Assembly: GCF_011758565.1 (NCBI RefSeq)
Contig: NZ_JAAMOX010000001.1
Location: 1,961,838-2,025,837 of the forward strand
DNA from: Lysinibacter cavernae
Lineage (GTDB): Bacteria; Actinomycetota; Actinomycetes; Actinomycetales; Microbacteriaceae
Reading direction: 5' to 3'
Length of the DNA: 64,000 bases
The translations under genes were made by a program, and so were the position numbers. Each line of letters starts with the position of its first letter. Position 1 is the first letter of the stretch. The notes under the pieces are model-generated. The model was not told where the DNA came from, did no database searches, and saw only the letters and a program-made list of their open reading frames with translations. Shown piece after piece: positions 1 through 64,000 of this stretch.

Positions 1-123
1 CTCCACAACACTGTCACCGTAGTCAGTGAAAGCTGCAGCCGTCGTCAACAGCACACAGCCCAGCAGAACGCCGCTGGCAAGGAGAAATCTCCTATTACCG
101 GTTTTGTCCTTCGTTGCAGACAT
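1..123 (-). CDS. SipW-dependent secreted protein, N-terminal 41 codons only (second copy of the gene at 6023-6676)
   Basis: The visible 41 residues equal the N-terminus of the protein at 6023-6676: a basic start (KDKTGNRR), one hydrophobic segment and the motif TTAAAFTDY, typical of the alternate signal peptides cleaved by SipW-type peptidases. ATG at 123 is preceded by TAAGGA at a good distance. The gene runs off the left edge, so it cannot be told whether it is intact or whether a second signal peptidase gene follows it. Confidence 0.8.
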   Translation of the reverse strand, partial: MSATKDKTGNRRFLLASGVLLGCVLLTTAAAFTDYGDSVVE

Positions 124-159
124 ATGGTCAATCCTTATTGCTGAGTGAATGAAGATGCC

Positions 160-177
160 TGTGACAGAAACGTCACA
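160..177. promoter_or_regulatory. inverted repeat TGTGAC-N6-GTCACA between the two subunit genes (left copy)
   Basis: Perfect 6-bp arms with a 6-nt centre lie in the 126-bp spacer between the subunit genes. It could be a binding site or a weak RNA hairpin in the operon. It resembles a CRP-type site (TGTGA/TCACA), but the half-sites are 8 nt apart rather than the canonical 6. Function is inferred only. Confidence 0.4.
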
Positions 178-249
178 TGCAGCTACCGAGACGAGGGGAA
201 AAGCAACCAACTACCGGAGCGGCAGCCTTTCCCCCCAATCGATTAAGCG

Positions 250-942
250 TTACGGCGCAACCGAAACACCCTTGAACTGTGCCTGTGGGTGGGCAATGAC
301 ATCCTTGAGGATCTCGTTGGCGGCATCACTACCGTGGTCAACCATCTTGATCGTGACAACAAGCTTGCCCTGCTCCTCGAGGTCGAGGAGACCAAGGTTC
401 ATCTGCGTAAGCTCCGACATCTTCTTGTTCGTTGCCAACGTCGTTGGGCTTCCGACAGCGGGGTGCTGAACGATGGTGTAAAGAAGAGCCGCGTCAGCGC
501 TGGCGCTCGTTGGCTTCGTGCCAACAGGGTGCTCCGAAGCATCCCAGTGATCCACCAGGTCGAGAGTTACGGCAGCTTTGAAGCTACTACTCCAGTTACG
601 GTAAGGAATGTTTGTAGTAACGGTGCCGCCAGGAACGAGCGTGTCTGCACCAGGAATTGGCACATCCTCACCGGCAACGCTGTCAGCTTCCTGCCAAACA
701 TAGTTAGCAGGAGCCGGCGCAGTCACAGGCAAACCAGTGACCGCATCAAACGTCGCGACCTGAATGTTAAATGACTTGTCAGGACCACCGGCACTGTCAT
801 TACCAATACCGTTTTCGCCAAGATTCAAGTTCGCGAAGTCGTTAAACGCAGCAGACGTCGCAAGTGCTGCAATACCCAGAAGAGCACCAGCAGCGATAAT
901 AACGCGCTTACGACCCTTGGTCTTAGTTTGAATTTCAGTCAT
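250..942 (-). CDS. TasA/camelysin-like SipW-dependent surface subunit, copy 1
   Basis: This predicted 230-aa secreted protein starts with a basic patch (KTKGRKR) and a hydrophobic stretch ending ALATSAAFNDF, the alternate signal peptide of SipW-processed TasA-like proteins. The remainder is an acidic, beta-rich-looking domain without a membrane anchor, as expected for a fibre or matrix subunit. ATG at 942 has GAAAGGGA upstream. The next gene on the same strand starts at 123 after a 126-bp spacer. It is identical to the gene at 6803-7495. Family assignment rests on signal type, size and context rather than a clear domain signature. Confidence 0.75.
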   Translation of the reverse strand: MTEIQTKTKGRKRVIIAAGALLGIAALATSAAFNDFANLNLGENGIGNDSAGGPDKSFNIQVATFDAVTGLPVTAPAPANYVWQEADSVAGEDVPIPGADTLVPGGTVTTNIPYRNWSSSFKAAVTLDLVDHWDASEHPVGTKPTSASADAALLYTIVQHPAVGSPTTLATNKKMSELTQMNLGLLDLEEQGKLVVTIKMVDHGSDAANEILKDVIAHPQAQFKGVSVAP

Positions 943-962
943 GACGACCAAATCCCTTTCGT

Positions 963-1489
963 TAGTGATGAGTACAAAACGTGCAGCACCTGAATTCCCC
1001 ATCCAGACAGACGCGGAGTCGTATTTGCAAGTTTGCGCGCACCAGAGGCGGTGCTATCAGTTAGTACACGAGAGCAAAGGAACGTTACACAAACTGTTCA
1101 AAATTATTTGAGAGCTTTCTGAATTGCCCGCGTGTCTCATCAAAGATGCCGAGTTCTTCCCCTAAGCATGTTGCTTCAAGCGTGAAACAATAGCCAATGA
1201 AGCGAGTGAATAATTCCCCAAAAAAACACCTGCTTATATATAAAGGTATAAACCAACCCTGAGGGGAGTCTGTGAGCTCTATCAGGCCGTCAACAAAAAG
1301 CACTCTTTTTGCCATTTCGGCTGAACGTTAGCTTTGTACTCCTCCAGCTGCACTTCTAACGGGCGCTGAAGGGAGTAGGGTGGTTATGCGGTTAGCGTGT
1401 TCTGACTTTCGTCGGGATGGCGCCGCATTCCCAACTTATTAGTGCGCTGCCGCACCCATTGTTGTGCGGAGCGCGAGATCACGGATTGG
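963..1489. other. divergent intergenic region between subunit copy 1 and sucC
   Basis: About 527 bp, AT-richer than its surroundings, must hold the sucC promoter and the promoter of subunit copy 1. Two short elements recur upstream of subunit copy 2: gcttcaagc at 1173-1181 and ttccccaaaaaaacacc at 1214-1230, with tgaagcg just before the latter. No convincing gene is seen; a 76-codon frame at 1085-1315 (minus) lacks a ribosome binding site. Confidence 0.6.
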
Positions 1490-2659
1490 ATGAGCGTGGA
1501 TCTTTACGAGTACCAGGCACGAGACCTATTTGAGAGTTACGAGGTGCCAGTACTTCCCGGCATCATCGCTGACACCCCCGACGAGGTGCGTGCCGCTGCT
1601 GAAAAGCTCGGCGGCGTTGTGGTCGTCAAGGCGCAAGTAAAGGTCGGAGGCCGAGGCAAAGCAGGCGGCGTCAAGGTCGCTAAGAACCCTGACGAAGCCT
1701 ACGAAGTGGCCAAGGCCATTCTTGGTCTCGACATCAAGGGCCACGTCGTCAAGCGCGTCATGGTTGCCGGCGGCGCTCGTATCGCCCAAGAGTTCTACTT
1801 CTCTGTACTGCTTGACCGAGCAAACCGTTCCTACCTGTCACTCACCAGCTTCGAAGGTGGCATGGAAATCGAACAGCTTGCTGTTGAACGCCCTGAGGCA
1901 CTTGCTCGCATCGAGATCAACCCGAATTCCGGCATCGATCTTGCAAAGGCTCGTGAGATTGCCGTTGCCGCTAAGTTCCCTGAGGACCTTATCGACAAGG
2001 TTGCCCCGGTCATCGAGAAGCTTTACACGGTTTACACCGGCGAGGATGCGACCCTCGTTGAGGTAAACCCGCTCGTCCTCACCGAAGAAGGCGACATCAT
2101 CGCACTCGATGGCAAGGTATCCCTTGACGAGAACGCTGCCTTCCGTCACCCGGGCCACGAAGCGCTCGAGGACGAAGCTGCCGCTGACCCACTTGAAGCG
2201 AAGGCGAAAAAAGCCGATCTCAACTACGTCAAGCTGGATGGCGAAGTTGGCATTATCGGAAACGGCGCAGGGCTCGTCATGTCGACGCTTGACGTTGTGG
2301 CATACGCCGGCGAGAACCACGGCAACGTCAAGCCAGCCAACTTCCTCGACATCGGCGGTGGAGCATCCGCAGAGGTCATGGCAAATGGCCTTGACGTTAT
2401 CCTCGGCGACTCACAGGTGAAGAGCGTTTTTGTAAACGTCTTCGGCGGCATCACAGCGTGTGACGCTGTTGCGAACGGAATCGTACAGGCTCTCAAAATT
2501 CTCGGCGATGCTGCTACCAAGCCGCTCGTTGTTCGTCTCGACGGCAACAAGGTGGACGAAGGCCGTGCCATCCTGGCAGCTGCCAACCACCCGCTCATCA
2601 CCCTGGCCACCTCGATGGACGACGGCGCCGACAAGGCCGCTGCTCTGGCCGCCAAGTAA
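1490..2659 (+). CDS. sucC: succinate-CoA ligase (ADP-forming), beta subunit
   Basis: This is the beta subunit of succinyl-CoA synthetase, which interconverts succinyl-CoA and succinate with substrate-level ATP formation in the TCA cycle. The protein of 389 aa has the usual family length. The N-terminus ([12 protein letters not shown]) and the ATP-grasp glycine loop ([11 protein letters not shown], about residues 51-61) are diagnostic, and LVEVNPLV lies in the middle. ATG at 1490 or GTG at 1496 are the possible starts; frames further upstream are not family-like. sucD follows after 19 bp. The pair is flanked on both sides by SipW-locus genes, which is an unusual neighbourhood. Confidence 0.97.
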
Positions 2660-2678
2660 GTAAAAGGACCCGAGACAT

Positions 2679-3569
2679 ATGTCTATTTTTCTCAACAAAG
2701 ACTCTAAAGTCATCGTCCAGGGAATCACTGGCGGCGAAGGCACAAAGCACACGGCGCTCATGCTCAAAGCTGGCACCAATGTGGTCGGTGGGGTCAACGC
2801 CCGCAAGGCCGGCACCACGGTCACCCACGACGGCGGTGTAGAGCTCCCCGTTTTTGGATCGGTCGCTGAGGCTATCAAAGAAACCGGCGCCGACGTGTCG
2901 ATTGCGTTTGTACCACCCGCATTCACCAAGGACGCTGTTATCGAGGCCATCGACGCTGAGATTCCGCTGCTCGTCATTATCACCGAAGGCGTTCCCGTTC
3001 AGGACTCGGCTGAGTTCTGGGCCTACGCACAGGAAAAGGGCAACAAGACCCGCATCATCGGGCCCAACTGCCCTGGAATCATCACGCCAGGCGAGTCACT
3101 CGTTGGCATTACCCCAAACAACATCACGGGCAAGGGACCAATCGGTCTCGTCTCAAAGTCGGGCACGCTCACGTACCAGATGATGTTTGAACTGCGTGAC
3201 CTTGGATTCTCGACGGCAATCGGAATCGGCGGAGACCCAATCATCGGCACGACGCACATCGACGCGCTTGCCGCGTTCGAGGCTGACCCCGAGACCAAGG
3301 CAATCGTCATGATCGGTGAGATCGGTGGTGACGCTGAGGAGCGTGCTGCCGAGTTCATCAAGGCAAATGTCACTAAGCCTGTTGTTGGTTACGTCGCTGG
3401 ATTCACCGCCCCAGAGGGCAAGACCATGGGCCACGCTGGCGCAATTGTGTCGGGTTCTGCTGGAACCGCCCAGGCGAAGAAGGAAGCCCTTGAGGCTGCC
3501 GGCGTCAAGGTTGGTAAGACTCCAAGCGAGGCAGCCCGTCTGCTCCGTGAGGTCTATGCAGCTCTGTAG
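2679..3569 (+). CDS. sucD: succinate-CoA ligase (ADP-forming), alpha subunit
   Basis: This alpha subunit binds CoA and carries the catalytic phosphohistidine. The 296-aa protein has the N-terminal CoA-binding loop [11 protein letters not shown] (residues 15-25) and the active-site histidine in KTMGHAGAI (His252). ATG at 2679 has AAAAGGA about 10 nt upstream. It is co-transcribed with sucC and ends in a strong hairpin terminator. Confidence 0.98.
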
Positions 3570-3580
3570 TCGCTACACAC

Positions 3581-3619
3581 AAAGCGCCGCTTTCCAGTTC
3601 AACTGGAAAGCGGCGCTTT
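3581..3619. terminator. bidirectional terminator between sucD and sipW
   Basis: A perfect 19-bp inverted repeat (AAAGCGCCGCTTTCCAGTT and its complement) around position 3600, with A-rich and T-rich ends. It sits between the convergent genes sucD (ends 3569) and the signal peptidase (ends 3638), so it can stop transcription from both sides. Confidence 0.92.
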
Positions 3620-3637
3620 GTTGTTAGACGATGATGG

Positions 3638-5965
3638 TTAGCGAAGTCGACCGTGACGGCCACTTCGTTGAACGGCACTCACGCTCGTCTCGCCGACAGA
3701 GATACTGTCGGTGTGAGTGTGAATACTCGAAAACGGCATATTCTGCCCGTACTGGGCCCCCGCGTGTGAGCTTGCTTTTGCCGGCTCAGGATAAATGTCT
3801 GCCTCGGACCTTGGGACGGTTACCGATTCAGGAGTCGGTACGCCTGAATTTGTTTGAACGAACGGAACCGAAACGGTTGCGGGGACCACCGGTTCTTGGG
3901 TGTTCTGGTCTGGCAACACAGCTGGCTGATAGACCGTCGCTGAAGGCGCATCCGGCACCTGAGGCTGTGGTGCGCTCACGGATGCCGGATGAAACAGGCT
4001 GTTGGTCATCGGCGCTGGCTGAACGTACTGGCCGCTGGGCGCATGCACATATGCAGCCGGCACCGTTGGTCGAGCGTTGACTGCATTCATGGCAATGCCC
4101 GATCGCTCGTCCGAAGACGAGCCAGCATACGGATCGACCACGGGTGCTGTTGAGTACGGCGTGGCGGCTGGTAAGTATGGACGGTATTCGAATGGTTGAC
4201 CACTCTGCGAAAATGGCTGCGAGTGCGGCGCAAAGTGCTGCGATGCCGCGGCCTGGGCCGCAGCATTTGCAGCGAACTGAGCGGATTCGGCTTGGGCGAC
4301 AGCGAATCGAGCGGCTTCCGCTTGGGCCTCAGCGGTTGCCTGAGCTTCGGCAGCAACCCGAGCAGCGTGTTCGGCCGCACGGTATTGAACGGCCTGACGC
4401 TCTGCTGCTGCCTGAGCCTCAGCAGCAAGCTGGGCTTGTTCAGCAGCTGCAATACGGGCGCGTTCTTGGGCCTCGGCTTCTGCACGAGCAAGCATTTCTT
4501 GTTGCTGACGACGTTGTTCTGCGGCAGCGTGCTCTCTCGCCTCCGCTTCCATGCGCGCGATCGCTTCTTGACGAAGATGTTCTTCCGCGGCGGCGCGGGC
4601 CTGTGCTACCGCACGCGCCTGAGCAATAGCCTCAGCGGCGGCTTTCGCTTGGGCCGCGGCTTCTGCCTCGATACGAGCTTGAGCTTCGGCGGCTGATTGC
4701 GCCTCGGCAATTGCCTTCACGTGAGCCTGAGCTTGCTGCAGCGCTTGGGCCGCGGCAAGTGCCTTCGCAGCAAACGTAGCTGGATCCGTCACTCTTGGTG
4801 CGGATTCATTCAGTTGCCCGTTGCTCGGGGCAAAACTGGCCTGCTGCTGAGGAACCGCCGCGATATCGGGTGAATACGAAGTCGATATTCCACCGTTGAA
4901 TTGGTTCAGTTGCGGTGACCGAGGCGGGATGGCGTCGAACTGCCGATACGCGGCTCGATTGTCATGCTGCACCAAAACCTCTGGATCTGAGACCGCTTGA
5001 ATCGACAGCGAGGAATCGTTTGACGACCGTTCGGGAGCTGTCTGCCCAATACCGGCATCATGGTAAGGCTCGGGAAAGGCAGCAGCAGATGCCATTGCAG
5101 TGGTTTGCGAGTAGTCCGGCACAGGCGTTGATTCAACCCATGAATTGGCCACTGTTATCGTCGGTTCTGGTGTGACGATAGACGGGCCAGCGCTCGGAAG
5201 ACCTTGCATAGCGTCGTTGGCACGAACAGTGGCCCCCACCTGGCCTGGGTGAAGTACTTTTGGAGTTTCGCTTTCAGGCGAAGACGTCGCGAGCGCCTTC
5301 GCTTCTTTCGGTTTTGTCGCGAAGAACCCCTTAGCCGCAGTGGCCAGCCGCTGGAGCGGATTGATTTTCTCTGCCGGTACCACGGCGGGAGGTGTATTTA
5401 CGGGGAACGCAGCTTGGTTACCGCTGGATACAGTTGACACGTCAGACTCGCTTCCTTCTGTTGTCACTTTTTTGTAGCCGCCGGGGAAAATAAAGAAGAG
5501 AAGAAGAACTGCTCCGAGGAGAACCGCGAGACTGATGCCGAACTGCGTTTGCACGAGTGAGGCTACGTGACCCAGAACGGCAACATGGAACATATATACC
5601 TGAGCCTGCGGTATACGGTAGGGATCTGGATCCGCGTTATCGTTTGCATCACCTTTGAGGTAGACATCATAGATACCTTTGGCATCGGTCGGCTTAATAT
5701 CAACTACTCGGTGAGTAATAGTGCCCTCGCCAACGTTACGGTTGACCGTGATGATTTGGCCTTTTTTGATCTCAGATGCCGGCTGGTATTTTGAGAAAAC
5801 CATAGAACCAGTAGGGATGGCTGGTTCCATTGAACCAGAAATCACGTTGAGCGGTTTGACACCAAACACCATTGCAAGCAGAAAAACAACGATACAAAAA
5901 GCACCGATAATTGCCGCAACACTCAGAGTTGCTGATCTAACCAAGTGGTAATATTTGCTATTCAT
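3638..5965 (-). CDS. sipW: SipW-type signal peptidase I with long Ala/Gln/Glu-rich C-terminal extension
   Basis: The first 165 residues are a complete SipW/ER-type signal peptidase: TM helix about 14-35, catalytic serine in SGSMEP (Ser45), His85 in ITHRVVD replacing the bacterial lysine, a GDAND box, and a second TM about 140-162. It should cleave the SipW-dependent proteins encoded upstream. Unlike the 180-210 aa typical of the family, a further 610 residues follow: a Pro/Ser-rich part, a roughly 180-residue Ala/Gln/Glu/Arg helix-forming stretch (about 396-577) and a Pro/Gln/Tyr-rich tail. I chose ATG at 5965 (GGTGGGGG just upstream) over TTG at 5980. It is the last gene of the operon from 7495. 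Confidence 0.88.
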   Translation of the reverse strand: MNSKYYHLVRSATLSVAAIIGAFCIVVFLLAMVFGVKPLNVISGSMEPAIPTGSMVFSKYQPASEIKKGQIITVNRNVGEGTITHRVVDIKPTDAKGIYDVYLKGDANDNADPDPYRIPQAQVYMFHVAVLGHVASLVQTQFGISLAVLLGAVLLLFFIFPGGYKKVTTEGSESDVSTVSSGNQAAFPVNTPPAVVPAEKINPLQRLATAAKGFFATKPKEAKALATSSPESETPKVLHPGQVGATVRANDAMQGLPSAGPSIVTPEPTITVANSWVESTPVPDYSQTTAMASAAAFPEPYHDAGIGQTAPERSSNDSSLSIQAVSDPEVLVQHDNRAAYRQFDAIPPRSPQLNQFNGGISTSYSPDIAAVPQQQASFAPSNGQLNESAPRVTDPATFAAKALAAAQALQQAQAHVKAIAEAQSAAEAQARIEAEAAAQAKAAAEAIAQARAVAQARAAAEEHLRQEAIARMEAEAREHAAAEQRRQQQEMLARAEAEAQERARIAAAEQAQLAAEAQAAAERQAVQYRAAEHAARVAAEAQATAEAQAEAARFAVAQAESAQFAANAAAQAAASQHFAPHSQPFSQSGQPFEYRPYLPAATPYSTAPVVDPYAGSSSDERSGIAMNAVNARPTVPAAYVHAPSGQYVQPAPMTNSLFHPASVSAPQPQVPDAPSATVYQPAVLPDQNTQEPVVPATVSVPFVQTNSGVPTPESVTVPRSEADIYPEPAKASSHAGAQYGQNMPFSSIHTHTDSISVGETSVSAVQRSGRHGRLR

Positions 5966-6022
5966 TGCCCCCACCGTCAATCATGTTAAAGCCCGAGTTG
6001 GTGCGACTCACTTCTTGCTCGA

Positions 6023-6676
6023 TCATGTGTTTTCTCCCTGAAAACGAAACTCAACATTCGTCTTAGCCACGATCCAACGATTGTCAACGTCGTCAGGAAC
6101 ACTAATAGTCACATCAAGCATTTTGTAATCCCCCGGACTAATCTGCGTATCCCAAACCATCGTCGTCAAATCAGACGCCGGCACGTTGTTATACAAGACA
6201 GTTCCCGAATCTTTCACCGTGAACTCAAGCTGATCAAACAACTCAAGAAAGCTTCCCGAAGATGCGTCCTTCGTCTCACCCAACGGATCAGGGTCAAGGA
6301 TCTCCATAACCAATGAAGAACCAACCCTAGGGCTGTTATTCTTCACCGCAATACGAAAGTCAATCTTCATACCAGGCCCTACCGCCCGACTCTTACCTTC
6401 TTTTGCAAAATCAATCTGATAACCATCTTCAAGGGACTGATACTCAAGACCCAGGTCTGATCTCCCTTGAGCCCAATCGGCCTCAACCGGCTCCCATCCG
6501 TTCAATAATGAACCGGCCACTTGCAAGTCATAACGATTATTTGCACCATCAAACTCCACAACACTGTCACCGTAGTCAGTGAAAGCTGCAGCCGTCGTCA
6601 ACAGCACACAGCCCAGCAGAACGCCGCTGGCAAGGAGAAATCTCCTATTACCGGTTTTGTCCTTCGTTGCAGACAT
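6023..6676 (-). CDS. SipW-dependent secreted protein, second fibre-locus subunit
   Basis: This 217-aa secreted protein follows the TasA-like gene and precedes sipW by 57 bp. It has an alternate signal peptide (basic start, hydrophobic segment, TTAAAFTDY). The rest looks like a beta-sandwich, ending in a pattern SPGDYKMLDVTISVP...NVEFRF near the C-terminus that recurs in the ectodomain of the sigma fusion at 7962-9593. ATG at 6676 with TAAGGA upstream. Its first 41 codons are duplicated at 1-123. Role as a minor subunit or anchor is inferred. Confidence 0.75.
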   Translation of the reverse strand: MSATKDKTGNRRFLLASGVLLGCVLLTTAAAFTDYGDSVVEFDGANNRYDLQVAGSLLNGWEPVEADWAQGRSDLGLEYQSLEDGYQIDFAKEGKSRAVGPGMKIDFRIAVKNNSPRVGSSLVMEILDPDPLGETKDASSGSFLELFDQLEFTVKDSGTVLYNNVPASDLTTMVWDTQISPGDYKMLDVTISVPDDVDNRWIVAKTNVEFRFQGENT

Positions 6677-6712
6677 ATGGTCAATCCTTATTGCTGAGTG
6701 AATGAAGATGCC

Positions 6713-6730
6713 TGTGACAGAAACGTCACA
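6713..6730. promoter_or_regulatory. inverted repeat TGTGAC-N6-GTCACA (right copy)
   Basis: Same element as at 160-177, in the spacer between the two subunit genes of the right-hand repeat copy. Confidence 0.4.
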
Positions 6731-6802
6731 TGCAGCTACCGAGACGAGGGGAAAAGCAACCAACTACCGGAGCGGCAGCCTTTCCCCCCAATCGATTAAG
6801 CG

Positions 6803-7495
6803 TTACGGCGCAACCGAAACACCCTTGAACTGTGCCTGTGGGTGGGCAATGACATCCTTGAGGATCTCGTTGGCGGCATCACTACCGTGGTCAACCATCT
6901 TGATCGTGACAACAAGCTTGCCCTGCTCCTCGAGGTCGAGGAGACCAAGGTTCATCTGCGTAAGCTCCGACATCTTCTTGTTCGTTGCCAACGTCGTTGG
7001 GCTTCCGACAGCGGGGTGCTGAACGATGGTGTAAAGAAGAGCCGCGTCAGCGCTGGCGCTCGTTGGCTTCGTGCCAACAGGGTGCTCCGAAGCATCCCAG
7101 TGATCCACCAGGTCGAGAGTTACGGCAGCTTTGAAGCTACTACTCCAGTTACGGTAAGGAATGTTTGTAGTAACGGTGCCGCCAGGAACGAGCGTGTCTG
7201 CACCAGGAATTGGCACATCCTCACCGGCAACGCTGTCAGCTTCCTGCCAAACATAGTTAGCAGGAGCCGGCGCAGTCACAGGCAAACCAGTGACCGCATC
7301 AAACGTCGCGACCTGAATGTTAAATGACTTGTCAGGACCACCGGCACTGTCATTACCAATACCGTTTTCGCCAAGATTCAAGTTCGCGAAGTCGTTAAAC
7401 GCAGCAGACGTCGCAAGTGCTGCAATACCCAGAAGAGCACCAGCAGCGATAATAACGCGCTTACGACCCTTGGTCTTAGTTTGAATTTCAGTCAT
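6803..7495 (-). CDS. TasA/camelysin-like SipW-dependent surface subunit, copy 2
   Basis: Identical in sequence to 250-942 (230 aa, alternate signal peptide ending ALATSAAFNDF). It is the first gene of the minus-strand order subunit A, subunit B, sipW. ATG at 7495 is preceded by GAAAGGGA. An ECF-like promoter (GGAAC-N16-GTCT, 7556-7580) lies about 60 bp upstream, and a sigma/anti-sigma fusion gene is divergent from it. The likely role is major subunit of an extracellular fibre or matrix, processed by the operon's own signal peptidase. Confidence 0.78.
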   Translation of the reverse strand: MTEIQTKTKGRKRVIIAAGALLGIAALATSAAFNDFANLNLGENGIGNDSAGGPDKSFNIQVATFDAVTGLPVTAPAPANYVWQEADSVAGEDVPIPGADTLVPGGTVTTNIPYRNWSSSFKAAVTLDLVDHWDASEHPVGTKPTSASADAALLYTIVQHPAVGSPTTLATNKKMSELTQMNLGLLDLEEQGKLVVTIKMVDHGSDAANEILKDVIAHPQAQFKGVSVAP

Positions 7496-7515
7496 GACGA
7501 CCAAATCCCTTTCGT

Positions 7516-7961
7516 ATGTAGCTGTGTGAGTGTGCCTCCTGCGCCAGAGCGCAACAGACACAACTGTCGGGAAAAGTTCCCCCCAACAGAACGCACCCCT
7601 AGAATCGGTGCACATTGCATTTGTGCCCCGAAAGCTTCAAGCATTACATGAAAGTAAAAAGATTTTTTCCTTGCTTCCATGAGCGACTTCATCCCACTGA
7701 AGCGTGCCGCAGCGTGCGTGTTCATTTCCCCAAACAAACACTTAGTGCTTTCTCAATCTGCACAGTACACCAAGCTCCATTCAAATTGTGCAATTCAAAG
7801 AGAAAATGACACAAAACATCGGATGCAGTGACGCTTGTCAACCCACGGAGTTAGACACACAGAAATACACAACACCCCAAATGTAGCCTTTGTGGATAAT
7901 TTGCACACAATTTCCCTTTGGACTTGACAAATTCCTGCGACCGGGGTGAGACTCTTCGTAT
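7516..7961. other. divergent regulatory region between fibre operon and sigma-factor gene
   Basis: 446 bp with lower GC and no convincing gene. It holds the ECF-like promoter described separately, plus gcttcaagc at 7634-7642 and ttccccaaacaaacact at 7726-7742, the latter preceded by tgaagcg; both recur upstream of subunit copy 1. TTGACA at 7924-7929 may be part of the sigma-gene promoter, but no matching -10 box is clear. Confidence 0.55.
7556..7580 (-). promoter_or_regulatory. ECF-like promoter GGAAC-N16-GTCT for the fibre operon
   Basis: Read on the minus strand, GGAAC (7580-7576) is followed after exactly 16 nt by GTCT (7559-7556), the common spacing of ECF-sigma promoters. Transcription would start near 7549 and give a leader of about 54 nt before ATG at 7495. 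The adjacent ECF-type gene is the natural candidate regulator. A match this short can arise by chance. Confidence 0.4.
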
Positions 7962-9593
7962 ATGTTAGAGTCCAAAGCGTTAAATGCGCAGTCAAGGGGC
8001 TCAGGGGATTCCGTATACGCAAGAGTTGAACTGCTCTTTTTGTCTGAATCTCCCGAGTTGCGCAACTACCTCAAGAAACTCGGTGCTTCGTGGGACGAGG
8101 CCGAGGACATTGTCGCGCAAACTTTCGAGATCTATCTCACTCAATCGCTGGCGGGTAAAGAACCGCATACGAATCCCAAAAGCTATCTCTTCACTATCGC
8201 AAAACGGCAGCTCTTCAAGATTTGGAACGACAAATCCCCAACCGTATCCGTTGAACAGGATTACGTTGAGGTATCCACTCCGTTCATTGATACGGCCACG
8301 GAAAAGCTCGAAAAGACGCTCGTCGGGGCTGCCTTTACGATGCTCCAGCCAATAGATCAGAAAATCGTCTGGATGCTGCTGGTCCAACAGCGCTCGGCAC
8401 AAGAAACGGCCGACGCGCTCGGCTACCAGGTCAACAACACGCGCACGAGGTTTCACCGGGCGAAGCAGACCTTCCGCGAAAATTACCTGAAATTGTATTC
8501 AGAGTCGACCTCAGATCCCGCATGCAAAGACACTTCCGAGCTGCTATCCCGATACGTTCTCGGGTCGGCGCCTGAGTCGCACCGCCGCAAGCTCCACGCT
8601 CACCTTGAACAGTGTGAGCGTTGCACCCGAGTTCTCTCCGAACTCACAGATGAAGCGGCCAGCATCCAGCGCATCCCAATCATCATCTGGGCTCCGGTCG
8701 GCGCAAGCGGACTCCTCGCTACTTCCATGATCTCCGGGGGAACATCAGCCAAAGCCGCAGCGATGTCGCTGCTTGCACAGAAGCTGCTCATTGGCGGTGT
8801 CGGCGCGGCCCTCGTCACAGCGGGCATTGTCATGATTGCCACTTCGCAAGGCGAGCAGTCAACGGCGCTCGAGCAGCCTGCCCCAACGGCTTCGGCGTCA
8901 GCCCAAGCCACAGCGGAGCCAACAATCAATCCGGCTCCAGTTCCTGCCACAGAAGAAACCCGGCCGCAGCAGCGCGCGGCGCCATACTCGGTGCCCGAAG
9001 TTCCGGACAAACTGCTCGCAGTGACTCCAGAACTCACTCAGCTAGACACTCCGCTCCCCGGCAAAACCGAGGCTTGGAGCATGAGCGCCCAAAACGTGAC
9101 ATCCACTTACGAACTTCCAATATTCCTCGAGATACGCGGCGTCGAGCAAAGCGACAGCGACGAGACTCTGTACCTCACGCTCAAGTCCGACAGCGGAGAA
9201 ATTGTCTCAAACCTGCCGATCGCTGAGGCCTTGGGGCACTCCGTCAAGGTTTCCACAATCAACCCGAATGAATCAGTGAGCGTTTCCGGAGAGCTGTCTC
9301 GTCCGCTATCCGACAGCGACCAATCACTCTCGGCGAACATGGACTTCCGATTCAGCTCAGAGGCGACGTTGCCGGATATCGATGACGAAACAAATCCTCC
9401 CCCGCAGAAGCATCAGCCACCGAGCGATCGTCCTGGCACAAATCCGCCCGGTGCAGACCGTGATGGAGGCCAAGGACTTACTCTCACGGGGCAATCCGTC
9501 ACCAGCTTTGTCACAATCGGCCTTGGCCTTCTGTTGCTCGGCTACGCGCTCATTCGACGTCGACGCGACACCGGCGAAACGAAACCACTCTAA
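7962..9593 (+). CDS. ECF sigma factor fused to anti-sigma zinc finger, membrane helix, subunit-like ectodomain and LTLTG sorting-type tail
   Basis: A 543-aa protein with unusual order: sigma-70 region 2 (about 24-95, with DEAEDIVAQTFEIYL), region 4 helix-turn-helix (about 115-175), a ZAS-type anti-sigma finger (Cys188, then H214-x3-C218-x2-C221), a TM helix (about 275-293), a Pro/Ala-rich linker (303-340), an ectodomain (about 365-470), and a C-terminus with LTLTG (506-510), a hydrophobic helix (512-531) and RRRR. The ending matches a sortase signal, or alternatively a second membrane anchor. ATG at 7962 with GGGGTGAG upstream. Divergent from the SipW/TasA operon it probably controls. No separate anti-sigma gene or sortase is nearby. 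Confidence 0.85.
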   Translation: MLESKALNAQSRGSGDSVYARVELLFLSESPELRNYLKKLGASWDEAEDIVAQTFEIYLTQSLAGKEPHTNPKSYLFTIAKRQLFKIWNDKSPTVSVEQDYVEVSTPFIDTATEKLEKTLVGAAFTMLQPIDQKIVWMLLVQQRSAQETADALGYQVNNTRTRFHRAKQTFRENYLKLYSESTSDPACKDTSELLSRYVLGSAPESHRRKLHAHLEQCERCTRVLSELTDEAASIQRIPIIIWAPVGASGLLATSMISGGTSAKAAAMSLLAQKLLIGGVGAALVTAGIVMIATSQGEQSTALEQPAPTASASAQATAEPTINPAPVPATEETRPQQRAAPYSVPEVPDKLLAVTPELTQLDTPLPGKTEAWSMSAQNVTSTYELPIFLEIRGVEQSDSDETLYLTLKSDSGEIVSNLPIAEALGHSVKVSTINPNESVSVSGELSRPLSDSDQSLSANMDFRFSSEATLPDIDDETNPPPQKHQPPSDRPGTNPPGADRDGGQGLTLTGQSVTSFVTIGLGLLLLGYALIRRRRDTGETKPL

Positions 9594-9638
9594 CTGCAAA
9601 GTTGAGCGCTTCGGGCAACCCTCGCAAAAACGCGGCGG

Positions 9639-10643
9639 TTATTTGCCTTTGAGGAGACCGCGCAGCTTGCTCAGTGTGCGGCGGGCGAACGGGAGTGCCT
9701 TCGAGTAGAAGCCATACCAACCGTTGAGAGGCTTATCCCACGTACCAGCCAACATGTTCTCGTGGTCGGCAAAACCGAATTTGAACTGCGAGACACCGTC
9801 GTTGAGCAGGCCGTTGAAGTCGTAGCGAGTAATTCCCTGCTGCTTCATCGCCGTAATCGCGGTCCACTTCAGGTTGTAGTTTGCTTTTAAGCGCTGACCG
9901 TCGTCGTTCATGCCGCCGTACAACTCAAACGCGGTCGAATCACTCGCCGCGAGCCACAGGAAGGCAACAACAGATTCGCCCTGGAACGCTGCAAACACGG
10001 GAGAAGCATCCCCAAGATTATCGAAAACGTCGAAGTAGTACTCGTCAACGTGGATGCCGAAATGTGCACGCTCCGCGGTCTGGCGATAGACTGCAAGACA
10101 TTTGCCAAGCTCGTCGCGCGTCACCCTGCGAAATTCAAGCGCCTCTTTTGCCGACTTCCGAATGTACTGTCGAGTCTTCTTCGACATAGCCGCTTGTAAT
10201 TCGTCCTCGGATTTGTTGAGATCGAGGATCAGCGTGCGCGGGATGAGAATGGTGTTATCGGTAAATCGCCAGCCGTCGGCCACGAGGCGGGTCGCTGGCT
10301 CGGAATCTGCATCCCAATCGGGTTCGATACTGAGCACAACAGCGCCTCGAGAGCGAACGAACGACTCAACCTGTGCCAAGACATCGGACGAACGGCCCGG
10401 AATTGTTTGCGGACCACGGGCGATGTAAGCCAACGAACGGAGTGGCCAAGGAAGCGAGCGGAAGAGCACCTGGGCCGAACCAATGAGTTCGTCACCATCG
10501 TGCACGAGAAGACGTTCGACCGTCCAGTTATGCTCCGCTTTGGTCTGTCCCCAGCCCCAAAGCTGCAGCGGGTTGCCGTCGTGGAGGTTCACCGCTTCGT
10601 CCCACAGGACGCGGTCGGTGCACTGGTCAACGCGAAGAGTCAT
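9639..10643 (-). CDS. FemAB/FemX-type peptidoglycan bridge aminoacyltransferase
   Basis: The 334-aa protein has the two-lobed GNAT-like fold of the Fem family, seen in the early WGWGQTKAEHNW segment, the long positively charged helix KKTRQYIRKSAKEALEFRR, and the C-terminal ELYGGMND...YNLKWTAI...YDFNGL region. Such enzymes add amino acids from aminoacyl-tRNA to lipid II or nascent peptidoglycan to form the interpeptide bridge on the cytoplasmic face. It is convergent with the sigma fusion gene 45 bp away and downstream of pcrA on the same strand (115-bp gap). The amino acid added cannot be told from sequence. Confidence 0.85.
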   Translation of the reverse strand: MTLRVDQCTDRVLWDEAVNLHDGNPLQLWGWGQTKAEHNWTVERLLVHDGDELIGSAQVLFRSLPWPLRSLAYIARGPQTIPGRSSDVLAQVESFVRSRGAVVLSIEPDWDADSEPATRLVADGWRFTDNTILIPRTLILDLNKSEDELQAAMSKKTRQYIRKSAKEALEFRRVTRDELGKCLAVYRQTAERAHFGIHVDEYYFDVFDNLGDASPVFAAFQGESVVAFLWLAASDSTAFELYGGMNDDGQRLKANYNLKWTAITAMKQQGITRYDFNGLLNDGVSQFKFGFADHENMLAGTWDKPLNGWYGFYSKALPFARRTLSKLRGLLKGK

Positions 10644-10758
10644 TACTTCAGCCTATCTGGAGAGGTTGGGAAGGTGCCTCTGGCCAGCCGAGAGCCGGCA
10701 AGCTCTTCAAGGCCAACAGGCATCTGGATACTGCGAGAGATGAGGGAATGCGGACGGA

Positions 10759-13383
10759 TCACTCGGTTTCGGAGTCGTCAAGCTTCTCGATCGGCGCGAT
10801 CTTGATAAGTAGCTTTTTGTTGCCAACCTGATCGAAGGTGACATGAGCAATTCGCTTTGTGCCAACGCCGGTAACGTCGTCGACGCGGCCCTCACCAAAG
10901 TCGGTGTGCCGGATACGGTCGCCCCGCTGCAGTTCAAGATCGCCATTATCACGGACCTGCCCCGTAATCGTGTTGGGGAACAAGGATGCCGTTGAGGATT
11001 CACCGGGAAGCTCACCGCGGGCTGCGGCAGCGCGAGCCTTTTTCGCTTCACGCCACTTATCAAGGCTGCTGCGCATGTTTCCGGATGCCGGCTCTGAGAC
11101 AGCGGCAGACGAGCCTCCGCCAGCGCCAAAACCAACGGAGGACGTGGGCTCGGTGCTGCGACGCGCGTAACTGTTTGAACCGCCAAAGCCCGAACCCTGG
11201 CCACCACGCTGCGCGTTAAGCGCGCGCGGTTGGGTGCCTCCGCGACTGGTCACCATGCCGGGCGACTGGCGCCAGGCGATGAGGTCCGCAGGAATCTCTT
11301 GCAGGAACCGGCTTGGCATGGCAACCGACACTTCGCCGTACTGAGAGCGAGTCATCGCAAGTGAGAGGTACAGCTTTTCGCGGGCACGGGTGATGCCAAC
11401 GTAGAACAGTCGTCGTTCTTCGGATGGGCCGCCGGCCTCGTCGGCCGACATCTGGTGCGGAAGCAGGCCCTCTTCAACGCCGGTGATAAATACAGCCCGG
11501 TATTCGAGCCCCTTTGCCGTGTGCAGCGTCATGAGCGACACCGTCCCGCTCGTCGAATCGAGGTCGTCGGCAGCTGCTACCAGAGAGACCTCGGTGAGGA
11601 AGTCAACGAGCGTGCCGGTTGGGTTATTGCGGCTAAATTCTTTGGTGACCGCCAGCAATTCGTCAATGTTCTCGGCACGGGCCTCGTCTTGCGGATCTTT
11701 GCTGTTGCGCAGTAGCTCGAGGTAGCCGGTCTGCTTCATGAGGTAATCGAGGATGTCGCTGACCGGCGTGACCTTGACGTTTGCGTCTTGCGCAGGTGGG
11801 GCCGCCGCCGGGTCTGGGTTGAGGTCGTCACGGTCGTCATCAACAACCTCGCCCGAAAGCGCCATGCTTGTGGCGTGGTCCAAGATTCCTGAGAGGTTGA
11901 GGATGGCCGTGCGGACCTTTGGCCCAAAGCCGAGCTCGCCCGCGCGGCGCATGGCATCGCGGAACGAAACCTGCTGGTCTTCGGCAAAACCGGAGAGCTG
12001 AGCCTCGGTCATCGGCCCGATGCCCCGCTTTGGGGCGTTGAGGATGCGACGCAGCGCGTACTCGTCGTACGGGTTAGCCACCGTGATGAGGTAGGCGATC
12101 GCATCCTTAATTTCGGCGCGTTCGTAGAACTTCGTTCCGCCGAGCACACGATAGGGGATGCCCTCGCGGATGAAAATCTCTTCGAGCGCGCGCGTCTGCG
12201 CGTTGGTGCGGTAGAACACCGCCATGTCACGATAGCCGAAGCCCTTATTGTGCAGCTCGTTGATTTCGTCGGCGATGAATCTCGCCTCGTCATGCCCAGA
12301 GTAACCAGTGAACCCAGTGATTTTTTCGCCCTCGCCGATGGCGGTCCAGAGCTTTTTCTCTTTGCGATCGAAGTTATTTGAGATGACCGCGTTGGCAGCA
12401 CTCAGGATGTTTTGCGTTGACCGATAGTTCTGCTCAAGCAGGACAACCTCGGCGCCTGGGTAGTCCTTTTCAAACTCAACGATGTTGCGGATATCCGCAC
12501 CGCGGAACGCATAAATAGACTGGTCGGAGTCGCCAACGACGGTGAGACTCGCGCCGGGAATCGAGCCGTCTGCAGCTATGTCTCTCGGGGCATATTCAAA
12601 TGCCGCAGCGGCGACTACCTCAGGCGAAACAGGCCGTGTGAGTTCACGAATAAGCGCGTATTGAGCGTGGTTGGTGTCTTGGTATTCGTCAACAAGAATA
12701 TGACGAAATCGGCGCTGATACAGTGCCGCAATTTCGGGGAATGACCTGAATAGGTACACAACCTGGCCAATGAGATCGTCGAAGTCAAAAGCGTGCGCGC
12801 GGTTAAGCTCTTGGGTGTATTTACGGAACACCTCAAGGAACGCCTGGTCTCGGGGATCTGAGAGGTTGGCAGTGCGAGCGAAGGCGTCAACATCGGTGAG
12901 CTCATTCTTGAGCCCCGAGATTCTGCTTGCAACACCGGCGGGGGTAAGACCCAAGTGGTCAAGGTCAAGGCCTTTGATGATGCGCTTAATGAGCGCACGC
13001 GAGTCGGCGGAATCGTAGATGGTGAAACTCTTGAGGTATCCAAATCGTTCGGCCTCGCGACGAAGAATGCGAACGCACGCAGAGTGGAAGGTTGAGATCC
13101 ACATTCCCTCTGAAGCCTGCCCAAGAAGCTGTTCAACACGCTCGCGCATTTCGGCAGCGGCCTTATTGGTGAAGGTGATGGCAAGGATTTGGCTCGGCCA
13201 GGCTTCACGCGACTGAATGAGGCTCGCGATGCGATGCGTCAGCACCCGAGTTTTGCCAGAACCGGCGCCGGCCACAATGAGCAGGGCAGGGCCACGGTAC
13301 TCAACAGCACGCTTTTGCCCAGGGTTGAGACCTGCTGTGAAGTCGTCTGAGGCGGATTCTTCGAACAAGGGAGGCAGAGTCAT
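10759..13383 (-). CDS. pcrA: ATP-dependent DNA helicase PcrA/UvrD
   Basis: SF1A helicase of 874 aa for DNA repair and replication-fork maintenance. Motifs in order: Q-motif LNPGQKRAVE (19-28), Walker A AGAGSGKT (38-45), DEXX box VDEYQD (231-236), GDSDQSIYAFRGA (284-296), QNYRS (318-322), LMTLHTAKGLEYRAVF, and motif VI VGITRAREKLYLS. The C-terminal segment after a Gly/Ser-rich linker ends in the family's Tudor-like region (GDRIRHTDFGEGRV). A roughly 25-residue insertion sits between motifs II and III (253-278). Confidence 0.96.
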   Translation of the reverse strand: MTLPPLFEESASDDFTAGLNPGQKRAVEYRGPALLIVAGAGSGKTRVLTHRIASLIQSREAWPSQILAITFTNKAAAEMRERVEQLLGQASEGMWISTFHSACVRILRREAERFGYLKSFTIYDSADSRALIKRIIKGLDLDHLGLTPAGVASRISGLKNELTDVDAFARTANLSDPRDQAFLEVFRKYTQELNRAHAFDFDDLIGQVVYLFRSFPEIAALYQRRFRHILVDEYQDTNHAQYALIRELTRPVSPEVVAAAAFEYAPRDIAADGSIPGASLTVVGDSDQSIYAFRGADIRNIVEFEKDYPGAEVVLLEQNYRSTQNILSAANAVISNNFDRKEKKLWTAIGEGEKITGFTGYSGHDEARFIADEINELHNKGFGYRDMAVFYRTNAQTRALEEIFIREGIPYRVLGGTKFYERAEIKDAIAYLITVANPYDEYALRRILNAPKRGIGPMTEAQLSGFAEDQQVSFRDAMRRAGELGFGPKVRTAILNLSGILDHATSMALSGEVVDDDRDDLNPDPAAAPPAQDANVKVTPVSDILDYLMKQTGYLELLRNSKDPQDEARAENIDELLAVTKEFSRNNPTGTLVDFLTEVSLVAAADDLDSTSGTVSLMTLHTAKGLEYRAVFITGVEEGLLPHQMSADEAGGPSEERRLFYVGITRAREKLYLSLAMTRSQYGEVSVAMPSRFLQEIPADLIAWRQSPGMVTSRGGTQPRALNAQRGGQGSGFGGSNSYARRSTEPTSSVGFGAGGGSSAAVSEPASGNMRSSLDKWREAKKARAAAARGELPGESSTASLFPNTITGQVRDNGDLELQRGDRIRHTDFGEGRVDDVTGVGTKRIAHVTFDQVGNKKLLIKIAPIEKLDDSETE

Positions 13384-13395
13384 TGTGCCTCCAGT

Positions 13396-14493
13396 CTACG
13401 GTGAGGGGCTGACACTCGCTCGGGAGTTCGAGCCCAGCACTCGAACAGCCAGATCGGGATGGTCGCAGAACACCCCGTCGACGCCCGAACGCATGAGTAG
13501 CTCAAACTCTTGTTCCCAATCGCCGTAATCGTTTTTTCCAGCGGCTGACCTGAACCCGCGATGCAAAAATGCGTTCTCTGGTCGCAACGTCCAGGTATAC
13601 AGTTCAAGGCCGTGGTCGTGCACGCGGTCGATAACGTGACGATCTAACATAACAGGTCCTCGGTCACCGATCAGCAAACGCTTTGGTACGCTCACCCCCT
13701 GAACCGGCACATGCGTTGCAGTCCCACGGGCAAGGCCAGCGAGGCCGTCCTCGGTCAACGAGGAGGCGTACGGCAACGCATTCTGACCGAGGAAGGCGAC
13801 TTCGTCGGCTGGAGCGCCGGAATCCTCAACAAGATAGACAAGCTTGCCGCCAATGCCTCGCCGCCGAATTTGAGTCAGCACACGCCGCTCGAAGGATTCT
13901 ACGACCAACAGATCTGCTTGCTTTCTGGGGTCTGCCCATCCACAGCGGGCAAGCTCATCGGCAAACAACGCATCAAGTGAAAGCCCCTCTGCCTCAAAAT
14001 ATGAGGCGTGCTTTATCTCGGCGACCAGGATGATGGGCTTACCTCGTGAGGCGGCCGCATCCAGGAGACCGAGGAGATCGGTGAATCGAAGGATTGGGAA
14101 CTGATCGTTATAAGCCGCGCTCTGCGGTCGACGATCCCCCAGGCGTTCGCGAGCCCGCAACGTAGAAAGTTCGGCCCAGGTAAAGTCCTCGGTAAACCAG
14201 CCATCAAACTCAACACCGTCAATCGTTTTTGTCGTGCGGCGCGACTCAAACTCTGGATGCTCGGACACATTGGTGGTCGTCGAGATCTCGTTCTCATGCC
14301 GGATAACGAGCACCCCATCACGAGTCGCCACGAGGTCAGGCTCGAGCGCATCCGCACCCTGTTCGATGGCCAGCTCATAAGCCTCTCTGGTGTGCTCCGG
14401 CCGATAGCCGCTGGCCCCTCGATGCCCGATGATCAGTGGACGCGTTGCTGGGAGATGGGGCGCAGGCAGAGGCATACTCGAAGACTCAATCAC
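13396..14493 (-). CDS. glycerophosphodiester phosphodiesterase
   Basis: 365-aa GDPD-family enzyme that hydrolyses glycerophosphodiesters to glycerol-3-phosphate and an alcohol. The catalytic signature is clear: HRGASGYRPEHT (His24, Arg25), ALEPDL (Glu51/Asp53) and VIRHEN (His66). No signal peptide is seen, so it is probably cytoplasmic. The GTG at 14493 and the ATG at 14475 are both possible starts and neither has a strong ribosome binding site. It lies 12 bp upstream of pcrA on the same strand. Confidence 0.92.
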   Translation of the reverse strand: MIESSSMPLPAPHLPATRPLIIGHRGASGYRPEHTREAYELAIEQGADALEPDLVATRDGVLVIRHENEISTTTNVSEHPEFESRRTTKTIDGVEFDGWFTEDFTWAELSTLRARERLGDRRPQSAAYNDQFPILRFTDLLGLLDAAASRGKPIILVAEIKHASYFEAEGLSLDALFADELARCGWADPRKQADLLVVESFERRVLTQIRRRGIGGKLVYLVEDSGAPADEVAFLGQNALPYASSLTEDGLAGLARGTATHVPVQGVSVPKRLLIGDRGPVMLDRHVIDRVHDHGLELYTWTLRPENAFLHRGFRSAAGKNDYGDWEQEFELLMRSGVDGVFCDHPDLAVRVLGSNSRASVSPSP

Positions 14494-14642
14494 GGGGCCA
14501 CACTAACACTGCAGGGTGAACGCGGGGTTTACAGCCGAGCGAAGACCCGCAATGCCATACACACAGCGGATTCCCGACGAGTTCGACTACGATAGACGCA
14601 ATACGTTTCCCGTCCCCAATTGAAAGAGAACGAGAACACCAC

Positions 14643-15494
14643 ATGGCGCTCGACAACCCGGCCCTCTCGCGCAATCCCGCGCTCAACGGAACCGCAAACC
14701 GTACCCTGAGTGCGGATGAGCTGAACCGCATCTACTCGCAGCCCTCGGCAACCCCCAACCGTCCGGGCATTGACCAGCCACAGCAAACCTCGCCACAGGC
14801 GCCGCAAATTGCGGGCAGCGACGACCCAATGACCTACGAAGACACCCTCGCAAAGACCGCGGGGCTCTTCATCATTCTCGTGGCAACTGCCGTCGTTGGA
14901 TGGACCTTCCCCGACGTCGCGTTCCCAGCAGCAATCGTGGGCCTCGGGCTCGGGCTGTGGGCATCGTTCAAGCGCAAGCCTTCGGTTCCGCTCTACATCG
15001 CGTACGCGGCAGTGCAGGGCCTCTTTATTGGAGGCATCTCCTACGTTTTCGAAAGCATGTGGGACGGCATCGTTACGCAGGCCGTTCTTGCAACGCTCTC
15101 GGTCTTCGCCGTTGTTCTGCTGCTCTTCCGCAGCGGCAAGGTACGCACCTCGCCAAAGATGACCAAGATCTTCATCATCGCGGCAAGCGGTTACCTCGTT
15201 TTCTCACTGCTCAACTTTGCGCTGAGCATGTTCCAGGTTCCCGGCTTTGACACCATGTTTGGTGCTCGCGACATCACCATTGCCGGAATCCCGCTCGGCG
15301 TTGTCATCGGAATCCTCGCGATTCTCATGGCAAGCTACTCGCTCGTCATGGACTTCGAGTTTGTGAAGAACGGCGTTGAGGCCCGCGCGCCACGCGTATA
15401 CGGATGGACCGCGGCCTTCGGCCTGATGGTCACCATCATCTGGCTCTACGTTGAGTTCCTGCGCCTCATTGCGATCATGCGAGGCAACAACTAA
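14643..15494 (+). CDS. Bax inhibitor-1/YccA family membrane protein
   Basis: 283 aa: a 60-residue polar N-terminus rich in Asn/Pro/Gln, then about seven hydrophobic segments from residue 70 to the end, matching the BI-1/YccA family in actinomycetes (LAKTAGLFIILV, YGWTAAFGLMVTIIWLY near the end). Its exact role in bacteria is unsettled. ATG at 14643 follows AAAGAGAACGAG. Divergent from the glycerophosphodiesterase gene. Confidence 0.88.
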   Translation: MALDNPALSRNPALNGTANRTLSADELNRIYSQPSATPNRPGIDQPQQTSPQAPQIAGSDDPMTYEDTLAKTAGLFIILVATAVVGWTFPDVAFPAAIVGLGLGLWASFKRKPSVPLYIAYAAVQGLFIGGISYVFESMWDGIVTQAVLATLSVFAVVLLLFRSGKVRTSPKMTKIFIIAASGYLVFSLLNFALSMFQVPGFDTMFGARDITIAGIPLGVVIGILAILMASYSLVMDFEFVKNGVEARAPRVYGWTAAFGLMVTIIWLYVEFLRLIAIMRGNN

Positions 15495-15502
15495 GACTCC
15501 GC

Positions 15503-15536
15503 TGTAGCATGTGGTTATCACTAGCCACATGCTACA
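15503..15536 (+). terminator. hairpin between the BI-1 and LRV/DUF4190 genes
   Basis: A perfect 12-bp inverted repeat (TGTAGCATGTGG/CCACATGCTACA) with a 10-nt loop, directly before the ribosome binding site of the next gene. There is no T-run, so it may be an attenuator or transcript-stabilising hairpin rather than a full terminator. Confidence 0.5.
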
Positions 15537-15548
15537 AAGGAGCCTCTC

Positions 15549-16484
15549 GTGGATGCCACAGATCACCACGCGCGCAAACAACTTGCCGACCCGGCCACAC
15601 CGGCCGAGGCCCTAGCGGATATCGCTTACGACCATCCACACCTACGGCCTCAAATCGAGGCCCACCCAAACGTTTACCCTGGCCTGCTCGATTGGCTTAC
15701 CGAGTACGGGCTCCCGCTCACCCCTGTTCCAACAGAGGTCGCAGTAGTGCCTCCGGCGCAGCGCCATGCCGAGGCCGAAGCACATCATGCCGCCCATGCA
15801 GCAGCGCACCTGGCCCGCGTTGAAGAACGTGCACGAGCGCATCACGCCCGCGAAGAAGAGCGGGCACGTCCCAAGAACTTGGCCGCAAATACTGACCACT
15901 CCGCTCAGCCTGTATCACCCGTTCTCCCTGCTGCCATTCAGCCGCACGCTCCGGCCGCCGCCGCAGAGCACCAGCTTCCATCCGCTGGCCCCGCAGCTGC
16001 GCCGCCGGCGACCACCAGATTCGAAGCTGTTCCACCGGCTGGGAACGGGCCGTCTGCGGGTACATATCCGGTTGTAGGCCCTGAGACCACACGATTCCCC
16101 TCAGTACCCCACGATGGGCCTCGCAGGGCTGGAGTGCCGGACACCGGGAACTCGCAGCTACCGAGCTTCGAGAAACTGCTCAACCAGCCGCATACGGTAC
16201 CGTTTACCGGTCAGCAACAGGTTCAGACCAGCAAAGGGCGACCCCAGGTACGTCCGGATGCGCCCATGAACGTGTACGCCGTTCTGGCCATTATCTTCTG
16301 CCTCGGATGGCTTGGAATCGTCTTTGGCCTCATTGCAAAGAGCAAAATTCGGGCAACCGGAGAACGTGGCTGGGCGCTAGCGCACTGGGGCATCATCATT
16401 GGAACGACCTTCACGGTTTTGGCGGTCCTCGGTGTCGCCGCAGTGTTTGTGTTGGGACTGCTTGGCTATACCATTTTGAGGTAG
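15549..16484 (+). CDS. variant leucine-rich repeat / DUF4190 membrane protein
   Basis: 311 aa. The N-terminus (about 1-60: LADPATPAEALADIA...RPQIEAHPNVYPGLLDWL) is the LRV-type segment common in actinobacterial proteins of unknown function. A long Ala/Pro/His-rich disordered middle follows. The C-terminus (about 237-310) is a DUF4190-type pair of TM helices (VYAVLAIIFCLGWLGIVFGL...GIIIGTTFTVLAVLG). GTG at 15549 has AAAGGAG 6 nt upstream. Function unknown. Confidence 0.75.
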   Translation: MDATDHHARKQLADPATPAEALADIAYDHPHLRPQIEAHPNVYPGLLDWLTEYGLPLTPVPTEVAVVPPAQRHAEAEAHHAAHAAAHLARVEERARAHHAREEERARPKNLAANTDHSAQPVSPVLPAAIQPHAPAAAAEHQLPSAGPAAAPPATTRFEAVPPAGNGPSAGTYPVVGPETTRFPSVPHDGPRRAGVPDTGNSQLPSFEKLLNQPHTVPFTGQQQVQTSKGRPQVRPDAPMNVYAVLAIIFCLGWLGIVFGLIAKSKIRATGERGWALAHWGIIIGTTFTVLAVLGVAAVFVLGLLGYTILR

Positions 16485-16509
16485 CCGTTTGACACGGCGA
16501 TCACAACAA

Positions 16510-16546
16510 AAAGGCCCCTACTCGCAGCGCGAGCAGGGGCCTTTTC
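16510..16546. terminator. bidirectional terminator between the LRV/DUF4190 gene and guaA
   Basis: GC-rich hairpin AAAAGGCCCCT...AGGGGCCTTTT with an inner CTCG/CGAG pair, A-tract and T-tract on either side, between convergent genes. Confidence 0.92.
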
Positions 16547-16556
16547 GTTCAGGGAG

Positions 16557-18140
16557 TTACTCCCATTCGATCGTTCCCGGCGGCTTCGAGGTGACGTCGA
16601 GCACAACTCGGTTCACCCCTGGCACCTGGTTCGTGATGCGGTTTGAGATACGTGCGAGCACGTCGTAGGGAAGGCGGGTCCAGTCGGCCGTCATCGCGTC
16701 TTCCGACGAAACGGGACGAAGCACGATTGGGTGTCCGTAGGTGCGGCCATCGCCCTGCACACCAACAGAGCGGACGTCGGCGAGAAGCACAACAGGGCAC
16801 TGCCAGATCTCGTTGTCGAGTCCAGCTGCCGTGAGTTCTTCACGAGCGATCGCGTCAGCAGCGCGGAGCAGCTCAAGGCGCTCGGCGGTGACCTCACCAA
16901 CGATGCGAATACCAAGGCCCGGTCCGGGGAACGGCTGCCGACCAACAATAACTTCTGGCAGACCAAGCTCGCGGCCAATCGCGCGGACCTCGTCCTTGAA
17001 CAGTGTGCGGAGCGGCTCAACGAGTTCGAAGTTGAGGTCTTCCGGCAGCCCGCCAACATTGTGGTGGCTCTTGATGTTGGCCGTGCCGCTTCCGCCGCCC
17101 GACTCAACAACGTCGGGATACAGGGTGCCCTGCACAAGGAACTTGATGGGGTCGCCATCCTCGGCCTTAGCTTCGGCGATGAGATCGGCCTGGGCCTTCT
17201 CAAACGTGCGGATGAACTCGCGGCCAATGATCTTGCGCTTTGTCTCTGGGTCGGTAACCCCAGCGAGGGCGGTGAGGAACTGCTCACGAGCATCCACTGT
17301 CACGAGACGAACGCCGGTTGCGGTGACGTAGTCTTCCTCAACCTGGCGGCGCTCGTCCTGGCGAAGCAATCCGTGGTCAACAAAGACACACACGAGCTGG
17401 TCGCCGACAGCTTTGTGCACAAGCGCTGCGGCAACTGCCGAGTCAACGCCACCAGAGAGGCCACAGATGACCTTGCCTGAACCAACCTGCGCCTGAATGG
17501 AAGCAACCTGGTCGGCGATGACGTTGTCGGGATTCCAGTCGTTTGGGATCCCAGCCGCGCGGTGCAGGAAGTTCTCAAGCAGCTTCTGACCGTAGTCAGA
17601 GTGCTTGACCTCAGGGTGCCACTGCACGCCGTAGAGCCGCTTTTCATCGTGAGCAAAGGCAGCCACAGGCGTGGATGCCGTGCTTGCGAGCACGGTGAAA
17701 CCTGCTGGCGCTTCTGAAACCGAATCGCCGTGGCTCATCCAGACGTTCTGCGCGGTTGGCAGCTCGTCAACGAGAACGTTGGCGTGGCTAATCGTTGCGT
17801 CGGTAGCGCCATACTCGCGCTCACCGGTGTGGGAAACGGTGCCCCCGAGCGTGCGGGCCATGATCTGGAAACCGTAGCAAATTCCGAGAACAGGAACGCC
17901 GAGGTTAAAGACCTCTGGGTCAAGAGAAGGGGCGCCCTCAGCATAAACGCTTGACGGGCCTCCGCTCAGCACAAGGCCGAGCGGATTCTTGGCCGCAACC
18001 TCAGCTGCGGTGATGGTGTGAGGCACGATCTCTGAGTAGACGTTTGCCTCGCGCACGCGTCGCGCAATGAGCTGAGCGTACTGCGCGCCAAAGTCAACGA
18101 CGAGAACCGGGCGTGGCCCGGCGGCGGGTTGAGTGTTAAT
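16557..18140 (-). CDS. guaA: GMP synthase (glutamine-hydrolysing), probable AUU start
   Basis: Converts XMP to GMP using glutamine. Class I amidotransferase domain with Cys88 (GICYGFQ) and HPE 175-177, then the ATP-pyrophosphatase domain with P-loop SGGVDS (229-234) and the C-terminal dimerisation domain ending in GTIEWE. With the start at 18140 the length is 527 aa, as usual. The start codon is ATT: in this frame no ATG, GTG or TTG occurs in the stretch just upstream of [16 protein letters not shown], whereas GGAGG stands 6 nt before ATT. The ATT shares one base with the TAA stop of the upstream DUF3817 gene, indicating coupled translation. Confidence 0.93.
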
Positions 18141-18666
18141 GGGTTTCCTCCACGGAAGTAGTCGGAGCGGTATCGGGGGTGGTCTGTTTTTCTGCTGCTG
18201 CAGCGTTGTCAGGCGTAGTCGCGAGTGCGCCCTCCTTCTCGTCGAGGAAGGCGGTGACCTCACGGGCCACACGAACCTCCATCACGAACGAGAGGAACGG
18301 CACAACGCCGCCGGCAGCGATCAGCAAGAACTTGGTAAATGGCCAGCGCATGAGGCTCCACAACCGGAAGTCACCAAACAGGTAGAGCACGTAGAACCAG
18401 CCGTGGGCGATGAGAATGCCGGTTGACACGTTGACACCGCTTGTCATGCTGTTCTCAAGCGAGCCATCAGCGGTCATCTCAAGGTGTTCAAGCGTGAGAA
18501 TGCCGTTTGGTCCAAACGCAAAAATCTCGTAGTGCATCACGTATTTGAGCAACATCTCGGCGCACAGCAGGAGGAGCATAACTCCGGTGATCACCGAGGT
18601 GACCTTGTAGAAGGTCAGAGCCTTGCGAATACGCGGGTAATCGCTCGGGCGGGGTTCTAAAGCCAT
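18136..18666 (-). CDS. DUF3817 integral membrane protein
   Basis: 176 aa with about three to four hydrophobic segments ([59 protein letters not shown]), the pattern of the DUF3817 family often found beside guaA in actinomycetes. The last 35 residues are polar. Its stop overlaps the guaA start by one base. Function unknown. Confidence 0.82.
18138..18151 (-). promoter_or_regulatory. ribosome binding site GGAGG and ATT initiation codon of guaA
   Basis: On the minus strand GGAGG (18151-18147), a 6-nt spacer and ATT (18140-18138). The T at 18138 is both the third base of ATT and the first of the upstream TAA stop. This decides the start of guaA. A rare AUU start suggests limited or initiation-factor-sensitive translation, as known for infC. 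Confidence 0.65.
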
Positions 18667-18671
18667 GGCGA

Positions 18672-19586
18672 CTAGTCTACCGGCTCAGTCTGCGAGCGAG
18701 ATGCGTCGGCAGCTGCCTGCTCAAGCTCATCAATTTCTCGCTCCCAGGCGTCTCGCCCGAGGCGATACCAGAAGTAGAAGGCGAAGCCGGCAAACACAAC
18801 CCACTCGATTGCGTAAAAGGCGTTGAGCCAGTTGACGGATTGTGCTGGCAGGGGCGGAACCGAGTCGATGGCATCCGTACCCTCAAGCGGCTCATGAGCC
18901 ACAAGGAAGCCGTTAAACACATTGCCGTCGACCTCATGCCAGAGGTTTGCTTGCTGGGCTGGTGACAGGGAGCGGACAACAAGCGGGTTGTCCGTTGTAT
19001 CTGGAACGGCAGGACCCTCAGGCGGTTGGTATCGACCCTCAATCTTGGTTGGCACAGACGCAGCAGTCGTGGCGGCGGCAGCATCAATAACCGCAGCCTT
19101 TGCCTCGTCTTCCGTCGCGGTCCAGCCAAGAGCCACCGCGAGGTTTGCGGGCTCGGCAGCCGAAGTGATGAGGTGACCTACTACCCAGTACCCGTTCTCC
19201 TCGCCGTTGACCCGGTTACCAACAACGCCAAAGTCTTCGGGGGCAAACGTGCCCTCGACGGTCACGACGCGACCCCCGGCATCCTCGCCAACCGGACTAC
19301 CCGGCTGAGAAACGGATTCGAGGGGAACGATTGCCTCAGAATCCTGCTGTTCAATGGACTGATTCATGAGGGCAGATTCGAGCTGCCAGTTCGCGAGCCA
19401 CGCAAATCCGCCAGCGACGGCGACAGCAAGCAGCAACGCGCCGATCCACCTCGGACGGACAAGAACCTGCCCAATCGTGGGTGCGCCCGGCAGGTTGGAA
19501 GCGGTGCGTTTGCGGGTGGTCTGCGTATCGTCAGACGACGGCGTACTAATAATCTGGCTCTCGCTCTCGAGTCGGGTGAGGGTCAT
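18672..19586 (-). CDS. SURF1-family cytochrome oxidase assembly protein
   Basis: 304 aa from ATG at 19586. It shows the SURF1 arrangement: polar N-terminus, TM helix (WIGALLLAVAVAGGFAWLANWQ), a large extracytoplasmic domain with GYWVVGHLIT and EGRYQPPEGP, and a C-terminal TM (LNAFYAIEWVVFAGFAFYFW). SURF1 proteins assist maturation of aa3-type cytochrome c oxidase. Its start overlaps the end of the antiporter gene by 41 bp. The start has only a weak ribosome binding site, so translational coupling is likely. Confidence 0.88.
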   Translation of the reverse strand: MTLTRLESESQIISTPSSDDTQTTRKRTASNLPGAPTIGQVLVRPRWIGALLLAVAVAGGFAWLANWQLESALMNQSIEQQDSEAIVPLESVSQPGSPVGEDAGGRVVTVEGTFAPEDFGVVGNRVNGEENGYWVVGHLITSAAEPANLAVALGWTATEDEAKAAVIDAAAATTAASVPTKIEGRYQPPEGPAVPDTTDNPLVVRSLSPAQQANLWHEVDGNVFNGFLVAHEPLEGTDAIDSVPPLPAQSVNWLNAFYAIEWVVFAGFAFYFWYRLGRDAWEREIDELEQAAADASRSQTEPVD

Positions 19587-21039
19587 CGTTCTCTTGCTGA
19601 GCCTCTGGGGGATTCGTGCTGGTCTGTGGATGCGCGTCATGGGTGAGCGGCAATCCGGGGTCGGTTGGCCGCATGGGCTCAAATGGAAGCTCATCAGTCG
19701 AGTCGAAGCCTCGCTCGCGAGGAATATGAGTCTCGTCTTCGGCAGACGCGTGTGTCATCCGTTCCATTGCCTCACGGATTGCCGCAGAGTCTGAGGCGCC
19801 GGTTGCGGCATCCACAAGATCAATTTCAGCCGCGATCATACGAGCGCGTGCACGCTTCTTACTCTTCCGACGTCGTTCGCCGGGGAACAGGAATCCAAAG
19901 ATTGGCGCAGAGTAGACCACAATAATCGGACCGAGTACTGCCATGATCAGCACATACAAACCGGCGAACGGCTGGATGCGAGAGTCAAGGCCAGCGCTCA
20001 GCGACAGGGTGGCCAAGATGAGCGCAAACTCGCCGCGGTTCTGCAAGATCACCGTTGTGTAGAAGCCCTCGCGCCGACCAAACCCGTTGAGCCAAGCAAC
20101 AAATTGTCCGGCTCCAAAGTTGAGGATGAGCGTCATGAGCACCGCTATACCAACAGGCAAAAGAACCGACCCAAACTGAGTCGGGTTGAGTGTCAAACCG
20201 AAGTTTACAAAGAAGAAGGCACCAAACACATCGCGAAGCGGGGTCGCAATCTGCTCGACCTTCGCGTGATACTTTGTGGCGCCGACGACAAGTCCGATGA
20301 GGAAAGCACCGATAGCGTCGGTCACGCCAAGCACCTCGCCGATGCCGCCGAAGGCAAATGCTAACCCGATAAACAGGACGGTGAACAGCTCATCGTCCTT
20401 GGTTTTGAAGATTTTGGAGACAAATTTGCCGCCGAATCTGGCGATCGTAAACATGACCACAAGGAACGTAAACGCGATGCCAAGCTTGCCGATCACGCTC
20501 CATACCTCGGACTCGCCGCTTAACACGACGCCAACAATCGCAAGGTAAATCGCGAGGAAAATGTCTTCAACGACCGTGACCCCAAGGATCATCGGGGTTT
20601 CGCGGTTCGCCAAGCGGTTCGTCTCGATGAGCATCTTCGTCACAATGGCGCTCGACGAGGTTGCCGTCATTCCAGCAATGATGAGGGCCTCACGGGTACC
20701 CCAACCAACCATGAAGCCAAAAACAAGCCCAACCCCCATGTTGATGAGGATGTAGCTTCCGCCGGAGATCAGCAGCTTGCCAGCATTGCCGAAGAACTCG
20801 TCTTGATCAAACTCAAGCCCAAGGCTGAACAGCAGCAGGACAAGCCCCATGACCGCAAGGAGGCTGATATTCTCTGAGGCAAAATCGAGCGGGAACCACG
20901 GGAAGAACGGGCTCGACAGCAGTCCAACCAGCATATAAATCGGAATTGATGGCAGGCCGATTCGCTTGCCAAGTCGACCAAGCACGTAGGCAAGCACAAA
21001 GATCAGGCCCACGTTGATGAGGTCAGGGCCGACGTGCAT
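19546..21039 (-). CDS. khtU: KhtU/KefB-type cation:proton antiporter
   Basis: 497-aa CPA2-family antiporter with about 12 TM helices over residues 1-385 (starting MHVGPDLINVGLIFVLAYVLG; conserved FSLGLEFD, GMTATSSSAIVTKML, ILQNRGEFALILA). A cytoplasmic acidic tail of about 100 residues follows, without an RCK/TrkA-N domain. The regulatory function is probably supplied by the KhtT-like protein encoded one base upstream. Expected activity is K+ (or Na+) efflux in exchange for H+. Confidence 0.85.
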   Translation of the reverse strand: MHVGPDLINVGLIFVLAYVLGRLGKRIGLPSIPIYMLVGLLSSPFFPWFPLDFASENISLLAVMGLVLLLFSLGLEFDQDEFFGNAGKLLISGGSYILINMGVGLVFGFMVGWGTREALIIAGMTATSSSAIVTKMLIETNRLANRETPMILGVTVVEDIFLAIYLAIVGVVLSGESEVWSVIGKLGIAFTFLVVMFTIARFGGKFVSKIFKTKDDELFTVLFIGLAFAFGGIGEVLGVTDAIGAFLIGLVVGATKYHAKVEQIATPLRDVFGAFFFVNFGLTLNPTQFGSVLLPVGIAVLMTLILNFGAGQFVAWLNGFGRREGFYTTVILQNRGEFALILATLSLSAGLDSRIQPFAGLYVLIMAVLGPIIVVYSAPIFGFLFPGERRRKSKKRARARMIAAEIDLVDAATGASDSAAIREAMERMTHASAEDETHIPRERGFDSTDELPFEPMRPTDPGLPLTHDAHPQTSTNPPEAQQENDDPHPTREREPDY

Positions 21040-21040
21040 C

Positions 21041-21577
21041 TCAGCCTGGCGGAACACCAACGGCCCCCGTCTTCGGCTTCGCGATCAGCTCTCCCGTACG
21101 GAAGAAGTTAAACGCCTTGGCAACCTTTTCGGGACTGCCCGCCACAACGAGGGTATCCCCGGGAAACACACGGAAATCTTGGGAAGGAGCAGGGTTCGCG
21201 GATTCGCCGCGCACAACCGCAACAACCGTCAACCCAACAATGCCCCTGTCGGCAGGAGAGCCAAGCGGCTGCCCTGCAATGTGGTCCTCATAGTCGACAG
21301 TGAACCAGTCGATGCTGAGACCAGGGATCTGATCGAGAGCCGAAAGCGACTCGGTAATCTGGGTGCCGCCAAGGAGCTCGGCAAGCGTGTGTGCCTCATC
21401 CTCGCTCAGGCGAAGCGAGACTTTGCTTGATTCGGCATCGTCTTCTTCGTCGGCGAACGTAATGAGGTCGCTGTGGCCAGAGCGGTGAGCGATAACGCCT
21501 ACTTTTCCGCCGTCATCAGTCACAAACGTGTGCAAGACGCCTACGCCCGGAAGCTTGACCCGCCGTACGTCAACCAT
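21041..21577 (-). CDS. khtT: KhtT-like TrkA-C domain regulatory subunit of the antiporter
   Basis: 178 aa. The N-terminus (VDVRRVKLPGVGVLHTFVTDDG) matches KhtT-type proteins. The C-terminal 80 residues are a TrkA-C (RCK-C) ligand-binding domain (GLTVVAVVRGES...FPGDTLVVAGSPEKV). In characterised KhtTU systems such a soluble subunit gates the antiporter in response to a nucleotide and pH. It precedes khtU with the stop and start almost touching. Confidence 0.82.
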   Translation of the reverse strand: MVDVRRVKLPGVGVLHTFVTDDGGKVGVIAHRSGHSDLITFADEEDDAESSKVSLRLSEDEAHTLAELLGGTQITESLSALDQIPGLSIDWFTVDYEDHIAGQPLGSPADRGIVGLTVVAVVRGESANPAPSQDFRVFPGDTLVVAGSPEKVAKAFNFFRTGELIAKPKTGAVGVPPG

Positions 21578-21714
21578 GGTTTAACTCCCTGCTCGGTTTC
21601 TTGGGGGCAATACCCACAATCTTACCGCGCTCCCTTGAGAGGCAAGCCCGGCACATCGACGCCTCACGCTTTGTGCTGAGCGGACCGGTTTCCCGAGCCG
21701 CCCGGCAACGCGAC

Positions 21715-22842
21715 CTACTGAGCCGAGTGCGGGCGAACGACCATGTCGACCCGCTGGAATTCTTTCAGATCGCTGTAGCCGGTGGTGGCCATTGAACGAC
21801 GGAGCGCGCCGTGCAGGTTCGCCGTGCCGTCCGCAACGTTTGCGGGGCCGTACAGGAGCTCTGAGAAAGGAGCAACCGTTCCGACGTGCATGCGTCCGCC
21901 GCGAGGAAGGTCGTCGTGGTAGGCCTCCTGCCCCCAGTGCCAGCCGCCACCAGGTGCGTCGGTTGCGCGGGCAAGGACGGTGCCGAGCATCACGGCATCG
22001 GCACCGCAGGCGATGGCCTTCACGATGTCGCCCGAGCTGCCAAGGCCGCCATCAGCGATGACGTGCACGTAGCGTCCGCCAGACTCATCCATGTAGTCGC
22101 GGCGGGCACCAGCAACATCCGCAACAGCCGTAGCCATTGGGGCGTGGATGCCAAGCGTCGCACGCGTTGTCGAGCTTGCTCCCCCGCCAAAGCCAACAAG
22201 CACGCCGGCAGCACCAGTGCGCATGAGGTGGAGGGCAGAGGTGTAGGTTGCCGCGCCACCAACGATGACGGGGACATCCAGCTCATAAATGAACTTCTTG
22301 AGGTTAAGCGGCGCCTTGGACTCGTCGGAGACGTGCTCGGCCGAAACCGTGTTGCCGCGGATCACAAACAGGTCAACTCCGGCGGCAACAACCGTCTCGT
22401 ACAGTTCTTGGGTGCGGTGCGGCGAGAGGGCACCAGCAACAGGAACCCCAGCTTCGCGAATCTCGGCAAGGCGGGCGGTGACCAGCTCTGGTTTGATTGG
22501 CTCCGAGTAAATCTCGCGCATGCGCTTGGTTGCGGAGTGCGGCGCAATGCCACGAATCTCTTCGAGGAGCGGCTCTGGATCTTCGTAGCGAGTCCACAGG
22601 CCCTCAAGATTGAGCACACCAAGGCCGCCAAGATTACCGATGGCGATGGCCGTCTGCGGAGAGACAACCGAGTCCATCGGCGCCGCGATGAACGGGGTGT
22701 CAAAACGGAACGCGTCAATGCTCCAGGCGGTAGAAACCACCTCGGGGTCGCGCGTGCGGCGATTAGGAACAATCGCGATGTCGTCAAAGCCGTAGACCTG
22801 GCGGGCGCGCTTGGCGCGGCCGATCTCTATCTCGTTACTCAC
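21715..22842 (-). CDS. guaB3: GuaB3 family IMP dehydrogenase-related protein
   Basis: 375 aa, shorter than GuaB and without CBS domains. It has the TIM-barrel motifs of the family (FDDIAIVPNRRTRDPEVVSTAW, APMDSVVSP, GFGGGASSTTRATLGIHAPMAT with the active-site loop changed, HVIADGGLGSSGDIVKA, GADAVMLGTVLA). Members of this actinobacterial family accompany guaB and are thought to act in purine nucleotide interconversion; the reaction cannot be settled from sequence. Confidence 0.93.
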   Translation of the reverse strand: MSNEIEIGRAKRARQVYGFDDIAIVPNRRTRDPEVVSTAWSIDAFRFDTPFIAAPMDSVVSPQTAIAIGNLGGLGVLNLEGLWTRYEDPEPLLEEIRGIAPHSATKRMREIYSEPIKPELVTARLAEIREAGVPVAGALSPHRTQELYETVVAAGVDLFVIRGNTVSAEHVSDESKAPLNLKKFIYELDVPVIVGGAATYTSALHLMRTGAAGVLVGFGGGASSTTRATLGIHAPMATAVADVAGARRDYMDESGGRYVHVIADGGLGSSGDIVKAIACGADAVMLGTVLARATDAPGGGWHWGQEAYHDDLPRGGRMHVGTVAPFSELLYGPANVADGTANLHGALRRSMATTGYSDLKEFQRVDMVVRPHSAQ

Positions 22843-22875
22843 GCTTCTACCCTACCCTGTGCTCCCGATGTCACT

Positions 22876-22945
22876 CTCGCGGGGTGCATTTTTGCTCGTG
22901 GGGCGCGTTATTTCGCACCCCACGAGCGAGAATGCGCCCCACGAG
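22876..22945. repeat. 70-nt nested palindromic repeat, copy 1
   Basis: Inner stem GCTCGTGGGGYGC/GCRCCCCACGAGC around TTATTTC, and outer arms of CTCGYGGGGYGCA type. Same length and architecture as 23928-23997 and 40073-40142. It lies between the divergent genes guaB3 and the DUF559-like gene, not a terminator position. The left outer arm is slightly degenerate. Confidence 0.9.
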
Positions 22946-23035
22946 CAAGTTGTCCACAGAGCGGGGTCGGGTTTAGTTATTCATGTTGCTGCGTGACGGC
23001 CGGCCCGCCGTGCTGAATTCGCGCAGTGTTGTCGC

Positions 23036-23923
23036 ATGGAACACGAAATTATGGCGCGAGGGCTCCTCACCAGCGAACGAAAAAACGCAGCCGACGTTCG
23101 GGTACACGTGGGAAGTTATCTTGCAGAAACCGAATGGGCCGGGCTACATCTGCACGAGCAGCACCTCCTTCGCGTCATCAGCCACCACATACGATTTCCC
23201 GACACCGTGTTTAGCCACAGGTCTGCAGCAGCTGCGCTTGGCATCCCCCTCGTCGGGCCATGGCCAACCCGCATTCATCGGTACACCCGTGCGTCAGAAA
23301 AAGATCAAAGCACGCGCAATATCTCAACCCATCGATGCGGTGCGCATCCTGTCGAAACCACTACTGCGTACAACATGATCGTCACTTCTACGCTTCGAAC
23401 GGTTGTGGATTTGGCGAGAACAGAGACGTTTATCAATGCAGTGTGCGCCGTAGATTGGTTGCTCGCTCGCAACACAGAAGGGGCAAAAGAAGATATGAAA
23501 CAGCTACTCAGCGAACTGCGGCCAAGGTATGGAAGGCATCAGGCGTACAAAGCAATTGGCTTGGGGACCGAGCTGAGCGAGTCTGTCGGAGAATCCGCAA
23601 GCAGGGCAATCATGGAAATTGCTGGATTCAAGGCCCCTGTGCTCCAGCAGCGGTTCCATGATACTGATGGGCTTATCGGGCTTGCAGACTTCTGGTGGCC
23701 AGACGAGGGAGTTATTGGCGAGTTCGATGGACATGTCAAATATGTCGACCCCGAGTACACGCATGGCCGCTCAGCGACGTCTGTCGTCGTAGACGAGCGA
23801 CGTCGAGAAAACCGCTTATCGGCACTGCCACACGTTCGCAACGTAGTTCGCTGGGACTGGTCGTGCGTTACTTCGCCAGCAACGCTCATTGCGCGCCTGC
23901 AGCGAGCCGGAGTGCCCCGTTAA
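23036..23923 (+). CDS. DUF559/AbiEi-like protein with a Vsr/PD-(D/E)xK-type C-terminal domain
   Basis: 295 aa of the family common in actinomycetes: an N-terminal winged-helix-like and linker part containing FSHRSAAAALGIPL and TSTLRTVVDLAR, and a C-terminal endonuclease-like core with ADFWWPDEGVIGEFDGHVKY (Asp and Glu as candidate metal ligands) and RRENRLSAL. Biological role unknown; relatives are named after toxin-antitoxin regulators without proof. ATG at 23036 has no strong ribosome binding site. It is bracketed by palindromic repeats 90 bp before and 5 bp after the gene. Confidence 0.7.
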   Translation: MEHEIMARGLLTSERKNAADVRVHVGSYLAETEWAGLHLHEQHLLRVISHHIRFPDTVFSHRSAAAALGIPLVGPWPTRIHRYTRASEKDQSTRNISTHRCGAHPVETTTAYNMIVTSTLRTVVDLARTETFINAVCAVDWLLARNTEGAKEDMKQLLSELRPRYGRHQAYKAIGLGTELSESVGESASRAIMEIAGFKAPVLQQRFHDTDGLIGLADFWWPDEGVIGEFDGHVKYVDPEYTHGRSATSVVVDERRRENRLSALPHVRNVVRWDWSCVTSPATLIARLQRAGVPR

Positions 23924-23927
23924 CGCA

Positions 23928-23997
23928 CTCGTGGGGCGCATTCGTGCTCGTGGGGCGCGTTATTTCGCACCCCACGAGCACGAATGCGCCCCACGAG
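23928..23997. repeat. 70-nt nested palindromic repeat, copy 2
   Basis: Near-perfect double palindrome: outer arms CTCGTGGGGCGCATTCGTG and complement, inner arms GCTCGTGGGGCGC and GCACCCCACGAGC. It begins 5 bp after the DUF559-like gene's stop and ends 9 bp before the end of convergent guaB, where it could also act as a terminator. Confidence 0.92.
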
Positions 23998-24005
23998 CTT
24001 GGGAA

Positions 24006-25616
<1,611 letters not shown>

Positions 25617-25665
25617 TTACTCGGTGAGTTTGCAGGTGCAAGACGACGCTTTTGCTCGTCGCCGG

Positions 25666-26376
25666 TCAGTTTTTCGCTGCTGCGACGTTCAGTTGCCCGT
25701 CATCGCTCACGGACCAGCCGCTTCGCAGCGCTTGATAGCGAACGGTCTTCTTGTCGGCAAGAGCTGTGGCGCACTCGCCGTAGCTTGAGCACACAACGTC
25801 GCCGTCAATAACGGATGCGAAGGTCGATCGAAGGGATGCCGCCCCGTCGTCGTTCGCGGCAAGCGCGGCGAGAGCCACGATGATGGTCGCATCGTAGGCC
25901 TCGGCGGCACCGGTGGCATCCGCTGCTGACGGGTCGATTGTACGGAGACGCTGGACGAAGGCTTCTTCGGGAGCTTCAGATGACTCAGGAAGTTGCACAA
26001 CCGCCGCTTCACCGGCCTGCTTGGCAACGATCTGCGGGGTCGAAATCACCACGTCGGCCGGGAGAGAAGAAAAATAGGCCAGTTCGTCAACCACGGTGGC
26101 AGTCGGCAGGGCGCCCCTGTGCTCAAGGCGAACACTGTCAACGGGCTGAGCCGCTCCCGATAAGCGAATGTCGGCGAGTGCAAGTTCTGATCCGGCAGCT
26201 GTCGCCGCGGCGGTTGCAGGGTCGGCAAGGTGCCCGATCACAAGAACGCGGTCGCCGGACGGAGATGGAGCGGATGTCTGTTCGGCAGCGGGCACCGGCA
26301 TGTCGGCGCATCCGGCCAACAGCGAAACGCCAAGGACTGCGGTAACGACAAATCCGGCACGCTTGGCAGCTGTCAC
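25666..26376 (-). CDS. predicted lipoprotein with a substrate-binding-like fold
   Basis: 236 aa. The N-terminus is a lipoprotein signal with lipobox LLAGC (Cys about residue 23). A Pro/Ser-rich linker and an alpha/beta-like domain follow (VLVIGHLADPATAAATAAGSELALADI...ADVVISTPQIVAKQAGEAAVVQLP), reminiscent of periplasmic binding proteins, ending in a cysteine pair (VVCSSYGECATAL). GTG at 26376 with AGGAG 7 nt upstream. It sits between guaB and rarD on the same strand. Ligand unknown. Confidence 0.7.
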   Translation of the reverse strand: MTAAKRAGFVVTAVLGVSLLAGCADMPVPAAEQTSAPSPSGDRVLVIGHLADPATAAATAAGSELALADIRLSGAAQPVDSVRLEHRGALPTATVVDELAYFSSLPADVVISTPQIVAKQAGEAAVVQLPESSEAPEEAFVQRLRTIDPSAADATGAAEAYDATIIVALAALAANDDGAASLRSTFASVIDGDVVCSSYGECATALADKKTVRYQALRSGWSVSDDGQLNVAAAKN

Positions 26377-26415
26377 GGTGTTCTCCTGTAGGTAAGCGGA
26401 GCGGCCGATGCTGCC

Positions 26416-27327
26416 CTAGCTTGGCGCAACGGTGATGTTTGCGGCCCGCTGTTGCCGACCGGTCAAAACCATATCAATAATAATGACGATTACGGCCAAC
26501 CAGACAAGGCCAAACCCGATCCAACGCGAAAGCGGCATGTCCTCATGAAGCACGTATACCCCAATAATGAACTGAAGAATCGGCCCGAGGAACTGGGTAA
26601 GCCCCATCTGGGTGAGCGAGATGCGGCGGGCACCGGCGGCAAAGAAGAGGAGCGGAACAGCGGTGACCGCGCCGGCACCAATCAGCAGCCAGGTGTGTGT
26701 TGCCGACAAGTTAAGGATGGACAGGCCAACAGTGTTGCTCACGATGATGAGCTGAATAATGGCGATGGGGGTCAGCAGCGTGGTCTCAACGGTGAGCCCT
26801 GCAACAGCGCCAACTTTGATGCCGGCTTTCTTTTTGACAAGTCCGTACAGCGCGAAAGACACCGCGAGGGCAATCGAAATCCAGGGCAGTTTTCCGTAGG
26901 TGACCGTGAGCACGATGACCGCTATAAACGAAATACCAATCGCAATCCACTGCAGCCGCGTGAGGGTCTCTTTCAGCAGCACAACGGCAAGGAGCACCGT
27001 GACGATTGGGTTAATGAAATAGCCAAAGCTCGCCTCAACAACGTGCCCGCTCAGGGCAGCGTAGACGTATACCTGCCAGTTGATATAGACAAGGATGCCG
27101 GCAATTGCCATGAGACCGAGCGTGCGCGGTGACCGGAACACCATAAAGACCTGGGTCCAGGTTCGGGTAATAGTCAGCAGGATTGCGCAGAATCCAAGCG
27201 AGAAAATGACCCGCCATGGCACAATCTCAAACGGATCAGCAGCGCTGATAGCAAGAAAGTAGAGAGGCAAAACGCCCCACAGGAGATATGCACTAACGGC
27301 ATAGATCAGACCGGATCGCTGAGTCAC
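26416..27327 (-). CDS. rarD: EamA-family transporter RarD
   Basis: 303 aa, ten hydrophobic segments of the drug/metabolite transporter superfamily. The start SGLIYAVSAYLLWGVLPLYF and the segments PFEIVPWRVIFSLGF and GYFINPIVTVLLAVVLLKE are typical of RarD. Substrate unknown. It is followed on the same strand by the lipoprotein gene. Confidence 0.92.
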   Translation of the reverse strand: MTQRSGLIYAVSAYLLWGVLPLYFLAISAADPFEIVPWRVIFSLGFCAILLTITRTWTQVFMVFRSPRTLGLMAIAGILVYINWQVYVYAALSGHVVEASFGYFINPIVTVLLAVVLLKETLTRLQWIAIGISFIAVIVLTVTYGKLPWISIALAVSFALYGLVKKKAGIKVGAVAGLTVETTLLTPIAIIQLIIVSNTVGLSILNLSATHTWLLIGAGAVTAVPLLFFAAGARRISLTQMGLTQFLGPILQFIIGVYVLHEDMPLSRWIGFGLVWLAVIVIIIDMVLTGRQQRAANITVAPS

Positions 27328-27390
27328 TTCTTCTTTTCTTCGTTTGGCACATGGGCCGTTTTGCCGGAGGGTGCAACGGGTTAAAACAGG

Positions 27391-27420
27391 TGAGGCTCGG
27401 ATGTCACCATCCGAGCCTCA
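27391..27420 (-). terminator. terminator downstream of groES
   Basis: Perfect 13-bp stem TGAGGCTCGGATG/CATCCGAGCCTCA with a 4-nt loop. On the minus strand it is followed by a TTTT-containing tract, 16 bp after the groES stop. It separates groES from rarD. Confidence 0.92.
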
Positions 27421-27435
27421 TCACTAGAACTAATC

Positions 27436-27732
27436 TTAGCGAACGACAACCGCGAGAACGTCGCGGGCCGAGAGAACGAGGAAGTCCTCGCCTGAGTACT
27501 TCACCTCGGTTCCGCCGTACTTGGAGTAGATAACCTTGTCGCCTACGGCGATGTCAAGCGGAACGCGGTTTCCGTTGTCGTCGATGCGGCCGGGGCCTAC
27601 AGCAACTACTTCACCCTCTTGGGGCTTTTCTTTGGCGGTATCAGGAATGACCAGACCAGAAGCAGTCGTCTGCTCTGCCTCGACCTGCTTGATAACGATG
27701 CGATCCTCGAGCGGCTTAATGGAGACCGACAC
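27436..27732 (-). CDS. groES: co-chaperonin GroES
   Basis: 98-aa GroES, the lid of the GroEL chamber. Start [19 protein letters not shown], mobile-loop region ([18 protein letters not shown]), then [10 protein letters not shown] and [16 protein letters not shown] at 27732 with AAAGAGG 6 nt upstream. No groEL follows; the gene is alone, ended by a terminator and preceded by two CIRCE operators, so HrcA heat-shock control is expected. Confidence 0.97.
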
Positions 27733-27765
27733 AGTTGACCTCTTTCTTAGAACTAAAGACAGGAG

Positions 27766-27792
27766 TTAGCACCCTCTCTATGAGAGTGCTAA
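27766..27792. promoter_or_regulatory. CIRCE operator 1 (HrcA site)
   Basis: TTAGCACCC-N9-GAGTGCTAA, one mismatch from the perfect CIRCE inverted repeat, 34 bp upstream of the groES start codon. Confidence 0.9.
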
Positions 27793-27810
27793 TTCGAGTG
27801 TAGGACTTGA

Positions 27811-27837
27811 TTGGCACTCACGCAAGACGAGTGCCAA
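27811..27837. promoter_or_regulatory. CIRCE-like operator 2
   Basis: TTGGCACTC-N9-GAGTGCCAA: perfect 9-bp arms and the 9-nt spacer of CIRCE, with G/C in place of the A/T of the third and penultimate positions. It is centred 45 bp from operator 1 and lies between groES and the divergent methyltransferase gene, so it may affect both. Confidence 0.75.
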
Positions 27838-27861
27838 CTCGATGCGTCACAGCGGGACATA

Positions 27862-29133
27862 ATGCATGCGCGGTACGCTGGCTCGGTGCACCAAACAGAC
27901 ATTGAGTTTTTGCTGAGCCGCGAGGGGCAGACGCTCCTTGATCGACTCGAAGGATTGGCCGATGACTCATCCTCTGTTCAGCTGATCAGTCGCCTCCGAG
28001 GTGAGGGATACTCGCCAGAACAGGTTTCTGCAGCGCTCAGCCAGGCCAAACTTCGATCAAAAGCCGGAACAAAATTCCGCAGCTTAGATGCCACCGCAAC
28101 ACCTATCGAGCCCTTCGAGATTCCCCTGCTCACGGCGGCCGGGCTCGAACAGGCGACCCGCTGGCCAGTCGCTGCGCGGCACGCGGCGAGATACGTGGAT
28201 GCTGGCATCCAATCAGTCATCGACCTTGGCTGCGGTATCGGCGCCAACTCTCTCGCGTTTGCACGCGCAGGACGTACCGTAACCGCGGTCGAGCTCGACC
28301 ACATTACCGCGCGCGTTGCCGCCTACAACCTGGCCTCCTATCCGAGCGCTCGCGTTATCACCGGCAACGCCGAACAAGCCGACCTGAGCGGCGTGGAGGG
28401 CGCGTTTCTCGACCCTGCCCGCCGCACATCCGGGCAGTCAAACACCAAACGGATCACCGACCCCAACGATTACTCCCCCAACCTCAACTTTGCATTTGAC
28501 CTCGCCGAGAAGCTACCAACGGGCATCAAGCTCGGACCGGGACTCGATCGCGACCTCATACCGGATAACGTCGAAGCTCAGTGGGTTTCTGTTGGGGGTC
28601 ACGTGGTTGAGATGGGACTCTGGTCTGGAGCTCTGGCTCGGCCAAACATCGGGCGATCCGCGTTGGTCGCTCGCCCAAACCGACGAGCCGACGACGGCTT
28701 TGACTGGCACGAACTCAACGCAAAAACCGATTCGGCAGATGTCGATGTTCGCGAACTCGGCGAATACCTCTACGAACCCGATGGGGCGGTGATTCGTGCT
28801 CGCCTGATCGGCGACCTGGCCCGCAGCCTTGGCAGAGAGGCCGGCGCCGGCATGATCGACGAGCACATCGCCTACCTCACGACCGATGCATCGGTCGATA
28901 CGCCGTTTGCGGCAGGGTTCCGAGTGCGAGAGGTCTTGCCGTTCCGCGAGAAGGAACTCAAGTCTGCTCTCAGGGCCAGGGACATTGGCACCCTTGAAAT
29001 CAAGAAACGCGGCATTGATGTTGATCCAGCGCAACTTCGAAAGAAGCTCTCGCTCAAGGGGAAAAGCTCAGCAACGCTCATCATCGTTCGCACTGATGCC
29101 GGGCGGATGGCTCTGCTCGCCGACCGTTTGTAG
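27862..29133 (+). CDS. class I SAM-dependent methyltransferase with THUMP-like C-terminal domain
   Basis: About 423 aa. Residues around 125-170 have the SAM motif VIDLGCGIGANSLAFARAG and the acidic ribose-binding position AVELD. FLDPARRT follows as motif IV. The C-terminus (DIGTLEIKKRGIDVDPAQLRKKL) is a THUMP-like domain seen in actinobacterial methyltransferases probably acting on RNA. ATG at 27862 has a GCGGGA upstream; GTG at 27886 (start HQTDIEFLLSREGQ) is the alternative. Substrate unknown. Confidence 0.82.
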   Translation: MHARYAGSVHQTDIEFLLSREGQTLLDRLEGLADDSSSVQLISRLRGEGYSPEQVSAALSQAKLRSKAGTKFRSLDATATPIEPFEIPLLTAAGLEQATRWPVAARHAARYVDAGIQSVIDLGCGIGANSLAFARAGRTVTAVELDHITARVAAYNLASYPSARVITGNAEQADLSGVEGAFLDPARRTSGQSNTKRITDPNDYSPNLNFAFDLAEKLPTGIKLGPGLDRDLIPDNVEAQWVSVGGHVVEMGLWSGALARPNIGRSALVARPNRRADDGFDWHELNAKTDSADVDVRELGEYLYEPDGAVIRARLIGDLARSLGREAGAGMIDEHIAYLTTDASVDTPFAAGFRVREVLPFREKELKSALRARDIGTLEIKKRGIDVDPAQLRKKLSLKGKSSATLIIVRTDAGRMALLADRL

Positions 29134-29222
29134 AACGACAGCAGCAGGAAACGACAACTGTCTCTCGTTCTCGCTCGCAAGCGTGAGCATCCAATCATCA
29201 CCCGTGGCTGCGCAGGCCGAAG

Positions 29223-30596
29223 TCAGCATTCCACGATGTTGAGGGCAAGACCCCCTCTGGACGTCTCCTTATACTTCGAGCTCATATCCGCGCCCGTTTC
29301 CCGCATGGTTTTGATGGCGTTATCCAACGAGACGTGATGGGAGCCGTCGCCTCTGACAGCCATTCTGGCCGCTGTGATGGCCTTAATCGAGGCGACCGCG
29401 TTGCGCTCGATGCACGGGATCTGCACGAGACCGGCAACGGGGTCGCAGGTGAGGCCAAGATTATGCTCGATCCCAATCTCGGCGGCGTTCTCAACCTGCT
29501 CAGGGGTTCCGCCAAGCACCTCTGCGAGGCCTGCAGCGGCCATCGAACACGCAGAGCCGACCTCGCCCTGGCAACCAACCTCGGCTCCCGATATCGAGGC
29601 GTTCTCTTTGAACAGCGTGCCAACGGCGGTTGCCGCGAGCAAGAATCGAACGACGCCGTCGTCGCTTGCACCAGGGACAAAGCGGACGTAATAGCTGAGC
29701 ACCGCTGGGATGATTCCGGCAGCGCCGTTGGTGGGGGCGGTAACGATGCGTCCGCCAGCCGCGTTTTCTTCGTTGACCGCGAGCGCGTACAGGGTGACCC
29801 ATTCCATAGCCCGAAGCGGGTCGTCGAAGTTGACGCTCTGCTCAAGCTGCATGCGTTGGGCCTCGGCTCGCCTCCGCACTTTGAGCCCGCCGGGAAGGAT
29901 GCCGCCGGTGCTCGACCCGCGCTCTATTGACTGTTGCATGACCGACCAAATCTCGAGCAGACCGTCGCGGACGTCTTGCTCACTTCGCTCTGCAAGTTCG
30001 TTTCGGAGTACAAGCTCGCTGATACTCAGTCCTGTCGCTGCGGCAAGCCGCATGAGCTCGTCAGCGCTGTGAAACGGATAGGGCACCGGCCGCTCGGCGC
30101 GAATGATGGGGTCTGCTGCCATCGCATCCTCATCGACCACAAACCCACCGCCAACCGAAAAGTACTCGTGCGCGTCAAGAAGGTTATCCTCAGCGTCGAA
30201 GGCCTCGAACCGCATCCCGTTTGGGTGATAGTCGAGGCTCGCCCCAAGGTGCAGCACGATATCTTCCCGAAAATTGAATGGGATGCGGTGCTCACCGCCG
30301 AGAGGTATGGCGCCTTCTGATTCAACGAGCGCAACTCTGCCGTCGGCCAGAACCGGGTCCACGGTTTGCGGGCGCTCACCAAGCAGCCCAAGCACAACAG
30401 CCTTGACGGTACCGTGCCCATGGCCCGTTGCTCCGAGCGAGCCAAACAGTTGAGCCGAAACCCGTGCGACCCGCGGCAATTGATCGGCGTCACGGAGCCG
30501 AATAACGTAGCGATTTGCCGCAACCATCGGACCAACCGTGTGGGAGCTTGAGGGGCCAATGCCAATCTTGAACAGATCAAAGGCGCTGATACTCAT
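29223..30596 (-). CDS. sdaA: L-serine ammonia-lyase (Fe-S type)
   Basis: 457-aa single-chain serine dehydratase converting L-serine to pyruvate and ammonia. N-terminal [22 protein letters not shown] is the family signature. Cluster-ligand region includes [19 protein letters not shown] and [19 protein letters not shown], and the C-terminus ends in [10 protein letters not shown], where the last Cys is the usual tail ligand. ATG at 30596 with GGAGG upstream. Divergent from the glnA4 operon, it could feed carbon from glycine/serine released by that pathway into pyruvate. Confidence 0.96.
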
Positions 30597-30713
30597 GCGG
30601 AGGTCCTCCGGTCGGCAACACTGCCATGGCTCGTTGGGTGGGATCGCTCTCAAGGCTAGGCCGCAATGCTGTCCGCGTCAACGAAGGAGGAACTTCATTG
30701 GTTGATCGAACTA

Positions 30714-30729
30714 CCAAATAGCGATTTGG
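30714..30729. promoter_or_regulatory. inverted repeat CCAAAT-N4-ATTTGG in the sdaA/glnA4 divergent region
   Basis: Perfect 6-bp arms; the sequence ACCAAATA recurs at 30743-30750. It lies in the 286-bp region between sdaA and glnA4 and is a plausible operator, for example for the GntR regulator at 35259-36107. No binding specificity can be assigned. Confidence 0.35.
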
Positions 30730-30882
30730 GCCATCAAAAAGAACCAAATAATTCTTGAGAAAACGCCTAGCCAGCCATTGCCGGCCTGTGCTCTAATGGT
30801 CTAATAATCGCCCTCAAGTGCGTTGGCCTTGGGGCTCCGAATCACCGTCTCAGCACATGACAGTCTCAACGAGGAGCAGAAT

Positions 30883-32250
30883 ATGGCACATACCAAGGGA
30901 TTCCTGACCACAGACGAGCTCAGCAGCCTCGTTGAAACGGGCGACATCGACACCGTCATCGTCGGCTTCACCGACATGCAAGGCCGACTCATAGGCAAAC
31001 GAGTGGCGGGTCGGTTCTTTGTTGAAGACGTCATGGGGCACGGCGCGGAATGCTGCAACTACCTGCTCGCGGTTGACGTCGAGATGAACACCGTCAATGG
31101 CTACGCCATCTCAAGCTGGGAAAAAGGCTACGGAGACATGGCGATGGTGCCAGACCTGACAACCCTTCGCCGCATCCCGTGGCAGCCAGCAACCGCGCTC
31201 GTCATCGCGGACCTGCAGTGGCTCACCGGTGAGCATGTCGCACAGGCTCCCCGAGAAGTACTCAACCAACAAATCGCTCGCCTCGCCGAACGCGGCCTCA
31301 CGCCGCTGGTTGGCACCGAACTCGAGTTCATCGTCTTTGACAATACCTATCGGGATGCCTGGAGCAAACGATACAACGAACTCACGCCGGCAAGCGACTA
31401 CAACATCGACTACGCCATCCATGCCTCAACACGAATGGAACCGCTACTGCGCGATATCCGCAACGGCATGGAGGGCGCTGGGCTTTTCTGCGAAGGAGTT
31501 AAGGGCGAATGTAATCTCGGGCAGCAAGAAATCGCCTTCAAATACGACGAAGCCCTCGTCACGTGCGACAACCACAGCATCTACAAAAACGGCGCAAAAG
31601 AAATCGCCGACCAGCACGGCAAATCCATCACCTTCATGGCAAAGTTCAACGAGCGCGAGGGCAACTCGTGCCACCTGCACATCTCCCTCAGGGACGCGGA
31701 CGGCAACCCCGTCTTCGCCGACAACAACGCCGAGGGTGGCATGGCCACCATGATGCGTCAGTTCATCGCAGGCCAGCTCGCCGCGATGCGCGACTTCACA
31801 CTGCTCTTTGCGCCAAACATCAACTCGTATAAGCGATTCGCGCCAGGCAGCTTCGCCCCGACGGCGGTGGCGTGGGGACACGATAACCGAACCTGCAGCA
31901 TCCGAGTAATCGGCTCAGGCCACAGCCTCCGCCTCGAAAACAGGGTTCCCGGCGGCGATGTCAACCAGTACCTCGCGGTTGCCGGCCTCATCGCGGCCGG
32001 CTTGTACGGCATCGAGAACAAGCTCGAACTTGGTGACGCTCTTGAGGGGAACGCCTACGAGGCCGACGCCGAACACGTGCCAACGACGCTCCGCGAGGCA
32101 CGAGACCTCTTTGCGAGCTCGGCCATTGCACGGGCAGCATTTGGCGACGAGGTTGTTGACCACTACGTCAATGCGGCAACGATTGAGCTTGCCGCCTACG
32201 ACATGGCCGTCACCGATTGGGAGAGGATCCGCGGATTTGAACGACTCTAA
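30883..32250 (+). CDS. glnA4: GlnA4-type glutamine synthetase-like gamma-glutamyl ligase
   Basis: 455 aa with the glutamine synthetase fold. FTDMQGRLIGKRVAGRFF, GTELEFIVFD, GECNLGQQEIAFKYDEAL, FNEREGNSCHLHIS and ending TDWERIRGFERL match the actinobacterial GlnA4 group rather than GlnA1/GlnII. In Streptomyces GlnA4 was shown to gamma-glutamylate ethanolamine; relatives act on polyamines. ATG at 30883 with GAGGAG 6-7 nt upstream. First gene of glnA4-amidohydrolase-aldehyde dehydrogenase-SDR, the gene order remembered for M. tuberculosis Rv2860c-Rv2857c. Confidence 0.9.
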   Translation: MAHTKGFLTTDELSSLVETGDIDTVIVGFTDMQGRLIGKRVAGRFFVEDVMGHGAECCNYLLAVDVEMNTVNGYAISSWEKGYGDMAMVPDLTTLRRIPWQPATALVIADLQWLTGEHVAQAPREVLNQQIARLAERGLTPLVGTELEFIVFDNTYRDAWSKRYNELTPASDYNIDYAIHASTRMEPLLRDIRNGMEGAGLFCEGVKGECNLGQQEIAFKYDEALVTCDNHSIYKNGAKEIADQHGKSITFMAKFNEREGNSCHLHISLRDADGNPVFADNNAEGGMATMMRQFIAGQLAAMRDFTLLFAPNINSYKRFAPGSFAPTAVAWGHDNRTCSIRVIGSGHSLRLENRVPGGDVNQYLAVAGLIAAGLYGIENKLELGDALEGNAYEADAEHVPTTLREARDLFASSAIARAAFGDEVVDHYVNAATIELAAYDMAVTDWERIRGFERL

Positions 32251-33007
32251 CGAGGCTCAGAACGGGTCGTCTGCATCCGAAAGGCCCGTTATCGGGCTCA
32301 CCACCTACCTCGAGCGGGCACAAACAGGCGTGTGGGATGTGCGAGCATCCTTTCTTCCGGCCGTCTATTTCGAGGCGGTTACGGCCGCCGGCGGCATCGC
32401 GGTGCTGCTGCCTCCGCAACCGGTTGATGCAGACATCGCACACGAGTTATTGAGCCGCCTCGACGGCCTTATCATCTGCGGAGGGGTGGATGTTGACCCC
32501 GCGAGGTACGGGCAACAGGCCCATCCACTCACCGATCGACCACGCACCGACCGCGATGCGCTTGAGGATGCCCTGCTCCACGCCGCGATCAGCGAGGAAG
32601 TTCCGTTTCTTGGCATTTGCCGCGGGGCACAGATGCTCAACGTGGCGCTGGGCGGAACCCTCAACCAGCATCTCCCTGAGGTTGTTGGTTCCGACCGCTA
32701 CCGCGCGGGCGACGGAGTGTTCAACTCCGTTCCGGTCGCAGTTGAGCAAGGCAGCCGCCTCGCCACGATTGTTGGCGACAACCTCGCGGGCGTGCCCGTC
32801 TATCACCATCAATCGATCGCAACGGTGGCACAGGGGCTCTCGGTAGTGGCGCGCACCGACGACGGCACCATTCAGGCGATCGAGCTGGGCTCGGTCCCGT
32901 TTGGGCTTGCGGTGCAGTGGCATCCGGAGCAGACCGCAACAGAAGACTCCCGTCTCTTTGCCGCTCTCGTCGAGGCAGCGGCCAACTACAAAAGGAACAG
33001 GTCATGA
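32237..33007 (+). CDS. peptidase C26 / PuuD-type gamma-glutamyl hydrolase
   Basis: 256 aa from TTG at 32237, overlapping the glnA4 end by 14 bp. Class I amidotransferase-like triad: Cys in FLGICRGAQMLNVALGG, His-Pro-Glu in VQWHPEQ. LIICGGVDVDPARYG and PVYHHQSI are typical of gamma-glutamyl-gamma-aminobutyrate hydrolases. It should release glutamate from the oxidised gamma-glutamyl compound made by the rest of the operon. Start chosen because all longer frames run deep inside glnA4. Confidence 0.87.
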   Translation: MNDSNEAQNGSSASERPVIGLTTYLERAQTGVWDVRASFLPAVYFEAVTAAGGIAVLLPPQPVDADIAHELLSRLDGLIICGGVDVDPARYGQQAHPLTDRPRTDRDALEDALLHAAISEEVPFLGICRGAQMLNVALGGTLNQHLPEVVGSDRYRAGDGVFNSVPVAVEQGSRLATIVGDNLAGVPVYHHQSIATVAQGLSVVARTDDGTIQAIELGSVPFGLAVQWHPEQTATEDSRLFAALVEAAANYKRNRS

Positions 33008-34359
33008 GTTACACCGTCATTAACCCGGCAACGGAACAGGCCGTCACCGAGGTCGCCCACCTCAACGCAGAGCAGACCGATGAGGCGATTGCCCGCGCGG
33101 CCACTGCCCAGGTGGAGTGGGCAGCCCGAGCTCCTGCCGACCGAGCGAAGGCGCTTCGGCTATTCGCCGATGCAGTCGACGGCGATATCGAGCATCTCGC
33201 CCGCACCGAGACCATCAACTCTGGCCACCCCATCAGCCAGTCCCGCTGGGAAGCCGGCCACGTACGCGACGTACTCGAATACTATTCGGCCACGCCAGAG
33301 CGGATGTCTGGCCGACAGATTCCAGTTGCTGGCGGCCTCAACGTCACCTTCCACGAGCCGCTCGGGGTCGTCGGCACCATTACGCCGTGGAACTTCCCGA
33401 TGACCATCGCCGCGTGGGCATTTGCGCCAGCACTGGCCGCAGGCAACGCCGTCGTACTCAAACCCGCAGAGTGGACGCCGCTCACCAGCATCCGACTCGG
33501 GGAACTCGCCGTTGAATCGGGCCTTCCCGCCGACCTGTTCCAGGTGCTGCCAGGGCGCGGTTCCGTCGTCGGAGAACGCTTCGTAACCAACCCGACCGTT
33601 CGCAAGGTGGTCTTCACCGGCTCGACCGAAGTTGGCAAACGCATCATGGCTGGCTGCGCAGACCAAATCAAGCGCGTCACCCTTGAGCTCGGAGGCAAAA
33701 GCGCCAACATCGTTTTTGCCGATGCCGACATCGAAAAGGCCGCGGCAACCGCACCGTACGGGGTCTTCGAAAACGCGGGGCAAGACTGCTGCGCACGCAG
33801 CCGCATCCTTGTGCAGCGAAGCGCCTACGACCGTTTCATGGAGCTGCTCGAACCGGCCGTCTCTGGGGTAAAGGTGGGAGATCCGCTCGACGAGCAGACC
33901 GAGATGGGTCCGCTCGTCTCGGCCGCGCACCACGCAAGCGTGTCGTCATATGTGCCAGAGGGGTCCCCCATTGCCTTCCGCGGTTCCCGACCAGACGGCC
34001 CCGGCTACTGGTTTGCTCCAACGGTACTCACGCCTGGCCCAACCGATCGCACCGTGACCGAAGAAATCTTCGGCCCCGTCGTCACCGTGCTGCCTTTCGA
34101 CGATGAGGCCGACGCAATTCGAATCGCAAACGACACCGAATATGGGCTCTCCGGCTCGATCTGGACACGGGATGTTGGGCGGGCGATCCGCGTCTCACGA
34201 GCAGTTGAGACCGGGAACCTGTCTGTGAACTCGCATTCCTCGGTGCGATACAACACCCCGTTTGGCGGTTTCAAGCAGTCGGGTCTTGGCCGCGAGCTTG
34301 GCCCCGATGCCCCGCTCGCATTTACCGATACCAAAAACGTCTTCATCCCCGCCGACTAG
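33004..34359 (+). CDS. NAD(P)-dependent aldehyde dehydrogenase
   Basis: 451 aa, overlapping the previous gene by ATGA. Conserved ALDH features: TPWNFPMTIAAWAFAPALAAGN, KPAEWTP, FTGSTEVGK, catalytic Glu228 in LELGGK, catalytic Cys262 in GQDCCARSR, and EIFGPV near 365. In this operon it should oxidise a gamma-glutamyl-aminoaldehyde to the acid. At 451 aa it is slightly short at the N-terminus for the family (usually 470-500). Confidence 0.92.
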   Translation: MSYTVINPATEQAVTEVAHLNAEQTDEAIARAATAQVEWAARAPADRAKALRLFADAVDGDIEHLARTETINSGHPISQSRWEAGHVRDVLEYYSATPERMSGRQIPVAGGLNVTFHEPLGVVGTITPWNFPMTIAAWAFAPALAAGNAVVLKPAEWTPLTSIRLGELAVESGLPADLFQVLPGRGSVVGERFVTNPTVRKVVFTGSTEVGKRIMAGCADQIKRVTLELGGKSANIVFADADIEKAAATAPYGVFENAGQDCCARSRILVQRSAYDRFMELLEPAVSGVKVGDPLDEQTEMGPLVSAAHHASVSSYVPEGSPIAFRGSRPDGPGYWFAPTVLTPGPTDRTVTEEIFGPVVTVLPFDDEADAIRIANDTEYGLSGSIWTRDVGRAIRVSRAVETGNLSVNSHSSVRYNTPFGGFKQSGLGRELGPDAPLAFTDTKNVFIPAD

Positions 34360-34375
34360 CCAAAGACAACAGATG

Positions 34376-34421
34376 TGACGCAAGACTTCCCAACCGCGCG
34401 AGGGAAGGAATTCTTGCGTCA
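34376..34421. terminator. inverted repeat between the aldehyde dehydrogenase and SDR genes
   Basis: Perfect 10-bp outer arms TGACGCAAGA/TCTTGCGTCA enclose 26 nt with an inner TTCCC/GGGAA pair. No T-run follows, so partial termination, mRNA processing or an operator are all possible. Confidence 0.45.
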
Positions 34422-34463
34422 GATCTCTTCCAAACATCAACAACACAGACTGAGGAGTTTCAG

Positions 34464-35252
34464 ATGAGCGTTCCAAAGATTGACCTCACCCAGCGTCTCG
34501 CCGGAAAAATCGCCGTGATCACCGGAGGCGCGAGCGGCATTGGCCTCGCAACGGCCCAGCGCTTCGCGGCAGAAGGCGCCACCGTTGTTATCGGCGATCT
34601 GGACCCTGTCGCTGGACAGGCCGCCGCCGAACTCGTTGACGGATTCTTTATCGAAGTCAACGTAACCGACAAAGAACAGGTCGATAATCTTTTCGACACG
34701 ACGGTGCAGCGCTACGGGAAAGTGGATATCGCGTTCAACAACGCCGGAATTTCACCGGCATCCGACGACTCCATCGAAACAACCGAGCTGCCAGCATGGG
34801 ACCTCGTGCAAGACGTTAACCTCAAGAGCGTGTACCTCTGCTGCCGCGCGGCCCTCCGACACATGACCAAGCAGGGAAGCGGATCCATCATCAACACCGC
34901 ATCCTTCGTCGCTGTGCTCGGTTCGGCAACCAGCCAGATCTCGTACACCGCGTCAAAGGGCGGTGTACTCGCGATGAGCCGCGAACTCGGTGTGCAGTTT
35001 GCTCGCCAAGGCATCCGAGTGAATGCGCTCTGCCCAGGACCGGTCAACACCCCTCTACTCAAAGAGCTGTTTGCCTCTGACCCTGAGCGCGCCCAGCGCC
35101 GCCTCGTACATGTGCCCCGCGGCAGCTTTGCCGAACCAGAAGAACTCGCAGCGGCCGTCGCCTTCCTCGCGAGCGACGACGCCTCGTTTGTAAATGCCTC
35201 GACGTTCCTGGTCGATGGAGGCATCAGCGGCGCCTACGTGACGGCGATCTAG
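34464..35252 (+). CDS. short-chain dehydrogenase/reductase
   Basis: 262-aa classical SDR: nucleotide-binding TGGASGIGLA near residue 20, acidic VIGDLD for NAD preference, NNAGIS, serine in NTASF, the YTASK catalytic Tyr-Lys, and PGPVNTPLL. A likely alcohol dehydrogenase step in the glnA4 pathway. ATG with GAGGAG upstream. GntR follows after 6 bp. Confidence 0.92.
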   Translation: MSVPKIDLTQRLAGKIAVITGGASGIGLATAQRFAAEGATVVIGDLDPVAGQAAAELVDGFFIEVNVTDKEQVDNLFDTTVQRYGKVDIAFNNAGISPASDDSIETTELPAWDLVQDVNLKSVYLCCRAALRHMTKQGSGSIINTASFVAVLGSATSQISYTASKGGVLAMSRELGVQFARQGIRVNALCPGPVNTPLLKELFASDPERAQRRLVHVPRGSFAEPEELAAAVAFLASDDASFVNASTFLVDGGISGAYVTAI

Positions 35253-35258
35253 CTCACC

Positions 35259-36107
35259 ATGACCGCCCAACCATCCGCCGAGAATGGCCTGCTGCACCTG
35301 CTGCTAGCCGACTCGGCGACCCCCGGCGCCACCGCATCCACAACACCGGATGCCGCCGAACACCAGGAAGAGGCGTCCCCGGTACGTTCCGTTGAACCCG
35401 ACGACCATCCGAGGCGGCGCCACGTGCGCAGCCCAAATGCCTTCGAAGAAACGCTGCAGCGGCTGCTGCAGATGGTTCGGCTCGGCGTTGTCGCGCCTGG
35501 TGAGCAGCTGCCACCGGAACGGGAGTTCGCGATCCGCCTCGGTGTCAGCCGTGACACCCTTCGCGATGCCCTCGCGACCCTCGCAGAGGCGGGGTACCTG
35601 GTATCGCGCAGGGGACGCTACGGTGGCACATTTGTGGCCGACCAGTTGCCGCCGGATGCCGCGCCCGCGCCCGGTTCCCCATCTGACGTCTCGGCAGAAC
35701 AACTCAGCGATGCGCTCGGGCTTCGCATGATCCTTGAGACGGGTGCAGCGAGGGAGGCCGCGAGCAGGTCGCTCAGTGCCGCCGAGCGCGATGGGCTCTG
35801 GCGCGCACTCGAAGAATCGCGCGCGGCAACAGCCGAAAACTACCGGCGCCTCGACTCACGCTTTCACCTGCAGATTGCGGAACTCGCCGGTATCCCTTCA
35901 CTCGTAGCGCCCCTGGCCGACGCAAAAATGCGCGTGAACAACCTGCTCGATTGTCTGCCCCTCATCGGACCAAACATCAGCCACTCAAACGAGCAGCACG
36001 AGCAGCTTGCAGTCGCGATCCTCGCGGGTAATCCGGCTGCGGCCGAGGCCGTTATGCGCGAGCATCTCGAGGGCACCTCTGCGCTCCTCAGGGGCTTCTT
36101 CGCATAG
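35259..36107 (+). CDS. GntR/FadR-family transcriptional regulator
   Basis: 282 aa. A 60-residue polar N-terminus precedes the GntR winged helix (about 64-130: VAPGEQLPPEREFAIRLGVSRDTLRDALATL, GTFVAD), then an FCD-type all-helical effector domain (LRMILETGAAREAA...FHLQIAELAG...H). Last gene of the glnA4 operon, so probably its own regulator. It could sense a gamma-glutamyl intermediate or amine. Confidence 0.9.
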   Translation: MTAQPSAENGLLHLLLADSATPGATASTTPDAAEHQEEASPVRSVEPDDHPRRRHVRSPNAFEETLQRLLQMVRLGVVAPGEQLPPEREFAIRLGVSRDTLRDALATLAEAGYLVSRRGRYGGTFVADQLPPDAAPAPGSPSDVSAEQLSDALGLRMILETGAAREAASRSLSAAERDGLWRALEESRAATAENYRRLDSRFHLQIAELAGIPSLVAPLADAKMRVNNLLDCLPLIGPNISHSNEQHEQLAVAILAGNPAAAEAVMREHLEGTSALLRGFFA

Positions 36108-36125
36108 CCTTTGCCTGTTCTGAGG

Positions 36126-36187
36126 CGTCGAGTGCCCTCAAAACACTCCAAAAACGCGCGGGCAGGTCGATATGGGGGCACTCGACG
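36126..36187. other. long-range inverted repeat between the convergent GntR and hutI genes
   Basis: Perfect 12-bp arms CGTCGAGTGCCC (36126-36137) and GGGCACTCGACG (36176-36187) separated by 38 nt. It sits where both convergent transcripts end, so a two-sided terminator or transcript-end hairpin is possible, but the long loop and lack of T-runs are atypical. Confidence 0.5.
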
Positions 36188-36244
36188 GGACGCCACTGGG
36201 AAGCGGTGACGTGGGGGATGAGGTGGGATGTGCGTGGGGCCGGG

Positions 36245-37435
36245 CTAGACCGCTCGCCGTCCAGCGGCCCAGACGGCTGCCGTGAGTGGCATACCCGGGC
36301 GGTATGCGAGGTGGGTGATGGATGGTGCGCCGAGCATTTGCAGGTCGGCACGAGCGCCGGGTGCGATCACTCCGACGCGCGGCTTTCCTGCGCGTTCCGT
36401 GTCGCGCCCGAGGGCGATCGCCCCGCCGAGTGTGGCCGCACGAACGGCCTGCTCAATCGTGAGGCCCATCTGCAGCACCGCGGTCGCAACGCAAAAGTTC
36501 ATAGACGAGGTGTAGGAGGTTCCTGGGTTGCAGTTGCTTGCGATCGCAACCACGGCTCCAGCGTCAAGGAGCTGCTTGGCCGGCGCGAGTGGCATCCGCG
36601 TTGAGAGGTCGCAGGCTGGGAGGACGGTCGCAACGGTTCCACGGCCGCCGTTTCGCCAGCTCTCGGCGAGGGCTTCAACATCCTTGTCGTCAAGAAATCC
36701 GAGGTGGTCGACGCTCAGAGAGTTGTGCGCAACGGCAAGTTGAACGCCAGGTCCATGACCAAGCTGGTTTCCGTGCACGTGCGTGGCGAGGCCTTTCGAC
36801 GCGGCCGTTTCTAGGATTCGGGCCGTTTCGACGGCGTCGAACGCGCCAGTCTCGCAGAAGACATCGACGGCCGAGACAAACGGAGCCACGGCGTCGAGCA
36901 TCTCCCCCGTGACGAGCGAAAGGTACTCATCCCTATCGCTCCCTGAAGGTACAACATGCGCCCCGAGGAACGTCACCTCATCAACAATGCCTGCGGCTAC
37001 CCGCGCGGAACGAACTTCGTCGGCAACCGTCAGACCGTACCCGGTTTTTGTCTCCATCGTGGTTGTGCCGCCGCGACGGGCCTCGTCAACTAGCCGCTGC
37101 AGGTTTACCCGAAGCTCGTCGTCGGTAGCGGCCCTCGTCGCCGAAACCGTCACGTTGATGCCGCCAGCTGCGTACGATTCGCCGGCCATGCGGGCCTCGA
37201 ACTCTGCCGTGCGGTCGCCAGCGAACACCATGTGGGTGTGCGAGTCGACCCAGCCGGGGAGGACGGCGCGGCCAGCGGCATCCACCAGTTCGTCGGCAGC
37301 AGGGGCATCGGCAGCCGAACCAACCCAGCCGACGCGGTCGCCATCGAGGATAACCGCGGCATCCTTCACTCGAGAGTTCGCGAGCGAGTCATCGTTGGTA
37401 GTCAACTCGCCAATGTTCGTGATGAGAATGCTCAC
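36245..37435 (-). CDS. hutI: imidazolonepropionase
   Basis: Third step of histidine degradation: opens imidazolone propionate to N-formimino-glutamate. 396 aa from GTG at 37435 (CGGAG upstream), the usual length. Amidohydrolase metal ligands in DSHTHMVFAGDRTAEFE (His66, His68), then GYGLTVADEVRSARVA, THVHGNQLGHGPGVQLA and NCNPGTSYTSSMNF. Follows hutU on the same strand with a hairpin between them. hutH is not in the window. Confidence 0.95.
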   Translation of the reverse strand: MSILITNIGELTTNDDSLANSRVKDAAVILDGDRVGWVGSAADAPAADELVDAAGRAVLPGWVDSHTHMVFAGDRTAEFEARMAGESYAAGGINVTVSATRAATDDELRVNLQRLVDEARRGGTTTMETKTGYGLTVADEVRSARVAAGIVDEVTFLGAHVVPSGSDRDEYLSLVTGEMLDAVAPFVSAVDVFCETGAFDAVETARILETAASKGLATHVHGNQLGHGPGVQLAVAHNSLSVDHLGFLDDKDVEALAESWRNGGRGTVATVLPACDLSTRMPLAPAKQLLDAGAVVAIASNCNPGTSYTSSMNFCVATAVLQMGLTIEQAVRAATLGGAIALGRDTERAGKPRVGVIAPGARADLQMLGAPSITHLAYRPGMPLTAAVWAAGRRAV

Positions 37436-37470
37436 AGCGGGCTCCGTCCGATCAAAAAGATAAGGAAACC

Positions 37471-37522
37471 ATTTGGGAGTTTCTGCAGTAATCATGCGAT
37501 TTGTGCGCAGAAACTCCCAAAT
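37471..37522. repeat. 16-bp-stem hairpin repeat between hutU and hutI (family 2, copy 1)
   Basis: ATTTGGGAGTTTCTGC and its complement flank a 20-nt loop. An extended version of the right arm (to 37533) is shared, inverted, with 57549-57608. The element starts 11 bp after the hutU stop. It may act as a terminator or attenuator within the operon, or be a mobile palindromic repeat. Confidence 0.85.
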
Positions 37523-37533
37523 AGATGCAGGTG

Positions 37534-39204
37534 TTAGTCGCGGATGCGGGGTTTCATCGGGATGCGGACGTCGCGCTCCTCCGCGACCTCCACGGCCCTG
37601 GAGTAGCCGGCATCCACGTGACGGATGACGCCCATGCCGGGGTCGTTCGTGAGCAGACGCTGCAGCTTCTCGGCGGCAAGCGGCGTGCCATCTGCAACGC
37701 TGACCTGGCCAGAGTGGATCGAGCGGCCAATGCCGACGCCACCACCGTGGTGAATCGAAACCCAAGTTGCACCCGACGAGGTGCTCGTGAGGGCGTTCAG
37801 CAACGGCCAGTCGGCGATAGCGTCTGAACCATCAAGCATCGATTCCGTCTCGCGGTAGGGCGACGCAACCGAGCCGGAGTCGAGGTGGTCTCGACCGATC
37901 ACGATCGGGGCCGAAATTTTACCCTCAGCGACAAGCTCATTAAAACGGACGCCGGCCTTTGCACGGTCGCCGTAGCCAAGCCAGCAGATCCGCGCTGGCA
38001 AGCCCTCAAACTCGACATGCTCCTGAGCGGCGTGGATCCAGCGCTTGAGGTGCTCGTTTTCCGGGAAGAGCTCAAGCATCGCTTGGTCAGTAACCTCAAT
38101 GTCTTTCGGGTCACCTGAGAGCGCAACCCAGCGGAAGGGCCCAAGCCCCTCGCAGAACAGCGGGCGGATGTAGGCAGGAACAAAGCCGGGGAATTCGAAC
38201 GCGCGGTCGTAGCCTGCCTGGCGGGCCTCGTCGCGGATTGAGTTGCCATAGTCGAAGACCTCAGCGCCAGCATCCTGAAACTCGACCATTGCCTTGACCT
38301 GGGCGGCCATGGATTCGCGCGACAGGCGAGTGAACTCCTCAGCGTCGGCCTCGGCCCGCGCGTGCCACTCCTCGACCGAAATGCCAACGGGGAGGTACGA
38401 GAGCGGGTCGTGCGCCGACGTCTGGTCGGTCACGATATCGATGGGGATGCCACGGCGAAGCAGCTCAGGAAAGACCTCGGCTGCGTTACCAACAAGACCA
38501 ACAGACAGCGCGGTTTTGCTTTCCTTGGCCGCGAGCACCTTCTCAAGGGCGACGTCAATGTCGGTCTCAACAACGTCGAGGTATCGCTTGCCGGCACGGC
38601 GATCGAGGCGCGTTTTGTCAACATCGACGATGAGTACTGCCCCGCCATTAAGCGTGACGGAGAGCGGCTGGGCCCCGCCCATGCCACCGCATCCACCGGT
38701 CAGGGTGAGCGTGCCGGCGAGGCTACCACCAAAGCGCTTATTTGCGATTGCAGCGAAGGTCTCGTAGGTTCCCTGCAGGATGCCCTGGGTTCCGATGTAA
38801 ATCCACGAACCGGCCGTCATCTGGCCGTACATGGTCAGGCCTTCTGCCTCAAGCTTGCGGAACTCGGGCCACGTTGCCCAGTCGCCAACAAGGTTGGAGT
38901 TTGCGATGAGCACGCGCGGCGCCCACACGTTGGTGCGGAAGACTCCGACTGGCTTGCCCGACTGCACAAGCAGTGTCTCGTCGTCTTCGAGGTCGGCGAG
39001 CGTTGCGGAGATGGCATCAAAGCTTGCCCAGTCGCGTGCTGCCCGCCCGGTTCCGCCGTAGACAACGAGGTCGTCTGGACGCTCAGCCACCTCTGGATCG
39101 AGGTTGTTGTGAAGCATCCGTAGGACTGCCTCGGTCTGCCAGCTCTTTGCAGAAATCGTGGTGCCGCGTGCTGCCCGCACTGGCCGTGCGCCTGGTAACG
39201 CCAT
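37534..39204 (-). CDS. hutU: urocanate hydratase
   Basis: 556-aa urocanase, second step of histidine degradation, NAD+-dependent. Conserved stretches include [24 protein letters not shown], the glycine-rich [22 protein letters not shown] for NAD+ binding, [10 protein letters not shown], and [21 protein letters not shown] near the C-terminus. Start ATG at 39204. First gene of hutU-hutI; the GntR gene at 39307-40035 lies immediately upstream on the same strand. Confidence 0.96.
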
Positions 39205-39306
39205 CGTTATGCCTTCCGTTTGGTGTGTCTCCTGCTATCCAATCGGTAGGCAAGGGGGCGAACAACGAGTTTCATTCGGTGCGCGTCTGGGATACCAGAC
39301 GAGGCA

Positions 39307-40035
39307 CTAGAAGCCCCAGGTCATTTCGTCCCAGACCTCATCAGGATCGAGGTCGAGGTCTTGCTTGCGAACGGCCTGGGCCACCAGCAGCCGGCCGGTG
39401 TGCTCAAGGTGCCTTCGCATCCCGGCAGCGGCCCGCTCGGGGTCATGCCCGAGCACGCCGTCAATGATGGGCTGATGCTCCTCAACGATGTCGGAAAGCG
39501 TTCTCGCGTCGCCAGCGGTTGACACCCCAAGCAGCCGCGTCGACACCCGAAGCCGCGAAATCTGCTGCCTGGCCCGCTCGTTGTGTGCGGCGACAAGGAT
39601 GATGTCGTGAATCTGCTGGTCGTGATGGAAGAAGAGCGCCTCATCCCCCGCCTCCGCCGCGGCGAGCGCGAGAACCACGGCCTGCTGGAGCTCGGCCTCC
39701 TGCTCGGCGCTCATGAGGAGCGCGGCCCGATGCGCGGCAGGAATCTCAAGGGCCATCCGAATCGCGAAGATCTCGGCCACGTCATGGGGCGTCGTCTGGA
39801 GAACTCGAAAGCCACGGTTCCGTTCAAAACGGATGAGGCCGGCCTCCTCTAGCCGAAGCAAGGCGTCTCGAACGGGGCTTCGCGAGATGCCAAGCTCTTC
39901 GGCCACCTGATACACGGAGTAGAGGTTGCCGGGGGTCATCCGACGCTCTTCGATCGCCGCTCGCACCCCGTTCATCACCTGGGCGGTGAGGGAGTTGTCG
40001 AGGCCGGCTGGGGCGCTAAATAAGCTGGATGCCAT
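39307..40035 (-). CDS. GntR/FadR-family transcriptional regulator
   Basis: 242 aa: GntR winged helix (about 18-80: YSVYQVAEELGISRSPVRDALLRLEEAGLI) and an FCD effector domain (AEIFAIRMALEIPAAHRAA...HHDQQIHDIILVAA). It precedes hutU-hutI by 102 bp and is divergent from the MFS/oxidoreductase genes, so it may control either. A 6-bp inverted repeat TGCCAT-N10-ATGGCA overlaps its start codon, which suggests autoregulation. Confidence 0.9.
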   Translation of the reverse strand: MASSLFSAPAGLDNSLTAQVMNGVRAAIEERRMTPGNLYSVYQVAEELGISRSPVRDALLRLEEAGLIRFERNRGFRVLQTTPHDVAEIFAIRMALEIPAAHRAALLMSAEQEAELQQAVVLALAAAEAGDEALFFHHDQQIHDIILVAAHNERARQQISRLRVSTRLLGVSTAGDARTLSDIVEEHQPIIDGVLGHDPERAAAGMRRHLEHTGRLLVAQAVRKQDLDLDPDEVWDEMTWGF

Positions 40036-40072
40036 GCCTGAAATTATGGCACGTACGAGGACGGGCCAACCG

Positions 40073-40142
40073 CTCGTGGGGCGCGCTTTTGCTCGTGGGG
40101 CGCAATATTTCGCGCCCCACGAGCAAAAGTGCGCCCCACGAG
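40073..40142. repeat. 70-nt nested palindromic repeat, copy 3
   Basis: CTCGTGGGGCGCGCTTTTGC left part, inner stem GCTCGTGGGGCGC/GCGCCCCACGAGC around AATATTTC, closing with GCGCCCCACGAG. Same 70-nt length as the two copies near 23 kb. It lies between divergent gntR and the MFS gene. Confidence 0.92.
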
Positions 40143-40219
40143 ACAGGAAGCGAGAGGCAAGGGCGGGAGGGCGAGGAAACGAGGAGGCGAGAGGGCGGGG
40201 AAGTGAGGAGGCGAGAGGG
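40143..40219. other. purine-rich asymmetric tract with internal repeats
   Basis: About 77 nt in which the plus strand is overwhelmingly G and A, broken mainly by single Cs, with GAGGAGGCGAGAGGG occurring twice. It immediately follows the palindromic repeat and precedes the putative operator of the MFS gene. It may form a non-B structure or a repeat-expansion tract; no gene is seen. Confidence 0.6.
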
Positions 40220-40237
40220 TGACTTTGATCGTAACCT

Positions 40238-40249
40238 GTAACATGTTAC
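40238..40249. promoter_or_regulatory. palindromic operator candidate GTAACATGTTAC
   Basis: Perfect 12-bp palindrome preceded by a further GTAAC half at 40231-40235. The GT...AC ends match the general form of FadR/GntR-family operators. It is 65 bp upstream of the MFS start and faces the GntR gene. Confidence 0.5.
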
Positions 40250-40313
40250 TATCCCAGAAGCCTACTCACCACAGGTTGCACCGCCGTGCAACCGCGTTCA
40301 AGGAAGAGCGTTT

Positions 40314-41714
40314 ATGCCAACATCCACTCCCCCCGTACTCAGCGCGGAAGCCCAGAAAAAGACCCTGGCCAAAATTACCCGCCGGCTCATCCCGCTGCTG
40401 ATCATCGGTTATTTCATCAGCTACGTCGACCGGGTAAACATCTCGTTTGCCAAGCTCGGCATGGAGCAGTCCTTCGAGATGACCGCCGCGCAATACGGTT
40501 TTGCCGCTGGCATCTTCTTTGCCGGCTACCTGCTCGCGGAAGTACCGAGCAACATCCTCATGGTGAAGTTTGGGGCCAGAGTCTGGCTCAGCCGCATCAT
40601 GATCACGTGGGGCATCGTTGGCACGCTCATGGCGTTTGCGCCCAACGTTGAAGTGATCTACCTGCTTCGCTTCCTGCTCGGTGTTGCCGAGGCCGGGTTC
40701 TTCCCAGGCATCCTGCTCTTCCTCACGCGGTGGTACCCAAACAAGGAACGCGCAAAAGTTGTTGCGACCGTCATGATGGCCATCCCGCTCGCCGGGCTCA
40801 TTGGCTCACCGCTCAACGGTTGGATTCTCGACACCTTCGAGGGCGTCTTCGGGATGGAAAGCTGGCGCTGGGTCTTCATCATCGGCGGCATCCCCGCAAT
40901 CCTGATGGGAATCGTGTACTTCATCATGATTGCCGACTCGCCAGCCAAAGCGAAGTGGCTCGGCGTGCAGGAACGCGAATGGCTTGAATACACCCTCAAG
41001 AAGGAAGACGCCGAGCGCACGGTTGGTGCGCCAAAGGGTCACCTGTCGGCACTGAAGAACAAGAAGGTCATCGTTCTCGCCGCAATCTACTTCCTGTTGC
41101 AGTGCGGCTCCTACCCGCTGACCTACTGGATGCCCTCGGTCATCAAGGACGTCACTGGAGACCTGTCGAGCACGGCCATCGGCTGGCTCAACGCCATCCC
41201 GTTCCTCTTTGCCGCCATCTGCATGTTCCTCGTCGGTCGCCTCGTGAAGGACGAGAAGTCGTCGCGCCCAGTGCTCATCGCACTCATTATCTCGACGTTT
41301 GCCTTTGGCGCCACCGCCCTCACCCTTGGAAACCTTCCGATGATGGCCTTCATGGCGATCACCGTTGCGACCATGGCAGTGCAAACCTCTAAGCCGCTGT
41401 TCTGGAACCTGCCAACGTCCTTCCTCGCTGGCGCTGGCGCGGCAAGTGGTATTGCACTCATCAACTCGCTTGGAAACACGGCCGGATTCTTCAGCCCCTA
41501 CGCCGTCGGGTGGATCCAGGACGCGACCGGCGACAGCGGCATGGCCGTCATCGTGATGATCGCAGCACAGGGACTCGCTGTTGTTCTCATCATTGGGCTC
41601 GTAATGAGCGGCAAAAAGCAGAAAGCCGCGCAACTCGCCAACGGCGTTCAACCGACCGATGACGCCCCACTGAGTGATACTGAGGAGAACAACTCAGTGA
41701 GAACCGGAGCATAA
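40314..41714 (+). CDS. MFS transporter, anion:cation symporter (ACS) type
   Basis: 466 aa, 12 TM helices. The N-terminus RRLIPLLIIGYFISYVDRVNISFAKL and the loops RYLLGVAEAGFFPGI-like LRFLLGVAEAGFFPGILLFLTRWYP are typical of ACS carriers for organic acids (tartrate, galactonate, phthalate types). Only 2 bp separate it from the next gene, an alpha-hydroxyacid oxidoreductase, so the cargo is probably a hydroxy acid such as lactate or glycolate. Confidence 0.9.
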   Translation: MPTSTPPVLSAEAQKKTLAKITRRLIPLLIIGYFISYVDRVNISFAKLGMEQSFEMTAAQYGFAAGIFFAGYLLAEVPSNILMVKFGARVWLSRIMITWGIVGTLMAFAPNVEVIYLLRFLLGVAEAGFFPGILLFLTRWYPNKERAKVVATVMMAIPLAGLIGSPLNGWILDTFEGVFGMESWRWVFIIGGIPAILMGIVYFIMIADSPAKAKWLGVQEREWLEYTLKKEDAERTVGAPKGHLSALKNKKVIVLAAIYFLLQCGSYPLTYWMPSVIKDVTGDLSSTAIGWLNAIPFLFAAICMFLVGRLVKDEKSSRPVLIALIISTFAFGATALTLGNLPMMAFMAITVATMAVQTSKPLFWNLPTSFLAGAGAASGIALINSLGNTAGFFSPYAVGWIQDATGDSGMAVIVMIAAQGLAVVLIIGLVMSGKKQKAAQLANGVQPTDDAPLSDTEENNSVRTGA

Positions 41715-41716
41715 CC

Positions 41717-44710
41717 ATGGCACTGCCAGAGCACGGCGAAGAACAGGCCGGATCAGTCGCGGTTGCGGAGCAGCAGCTCCCCCTGCGCACCGACCTCACG
41801 ACGCTGGCCGCCTACGTTTCCGACGCATCCATCTATCGTCGCAAACCACACGCTGTTCTCGAGCCACGCAACGTGGACGAGATCCGGCAGGGCATCGCTC
41901 TGGCACGCCAAAACAACTGGCCAATAACCGGCCGCGGGGGCGGAACCTCCGTGGCCGGTAACGCCATCGGCGAGGGCCTCATCATCGACACAAGCCGATA
42001 CTTCAACCAGATTCTTGAGGTGGATGCCGAACGTCGCGTCGCGAGGGTCCAGCCCGGCGTGATCTGCGACCAGCTGCGGGACGCCGCCGCAGAATTTGGT
42101 CTGACGTACGGCCCAGACCCTTCGACACACGCCCGCTGCACCATCGGCGGCATGGTTGGCAACAACGCCTGTGGCTCACACTCCGTTGCCTGGGGCACCG
42201 CCGCCGATAACCTCGTCTCGATGTGGGTCATGCTTGATGACGGTCGCGAGATTGAGCTCACGCCAGACGGATGCTCGGACCCGACCATCGACGCCAAATT
42301 GCGCGACCTGCGCGATAACAATCTCGCGATGCTGCGCACCGAGCTTGGCCGGTTCCCTCGCCAGGTCTCCGGGTACGGGCTGCACTACCTGCTTCCAGAG
42401 AAAGGCTTTGACGTGGCAAGGGCCTTTGTTGGCTCCGAGGGCACCTGCGGCATCATCACCGAACTCACCGTCACCCTTGTTGAGAAGCCGCGGGCAACAG
42501 CGCTGGCCGTGCTGGCGTTCCCAACCGTGTTTGATGCGGCAGCAGCATCCGCTGGCCTTCGTCTCCCCGGCGTGTATACGATCGAGGGCATGGGCTCCGA
42601 TCTGCTTGGTGCCCTCCGAAGCAAGCCTGGCCAGCAGGACGCTGGCCGCGAGCTGCCAGCATCAGAAACGGCCGGCGGCTGGCTTTTCTGCGAGACGGGC
42701 GCCGACACGCGTGAAGAAGCCGAGGGTATTGCCGCGGCGCTCGTTGCCGGGCTCGACGGCAACCTGGCCGCATCCGACATCGTGCTTGGAGCGGCCGAGG
42801 CACGGGCGCTCTGGCGCATCCGCGAGGCGAGCGCAGGCATCGTGACTCGCCTTCCCGACGGCGGCGAGGCCTGGCCAGGGTGGGAAGATTCCGCGGTGCC
42901 GCCAGAACACCTCGCTGAGTATCTGCGCGATCTCTACGCCCTCATGGACGAATCCGGCCTGCGGGGAATCCCGTTCGGCCACTTCGGCGAGGGATGCGTG
43001 CACCTTCGACTGAGCTTCGACCTCTACAGCGACGAGGGCGTTGCCGCCTACCGCAGGTTCATGGAGCGGGCTGCGGATATCGTGGCAGGCTACGGCGGCT
43101 CCCTCTCAGGAGAGCACGGCGACGGCCGGGCGCGATCAGAACTGCTGCACAAGGTATTTTCGAAGCAGGCCATGCGCGCGTTCCGCGAGTTCAAGACCAT
43201 CTTTGACCCGTCTGGACGCTTCAACCCGGGTGTGCTGGTTGACCCGGACGCCATCGACGACCGAATCCGCCCAGGCAAGGCCCAGCGGGCAAACGAGCTC
43301 ATCCCCGTCCACGCGCTGAGCAGGGACAACGGATCGTTTGTCGCGGCCGTCAACCGCTGCGTTGGCGTTGGAGCGTGCCGCTCGGACGTCGGTTCGATGT
43401 GCCCATCATTCCAGGCGACCGGCGACGAAGTTCACTCCACCCGCGGACGCGCCCGTGTGCTTTCCGAGATGCTGCGCGGCGAAACCATCGCTGATGGCTG
43501 GCGTTCGACCGAGGTCAAGGATGCGCTCGACCTCTGCCTTTCGTGCAAGGCCTGCTCAAGCGAATGCCCGGTTAACGTCGACATGGCGACCTATAAATCG
43601 GAGTTCCTGAACAGGTTCTACCACAGGCGCCTGCGCCCGATGGCCCACTACACGATGGGCTGGCTGCCGCTCCTCATGCGCTACATGCACAAAGTGCCCG
43701 GCGTCATCCGGCTGGCAAATGCGGTGCTGTCGGTGCGCTGGATCGAAGAGGTGGTGAAACGCCTCGGCGGCATCGAGCCGAAGCGCCGCATGATCGCGTT
43801 TGCGCCGCAGACGATGACGTCGTGGTTCCGTAAGCGTGGCGCCGTTTCTGCTGACACCGACGGCGCCCTCAAATCGGTTGGCAGCGCACTGCTCACCGGG
43901 CGGGGCACCGTCGAACCGCAGCGAACGGTGATGCTCTGGCCCGACACGTTCAGCAATTTCAACAGCCCGGCCGTTGGCATTGCGGCAGTTGAGGTGCTCG
44001 AGGCGCTCGGGTACAACGTCATCATCCCAAAGAAGGATGTCTGTTGCGGCCTCACCTGGCACTCGACCGGCCAGCTTGAACAGACGAAGCGGGTGCTCAC
44101 CGCGACGCTTGATGCGCTCGAACCGGCGATCGCGGCGAACATCCCCATCGTTGGCCTTGAACCGTCCTGCACGGTCATGCTTGCCGACGAATGCCCTGAG
44201 CTGTTGCCAAACGACCAGAGGGCCAAGCACCTCGCCAAACTCATGGTGACGCTTGCAGAGATTGTTGACAACCACGACGGCCCGTGGCCGTTTGGACAGC
44301 TCGACGTGCCTGCCGTCACCCAGGTGCACTGCCATCAGGAAGCAAAGGGCAGCTACGACGCGGATGCCTCCGTGCTCGAAAAGGTTGGCGTCTGCAACGA
44401 CGTTGTTGGGGCAGGATGCTGCGGCCTCGCAGGCAACTTCGGATTTGAACCCGGCCACTTCGAAATTTCACAGACCCTCGCTGAGCGCGAACTGTTCCCA
44501 AAGATTCGTGGTCGGGCTGACGACACCCTTGTCCTCGCAGACGGGTTCTCATGCCGAACACAAGTGAGCCAGGGAACAGGCGTTGAGGCGCAGCACCTCG
44601 CCCAGGTGCTGCGCTCAGCGCTCGACGCCCCTACTCGCCCGGATGCCGAGGCTTCGGCCAAGCCAGCTGCTGATGGAGACGGTTGCTGCGGCGGAATCTG
44701 CGGCGGCTAG
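41717..44710 (+). CDS. FAD-linked, Fe-S cluster D-2-hydroxyacid dehydrogenase (GlcD-GlcF/Dld fusion)
   Basis: 997 aa. Residues about 45-235 form the VAO-type FAD domain (PITGRGGGTSVAGNAIGEG, GNNACGSHS), then the FAD-oxidase C domain with SGEHGDGRARSELL. From about 535 come two ferredoxin-like motifs (CVGVGACRSDVGSMCPSF and CLSCKACSSECPVN), and finally CCG domains (VCCGLTWH, GAGCCGLAGNFG). The tail ends GDGCCGGICGG. Such enzymes oxidise D-lactate, glycolate or D-2-hydroxyglutarate and pass electrons to the membrane. Substrate not decidable from sequence. Confidence 0.92.
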   Translation: MALPEHGEEQAGSVAVAEQQLPLRTDLTTLAAYVSDASIYRRKPHAVLEPRNVDEIRQGIALARQNNWPITGRGGGTSVAGNAIGEGLIIDTSRYFNQILEVDAERRVARVQPGVICDQLRDAAAEFGLTYGPDPSTHARCTIGGMVGNNACGSHSVAWGTAADNLVSMWVMLDDGREIELTPDGCSDPTIDAKLRDLRDNNLAMLRTELGRFPRQVSGYGLHYLLPEKGFDVARAFVGSEGTCGIITELTVTLVEKPRATALAVLAFPTVFDAAAASAGLRLPGVYTIEGMGSDLLGALRSKPGQQDAGRELPASETAGGWLFCETGADTREEAEGIAAALVAGLDGNLAASDIVLGAAEARALWRIREASAGIVTRLPDGGEAWPGWEDSAVPPEHLAEYLRDLYALMDESGLRGIPFGHFGEGCVHLRLSFDLYSDEGVAAYRRFMERAADIVAGYGGSLSGEHGDGRARSELLHKVFSKQAMRAFREFKTIFDPSGRFNPGVLVDPDAIDDRIRPGKAQRANELIPVHALSRDNGSFVAAVNRCVGVGACRSDVGSMCPSFQATGDEVHSTRGRARVLSEMLRGETIADGWRSTEVKDALDLCLSCKACSSECPVNVDMATYKSEFLNRFYHRRLRPMAHYTMGWLPLLMRYMHKVPGVIRLANAVLSVRWIEEVVKRLGGIEPKRRMIAFAPQTMTSWFRKRGAVSADTDGALKSVGSALLTGRGTVEPQRTVMLWPDTFSNFNSPAVGIAAVEVLEALGYNVIIPKKDVCCGLTWHSTGQLEQTKRVLTATLDALEPAIAANIPIVGLEPSCTVMLADECPELLPNDQRAKHLAKLMVTLAEIVDNHDGPWPFGQLDVPAVTQVHCHQEAKGSYDADASVLEKVGVCNDVVGAGCCGLAGNFGFEPGHFEISQTLAERELFPKIRGRADDTLVLADGFSCRTQVSQGTGVEAQHLAQVLRSALDAPTRPDAEASAKPAADGDGCCGGICGG

Positions 44711-44876
44711 CACCCGACTTCCAGCTTCCGCTCAGGGTGGGGTGAAACCCCTGGGTGAACTCCGCCGGTTAAGTTGATCCTTGAACCAAATCGGGCAGGC
44801 GGTGCCTTAGCCTAAAAGGGTTGAATGCGTAGGGGGCATCCGCACCTTTTACGCGCGTATCCGGGGGGATCCATTC
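44711..44876 (+). other. 166-nt intergenic leader, possibly structured RNA, of unassigned class
   Basis: Starts with a TGGGGT-gaa-ACCCC hairpin that may end the upstream transcript. GGGTGAA occurs just after, then CCGGTTAA and GCGTAGGGGGC, and a perfect palindrome TACGCGCGTA at 44850-44859. It leads to GGGGGGAT, the ribosome binding site of the next small gene. I could not match it to a known riboswitch. Confidence 0.4.
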
Positions 44877-45077
44877 GTGCTGTTAAATACTGAACGTGCT
44901 GTTTCGATGCAACGTCAAATCGAAAACCGTTCACTGTCACGACCCGTCCAGCGTGGACTTGCTGCCATCATCATTACGTCGCTCGCTGGGATGCTGTCCA
45001 TTGGCATTTTCTGCGCCGTCTCGCAATCAGCCGAGCCCGTCGGCCCACGGACGCCGAGCAGCATTTCGGCGGAGTAG
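44877..45077 (+). CDS. small single-span membrane or secreted protein (66 aa)
   Basis: Not recognised. GTG at 44877 has GGGGGGAT 6-7 nt upstream. An ATG at 44907 in frame is an alternative. One hydrophobic segment lies at about residues 27-48 (RGLAAIIITSLAGMLSIGIFCAV), preceded by basic residues and followed by a short polar tail. It is flanked by a long leader and a 14-bp hairpin after the stop, which makes a genuine gene plausible. Confidence 0.5.
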   Translation: MLLNTERAVSMQRQIENRSLSRPVQRGLAAIIITSLAGMLSIGIFCAVSQSAEPVGPRTPSSISAE

Positions 45078-45089
45078 CCACACACATTC

Positions 45090-45134
45090 GGGGGTTGCAA
45101 CGAGTCCCCGTGACGGACATTCGTTGCAACCCCC
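45090..45134. terminator. 14-bp-stem hairpin between the small gene and the LSMTG protein gene
   Basis: Perfect arms GGGGGTTGCAACGA/TCGTTGCAACCCCC with a 17-nt loop, placed between convergent genes. No T-run is present, so termination strength is uncertain. Confidence 0.6.
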
Positions 45135-45158
45135 AGCTGTGCGCAGGAAGGCTTACCC

Positions 45159-46649
45159 CTACTCTTCTGCGGACCGGCGCCTCTTGGCGATAGTCAGGGC
45201 GGCGAAGCCCATCGCGAGCAGGGCGGCGACCGCGCCTCCGGCCATTGCAAGGTCGCTACCGGTCATGCTCAGCCCGGCACCACTCACTACGGTTCCCTTC
45301 GGAACAATGTTTACGACTGCCTCGGCATCCTTACACAGCGCGGCAACAGTCGGGGTATCCGGGTCCGTCGCGCACTCGGTCGCCACGTTCGTGAGGCTGC
45401 CAGAGGGGGTGTTTGCATTCACCGTGACGTTCAGCACAACCGCAGGAGCAACTTCGTTGTAGCCGAGGTACCCGTTGAGCGTACAGTTCAGGGTTCCGCC
45501 GTAGCCGGCACTATTTGCGCCGGTAACCGCGCAGCCATCCCAGCGAGGATACGTCGGGGCACCCGCCGTCGAAACGGTGTTGACCTTGAGGTTTCCAGGG
45601 ATCGGGTCGCTGAGCGTCACCGGGTGAACCGCACCGAGACCGGTGTTTCCAACCTCGATCGTGTAATCAAAGTTTGATCCTGCTGCAACCGTTCCTACGC
45701 TCGCAACCTTTGTAATGTACACACCTGGGTCACGCGGAACCTCACATCCCGCTGGCGAGACCGGAGGGTACTCAAGTGTGACAACATCTGTCGGGTTCAT
45801 CTCGAAGGTGATGGTGAGCGGCTCGCGCCACTTGGTCGAGTCGAGGGTTGGGTCGTAGACGTAGTTCTCCCAGTCAGGAGTCTCGCCTTCCTTGACGACC
45901 CGCCATCCGGGCCATCCAACGGCGATGTCGTCGTCGTTCACAACCGCTCCAGGCCAGAGGAGGCTGCCACTGGTCTGCCCCGCAGGGATCGTATCGACCC
46001 TGACCAGGGTGCCGTCTGCCTGACGCCACGTCGCCGTCACCGGCAGAGAATCTGGATTCTCAACGCCAACGGTTTCAAGGTCGTAGAAGACCCTGGCAAC
46101 ATCACGCTGACAGATCGCCCGCGCGTTCATGTGCAGCTCTTTCTCTGGACCCGCGATCGAAAGCACAAGATCAAAATGCACTGAAACGGTTCCCTGTTCC
46201 TTATAGTTACCGCTCGTCGCGGCCTCGGGGAACTCGTAGTTGACGGTAATCGAGGTGGTATCGCCCATCGGCAGCAGGATGTCAGCCACCTGGGTATCTA
46301 CGCCGTTGTAGTCGAACACCTGCTGACCGTTGATCGTAAAGTCTTTGTAAAACTGGTCGTTTACGTCACCGCCGAGCACAACATTCGTAATGGTGGCTTT
46401 CAGCTGTCCCTCAGCGGGACCGTCGTTGCGCACCCACACCGTTTTGCTATCGGTGTCCCCAGGAACCACCCGTGGGTTCGGATACATCGGGATGGTTGTG
46501 GTGCCCTCGTACGGGCCGGTTGGCGACCAGCTCAGCCCGATAGCGTCCTCATAGGTTGTGTCGGCAAACGCTGCCGAGCTCACCGATGCGGCACCGATGA
46601 GGGCCGCCGTCACCACGAATATTGCGCTCCTCGCGAGTAGCCTGTTCAT
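45159..46649 (-). CDS. cell-wall-anchored DUF11-domain surface protein (LSMTG tail)
   Basis: 496 aa. Secretory signal (LLARSAIFVVTAALIGAASVSSAAFA), an N-terminal beta-sandwich resembling TasA-type subunits (PMGDTTSITVNYEFPEA), a DUF11-like repeat (about 310-420: PGVYITKVASVGTVAAGSNF...YTIEVGNTGLGAVHPVTLSD), and a C-terminal sorting-type tail: LSMTG (460-464), hydrophobic helix, then KRRRSAEE. LSMTG departs from canonical LPxTG. It overlaps the signal peptidase stop by ATGA and is the last gene of the operon, probably the wall anchor of the fibre. Confidence 0.82.
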   Translation of the reverse strand: MNRLLARSAIFVVTAALIGAASVSSAAFADTTYEDAIGLSWSPTGPYEGTTTIPMYPNPRVVPGDTDSKTVWVRNDGPAEGQLKATITNVVLGGDVNDQFYKDFTINGQQVFDYNGVDTQVADILLPMGDTTSITVNYEFPEAATSGNYKEQGTVSVHFDLVLSIAGPEKELHMNARAICQRDVARVFYDLETVGVENPDSLPVTATWRQADGTLVRVDTIPAGQTSGSLLWPGAVVNDDDIAVGWPGWRVVKEGETPDWENYVYDPTLDSTKWREPLTITFEMNPTDVVTLEYPPVSPAGCEVPRDPGVYITKVASVGTVAAGSNFDYTIEVGNTGLGAVHPVTLSDPIPGNLKVNTVSTAGAPTYPRWDGCAVTGANSAGYGGTLNCTLNGYLGYNEVAPAVVLNVTVNANTPSGSLTNVATECATDPDTPTVAALCKDAEAVVNIVPKGTVVSGAGLSMTGSDLAMAGGAVAALLAMGFAALTIAKRRRSAEE

Positions 46650-47281
46650 GAGAGTTCCTCCTGTTGCGCACGTTCTTGGCGAGTTCTTCTAAAAGACAGG
46701 GTGAGGGTCACTGCGGCATAGCCGATCAGCACGACTCCAACGGCAGGCACTGCCCAGGCGCGCAGGTCATTCGGCACTGCCTGGGTTGCGTAGCCCACGT
46801 AGGGTAGCGAGTACAGCACTTTGCCTTTGACCTGGTCTGCGACAATCGGTTCGTCGTTTGCTCCGTTGGCGTCGCCCCTCGTCACCAGTTGCGCTTCGCC
46901 GCCTACGACGCTCTTCTCAACAACCCTGTGGGTGATGAGCATGGGATCTGCCGAGTTGGGCTGGAACGTGATGACGTCGCCAACCCTGATGTTGTCGATA
47001 TCGGTCGGCTGCGTCACGATAAGGTCGCCGGGGTGGATGGCCGGATTCATCGACCCGGTAAGGACCGCGAGCGGCACGGCACCGATGATACGCGGAACAA
47101 CAAGAGCGGCGAGAGCGACGAGGCCAACAGCGATGGCTGCGAATGTGAGCGCCCAACGCGCCACTCGACGCGGCCACGACCGCTGCTGCGGTGTCGCAGT
47201 TTCTGCACTTGGAGCATCCTCACGTCCGTGCCGAGGACGGCGAGCGGACTCAGGACGCTGGGTGCGAGTTACGGTACTCAT
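46646..47281 (-). CDS. sipW: SipW-type signal peptidase I (second locus)
   Basis: 211 aa. TM helix about 42-62, Ser77 in TGSMNP, His118 in LITHRVVE (SipW/ER-type His instead of Lys), GDAN at 136-139, second TM about 170-190, a basic tail. An N-terminal 40-residue polar extension is present. Overlaps its neighbours on both sides by ATGA, showing translational coupling with the substrate genes. Ordinary size, in contrast to the 775-aa relative at 3638-5965. Confidence 0.93.
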   Translation of the reverse strand: MSTVTRTQRPESARRPRHGREDAPSAETATPQQRSWPRRVARWALTFAAIAVGLVALAALVVPRIIGAVPLAVLTGSMNPAIHPGDLIVTQPTDIDNIRVGDVITFQPNSADPMLITHRVVEKSVVGGEAQLVTRGDANGANDEPIVADQVKGKVLYSLPYVGYATQAVPNDLRAWAVPAVGVVLIGYAAVTLTLSFRRTRQERAQQEELS

Positions 47282-48072
47282 GGTGTCGGTTCCCCACCGG
47301 GACGATACGTGGTGTACGAGAAGTTGAAATCAACTTTTGCGTCTCTGGAAACGCCGCTTGGCACGATCTGCCCGTTCCATGAATCGCTATCCGTCACCGT
47401 TGGTGCCGGTGTTGCGAGGCTCTCGGCGGTTCCGTTCACGGTTGCCGTGTTCTCGTAGTCACCAAGATTCTCACCGACAGAAAATTCCATACAGAGGTAG
47501 GTCTTTTGAGGCGTTGTCCAGAGCGTGTTTTTGTAGGTGCTTGCAACGAGCGGCTTCTGCGAAATCATTGCGGTTGAGAGCGGACCAGAGTACAGCGGGT
47601 TTGGTCCAGCCGTCGCACCAACCACGCAGGCGGCCGCGTCGGCAACCTTGGCAATCCGAACATGCAACAGGTTGGTGAGCAGCGGGTCGCCGTCAACGGT
47701 CACGTCGTCGAGACCCCATGACATTCCCCGGTTTCCCTGGGATTGTTCGTCGATCTCGATTGCCGCTACCTGTGGAGCATTTGGGGCGACATCCCGGAGG
47801 ATGTGCGCGGGTTGACCGCTCCCGTTCAGCTGCCGCCCGGCTTCTCCACGAGGAAGGCTCCACGCGAGTTCCTCGCCAAAGTTACTGATTCGCTTCAGAG
47901 AGGCGGGGTTCGTCTTCGGGTCGTCAACCGCAAAGTGGATATATCCGCCGGTGAGTTCCCCGTTGAAGTCGGTCTTATCAACCCAGAGCGCATACGACGT
48001 TGCGGCTACCCCGCTTCCGATCACGAGCCCTACAAGGGCCGCGATCGCCGCGTTGCGGTATCTGCTGTTCAT
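47278..48072 (-). CDS. SipW-dependent secreted protein, second subunit of locus 2
   Basis: 264 aa. Start NSRYRNAAIAALVGLVIGSGVAATSYALWVDK is an alternate signal peptide with the ALWVD box shared with the 206-aa neighbour. The rest is a larger beta-rich-looking domain with two cysteines, no anchor. It lies between the presumed major subunit and the signal peptidase, so it is probably a minor subunit or adaptor. Confidence 0.78.
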   Translation of the reverse strand: MNSRYRNAAIAALVGLVIGSGVAATSYALWVDKTDFNGELTGGYIHFAVDDPKTNPASLKRISNFGEELAWSLPRGEAGRQLNGSGQPAHILRDVAPNAPQVAAIEIDEQSQGNRGMSWGLDDVTVDGDPLLTNLLHVRIAKVADAAACVVGATAGPNPLYSGPLSTAMISQKPLVASTYKNTLWTTPQKTYLCMEFSVGENLGDYENTATVNGTAESLATPAPTVTDSDSWNGQIVPSGVSRDAKVDFNFSYTTYRPGGEPTP

Positions 48073-48140
48073 GGTGCTGCCTCTCGTCTATGGCTAACGT
48101 CTGTGTTGACTATGGATTCATTCGAGGAGAACGAAGGGGT

Positions 48141-48178
48141 GGGTGGCTTACGAAGTTTCCGGGAGTCGTAAGCCACCC
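48141..48178 (-). terminator. intra-operon hairpin after the 206-aa subunit gene
   Basis: Perfect 13-bp stem GGGTGGCTTACGA/TCGTAAGCCACCC with a 12-nt loop, 12 bp after the stop of the subunit gene. It may stop part of the transcripts or protect the upstream message, so that more subunit than signal peptidase is made. Confidence 0.65.
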
Positions 48179-48189
48179 TGGTCGGTAGG

Positions 48190-48810
48190 CTAAGGACGAA
48201 CCTGGTCGAGGGTAACGTTCAGGTCGTCAAGGAGGGCTTTGGCGTTGACGCCAACCAGCTCCTGGCCTTCGGTCCCGCTATCAAAATGAAATGTGATCAC
48301 CACGGTGTACGTGTCGTCTGTGCTGGCGGATGCCGGCGTCAGATCGTTGACCACGAGCGAGTCGCCGAGAGGCGTAGCCCCCGTACCTATCGGGGTGCCG
48401 GTCGCCGTGTCACCGAGGTAGACGCGGTATTGCCCCGTCAGTCGGCTATCGAACGTCGGCTGGCCAGCAACATCCGTGAGCGTTGGCACGTCAACCGTGA
48501 GTTTCGCCTTGAGGTTGTCACCGGAAAGATCAAGCTTGAGCGCCTGGTTGTACTCGATGGTGTCGCCAGGAACAATCAGGAACGTTGCTGGGTCGATTGA
48601 GTGCCTCGTCGCACCAACCGCTCCGTGATCAACGTCAGGACTGACATCGAACCACGATGCGCCACCCTCTGGGGAGACATCGAGGTTACCTGCAGTAATG
48701 AGTCCACCGTCAACATCCGCGTTGTCGACCCATAGTGCAAAGGTGCTGCCGCCCACGAGGAGGCCTACCCCAAGAGAGCCGATAATCAGGCCCTTAGCTG
48801 CTGTTTTCAT
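48190..48810 (-). CDS. TasA-like SipW-dependent fibre subunit (locus 2)
   Basis: 206 aa. Start KTAAKGLIIGSLGVGLLVGGSTFALWVD is the alternate signal peptide of TasA-like proteins; the compact remaining domain (LDVSPEGG...FLIVPGDTIEYNQAL...VITFHFDSG) fits the TasA/camelysin size and strand pattern. Presumed major subunit. Followed by a hairpin and then the 264-aa protein and peptidase genes. Confidence 0.83.
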   Translation of the reverse strand: MKTAAKGLIIGSLGVGLLVGGSTFALWVDNADVDGGLITAGNLDVSPEGGASWFDVSPDVDHGAVGATRHSIDPATFLIVPGDTIEYNQALKLDLSGDNLKAKLTVDVPTLTDVAGQPTFDSRLTGQYRVYLGDTATGTPIGTGATPLGDSLVVNDLTPASASTDDTYTVVITFHFDSGTEGQELVGVNAKALLDDLNVTLDQVRP

Positions 48811-48889
48811 TGCTTTTCTTCCTGTTTTGGGGACCTCAAACGAGGCCTCACCTGCTGTTGTAAGTGGGGGGAAGGTACGCCATTGAAAG

Positions 48890-51800
48890 CTAAGGTGGCG
48901 TTACGGGTGGGATGCCGAGGTTCAGCGCCCCACTTGCCGTACAGATCATGACTTCACCGCTCGCTAGCGAAGTCTTTGGACAGGTCACCGACGCGGCCGG
49001 GAGCTTATTATCAACAACGGTGATTCCGTTCACCGTTCCACCACCGGTATTCGTCACGGTGTAGGTCCAGGTGATGGTGTTGCCTGACGGTACCGGCGAT
49101 CCTGCTGGGAGCTCAGTGTTGGCTGGCGGGTAGCTTCCCTGCCAGGGTGTTGAGACGTTCCAGGCCTGCTTCTCGATCTTGAGACCGGTGAAGACGTTGG
49201 TGACCACGCAGGTCACGTTGCCCTGAGCTGGGACCGAGATATTGCCGGTTGGCACCGAGACCATCTCACCTTCTGGGCCGGTATTACACGCGATGCTATT
49301 GAGTGTGTACTTGGCCGGGCCGGTTGACTCGGTGATCTTGTAGCCCTGACCAGGGCGGACGAAGTGTGACACTCCCGTCGCGGAACCCGGGTCACTGTTT
49401 GCCGTCAGCCCAGCAGGCACCGTGCCTGTTGGGGTTGAGGTGAGCGTCCAGTTGCTTGGAACAGCCGTTCCGACGGTGCCGTTCTTGACCTCTTTGATCA
49501 CGGTCAGGCTTGCCGTCTCGTTGACTGCCGAACACTTGACCCAGGTTCCGAGAGGAACATTGACCCATCCGTTGAGACCACCAGAGCTACCACCCTGTTC
49601 TGACCCGTCAGCGTTGAGCGGGATACAGGTCCAGCTACCGGTTGACTGGGGTGCTTGCAGCGGAATTGATCGGTTATCAACTTGCTTGTAGCGTGGATCG
49701 GCGTTGGGGCCGCCCTCAGCGAGTTCGTACTGGATTCCTGGAGTCACGGATGCTGTGGCAGCCGCAGACCCGGTCGCCCCTACCGGCCCCGTCTTTGTGC
49801 CAGCCGGCGCTCCGGCCGGGGTGTAGGCGGTGAGGTTCCAGTTTGCGGGGTTTGCCGGACCATTCGCGACAACCTTGGCGAGGGTGAGCTTGGTGTCACA
49901 CGTGATCTTGTTTGTCACGGTGATGTCCATTGCGGCCGTCACTGTCTGCGAGCTGTCGAGTGCAAGCGGCGTCGCAAGCACCTGGCCGTTTACCTTGGTG
50001 ATGAGCCCGTTACCGCTCCAGGTACAGAGCGGGAGTCCAACGATGCTCCTGGTCTCGTTGACCTTCACCGTTGATCCGACCTGTGCCGTTGTTGACGCGT
50101 CCCAGGCCAGTCCGTTGCCGTTCACTGATCCGGAAGCACTCACACCGGGAAGGTTGAACGCCGAGTTCGCGACGGGAGCGCCATTGTTCAGCACCCATTC
50201 CTTGTGGATTGTAATGGGCACGACAGGGGCCGGCTCTTTGTTATAGACGGTACAGCTCACGCCCTGGCTACTTGGTACCGTGACCGTGAACTTATTCTGA
50301 GCCGCGGTATCGCTAAACGTTGGAGTTCCTGTGCCAGAGGTGAACACACACTTGGTCGTGATGTACACGTACGGTGCCTGCTGCGTCTCGGTCACTGTCA
50401 CGCTTCCAGAGGTCACGGGGCTCGTGTACGAGAGAGCGTAGTTCACGGCTCCGGTCTGGTTGGTCGTTTGTACGGGAGTATCAACGCCGACTCCTGATGT
50501 TCCGGATGCTGCGGTGAATGTCCAGCCGGAGCCTCCACTCGTCGCCCCGGTCAGGTCACCGGGAGCGTTCCCGAATGGAACCTTCATCTTCACAACCGAG
50601 AGAGAACCTTTACAGTTGGTTTCGGCCAGCGCTTTCAGCGCATCACCTGCTACTTGGTAGTTGGCCGTCTGGTAGTAATCCGCGGTTGCCGAGTTGCCAG
50701 CTCCTGCGTTGTAGGCGGTCGAACCGGAAACGGCTCGCAGGTTGTAGGCCGCAGCCGCTGCACTCACACCGGACCCAACTCCCATTGCGATCACTCGAGT
50801 GCCCTGCGCTTTGATCGCGTTGGCCGAGAAGATAGCGGCTTCCACTGACCGGAGGCGGGTGTTCGTTCCCACGCTGTCCAGCGTTTCGTTTGCGTATACG
50901 TTCGGGTTACCGTCTGTGAGCATAATGACTGCGTCATAGGTCACACCCGATTGTGCGATTTGGGAAAGCCCCCTGTCCCAGTTCGTTCCTCCGCCGTCGC
51001 TCAACCCGTCGATAAAGTTATCAACCGTCGTTGTTGAGCCAGCAACCGAGGTCAGTCCGAGCGTTCCGCCCCCTGGGGCAGGCACACTGTCGGAGAAGGT
51101 ATAGACGGCAATTTGCGAGGGGCTGCCTTTGAGCGCTCCGGTGAGCTTCTTGGCCGCCGCTTTGAGGTTGCCAATCTGCGGTCCGATCGACGCCGAGAGG
51201 TCGATGAGAAGCGCAACGTTCAACCCGCATTTTCCGACGAGCGCAGGGTTGTTCCTGGAGTTCTGCCAGATACCACCCGATGCACTGTAGTTATTGTTTC
51301 CTGTGCCGAGCATGAAACCGTTCGCGGTAGAAATATCCGACCGGTACGTCTGCGCCGAGAAAAGTGTCGGGGTGCGGAACTGGTAGGCCGTTGAGTTGTT
51401 CGTCGAGCCTTGGTAGTCACCAGTGCGAAGAACGGTGTTGGAGAAGTAGCCGGGAGCCGGAGTAATCTCCCGCACGTAGAGCCCTGCGCGTCCGTTTGAC
51501 GAGGTGATACCGGTCACTACCGCGATACACTCACCTGCGGCGTTTGACGTACACTCGGCAACCGGCGTCGCGCCAGCATTGCTTGCGTTCGCGAACAGAC
51601 CAAGTTTGACGCCGGCAAGGTTGGTCACTCCTGCAAGGCCAGAGCGATCGCTACCAACCTTGATAATCACTTCTGCGGTGTTCGGTGCGGCCAAAGCGGC
51701 TACCACGTCACTCGCAGCTGCCAGTTTGCTCGCCTTTGGCGCTGGTGTTGTGACCTCTGGGGTCGGTGTTGCTGGATCAGTCACTTCGGGCTCAGGAACG

Positions 51801-52267
51801 GCCGGTTCCGTCACGGTGGGGTCTGGCGTAGCCGGGTCGGTGACCACGGGGTCAGGCACAACCGGATCTGGGGTAACTGGCTCAGTCACCGTTGGCGCCG
51901 GGTTCGGCACGACCGGGGCTGGGTCAGCGGGAGCCGGAGGCGTTGGCTCTGGAGCAACCTCTGCAGGTGCGGTGCGCTGCTGGCTCTGCGTATCCGTCGC
52001 CGTGCCGGGGTCGCCGTCAGTCGACCAATTGACGTTGACGATTTGAGCCTGGTTGGCAGCATTCGCTGCGCCGAGCACACCGTTGAACGGTGACAGCATC
52101 AGAGCGGTAGAAACGACAATCACCGCTGCCGAACGGAAGGTCCGGTGCGATGAAGCGCTCTGCCGCCGTGCTGAGCGGTGGTGTTTTGCCACAGCGGGTC
52201 GCTTCGGTTCGTTGGCATCGGTGCCACCGTTCCGAAGTGAACGTCGCGTAACCCAAAAACGGTTCAT
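48890..52267 (-). CDS. large secreted adhesin-like protein: Pro-rich stalk, vWA domain, SpaA/DUF11-type repeats
   Basis: 1125 aa from ATG at 52267 (GGGAGGG upstream). Signal peptide about 44-78, a Pro/Thr/Glu/Asp-rich stalk of degenerate repeats (about 100-178), a vWA domain with MIDAS DLSAS (356-360), LTDG and the T/D loop, then several prealbumin/DUF11-like domains, each with Cys-containing ends (NKITCDTKL, VTCVVTNVF). It ends in IPPVTPP without an LPxTG motif or membrane helix, so it is not wall-anchored by itself. First gene of the second SipW locus; probably the tip or adhesive part of the fibre. Confidence 0.82.
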   Translation of the reverse strand: MNRFWVTRRSLRNGGTDANEPKRPAVAKHHRSARRQSASSHRTFRSAAVIVVSTALMLSPFNGVLGAANAANQAQIVNVNWSTDGDPGTATDTQSQQRTAPAEVAPEPTPPAPADPAPVVPNPAPTVTEPVTPDPVVPDPVVTDPATPDPTVTEPAVPEPEVTDPATPTPEVTTPAPKASKLAAASDVVAALAAPNTAEVIIKVGSDRSGLAGVTNLAGVKLGLFANASNAGATPVAECTSNAAGECIAVVTGITSSNGRAGLYVREITPAPGYFSNTVLRTGDYQGSTNNSTAYQFRTPTLFSAQTYRSDISTANGFMLGTGNNNYSASGGIWQNSRNNPALVGKCGLNVALLIDLSASIGPQIGNLKAAAKKLTGALKGSPSQIAVYTFSDSVPAPGGGTLGLTSVAGSTTTVDNFIDGLSDGGGTNWDRGLSQIAQSGVTYDAVIMLTDGNPNVYANETLDSVGTNTRLRSVEAAIFSANAIKAQGTRVIAMGVGSGVSAAAAAYNLRAVSGSTAYNAGAGNSATADYYQTANYQVAGDALKALAETNCKGSLSVVKMKVPFGNAPGDLTGATSGGSGWTFTAASGTSGVGVDTPVQTTNQTGAVNYALSYTSPVTSGSVTVTETQQAPYVYITTKCVFTSGTGTPTFSDTAAQNKFTVTVPSSQGVSCTVYNKEPAPVVPITIHKEWVLNNGAPVANSAFNLPGVSASGSVNGNGLAWDASTTAQVGSTVKVNETRSIVGLPLCTWSGNGLITKVNGQVLATPLALDSSQTVTAAMDITVTNKITCDTKLTLAKVVANGPANPANWNLTAYTPAGAPAGTKTGPVGATGSAAATASVTPGIQYELAEGGPNADPRYKQVDNRSIPLQAPQSTGSWTCIPLNADGSEQGGSSGGLNGWVNVPLGTWVKCSAVNETASLTVIKEVKNGTVGTAVPSNWTLTSTPTGTVPAGLTANSDPGSATGVSHFVRPGQGYKITESTGPAKYTLNSIACNTGPEGEMVSVPTGNISVPAQGNVTCVVTNVFTGLKIEKQAWNVSTPWQGSYPPANTELPAGSPVPSGNTITWTYTVTNTGGGTVNGITVVDNKLPAASVTCPKTSLASGEVMICTASGALNLGIPPVTPP

Positions 52268-53022
52268 GTGACTGGTTCCCTCCCCCAAAAAGTACGGCAC
52301 TGTTGCCGTCCCTCTCACGCTCCCCCGAGCGTGTGATCAAAGAATAGACACACTTCAGAAGGCCTGTCGAGCGCTTCAGATCGAATAGATTCCGCGGTTT
52401 TTTATTGGACCGAGGGTTTTTGTAAAAGCCAGACATCTGACGTTTGACGACTTATTTTTGCACCTACGGAGTCAGGTAAAACGACGACATTCGACCGCCG
52501 TTTGTCGCAATTGAGGGATACGCGGTTTTTGAACCGACCGTACTCACTGCAAGATTCATAATGCGATACTGGCGTACGCAAATTAAAAGCTTGACCTGGG
52601 GTTTTTTCTGAGACAACGAAAGACTCGGGCCAATTCGACACAAAACTCCCTGATCATCAGGCTCCCAAACGATTAGGTTCCTTTGGTTCTGCGATGCATG
52701 GCTGTCGCACGGATTCTCACGTGAATCGATTGACTCCGCGACCACTGGGTACAACGTTGTCGCGATCTGACGGAACCTGCGTACCCCATATTGCGACAGA
52801 GCGGTGTCAGAAAAAATTTGAGGAATGTGACCAAAATTTCTTGCTATTTCGAAACGTCGAGCCCAAGTGGCAAACCCATGGCGTGGAGATATCGAGCGGT
52901 CAACGCACGTTGATGGTCACCGTCACGACCACCCGAAGGCCGTCGTTAGCATTCGAATGGCATGACAAACACCCGAATGGCATCAAACATGCCCGCAGGC
53001 CGTGACAACCGCTCAAAGACCG
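52268..53022. other. 755-bp intergenic region upstream of the second SipW operon
   Basis: AT-richer than the flanks, with several TTTT/AAAA runs and no convincing gene. It must contain the promoter of the 48-52 kb operon. At 52931-53008 about four imperfect 20-nt units occur, two of them sharing CGAATGGCAT (starting 52954 and 52974). This also is the 3' side of the RND gene. Confidence 0.5.
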
Positions 53023-56000
53023 TTAGCCGTCGATCGAAGATGAGTCGGCGAGCCTCAGCTCGTTATGTTCTCCTGCGTCTCGGAGGGCAGCCCGACGAAG
53101 CCGGCGGTTCTCTCGACGGTTCTCCACAGCAAAATAGAGCGTTGGGAGCACAATCAGCGTGAGCACGGTTGACGAGATAAGCCCCCCAATCACAACAACG
53201 GCAAGTGGTTGTGAAATGAAGCCGCCGTGCCCGGTCAGGCCAATGGCCATCGGGGTGAGCGCAAAAATCGTTGCAAGAGCCGTCATCAGGATAGGACGGA
53301 GCCTGCGAGACGCACCCTTCTCAACGGCCTCGCGAACGGACATTCCCCGAGCTCGATACTGGTTAACGAGGTCAACAAGGACAATCGCATTGGTCACGAC
53401 AATACCGATAAGCATAAGCACACCGATGAGCGATGCGACACCAAGCGGAATGCCGGTCAGCACCTGCAACAGAATGGCTCCGGTCGCGGCAAACGGCACC
53501 GAGACCAACAAGATGAGCGGCTGAAGCAGACTCTTGAACGTTGCAACCATCACAATATAAACGATCAGGATCGCGGCAAGCAGCGCGAGCCCGAGTTGCG
53601 AGAATGCATCGGCCTGATCGGAGGCTGCCCCTCCGATCTTGGCCGTGACCCCGCTCGGCAGATCGACTTCTGCCAGAGCAGTGTTGGCATCGGCCGTAGC
53701 AGTGCCAAGGTCGTCCCCGGCTGGCTCAGCATCAACGGTTGCCGACCTGGCACCCTTGACCGTGGTAATCGAGACAGGCCCGTCAACAATCTCAACGGTC
53801 GCGAGCGAGTTGAGCGGCACGATGCCTGCAGCCGTTGGCACGCCAAGCGCTGACAGCTCTTCGAGCGTTGCAGGAGGCGCCTCGGTTGCCACGTACACCG
53901 TTACGGTTGAGTTATCGAGAACGATAGAACCGATGGCAGCTGGCTGCATCGTCTGGGCAACGATCTGGCTCAGCGCGGCCTCTGACAGACCGGCCTCAGC
54001 CGCAACATCGCGGTTGGCCGTCACCGCTATATACGGCCGAGAACTCGTAATATTGCTCTCAACCTGCTGAAAGCTGTCAAAGGTCTTGAGCTTTTTCACT
54101 ACCGCCTCAGAAGCCAAAGCAAGCTCCTTTTGGTTTGGGGAGGTGATATCAATACTGATTGAGGACGAGGCCCCAAATCCGCCACCGCTGGCGTTCAATG
54201 CAATTTCGCCAACGTCGTTGAGGGCGTCAAGCCGCTGCCGAACAGTGTCTTGGAGCGCTTCTTGGTTGGCGTCTTCGTCAGTTGTAATAGAGAACGAGAT
54301 TTGACCGTCGCCCCCTCCGCCGCCAAAGAGCGCGCCAAGAGAACTCGCCCCGTTGGTGATCGTGAGCTGAACGGTTGTCACACCATCAATATCGAGCAGT
54401 TCCTGTTCAACCCGTGCCGCTGCTTCTGATTTCTGCTCAAGACTTGCACCGGGCTCAAGCGTCTGCGTTACCCCAAGGGTGTTCTGTCCGTCGCTCCCAA
54501 GAAAGTTGGTTTTCATGAACGGCGCAAGACCAAATGTGCCAACGAGGACAAGCACCGCAAGCAGGAGGGTGACCACGGGTTTGCGGAGAGTCCAGTGGAT
54601 AACGGGGTCATAGGCCCGCTGCAACCTTGTTGGGCGCTCATCGTCGTTTGCATGTGCCGGATGCGCCTGCGGCTTGCGACGTCGCTCTGGCTTGAGGAAC
54701 CAGTAGGCAAGGACCGGCACAATCGTGAGCGACACCAGCAGGGAAGCGAGTAGCGCAATCGTAACGGTCATGGCAAACGGGCGGAAAAGCTCGCCCGTCA
54801 TACCCGCGACAAAAGCGATTGGCAGAAAGACGGCAACCGTTGTCACTGTTGAGGCGGTAATGGCGCCCGCGACTTCGCGCACGGCCGCGACTATCGATTG
54901 TTCTCGATTGTCGCCGTCGCGCAGGTGCCGAGTGATGTTCTCGATCACAACGATGGAGTCGTCGACAACACGACCAATGGCTATCGTGAGTGCGCCAAGC
55001 GTCAAGATATTCAGCGTGTAGTCGGCCGCTTGGAGGCCAAGGAACGTGATCAGCACTGACGTGGGGATTGAGATGGCGGTGACCAGCGTCGCCCTGATAG
55101 AAAACAGGAAAACGAGAATAATGAGCACGGCAAAGACGAGCCCAAGCAGACCCTCAATCGCAAGCGTCTCGATCGAGTTTTGAATGTACGGAGCCTGATC
55201 GAACACGACGGTGAAGGTCACCGCCTTGGCTGTTTTGGCAAGCTCGGGGAGGGCCTCTCGAACCGCGGTGGATACCTCGACCGTGTTCGCCCCTTGGGAC
55301 TTGGTAACCGAGATCGAGAGTGCGGGCTTCCCGTCAACACGGGAGATGGAATTGACCGGATTATTCTCAAGCACAACCGTGGCAACATCGCCAATGGTCA
55401 CGGGGGCGACTTCAGTCGAGCTGATACCGGGAATACCGGGCGCCTGCGCTGCCTCCTGTCCAAGTGACTGACCGCTCAGGCCTTGGGAAGCAATCAGAGG
55501 AAGCGATTCGATTTGTGACACGTCATCGAGCTGGGAGCCTGCCTGCACGGCGAGCGTCTGATTGTCTTCGGTAATTGTCCCCGCGCCAAAGAGCGTTCCG
55601 TTGCTCTGCAGGGCAGCCGAGATTGCTTGGCTGCTCAATCCGGCAGCAGCAAGCTTGACCGGATCGGGCGTTATCGTGACTCGTCTGCCTGGGTCACCAA
55701 CAAGGGCAGCCTCGCGCACGCCGTTAATATCTGCGAGTTCGGGGATAACGGTCTGCCGAAGCGTCTCAGCAAGCGCCTCGGTGCTCGCGCCATCATCGCT
55801 CGTGACCGCGATCTGCATAACGGGAAAGTCGTCAAAATTTCCGGCGATAACCTGAGGGTCCGCCCCATTTGGCAGGCGCGAGCTGATCCGGTTGAGTGCC
55901 TGCATGATTTTCTGTTCGGCGGTGGCCAAATTCGTGCCGTACGTGAACGTGGCAGAAACCACGGATGAACCGGTGGATGACGTCGCCGATGTTGATTCAA

Positions 56001-56232
56001 GATCAGGAACACCCTGGATGGCCGTCTCGATGGGTGTTGAGACGTCTTCATTGACAACCTCAGGTGCCGCCCCTTGGTACTGCGTGACAATCGCAAGGGT
56101 TGGAAACTGCACGGAAGGTGCGAGCTCTTGCTTGAGGCCCGTGAGCGCTATGCCACCAAAAATGGCAACAACGATCGTAATAAGGGCGATCAGCGCCCTG
56201 TTTTTGAGACTTGCCACAGAAAGTAGGAACAC
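53023..56232 (-). CDS. RND-superfamily efflux permease (AcrB/HAE1-like)
   Basis: 1069 aa with two homologous halves, each of six TM helices and a large extracytoplasmic loop. Signature stretches include LKQELAPSVQFPTLAIVTQYQGAAP, EVVNEDVSTPIE, the TM4 region GRVVDDSIVVIENI with acidic proton-relay residues, and ALTPMAIGLTGHGG. GTG at 56232. No membrane-fusion or outer-membrane partner is encoded nearby, as expected for an actinomycete. Substrate unknown. Confidence 0.93.
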   Translation of the reverse strand: MFLLSVASLKNRALIALITIVVAIFGGIALTGLKQELAPSVQFPTLAIVTQYQGAAPEVVNEDVSTPIETAIQGVPDLESTSATSSTGSSVVSATFTYGTNLATAEQKIMQALNRISSRLPNGADPQVIAGNFDDFPVMQIAVTSDDGASTEALAETLRQTVIPELADINGVREAALVGDPGRRVTITPDPVKLAAAGLSSQAISAALQSNGTLFGAGTITEDNQTLAVQAGSQLDDVSQIESLPLIASQGLSGQSLGQEAAQAPGIPGISSTEVAPVTIGDVATVVLENNPVNSISRVDGKPALSISVTKSQGANTVEVSTAVREALPELAKTAKAVTFTVVFDQAPYIQNSIETLAIEGLLGLVFAVLIILVFLFSIRATLVTAISIPTSVLITFLGLQAADYTLNILTLGALTIAIGRVVDDSIVVIENITRHLRDGDNREQSIVAAVREVAGAITASTVTTVAVFLPIAFVAGMTGELFRPFAMTVTIALLASLLVSLTIVPVLAYWFLKPERRRKPQAHPAHANDDERPTRLQRAYDPVIHWTLRKPVVTLLLAVLVLVGTFGLAPFMKTNFLGSDGQNTLGVTQTLEPGASLEQKSEAAARVEQELLDIDGVTTVQLTITNGASSLGALFGGGGGDGQISFSITTDEDANQEALQDTVRQRLDALNDVGEIALNASGGGFGASSSISIDITSPNQKELALASEAVVKKLKTFDSFQQVESNITSSRPYIAVTANRDVAAEAGLSEAALSQIVAQTMQPAAIGSIVLDNSTVTVYVATEAPPATLEELSALGVPTAAGIVPLNSLATVEIVDGPVSITTVKGARSATVDAEPAGDDLGTATADANTALAEVDLPSGVTAKIGGAASDQADAFSQLGLALLAAILIVYIVMVATFKSLLQPLILLVSVPFAATGAILLQVLTGIPLGVASLIGVLMLIGIVVTNAIVLVDLVNQYRARGMSVREAVEKGASRRLRPILMTALATIFALTPMAIGLTGHGGFISQPLAVVVIGGLISSTVLTLIVLPTLYFAVENRRENRRLRRAALRDAGEHNELRLADSSSIDG

Positions 56233-56324
56233 TCGCCGATTATCTCACGCCTGAATATTGGCCCGCAGATTGAGGAAGTCCTGCGGAGATAGTTCGCCGA
56301 TGGCTCCCCTGCGGGGAACACACT

Positions 56325-56975
56325 CTACGAAGCGAAGCGGATCGGCACGAGGAGGTCCTGAACGCGGTCGTTGGCCGCGGTGTGATCGTTTCGAGAGACA
56401 ATGGCGCACTCGGTTGTTGTGCAATCAATAAGATCAGTGGACGATGCGGGAATCGTCAGATACGCGGTGAACTCCCCCGCCTCGGAGTTGTCATAGCCCC
56501 GTGTGGCAAAGGCGCGCCAAGCCCAGTTGTCACTGATCCACGTGGTCTCAAGGAACTCATGGGTATCTGGCGCGTCTGGGTCTTTCCCATCGGTGGCATC
56601 CTCTGGGATCCCGCCGATACACGGCGATGGTTTCACAAGCGGGTCGCCAGGATCTTCACACACGGCGACATACACGCCGTAGCTTGAGTCGAAGCCGCTA
56701 CCTTTAACGACAAATCTGTCTCCGGCTTTCACCGCGCTCAGGTCGGCGGGAGTGACGCCGTCTTCTTCAAAAACGGAGAGCGTTCGCGTCCGACCATCTG
56801 GCCCCGTGCTTGAGGCGGTGGAGGGATCGGAAGCGGTCGGCGCTGGCGTCGCTGGCCCGGCATCGGTATGCGTCACGATAGGGATCACGACGATGGCGGC
56901 AAGCACAAGACTGACGGCCGCAATGCCCATGAGTGCCCACAGTATCCAACGTACAAAACGTCGCGATCGTGCCAT
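56325..56975 (-). CDS. membrane-anchored extracytoplasmic protein with an Ig-like/neocarzinostatin-like domain
   Basis: 216 aa, ATG at 56975 with GGAGGAC 7 nt upstream. N-terminal anchor helix (WILWALMGIAAVSLVLAAIVVIPIV), a Thr/Ala/Pro linker, and a domain beginning VKAGDRFVVKGSGFDSSYGVYVAVC with two cysteine pairs. The pattern recalls actinobacterial neocarzinostatin-like folds but I cannot confirm it. Lies 92 bp upstream of the RND gene on the same strand. Confidence 0.6.
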   Translation of the reverse strand: MARSRRFVRWILWALMGIAAVSLVLAAIVVIPIVTHTDAGPATPAPTASDPSTASSTGPDGRTRTLSVFEEDGVTPADLSAVKAGDRFVVKGSGFDSSYGVYVAVCEDPGDPLVKPSPCIGGIPEDATDGKDPDAPDTHEFLETTWISDNWAWRAFATRGYDNSEAGEFTAYLTIPASSTDLIDCTTTECAIVSRNDHTAANDRVQDLLVPIRFAS

Positions 56976-57235
56976 GTGCTGTCCTCCGTGGGGTTCACCG
57001 TCCAGCCTACCGTTTTCGCTTGCCAGGACCCCGCGTACGCAGGAGATTCGCATGCGGCTCTCGGCATCTTGCGGCCCAAAAAGATAACCCCGCCGTCATA
57101 TAACTGTCAAGAGCCTGCAACAGGCGTTTGAACGCCCTCGCTCGTGATAGGCTGTAAGTTGATTTTGTCCCTCATTAGCACCATTGCCTCGCGGCCCATT
57201 TCCCGCGAAGCCCGACACTGTAAGGGGGGTCTCGC

Positions 57236-57415
57236 ATGGGGCGCGGCCGTCAAAAGGCGAAGCACACCAAAGTGGCTCGTGAGCTGAAGTACTTCAGCCC
57301 TGATACGAACTACACCGACCTTGAACGTGAGCTCACAGCGAAAGCTGCGAGCACTGAAAACGACTCAGACGCGTGGGCTGAATACGCCGATAAGTACAAC
57401 ACCGACGAAGACTAG
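57236..57415 (+). CDS. DUF3073 family small protein
   Basis: 59 aa: MGRGRQKAKHTKVARELKYF, then an acidic Tyr-rich second half ending YADKYNTDED. This is the DUF3073 signature of actinomycetes, typically beside purM. ATG with AAGGGGGG upstream. Very basic N-terminus suggests nucleic acid binding, but the function is unknown. Confidence 0.93.
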   Translation: MGRGRQKAKHTKVARELKYFSPDTNYTDLERELTAKAASTENDSDAWAEYADKYNTDED

Positions 57416-57472
57416 TAATCCTTCATCGGTTTCTGTTTCGACCCATTTTTGTGGCGACCCAGTTCACCTCTC

Positions 57473-57501
57473 AAAACGGCTTGGCTTCGCCCAGCCGTTT
57501 T
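57473..57501 (+). terminator. terminator after the DUF3073 gene
   Basis: AAAACGGCT/AGCCGTTTT stem with inner GG/CC pairing and a short loop, ending in TTTT, 58 bp after the stop. Confidence 0.85.
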
Positions 57502-57558
57502 GTGCGTTGACGCCCAAAGGACTCCTCGAAGCCCCGCGCTGTTCAGCACCTGCATCTA

Positions 57559-57608
57559 TTTGGGAGTTTCTGCAGCAAATCCTGGGATATTGCGCAGAAA
57601 CTCCCAAA
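57559..57608. repeat. hairpin repeat downstream of purM (family 2, copy 2)
   Basis: 15-bp stem TTTGGGAGTTTCTGC/GCAGAAACTCCCAAA with a 20-nt loop. Together with the adjoining CACCTGCATCTA (57547-57558) it matches the complement of 37471-37533. It ends 9 bp after the purM stop codon, the same relation to a minus-strand gene as copy 1. Confidence 0.88.
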
Positions 57609-57617
57609 CGGATGCGG

Positions 57618-58727
57618 TTAGTTGGCGTACGCTCCGGTGAGGCGAACGGCCCCGCCGTTGATACCCTTTGCGCCCTGCTCGAAGCCGACAAAGTCGCGGG
57701 CTTCAGTGGAGACGCGTCCGGTAACCCACGATTCGATGCCCTTGGCGTTGAGCGCATCGATGATGCCCTTTGCCGAGTCGCTCGAAGCGATTACAAACAT
57801 TCCGATACCGAGGTTCCAGGCACCCTCTGCGCTCTCAAGCGTGTGCCCGCCGAGCTCAGTGAGGTGACGGAAGACAGGAAGTGGGGACCAGCTCGTGCGA
57901 TCAACCTCGCTCCAGGACCCCTCGGGAAGCACGCGCGCGAGGTTCGCCGCGATGCCGCCGCCGGTGACGTGACTCAGGGCGTGAATGCCATGCCCAAGCT
58001 GAGGATCGGCAAGGATCTCGAGGAGTGGCATGGTGTACAAACGAGTCGGCTCAAGCAGGACCTCGCCGTAGGTTCCGCCCAGTTCGTTGGAGTGGTCGGT
58101 GTAGAGCACGTCGTTGCGGGCCAGGATGTGGCGCACGAGCGAGTAGCCGTTGGAGTGGAAGCCTGAGGCCGCGAGCGCGATCACAACGTCGCCGTTGGTA
58201 ACCCGCTGGGGCCCGAGGAGCTTGTCGGCTTCAACAACGCCGACGGCCGCACCAGCCACGTCGTATTCGTCAGCTTTGAGAAGGCCGGGATGCTCGGCGG
58301 TCTCCCCGCCAACGAGGGCGGTTCCTGTCTCTTCACACGCGCGCGCGATGCCACGAACGATATCGGCGATGCGCTCTGGAACAACCTTGCCGCAGGCAAT
58401 GTAATCGGTCATGACGAGCGGCTTCGCTCCAACAACAACAATGTCGTCCACAACCATGCCGACGAGGTCTTGGCCAATGGTGTCGTGCTTATCGATGGCC
58501 TGAGCAATAGCAACCTTTGTGCCGACGCCGTCGGTTGAGGTCGCAAGCAGCGGGCGATCGTAGCTCTTGAGGGCTGAGGCGTCGAACAGGCCGGCGAAGC
58601 CGCCAACCCCGCCCATTACCTCTGGACCGTGGGTTTTTGCCACAGCACTTTTCATCAGCTCAACGGCAATGTCTCCGGCGGCGGTGTCCACCCCGGCCTG
58701 GGCATAAATCGACGGATTCTCAGTCAC
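57618..58727 (-). CDS. purM: phosphoribosylformylglycinamidine cyclo-ligase
   Basis: 369 aa, closing the imidazole ring to AIR in purine synthesis. Typical start YAQAGVDTAAGDIAVELMK, GGFAGLFD, TSTDGVGTKVAIA, GQDLVGMVVDDIVVVGAKPLVMTDYIACGK, HVTGGGIAANLARVLP. GTG at 58727. Expressed from the minus strand, opposite purF, with the MFS/AraC pair between them. Confidence 0.97.
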   Translation of the reverse strand: MTENPSIYAQAGVDTAAGDIAVELMKSAVAKTHGPEVMGGVGGFAGLFDASALKSYDRPLLATSTDGVGTKVAIAQAIDKHDTIGQDLVGMVVDDIVVVGAKPLVMTDYIACGKVVPERIADIVRGIARACEETGTALVGGETAEHPGLLKADEYDVAGAAVGVVEADKLLGPQRVTNGDVVIALAASGFHSNGYSLVRHILARNDVLYTDHSNELGGTYGEVLLEPTRLYTMPLLEILADPQLGHGIHALSHVTGGGIAANLARVLPEGSWSEVDRTSWSPLPVFRHLTELGGHTLESAEGAWNLGIGMFVIASSDSAKGIIDALNAKGIESWVTGRVSTEARDFVGFEQGAKGINGGAVRLTGAYAN

Positions 58728-58896
58728 CCGTCAAGACTAGCAAGATCGCGGTGTTGCCGCCGCCAAGAACAATCTGGTTGCAGAGCCATATCCTCCGAAT
58801 CCTGAACTCGTGCAACGCCAACGACGCTGGACCATCGGTAGGAAGCTTGGGACGGCGGGTCGGGTAACAGCCACCGAACACAACAACCATAGAGCC

Positions 58897-60132
58897 ATGA
58901 CAACTACCGCCCCCGTGCCAATTCAACCAATCGATCAGAAGCTGGATTCCCAATACCCACAGCGGCTTCCCTACGGCGCGCTGATCACCATGATGCTGAT
59001 GAGCTTCTTTCTGGTTACGGCAGAGTTCCTTCCCAGCGGCATGCTGACCCGAATCGCCGATGGCCTCAACGTCACGACAGGCCAGGCGGGCCAGATGGTT
59101 TCGGTTACAGCTTTTGCTGGCTTGCTGGCTGCGCCAACCATCGGCGTCGTGTTTCCTCGACTCGACCGCCGCTCGCTACTCGTGTGGATGGCGGTTGCAG
59201 CTGCCGTCTCAAACATCTTGGTCGCGATCGCGCCGTCGCTTCTGCTGGTGATCATCGCTCGGCTCCTGCTTGGCGTAGCGATTTCGGGATTCTGGACGAT
59301 GTCGATTGCGGTCGCCTCGCGTATTGCCGGGCCCAAACGGCTCGGCCGCGCGGTGATGTTTAACGCAGCAGGAGTCTCGCTTGCCACGATGGCAGGGGTA
59401 CCGCTCGGCGTGATGTTGGGCGAGCTGGTTGGCTGGCGGGGAGTATTCGTAGTGATTGCAGCGCTCAGCGGACTGCTTGCTGTGCTGCTGCGACTCCTGC
59501 TCCCTCCTGTTCCAGCGGCAACCTCAACGCAGTTTTCTGCGCTTTTCGCAGCCCTCCGCCACCCAGGGATTGGGATCGGCGTCGTCGCAAACATGCTCGT
59601 GGTCGCCGGGCACTTTCTCGCGTATGCCTACATTCGTGTCGCGCTGGAACGCGTGACCGATGGCGGGGTGGCAATTCACGCCGACACGATTGTTCTGTTG
59701 CTGGCAGCGTTCGGGCTCGGCGGCCTCATTGGCAACGCAGTCATTGGGCTCATCGTGGATCGCCGTTACCGGCTGCTCGCCGTCATCACGCCGTTGATCA
59801 TCGCCGTGCTCCTGCTTGTCGTCTCAACCGTTTCTGGCTCGCCGTGGGCAACTGGCGTAGCGGTCTTTGCCTGGGGATTCTTCTTTGCCTCGTGGATACT
59901 CATCGCAAACACGTGGGTGGGGCATCGCCTGCCACATCAGCTGGAAGCAGGAGGAAGCCTGATCGTCGTCGGATTCCAGGCCGGCATTGTACTTGCGGCG
60001 GCGGTTGGCGGAGTCCTCGTCGACGCGCTCGGAATCGTTCCGGTCTTTATTACTGGCGCGGCCTTACTGCTGCTCGGCTCGCTCCAGTTTGGGATCTCTG
60101 ACACCATTTCAGCTCGACGCGGTAACGCCTAG
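58897..60132 (+). CDS. MFS exporter (sugar/drug efflux type)
   Basis: 411 aa, 12 TM helices. The TAEFLPSGMLTRIADGLNVTTGQAGQM segment is typical of the arabinose-efflux/drug-H+ antiporter group. ATG at 58897 chosen because TM1 begins about 25 residues later; a longer upstream frame has no support. Convergent with and overlapping an AraC regulator gene by 4 bp. Confidence 0.9.
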   Translation: MTTTAPVPIQPIDQKLDSQYPQRLPYGALITMMLMSFFLVTAEFLPSGMLTRIADGLNVTTGQAGQMVSVTAFAGLLAAPTIGVVFPRLDRRSLLVWMAVAAAVSNILVAIAPSLLLVIIARLLLGVAISGFWTMSIAVASRIAGPKRLGRAVMFNAAGVSLATMAGVPLGVMLGELVGWRGVFVVIAALSGLLAVLLRLLLPPVPAATSTQFSALFAALRHPGIGIGVVANMLVVAGHFLAYAYIRVALERVTDGGVAIHADTIVLLLAAFGLGGLIGNAVIGLIVDRRYRLLAVITPLIIAVLLLVVSTVSGSPWATGVAVFAWGFFFASWILIANTWVGHRLPHQLEAGGSLIVVGFQAGIVLAAAVGGVLVDALGIVPVFITGAALLLLGSLQFGISDTISARRGNA

Positions 60133-61085
60133 AGAATCGCGCTTGCCGACGCCCTCTTCTTGGCATCCAAACGCCAAGCAGAGGGTGTCTTTCCAACATA
60201 CCGCCGAAACGCGCGGCTAAACCCATCGTCTGATTCATAGCCAATTGCGCGAGATACGTCTGAAATCCCAAGTCCGCTTGCGAGCAATTCCTGCGCAGAA
60301 CGAATCCGAACCCCAGTGACGTAACTTGCCGGCGAGGTCCCAGTGGCCGCCCGAAAACGTGCCGCAAATGCCGAACGTGACATCGCGCTGACTTGCGCGA
60401 GCCTCTCAAGACTCCATTCCGCACCCGGGTCTGCGTGGATGGCTTCAACAACACGATCGAAGAACGGGTCGTTTGTTCGTGAGGGCCAGTTCGATGGTGC
60501 GCAGCCGCGAAGCACCCAGGCCCGGATGATCGAGACCAGCACCGTGTTCGCCATCATCCGGCAGACAATCGAACTTCCCAACTGGTCATATTGGTCGTTT
60601 CCGCCGTGACCAAGCGTTGGCCCAAGTTGAGACGCGAGCGCAGCAACCGCGGGTTCGTCCGCTGCCAGGTTACGGACGTTGAGGATATCGGGGAGTAGTT
60701 CGAGCAGGTGGGCTGCAGCCTCGGTAAACCGCAACGTGGAGACCAAGATGAACGCGTGATCCGAAGTCAGTATCGAGTGACGCTGCCGGCCGGTAAAAAG
60801 CAGTGCGTCTCCCGCAGAGTATTCCGTCTGTTCTCCATATGAATCAACGCTCATCGCGCCGGCAATGATGTAGACGAGGGTGACGCAGTCTTGGGAAACT
60901 GCAATCACGTCTGTTGATCTCATCGTCGAACGATGCTGCTGAAGCACTTCTGCATCAATGCCACTCAGCACCCGGATAATCGCCGAAGCATGGACACCGC
61001 TGGGACCGGATTGCTCGGAACGGGCAGGGAGAGACGGCGCAAGAACCGATTGGGCTGTGCTCGCAGAACATTCGGTCATAGTCAT
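60129..61085 (-). CDS. AraC-family transcriptional regulator
   Basis: 318 aa. N-terminal cupin-like sensor domain (about 25-190) and two C-terminal helix-turn-helices (WSLERLAQVSAMSRSAFAARFRAATGTSP, GLGISDVSRAIGYESDDGFSRAFRRYVGKTPSAWR). The neighbouring exporter is the obvious target, as such AraC/MFS pairs are common. ATG at 61085. Confidence 0.92.
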   Translation of the reverse strand: MTMTECSASTAQSVLAPSLPARSEQSGPSGVHASAIIRVLSGIDAEVLQQHRSTMRSTDVIAVSQDCVTLVYIIAGAMSVDSYGEQTEYSAGDALLFTGRQRHSILTSDHAFILVSTLRFTEAAAHLLELLPDILNVRNLAADEPAVAALASQLGPTLGHGGNDQYDQLGSSIVCRMMANTVLVSIIRAWVLRGCAPSNWPSRTNDPFFDRVVEAIHADPGAEWSLERLAQVSAMSRSAFAARFRAATGTSPASYVTGVRIRSAQELLASGLGISDVSRAIGYESDDGFSRAFRRYVGKTPSAWRLDAKKRASASAIL

Positions 61086-61317
61086 GGCCAGTGCAACCCG
61101 TCACGCGCTCCGAATATTCCAGAGGGAACACGAGCTGGCTTGATTCTGAGCAGCCCGACCAACTCGGTCTCGGCGGTGAGGCCAATAACGCCCTGAGGGA
61201 AAGCCAGCGAGCATGGGAACCGACTGTGAGACGACCTTAATTTTTGGTCAATTGCAGCCGTCTAATGTGCGATGATGGACACCTACTCACCCTCGAACTT
61301 CAGGAGTTCTTGCACAT

Positions 61318-62778
61318 ATGTGTGGCATCGTCGGCATCGTCTCATCGGATCCCGTCAACCAGCAAATCTACGACAGCCTCTTGCTACTGCAGCACAGAGG
61401 CCAGGACTCCACCGGAATCGCGACTGCCGACGGCAGCGTCTTCCACCAGGTGAAGGCCAAAGGCCAGGTACGCGAGGCGTACCGTACGCGCGACATGCGC
61501 AGCCTTGCCGGCAACATGGGGCTCGGCCACGTGCGCTACGCGACGTCTGGCCAGGCATCCGCAGAAGAAGAGGCCCAGCCGTTCTATGTGAACGCACCAT
61601 ACGGCATCATCCTTGTGCACAACGGAAACCTGACGAACACGCGCGAGCTGACGAGCGACCTGTTCAATGTTGACCGTCGCCATCTCAACACCCACTCCGA
61701 CACCGAGCTCCTGCTCAACGTGCTCGCTACCGAGTTGCAGTCGCAGGTCTCAGGCCTCGACCTCGACCCAGACCAGGTCTTCACCGCGGTTGAGAATGTC
61801 AACGAGCGCATCCAGGGTTCCTACGCCGTTATCGCAATGATTGCAGGGCATGGACTCCTCGCGTTCCGCGACCCAAACGGCATCCGCCCCCTCGTGCTCG
61901 GCAAGAAGCAGCACGGCATGGTTGGCGACGACTACATTGTTGCCTCAGAATCGCTGGTCCTTGAGTCCGGCGGATACGAGATCGTGCGAGACATCGCTCC
62001 CGGCGAGGCCGTTTTCATCACCACCAACGGCGAGATCTACTCCCGCCAGTGCGCGAAGAACCCTCGCCTGATCCCGTGTTCGTTTGAGTACGTCTACCTT
62101 GCACGTCCCGACTCGACCCTCGACGGCATCTCGGTGTACGACGCTCGCCTTCGCATGGGAAACTACCTCGCAGACACGGTTGCGAACTACGCGCCGCTCG
62201 GTGACATCGACGTTGTCATGCCTATCCCCGATTCCGCGCGCCCCTCAGCAATGCAGGTCGCCCAGAAGCTTGGCGTTGACTACCGCGAGGGATTCTTCAA
62301 GAACCGCTACGTTGGCCGCACCTTCATCATGCCTGGCCAGGCCGTTCGTAAGAAGTCGGTCCGCCAGAAGCTCAACGCCATGGGGGTTGAGTTCAAGGGC
62401 AAAAATGTGCTCATCGTCGACGACTCGATCGTGCGCGGCACCACGTCAAAAGAGATCATCGAGATGGCCCGCTCTGCCGGCGCCAACAAGGTGACGTTCG
62501 CCTCAGCCGCTCCTCCCGTTCGGTTCCCCCACGTCTACGGCATCAACATGCCGTCGCGCCACGAGCTCATTGCCTTCGGCCGCAAGATCCCAGAGATCAA
62601 CCGCGAGATGGGCAGCGACCACCTCATCTACCAAGAGGTAGAAGACATGTCGAAGGCTATCCTCGAGGGCCAAAGCAAGGTGACCGAGCTTGAGACCAGC
62701 TGCTTCACTGGCGAGTACCCTGCCGGAAACATCACGGAAGAGTACCTGCAGTGGGTTGAGGCAAACCAGCAGAGCTAG
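61318..62778 (+). CDS. purF: amidophosphoribosyltransferase
   Basis: 486 aa, first committed step of purine synthesis. The start MCGIVGIVSS exposes Cys2 as the glutaminase nucleophile with no propeptide. The PRPP-binding loop is VLIVDDSIVRGTTSKEII in the second half. GGAG about 12 nt upstream of ATG. Four-cysteine Fe-S ligands of the Bacillus type seem partly present (QCAKNPRLIPC; SCFTGEYP). Confidence 0.97.
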   Translation: MCGIVGIVSSDPVNQQIYDSLLLLQHRGQDSTGIATADGSVFHQVKAKGQVREAYRTRDMRSLAGNMGLGHVRYATSGQASAEEEAQPFYVNAPYGIILVHNGNLTNTRELTSDLFNVDRRHLNTHSDTELLLNVLATELQSQVSGLDLDPDQVFTAVENVNERIQGSYAVIAMIAGHGLLAFRDPNGIRPLVLGKKQHGMVGDDYIVASESLVLESGGYEIVRDIAPGEAVFITTNGEIYSRQCAKNPRLIPCSFEYVYLARPDSTLDGISVYDARLRMGNYLADTVANYAPLGDIDVVMPIPDSARPSAMQVAQKLGVDYREGFFKNRYVGRTFIMPGQAVRKKSVRQKLNAMGVEFKGKNVLIVDDSIVRGTTSKEIIEMARSAGANKVTFASAAPPVRFPHVYGINMPSRHELIAFGRKIPEINREMGSDHLIYQEVEDMSKAILEGQSKVTELETSCFTGEYPAGNITEEYLQWVEANQQS

Positions 62779-62820
62779 GCCAGCCTCCGCTGTCCGACTA
62801 CAGGAACGACGGGACGCCAA

Positions 62821-62870
62821 CAGCACTCATACGGTCAGCACTCACACGGTCGGCGGGAGAAATCCTGCCG
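62821..62870 (+). terminator. 15-nt tandem repeat followed by a GAAA-tetraloop hairpin after purF
   Basis: CAGCACTCATACGGT and CAGCACTCACACGGT stand side by side (62821-62850), then CGGCGGGA-gaaa-TCCTGCCG folds into an 8-bp stem. Position after purF suggests a terminator, although the T-run is missing. Confidence 0.5.
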
Positions 62871-62931
62871 GCCCTGTCAGTTAAGCGTGGGCTGACTCAG
62901 CCAGAGCGGGCTCTACCGAATCGTATCGCTG

Positions 62932-63363
62932 CTAGTCGGCGTCGTGCGTAATAATCCGCACGGCCGTCGCGGTTCCGCGCTTGCGAGAAACAATCTTGTC
63001 AAGAATGAGGGCAAGCACCGCACCGAGCGCAAGGCCGAGGGTTGCGCCAACAAGCGCGATGAACCCCATGACCTGCCAGATTGTGTAGTCATCACTCACC
63101 GGGAAGAACAGCGTGACGATGGCGCCAAGCACCGCACCGACAACGAGGCCGGTAATCATCAGGCGCGGGTAACGAACTGAACGCTGAAGAACAACCTGCT
63201 CCTCAACCGTCTGCACCGTGGTTTCGGGAACGGATGTCGCATTCGCGCCAGCCGCAGGATCAACGGTTGCGTCGCTCACTGCCGGAGCGGCTGCACCGTT
63301 CGCAGGGCCACCAAGGGGCTTGTCTGCTGGCACAACGGGTTCTTCGGGCAGTGGCGTAGTCAT
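62932..63363 (-). CDS. small membrane protein of unknown function
   Basis: 143 aa from ATG at 63363. Ala/Pro-rich N-terminal 55 residues, then two TM segments (LMITGLVVGAVLGAIVTLFF; WQVMGFIALVGATLGLALGAVLALIL) and a basic tail KIVSRKRGTATAVRIITHDAD. Such genes are usual between purF and purD in Microbacteriaceae-like genomes. AAGG is close to the start, so the start is not certain. Confidence 0.65.
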   Translation of the reverse strand: MTTPLPEEPVVPADKPLGGPANGAAAPAVSDATVDPAAGANATSVPETTVQTVEEQVVLQRSVRYPRLMITGLVVGAVLGAIVTLFFPVSDDYTIWQVMGFIALVGATLGLALGAVLALILDKIVSRKRGTATAVRIITHDAD

Positions 63364-63484
63364 ACCTTCTATTGTCGCAGGTATCTCACGTGCTCGACGC
63401 CGCTCGCTCGAGTGGCACAAGAGCGGCCGTTGAGGAGAGTGCTCGCCGGCGCACTGCACGCTCGCCGTGGGCTATCCCCGCAGG

Positions 63485-63847
63485 TCAGGCCGGGAGCACC
63501 CCTGGTAGGTAGTCGCTCAGGTCGGCGCGGAGGCCGGATGCGTGCACACGCGCGTCAGCAACGGCGTCGACCCAGTCAAGTTCGCCGGCCCATAATGCGA
63601 GCCAGGTCGGCGCATCCATCTCGACCACGTTTGGCGGGGTGCCCCGCGTATGCCTCGGCCCCTCAACGCACTGCACCGCGCCAAACGGCGGAACCCTCAC
63701 CTCGACGGTGTTGCCTGGTGCCGTGTTCGCGAGCACCTGGAGCGTGAACCGAACCGCGGTCGCCGTCTGCAATCGCGTGGCGTTGCCACCCTGAACCGCG
63801 ACGAGGGCCGCCGAACCGTCGGCCGAACTAATCTCACGCTTTGCCAT
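63485..63847 (-). CDS. sterol carrier family-like protein
   Basis: 120 aa, resembling the bacterial sterol-carrier-protein family: [55 protein letters not shown], and [16 protein letters not shown]. No catalytic residues are expected. Divergent from purD. Confidence 0.8.
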
Positions 63848-63937
63848 GACCCCATACTATGGCCGAGATCTGGCGGCCAGCGCCGACTTACAACGCTCTT
63901 TTCTGCGCGGAACCGCTCTATCGAATAGGCTGAGGGA

Positions 63938-64000
63938 GTGAAAATTCTTGTGCTTGGCCCCGGAGCCCGTGAACACGCCATCATTTTGGCCCTACTCGCC
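63938..64000 (+). CDS. purD: phosphoribosylamine-glycine ligase, N-terminal 21 codons
   Basis: GTG at 63938 opens MKILVLGPGAREHAI, the PurD N-terminal nucleotide-binding signature (commonly GSGGREHA; here GPGAREHA). The gene continues beyond the window. Confidence 0.92.
   Translation, partial: MKILVLGPGAREHAIILALLA

Follow-up and report, generated by a model that had tools for sequence, protein, structure and literature searches.

In the ECF48, ECF52 and ECF53 sigma factors, a single chain combines a sigma domain and a zinc finger with one or two transmembrane (TM) helices and an extracytoplasmic extension rich in Pro (PMC5826349, PMC8999054), and proteolytic release is the model proposed for their activation (PMC8999054). 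Such fusions of an ECF sigma factor with a zinc anti-sigma (ZAS) domain are an established actinobacterial type, as an earlier, preliminary description of the locus studied here had stated (PMC8999054, PMC5826349), and the signals to which they respond in Actinobacteria are mostly unknown. Sigma factor and membrane anti-sigma factor also share one chain in IutY of Pseudomonas putida (ECF243), which is freed by Prc and RseP (PMC8999054). A third precedent is the RsgI/SigI system of Clostridium thermocellum, in which genes of an extracellular machinery are controlled by a membrane anti-sigma factor whose ectodomain senses the substrate and which is freed by RseP (PMC12203970).

Here we analyse a protein encoded in a 64,000-nt stretch of the Lysinibacter cavernae genome (the window) that is a variant of the fused ECF48/52/53 architecture: the probable local sigma factor of a fibre operon carries a membrane anchor and an ectodomain, the latter being a relative of T, an anchor-type surface protein of the same locus. 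By architecture it can be likened to ECF48, ECF53 and ECF52 (SCO4117 of Streptomyces coelicolor), with which it shares the overall chain layout. While ECF52 ends in a carbohydrate-binding module, the window protein ends in a fibre-anchor-like domain plus a sorting-type tail and is encoded beside a SipW locus. With IutY it has in common that sigma and anti-sigma parts reside in one polypeptide; IutY serves Gram-negative iron signalling and, unlike the window protein, is not known to carry a sorting tail or a fibre domain. The likeness to RsgI/SigI lies in the proposed mode of action, since in that system sigma and anti-sigma factor are separate proteins, sigma-I is not of the ECF type, and no sorting tail is known.

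Domain architecture of the fused sigma factor

The gene is a complete open reading frame, in which all five parts that the preliminary description had read from the sequence (sigma regions 2 and 4, ZAS finger, TM helix, ectodomain and an LTLTG-helix-RRRR end) are borne out by Pfam, hydropathy and sequence (Table 1). When the segments were searched with HMMs, Pfam recovered the two sigma regions, at scores slightly below the curated cut-offs, and the zinc finger above its cut-off, and NCBIfam returned TIGR02937 (sigma70-ECF, E 1e-8) together with several ECF families. Regions 2 and 4 occur in order without region 3, which makes the product a sigma factor of the ECF type, and the combination of a C-terminal zinc anti-sigma finger with a TM helix in one chain is that of the fused ECF48/52/53 proteins. 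The TM region aligns with that of other fused ECFs. No Pfam domain was found in the extension, so that the carbohydrate-binding module of ECF52 has no counterpart here.

Table 1. Features of the SipW locus and of the sigma-factor gene, in window positions
Feature	Position	Strand	Basis or remark
First copy of fibre subunit A	250..942	-	B (first copy) and T come next, left of the window
SipW-type signal peptidase with long Ala/Gln/Pro-rich C-terminal extension	3638..5965	-	TIGR02228 above cut-off; NF046067, E 2e-16
Second copy of fibre subunit B, with TasA-like model	6023..6676	-	Homology, model
Second copy of fibre subunit A; SipW-type signal peptide, mature protein beginning AFNDF	6803..7495	-	TIGR04088, E 0.006; homologous to B
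Putative ECF-type promoter ahead of gene A, GGAACTT-N14-GTCT	7556..7580	-	Single match in window, 0.08 expected, for a pattern written post hoc, after the site was seen
Fused ECF sigma factor / zinc anti-sigma finger / TM / T-like ectodomain / sorting-type tail	7962..9593	+	543 aa
Sigma-70 region 2, residues 26-85	8037..8216	+	Pfam PF04542 Sigma70_r2, E 5e-5
Sigma-70 region 4, residues 123-169	8328..8468	+	Pfam PF08281 Sigma70_r4_2, E 7e-4
ZAS-type zinc finger, C-x25-H-x3-C-x2-C, residues 188-221	8523..8624	+	Pfam PF13490 zf-HC2, E 9e-8
Weak hydrophobic stretch, residues 240-258	8679..8735	+	Hydropathy 1.62; comparable stretch in many paralogues
Transmembrane helix, residues 275-293	8784..8840	+	Hydropathy 2.33
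Pro/Ala/Thr-rich linker, residues 296-340	8847..8981	+	Sequence
T-like (fibre-anchor-like) beta domain, residues 341-470	8982..9371	+	Homology to T
LTLTG sorting-type motif, residues 506-510	9477..9491	+	Sequence, match to T, genome tail consensus
C-terminal helix plus RRRR, residues 513-535	9498..9566	+	Hydropathy 2.11 (513-531); RRRR = 532-535

With one helix ahead of the ectodomain, the sigma part is predicted to lie inside the cell, residues ~295-512 outside and the RRRR end inside again, in agreement with the positive-inside rule. Were the weak hydrophobic stretch to cross the membrane as well, the ectodomain would face inside, which we consider unlikely because a Pro-rich linker, a T-like domain and a sorting-type tail are all typical of exported sequence.

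As for the tail, the 53 distinct sorting tails of this genome define a consensus L-[A/S/T/P/V]-x-T-G (L in 51/53, T in 47/53 and G in 53/53), the commonest motif being LAVTG. LTLTG fits this pattern and is thus an unremarkable tail for this genome. The protein possesses an LxxTG-type motif, a hydrophobic helix and a basic end, as expected of a sortase substrate, and the genome encodes three sortases; it starts directly with the sigma domain and lacks a cleavable N-terminal signal peptide. No sortase gene was found adjoining this SipW locus. Among the fused ECFs examined, a sorting-type tail occurs only in this protein, and a literature search, with little subscription content, returned no sigma factor with such a tail. 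The tail had been expected to be conserved; this holds for the T proteins, in which it is always present, and fails for the ECF homologues, none of those examined having one.

The ectodomain is related to the anchor-type protein T

When residues 301-543 were compared by phmmer with ~1000 predicted proteins of the fetched loci, the best non-self match was a stand-alone protein, T, encoded at G000:C1:1960676-1961260 on the minus strand, ~0.6 kb left of the window start and within the same SipW locus. At E 1e-14, with 33% identity when the genome was searched, the alignment spans the domain, the Pro-rich stalk, the LTLTG motif, which is the same in both tails, and the basic end. Homology across domain and tail makes the ectodomain a member of the T family, in line with the earlier suggestion that the sensor part stems from a SipW-locus surface protein; its nearest relative is the sortase-tailed member of its own locus.

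T genes are found in SipW operons of further Microbacteriaceae (G023, with three loci, G016, G173, G217, G373, G057, G330 and G013) and outside the family (G493, G634, G655, G673 and G691), and in the 13 other genomes examined T is confined to such operons. The gene order of these operons is broadly the same, running A, B, a further subunit, T, a secreted protein (with RCC1 repeats or of another kind), one more subunit and SipW. Sorting-type tails, consisting of LxxTG (once LxxSG), a helix and basic residues, end 15/15 T proteins examined, three of which our automatic rule had missed, their tails being longer. This anatomy suggests that T serves as the wall anchor in fibres of this type. By analogy, it would resemble TapA of the Bacillus subtilis TapA/TasA/SipW system as the minor, anchor-type partner. 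We know of no sorting tail in TapA and of no role for it as a regulator; the signal peptide of T, judged by eye, is conventional rather than SipW-type. A secreted-looking RCC1-repeat protein recurs in T-type SipW operons (L145 gene 13, L055 gene 11 and L143 gene 18).

Family profiles link T to the fibre subunits

The two fibre subunits, A and B, share homology, and mature A begins with AFNDF, much like the TasA donor strand, AFNDI (PMC10151520). The end of the ectodomain had been said to follow the same pattern as the end of subunit B. At the level of families this similarity is well above chance: in hhalign, the T/ectodomain family matched the B family at 95.3% (E 2e-8), and still at 93% once the sigma ectodomain had been left out, as against <=0.3% for four unrelated ectodomain families of other fused ECFs used as a control. 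Taken singly, the window ectodomain matched B only weakly (14.8%), so that the claim rests on the family profile, which gives the ectodomain its profile homology to a fibre subunit, as expected of the TasA/camelysin superfamily. In other genomes, weaker matches of the T profile likewise include SipW-type subunits.

Structure prediction gave a low-confidence model of B (AlphaFold, pLDDT 51) whose best Foldseek match was a TasA fibre and whose three best VIA matches were all TasA (Z 10.5, 9.3 and 9.1; next row 8.0), indicating, as far as a model of this confidence can, a TasA-like fold. The ectodomain model is beta-rich (pLDDT 53). At that confidence, its best Foldseek row was the donor-strand filament 7pnb (E 0.006), and in VIA it gave nothing distinctive, the best Z of 7.5 falling to unrelated proteins. 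TasA is not among the best matches of this poor model, an absence that carries no weight against kinship. Searches of the T and A profiles against PDB sequences yielded nothing useful.

The sigma lineage belongs to SipW loci

The sigma gene is divergent from the second copy of gene A. Two further genomes, G016 and G173, have a sigma gene in this slot, in each case diverging from the A gene of their SipW operon. In a tree of 75 sigma-ZAS sequences, the window protein and these two form one clade (98/92), apart from the 72 others; the G173 branch is long, which makes its exact placement less certain. The supposed tie between this sigma factor and SipW loci thereby extends to two more genomes. 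Both relatives retain the four zinc ligands, which correspond to C188, H214, C218 and C221 of the window protein, and end directly past the finger, at 226 and 219 aa. Because a convergent gene lies within tens of bases downstream, there is no room for a membrane part. We also entertained, and rejected, the idea that the G016 gene is a broken fused protein, since its next gene ends within tens of bases and the G173 gene stops at the same place.

In both genomes, T is a separate gene within the operon. Homologues that keep all five parts beside sipW, for which the preliminary description had proposed to search, were not found in the genomes covered, and neither did the 400 family and 396 order genomes surveyed (partly overlapping sets) contain a second T-sigma fusion. 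Long open frames in G493, G634, G673 and G691 were considered as candidates and proved to be separate T genes. Tree and gene order make the window protein the membrane-tethered representative, with a T-like ectodomain, of a sigma lineage at home in this locus.

A further hint comes from T-type loci that lack an ECF gene. In G057 and G013, a large AAA/LuxR-type regulator, identified by Pfam, adjoins the operon, and genes of like size and start, candidates by inspection, occur at others. The slot thus looks regulatory, which supports the sigma gene being the operon's local regulator. Large AAA/LuxR-type regulators stand beside SipW operons in L188 (gene 17), L190 (gene 14) and L160 (gene 1).

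A promoter motif common to the regions upstream of both A copies and of the A genes in G016 and G173 was sought as well, with just short, unconvincing matches as the outcome.

Several features of the neighbourhood deserve mention. Genes A and B lie in a direct repeat of 1493 bp, 100% identical, whose copies are 6.5 kb apart and flank sucCD and sipW; its limits are the B stop codon and a point 20 bp ahead of A, covering 6023-7515 and, in the other copy, 250 to ~962 plus sequence left of the window. The extension of the SipW-type peptidase amounts to ~600 residues, and SipW of G016 likewise has a long Pro/Ala-rich tail. A second SipW locus in the window (45159-48810), which has no ECF gene beside it, encodes a protein with an LSMTG tail along with two further small proteins of the SipW type. 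At another SipW locus of the genome, L160 (G000:C1:924000-943900, genes 6 and 8), an ECF-like protein of 212 aa that lacks a zinc finger is encoded two genes away from sipW and near a giant LxxTG protein.

A proposed fibre-sensing sigma factor and its alternatives

Four points come directly from the computation: the domain order, the homology of ectodomain and tail to T, the relation of T to the fibre subunits, and the position of the sigma lineage divergent from A. Our main reading, to which we assign a probability of roughly 0.5, is that the protein acts as the local ECF sigma factor for a fibre locus of the SipW/TasA type, is tethered to the membrane and kept in check by its own zinc finger, and uses a copy of T as its sensor. 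We infer the direction of the signal, the protease, the regulon and the wall attachment in what follows. The zinc finger would hold the sigma domain at the membrane, and fibre subunits or the growing fibre would bind the T-like ectodomain in the way expected for T itself. Docking, or its absence, would expose the protein to a site-1 protease, upon which the genome's one M50 (site-2) protease, encoded at C1:1656788, could free the sigma domain for transcription, presumably of the adjacent fibre genes. This sequence of events is modelled on what has been proposed for ECF48/52/53 (PMC8999054, PMC5826349). The sorting tail would allow a sortase to fix the ectodomain to the wall, or might do no more than anchor the protein in the membrane a second time. 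The two ideas of the preliminary description, a covalent link to the wall and release triggered by assembly, are both plausible hypotheses.

The putative sensor domain of this fused ECF has an identifiable origin, namely the anchor-type protein that belongs to the TasA-like fibre next door, which provides a concrete, testable hypothesis: that the cell gauges fibre assembly through a copy of a fibre part. Against the sensor model counts that the T-sigma fusion is a single example, and the same-slot relatives without a membrane part imply that the ectodomain is not required for the sigma factor's job at this locus. The failure to find a convincing promoter motif common to the A genes also counts against it.

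A bolder version, tentative in our view, has the sigma factor covalently fixed to the wall: a sortase would cut LTLTG and join the ectodomain to peptidoglycan, so that the protein reports wall growth, tension or fibre load. The identity of the motif with that of T, its fit to the genome's sorting consensus, the three sortases and the lack of such a tail in every other fused ECF examined all speak for it. Yet no sortase gene lies beside the locus, the tail may be an unused inheritance from T, and sortase substrates normally enter through a cleaved N-terminal signal peptide, which is absent here. Conceivably, then, the fibre's own point of wall attachment would be the input to fibre transcription, with one polypeptide reaching from a regulator of RNA polymerase to peptidoglycan. 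If a sortase does use the tail, this would be, to our knowledge, the first wall-attached sigma factor.

Alternatively, the protein could be an ordinary envelope-stress fused ECF whose ectodomain senses a non-fibre cue, such as a ligand or wall damage, its proximity to SipW being incidental. The genome does hold ~25 other fused ECF-ZAS-TM proteins with varied ectodomains (loci L032-L053), and known ECF52 members are thought to be carbohydrate sensors (PMC5826349). We nevertheless find this unlikely, given that the ectodomain is specifically a relative of T and the sigma clade specifically associated with SipW loci. Quite unlikely, too, is a purely structural ectodomain, a decoy or nucleator that aids fibre building while the zinc finger alone controls the sigma factor, as is possibly the case in G016 and G173. 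The T-like domain and tail would suit this role and the same-slot relatives do without a membrane part, but an intact, separate T in the same locus would make a second anchor redundant. Finally, an assembly chimaera or annotation artefact, of which a perfect 1493-bp repeat in the locus and a genus represented by this single genome might make one wary, is very improbable, considering that 33% identity precludes a chimaera with T, that the frame is open for 547 codons and scores as coding, and that the repeat stops ~450 bp short of it.

Other fused ECFs pair with giant surface proteins

The sigma part of the window protein matches 26 ORFs of the genome, nearly all of them fused; T accounts for the 27th match. 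Of the 24 fused ECFs examined, 20 directly adjoin a protein with a sortase-type tail, as compared to 3% of the other genes in the same stretches. These neighbours are usually giant (1500-2500 aa), and their genes often overlap the sigma gene by a few bases. In other genomes, 10/46 fused ECFs have a sortase-tailed neighbour. Sequence comparison revealed no domain common to the adhesin-paired fused ECFs and their partner adhesins. Since most of the genome's other fused ECFs have a giant surface protein of the sortase type as partner, there may be a general arrangement in which each surface structure has its own sigma factor, from which the window protein departs in its partner, its tail and the origin of its ectodomain. 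Three adhesin-linked fused ECFs (L032 genes 5 and 8, L036 gene 11) carry a Pro-rich stalk followed by short, similar ends, ETESWVVITP, ETEGWVVVDE and TTPGWEAFD.
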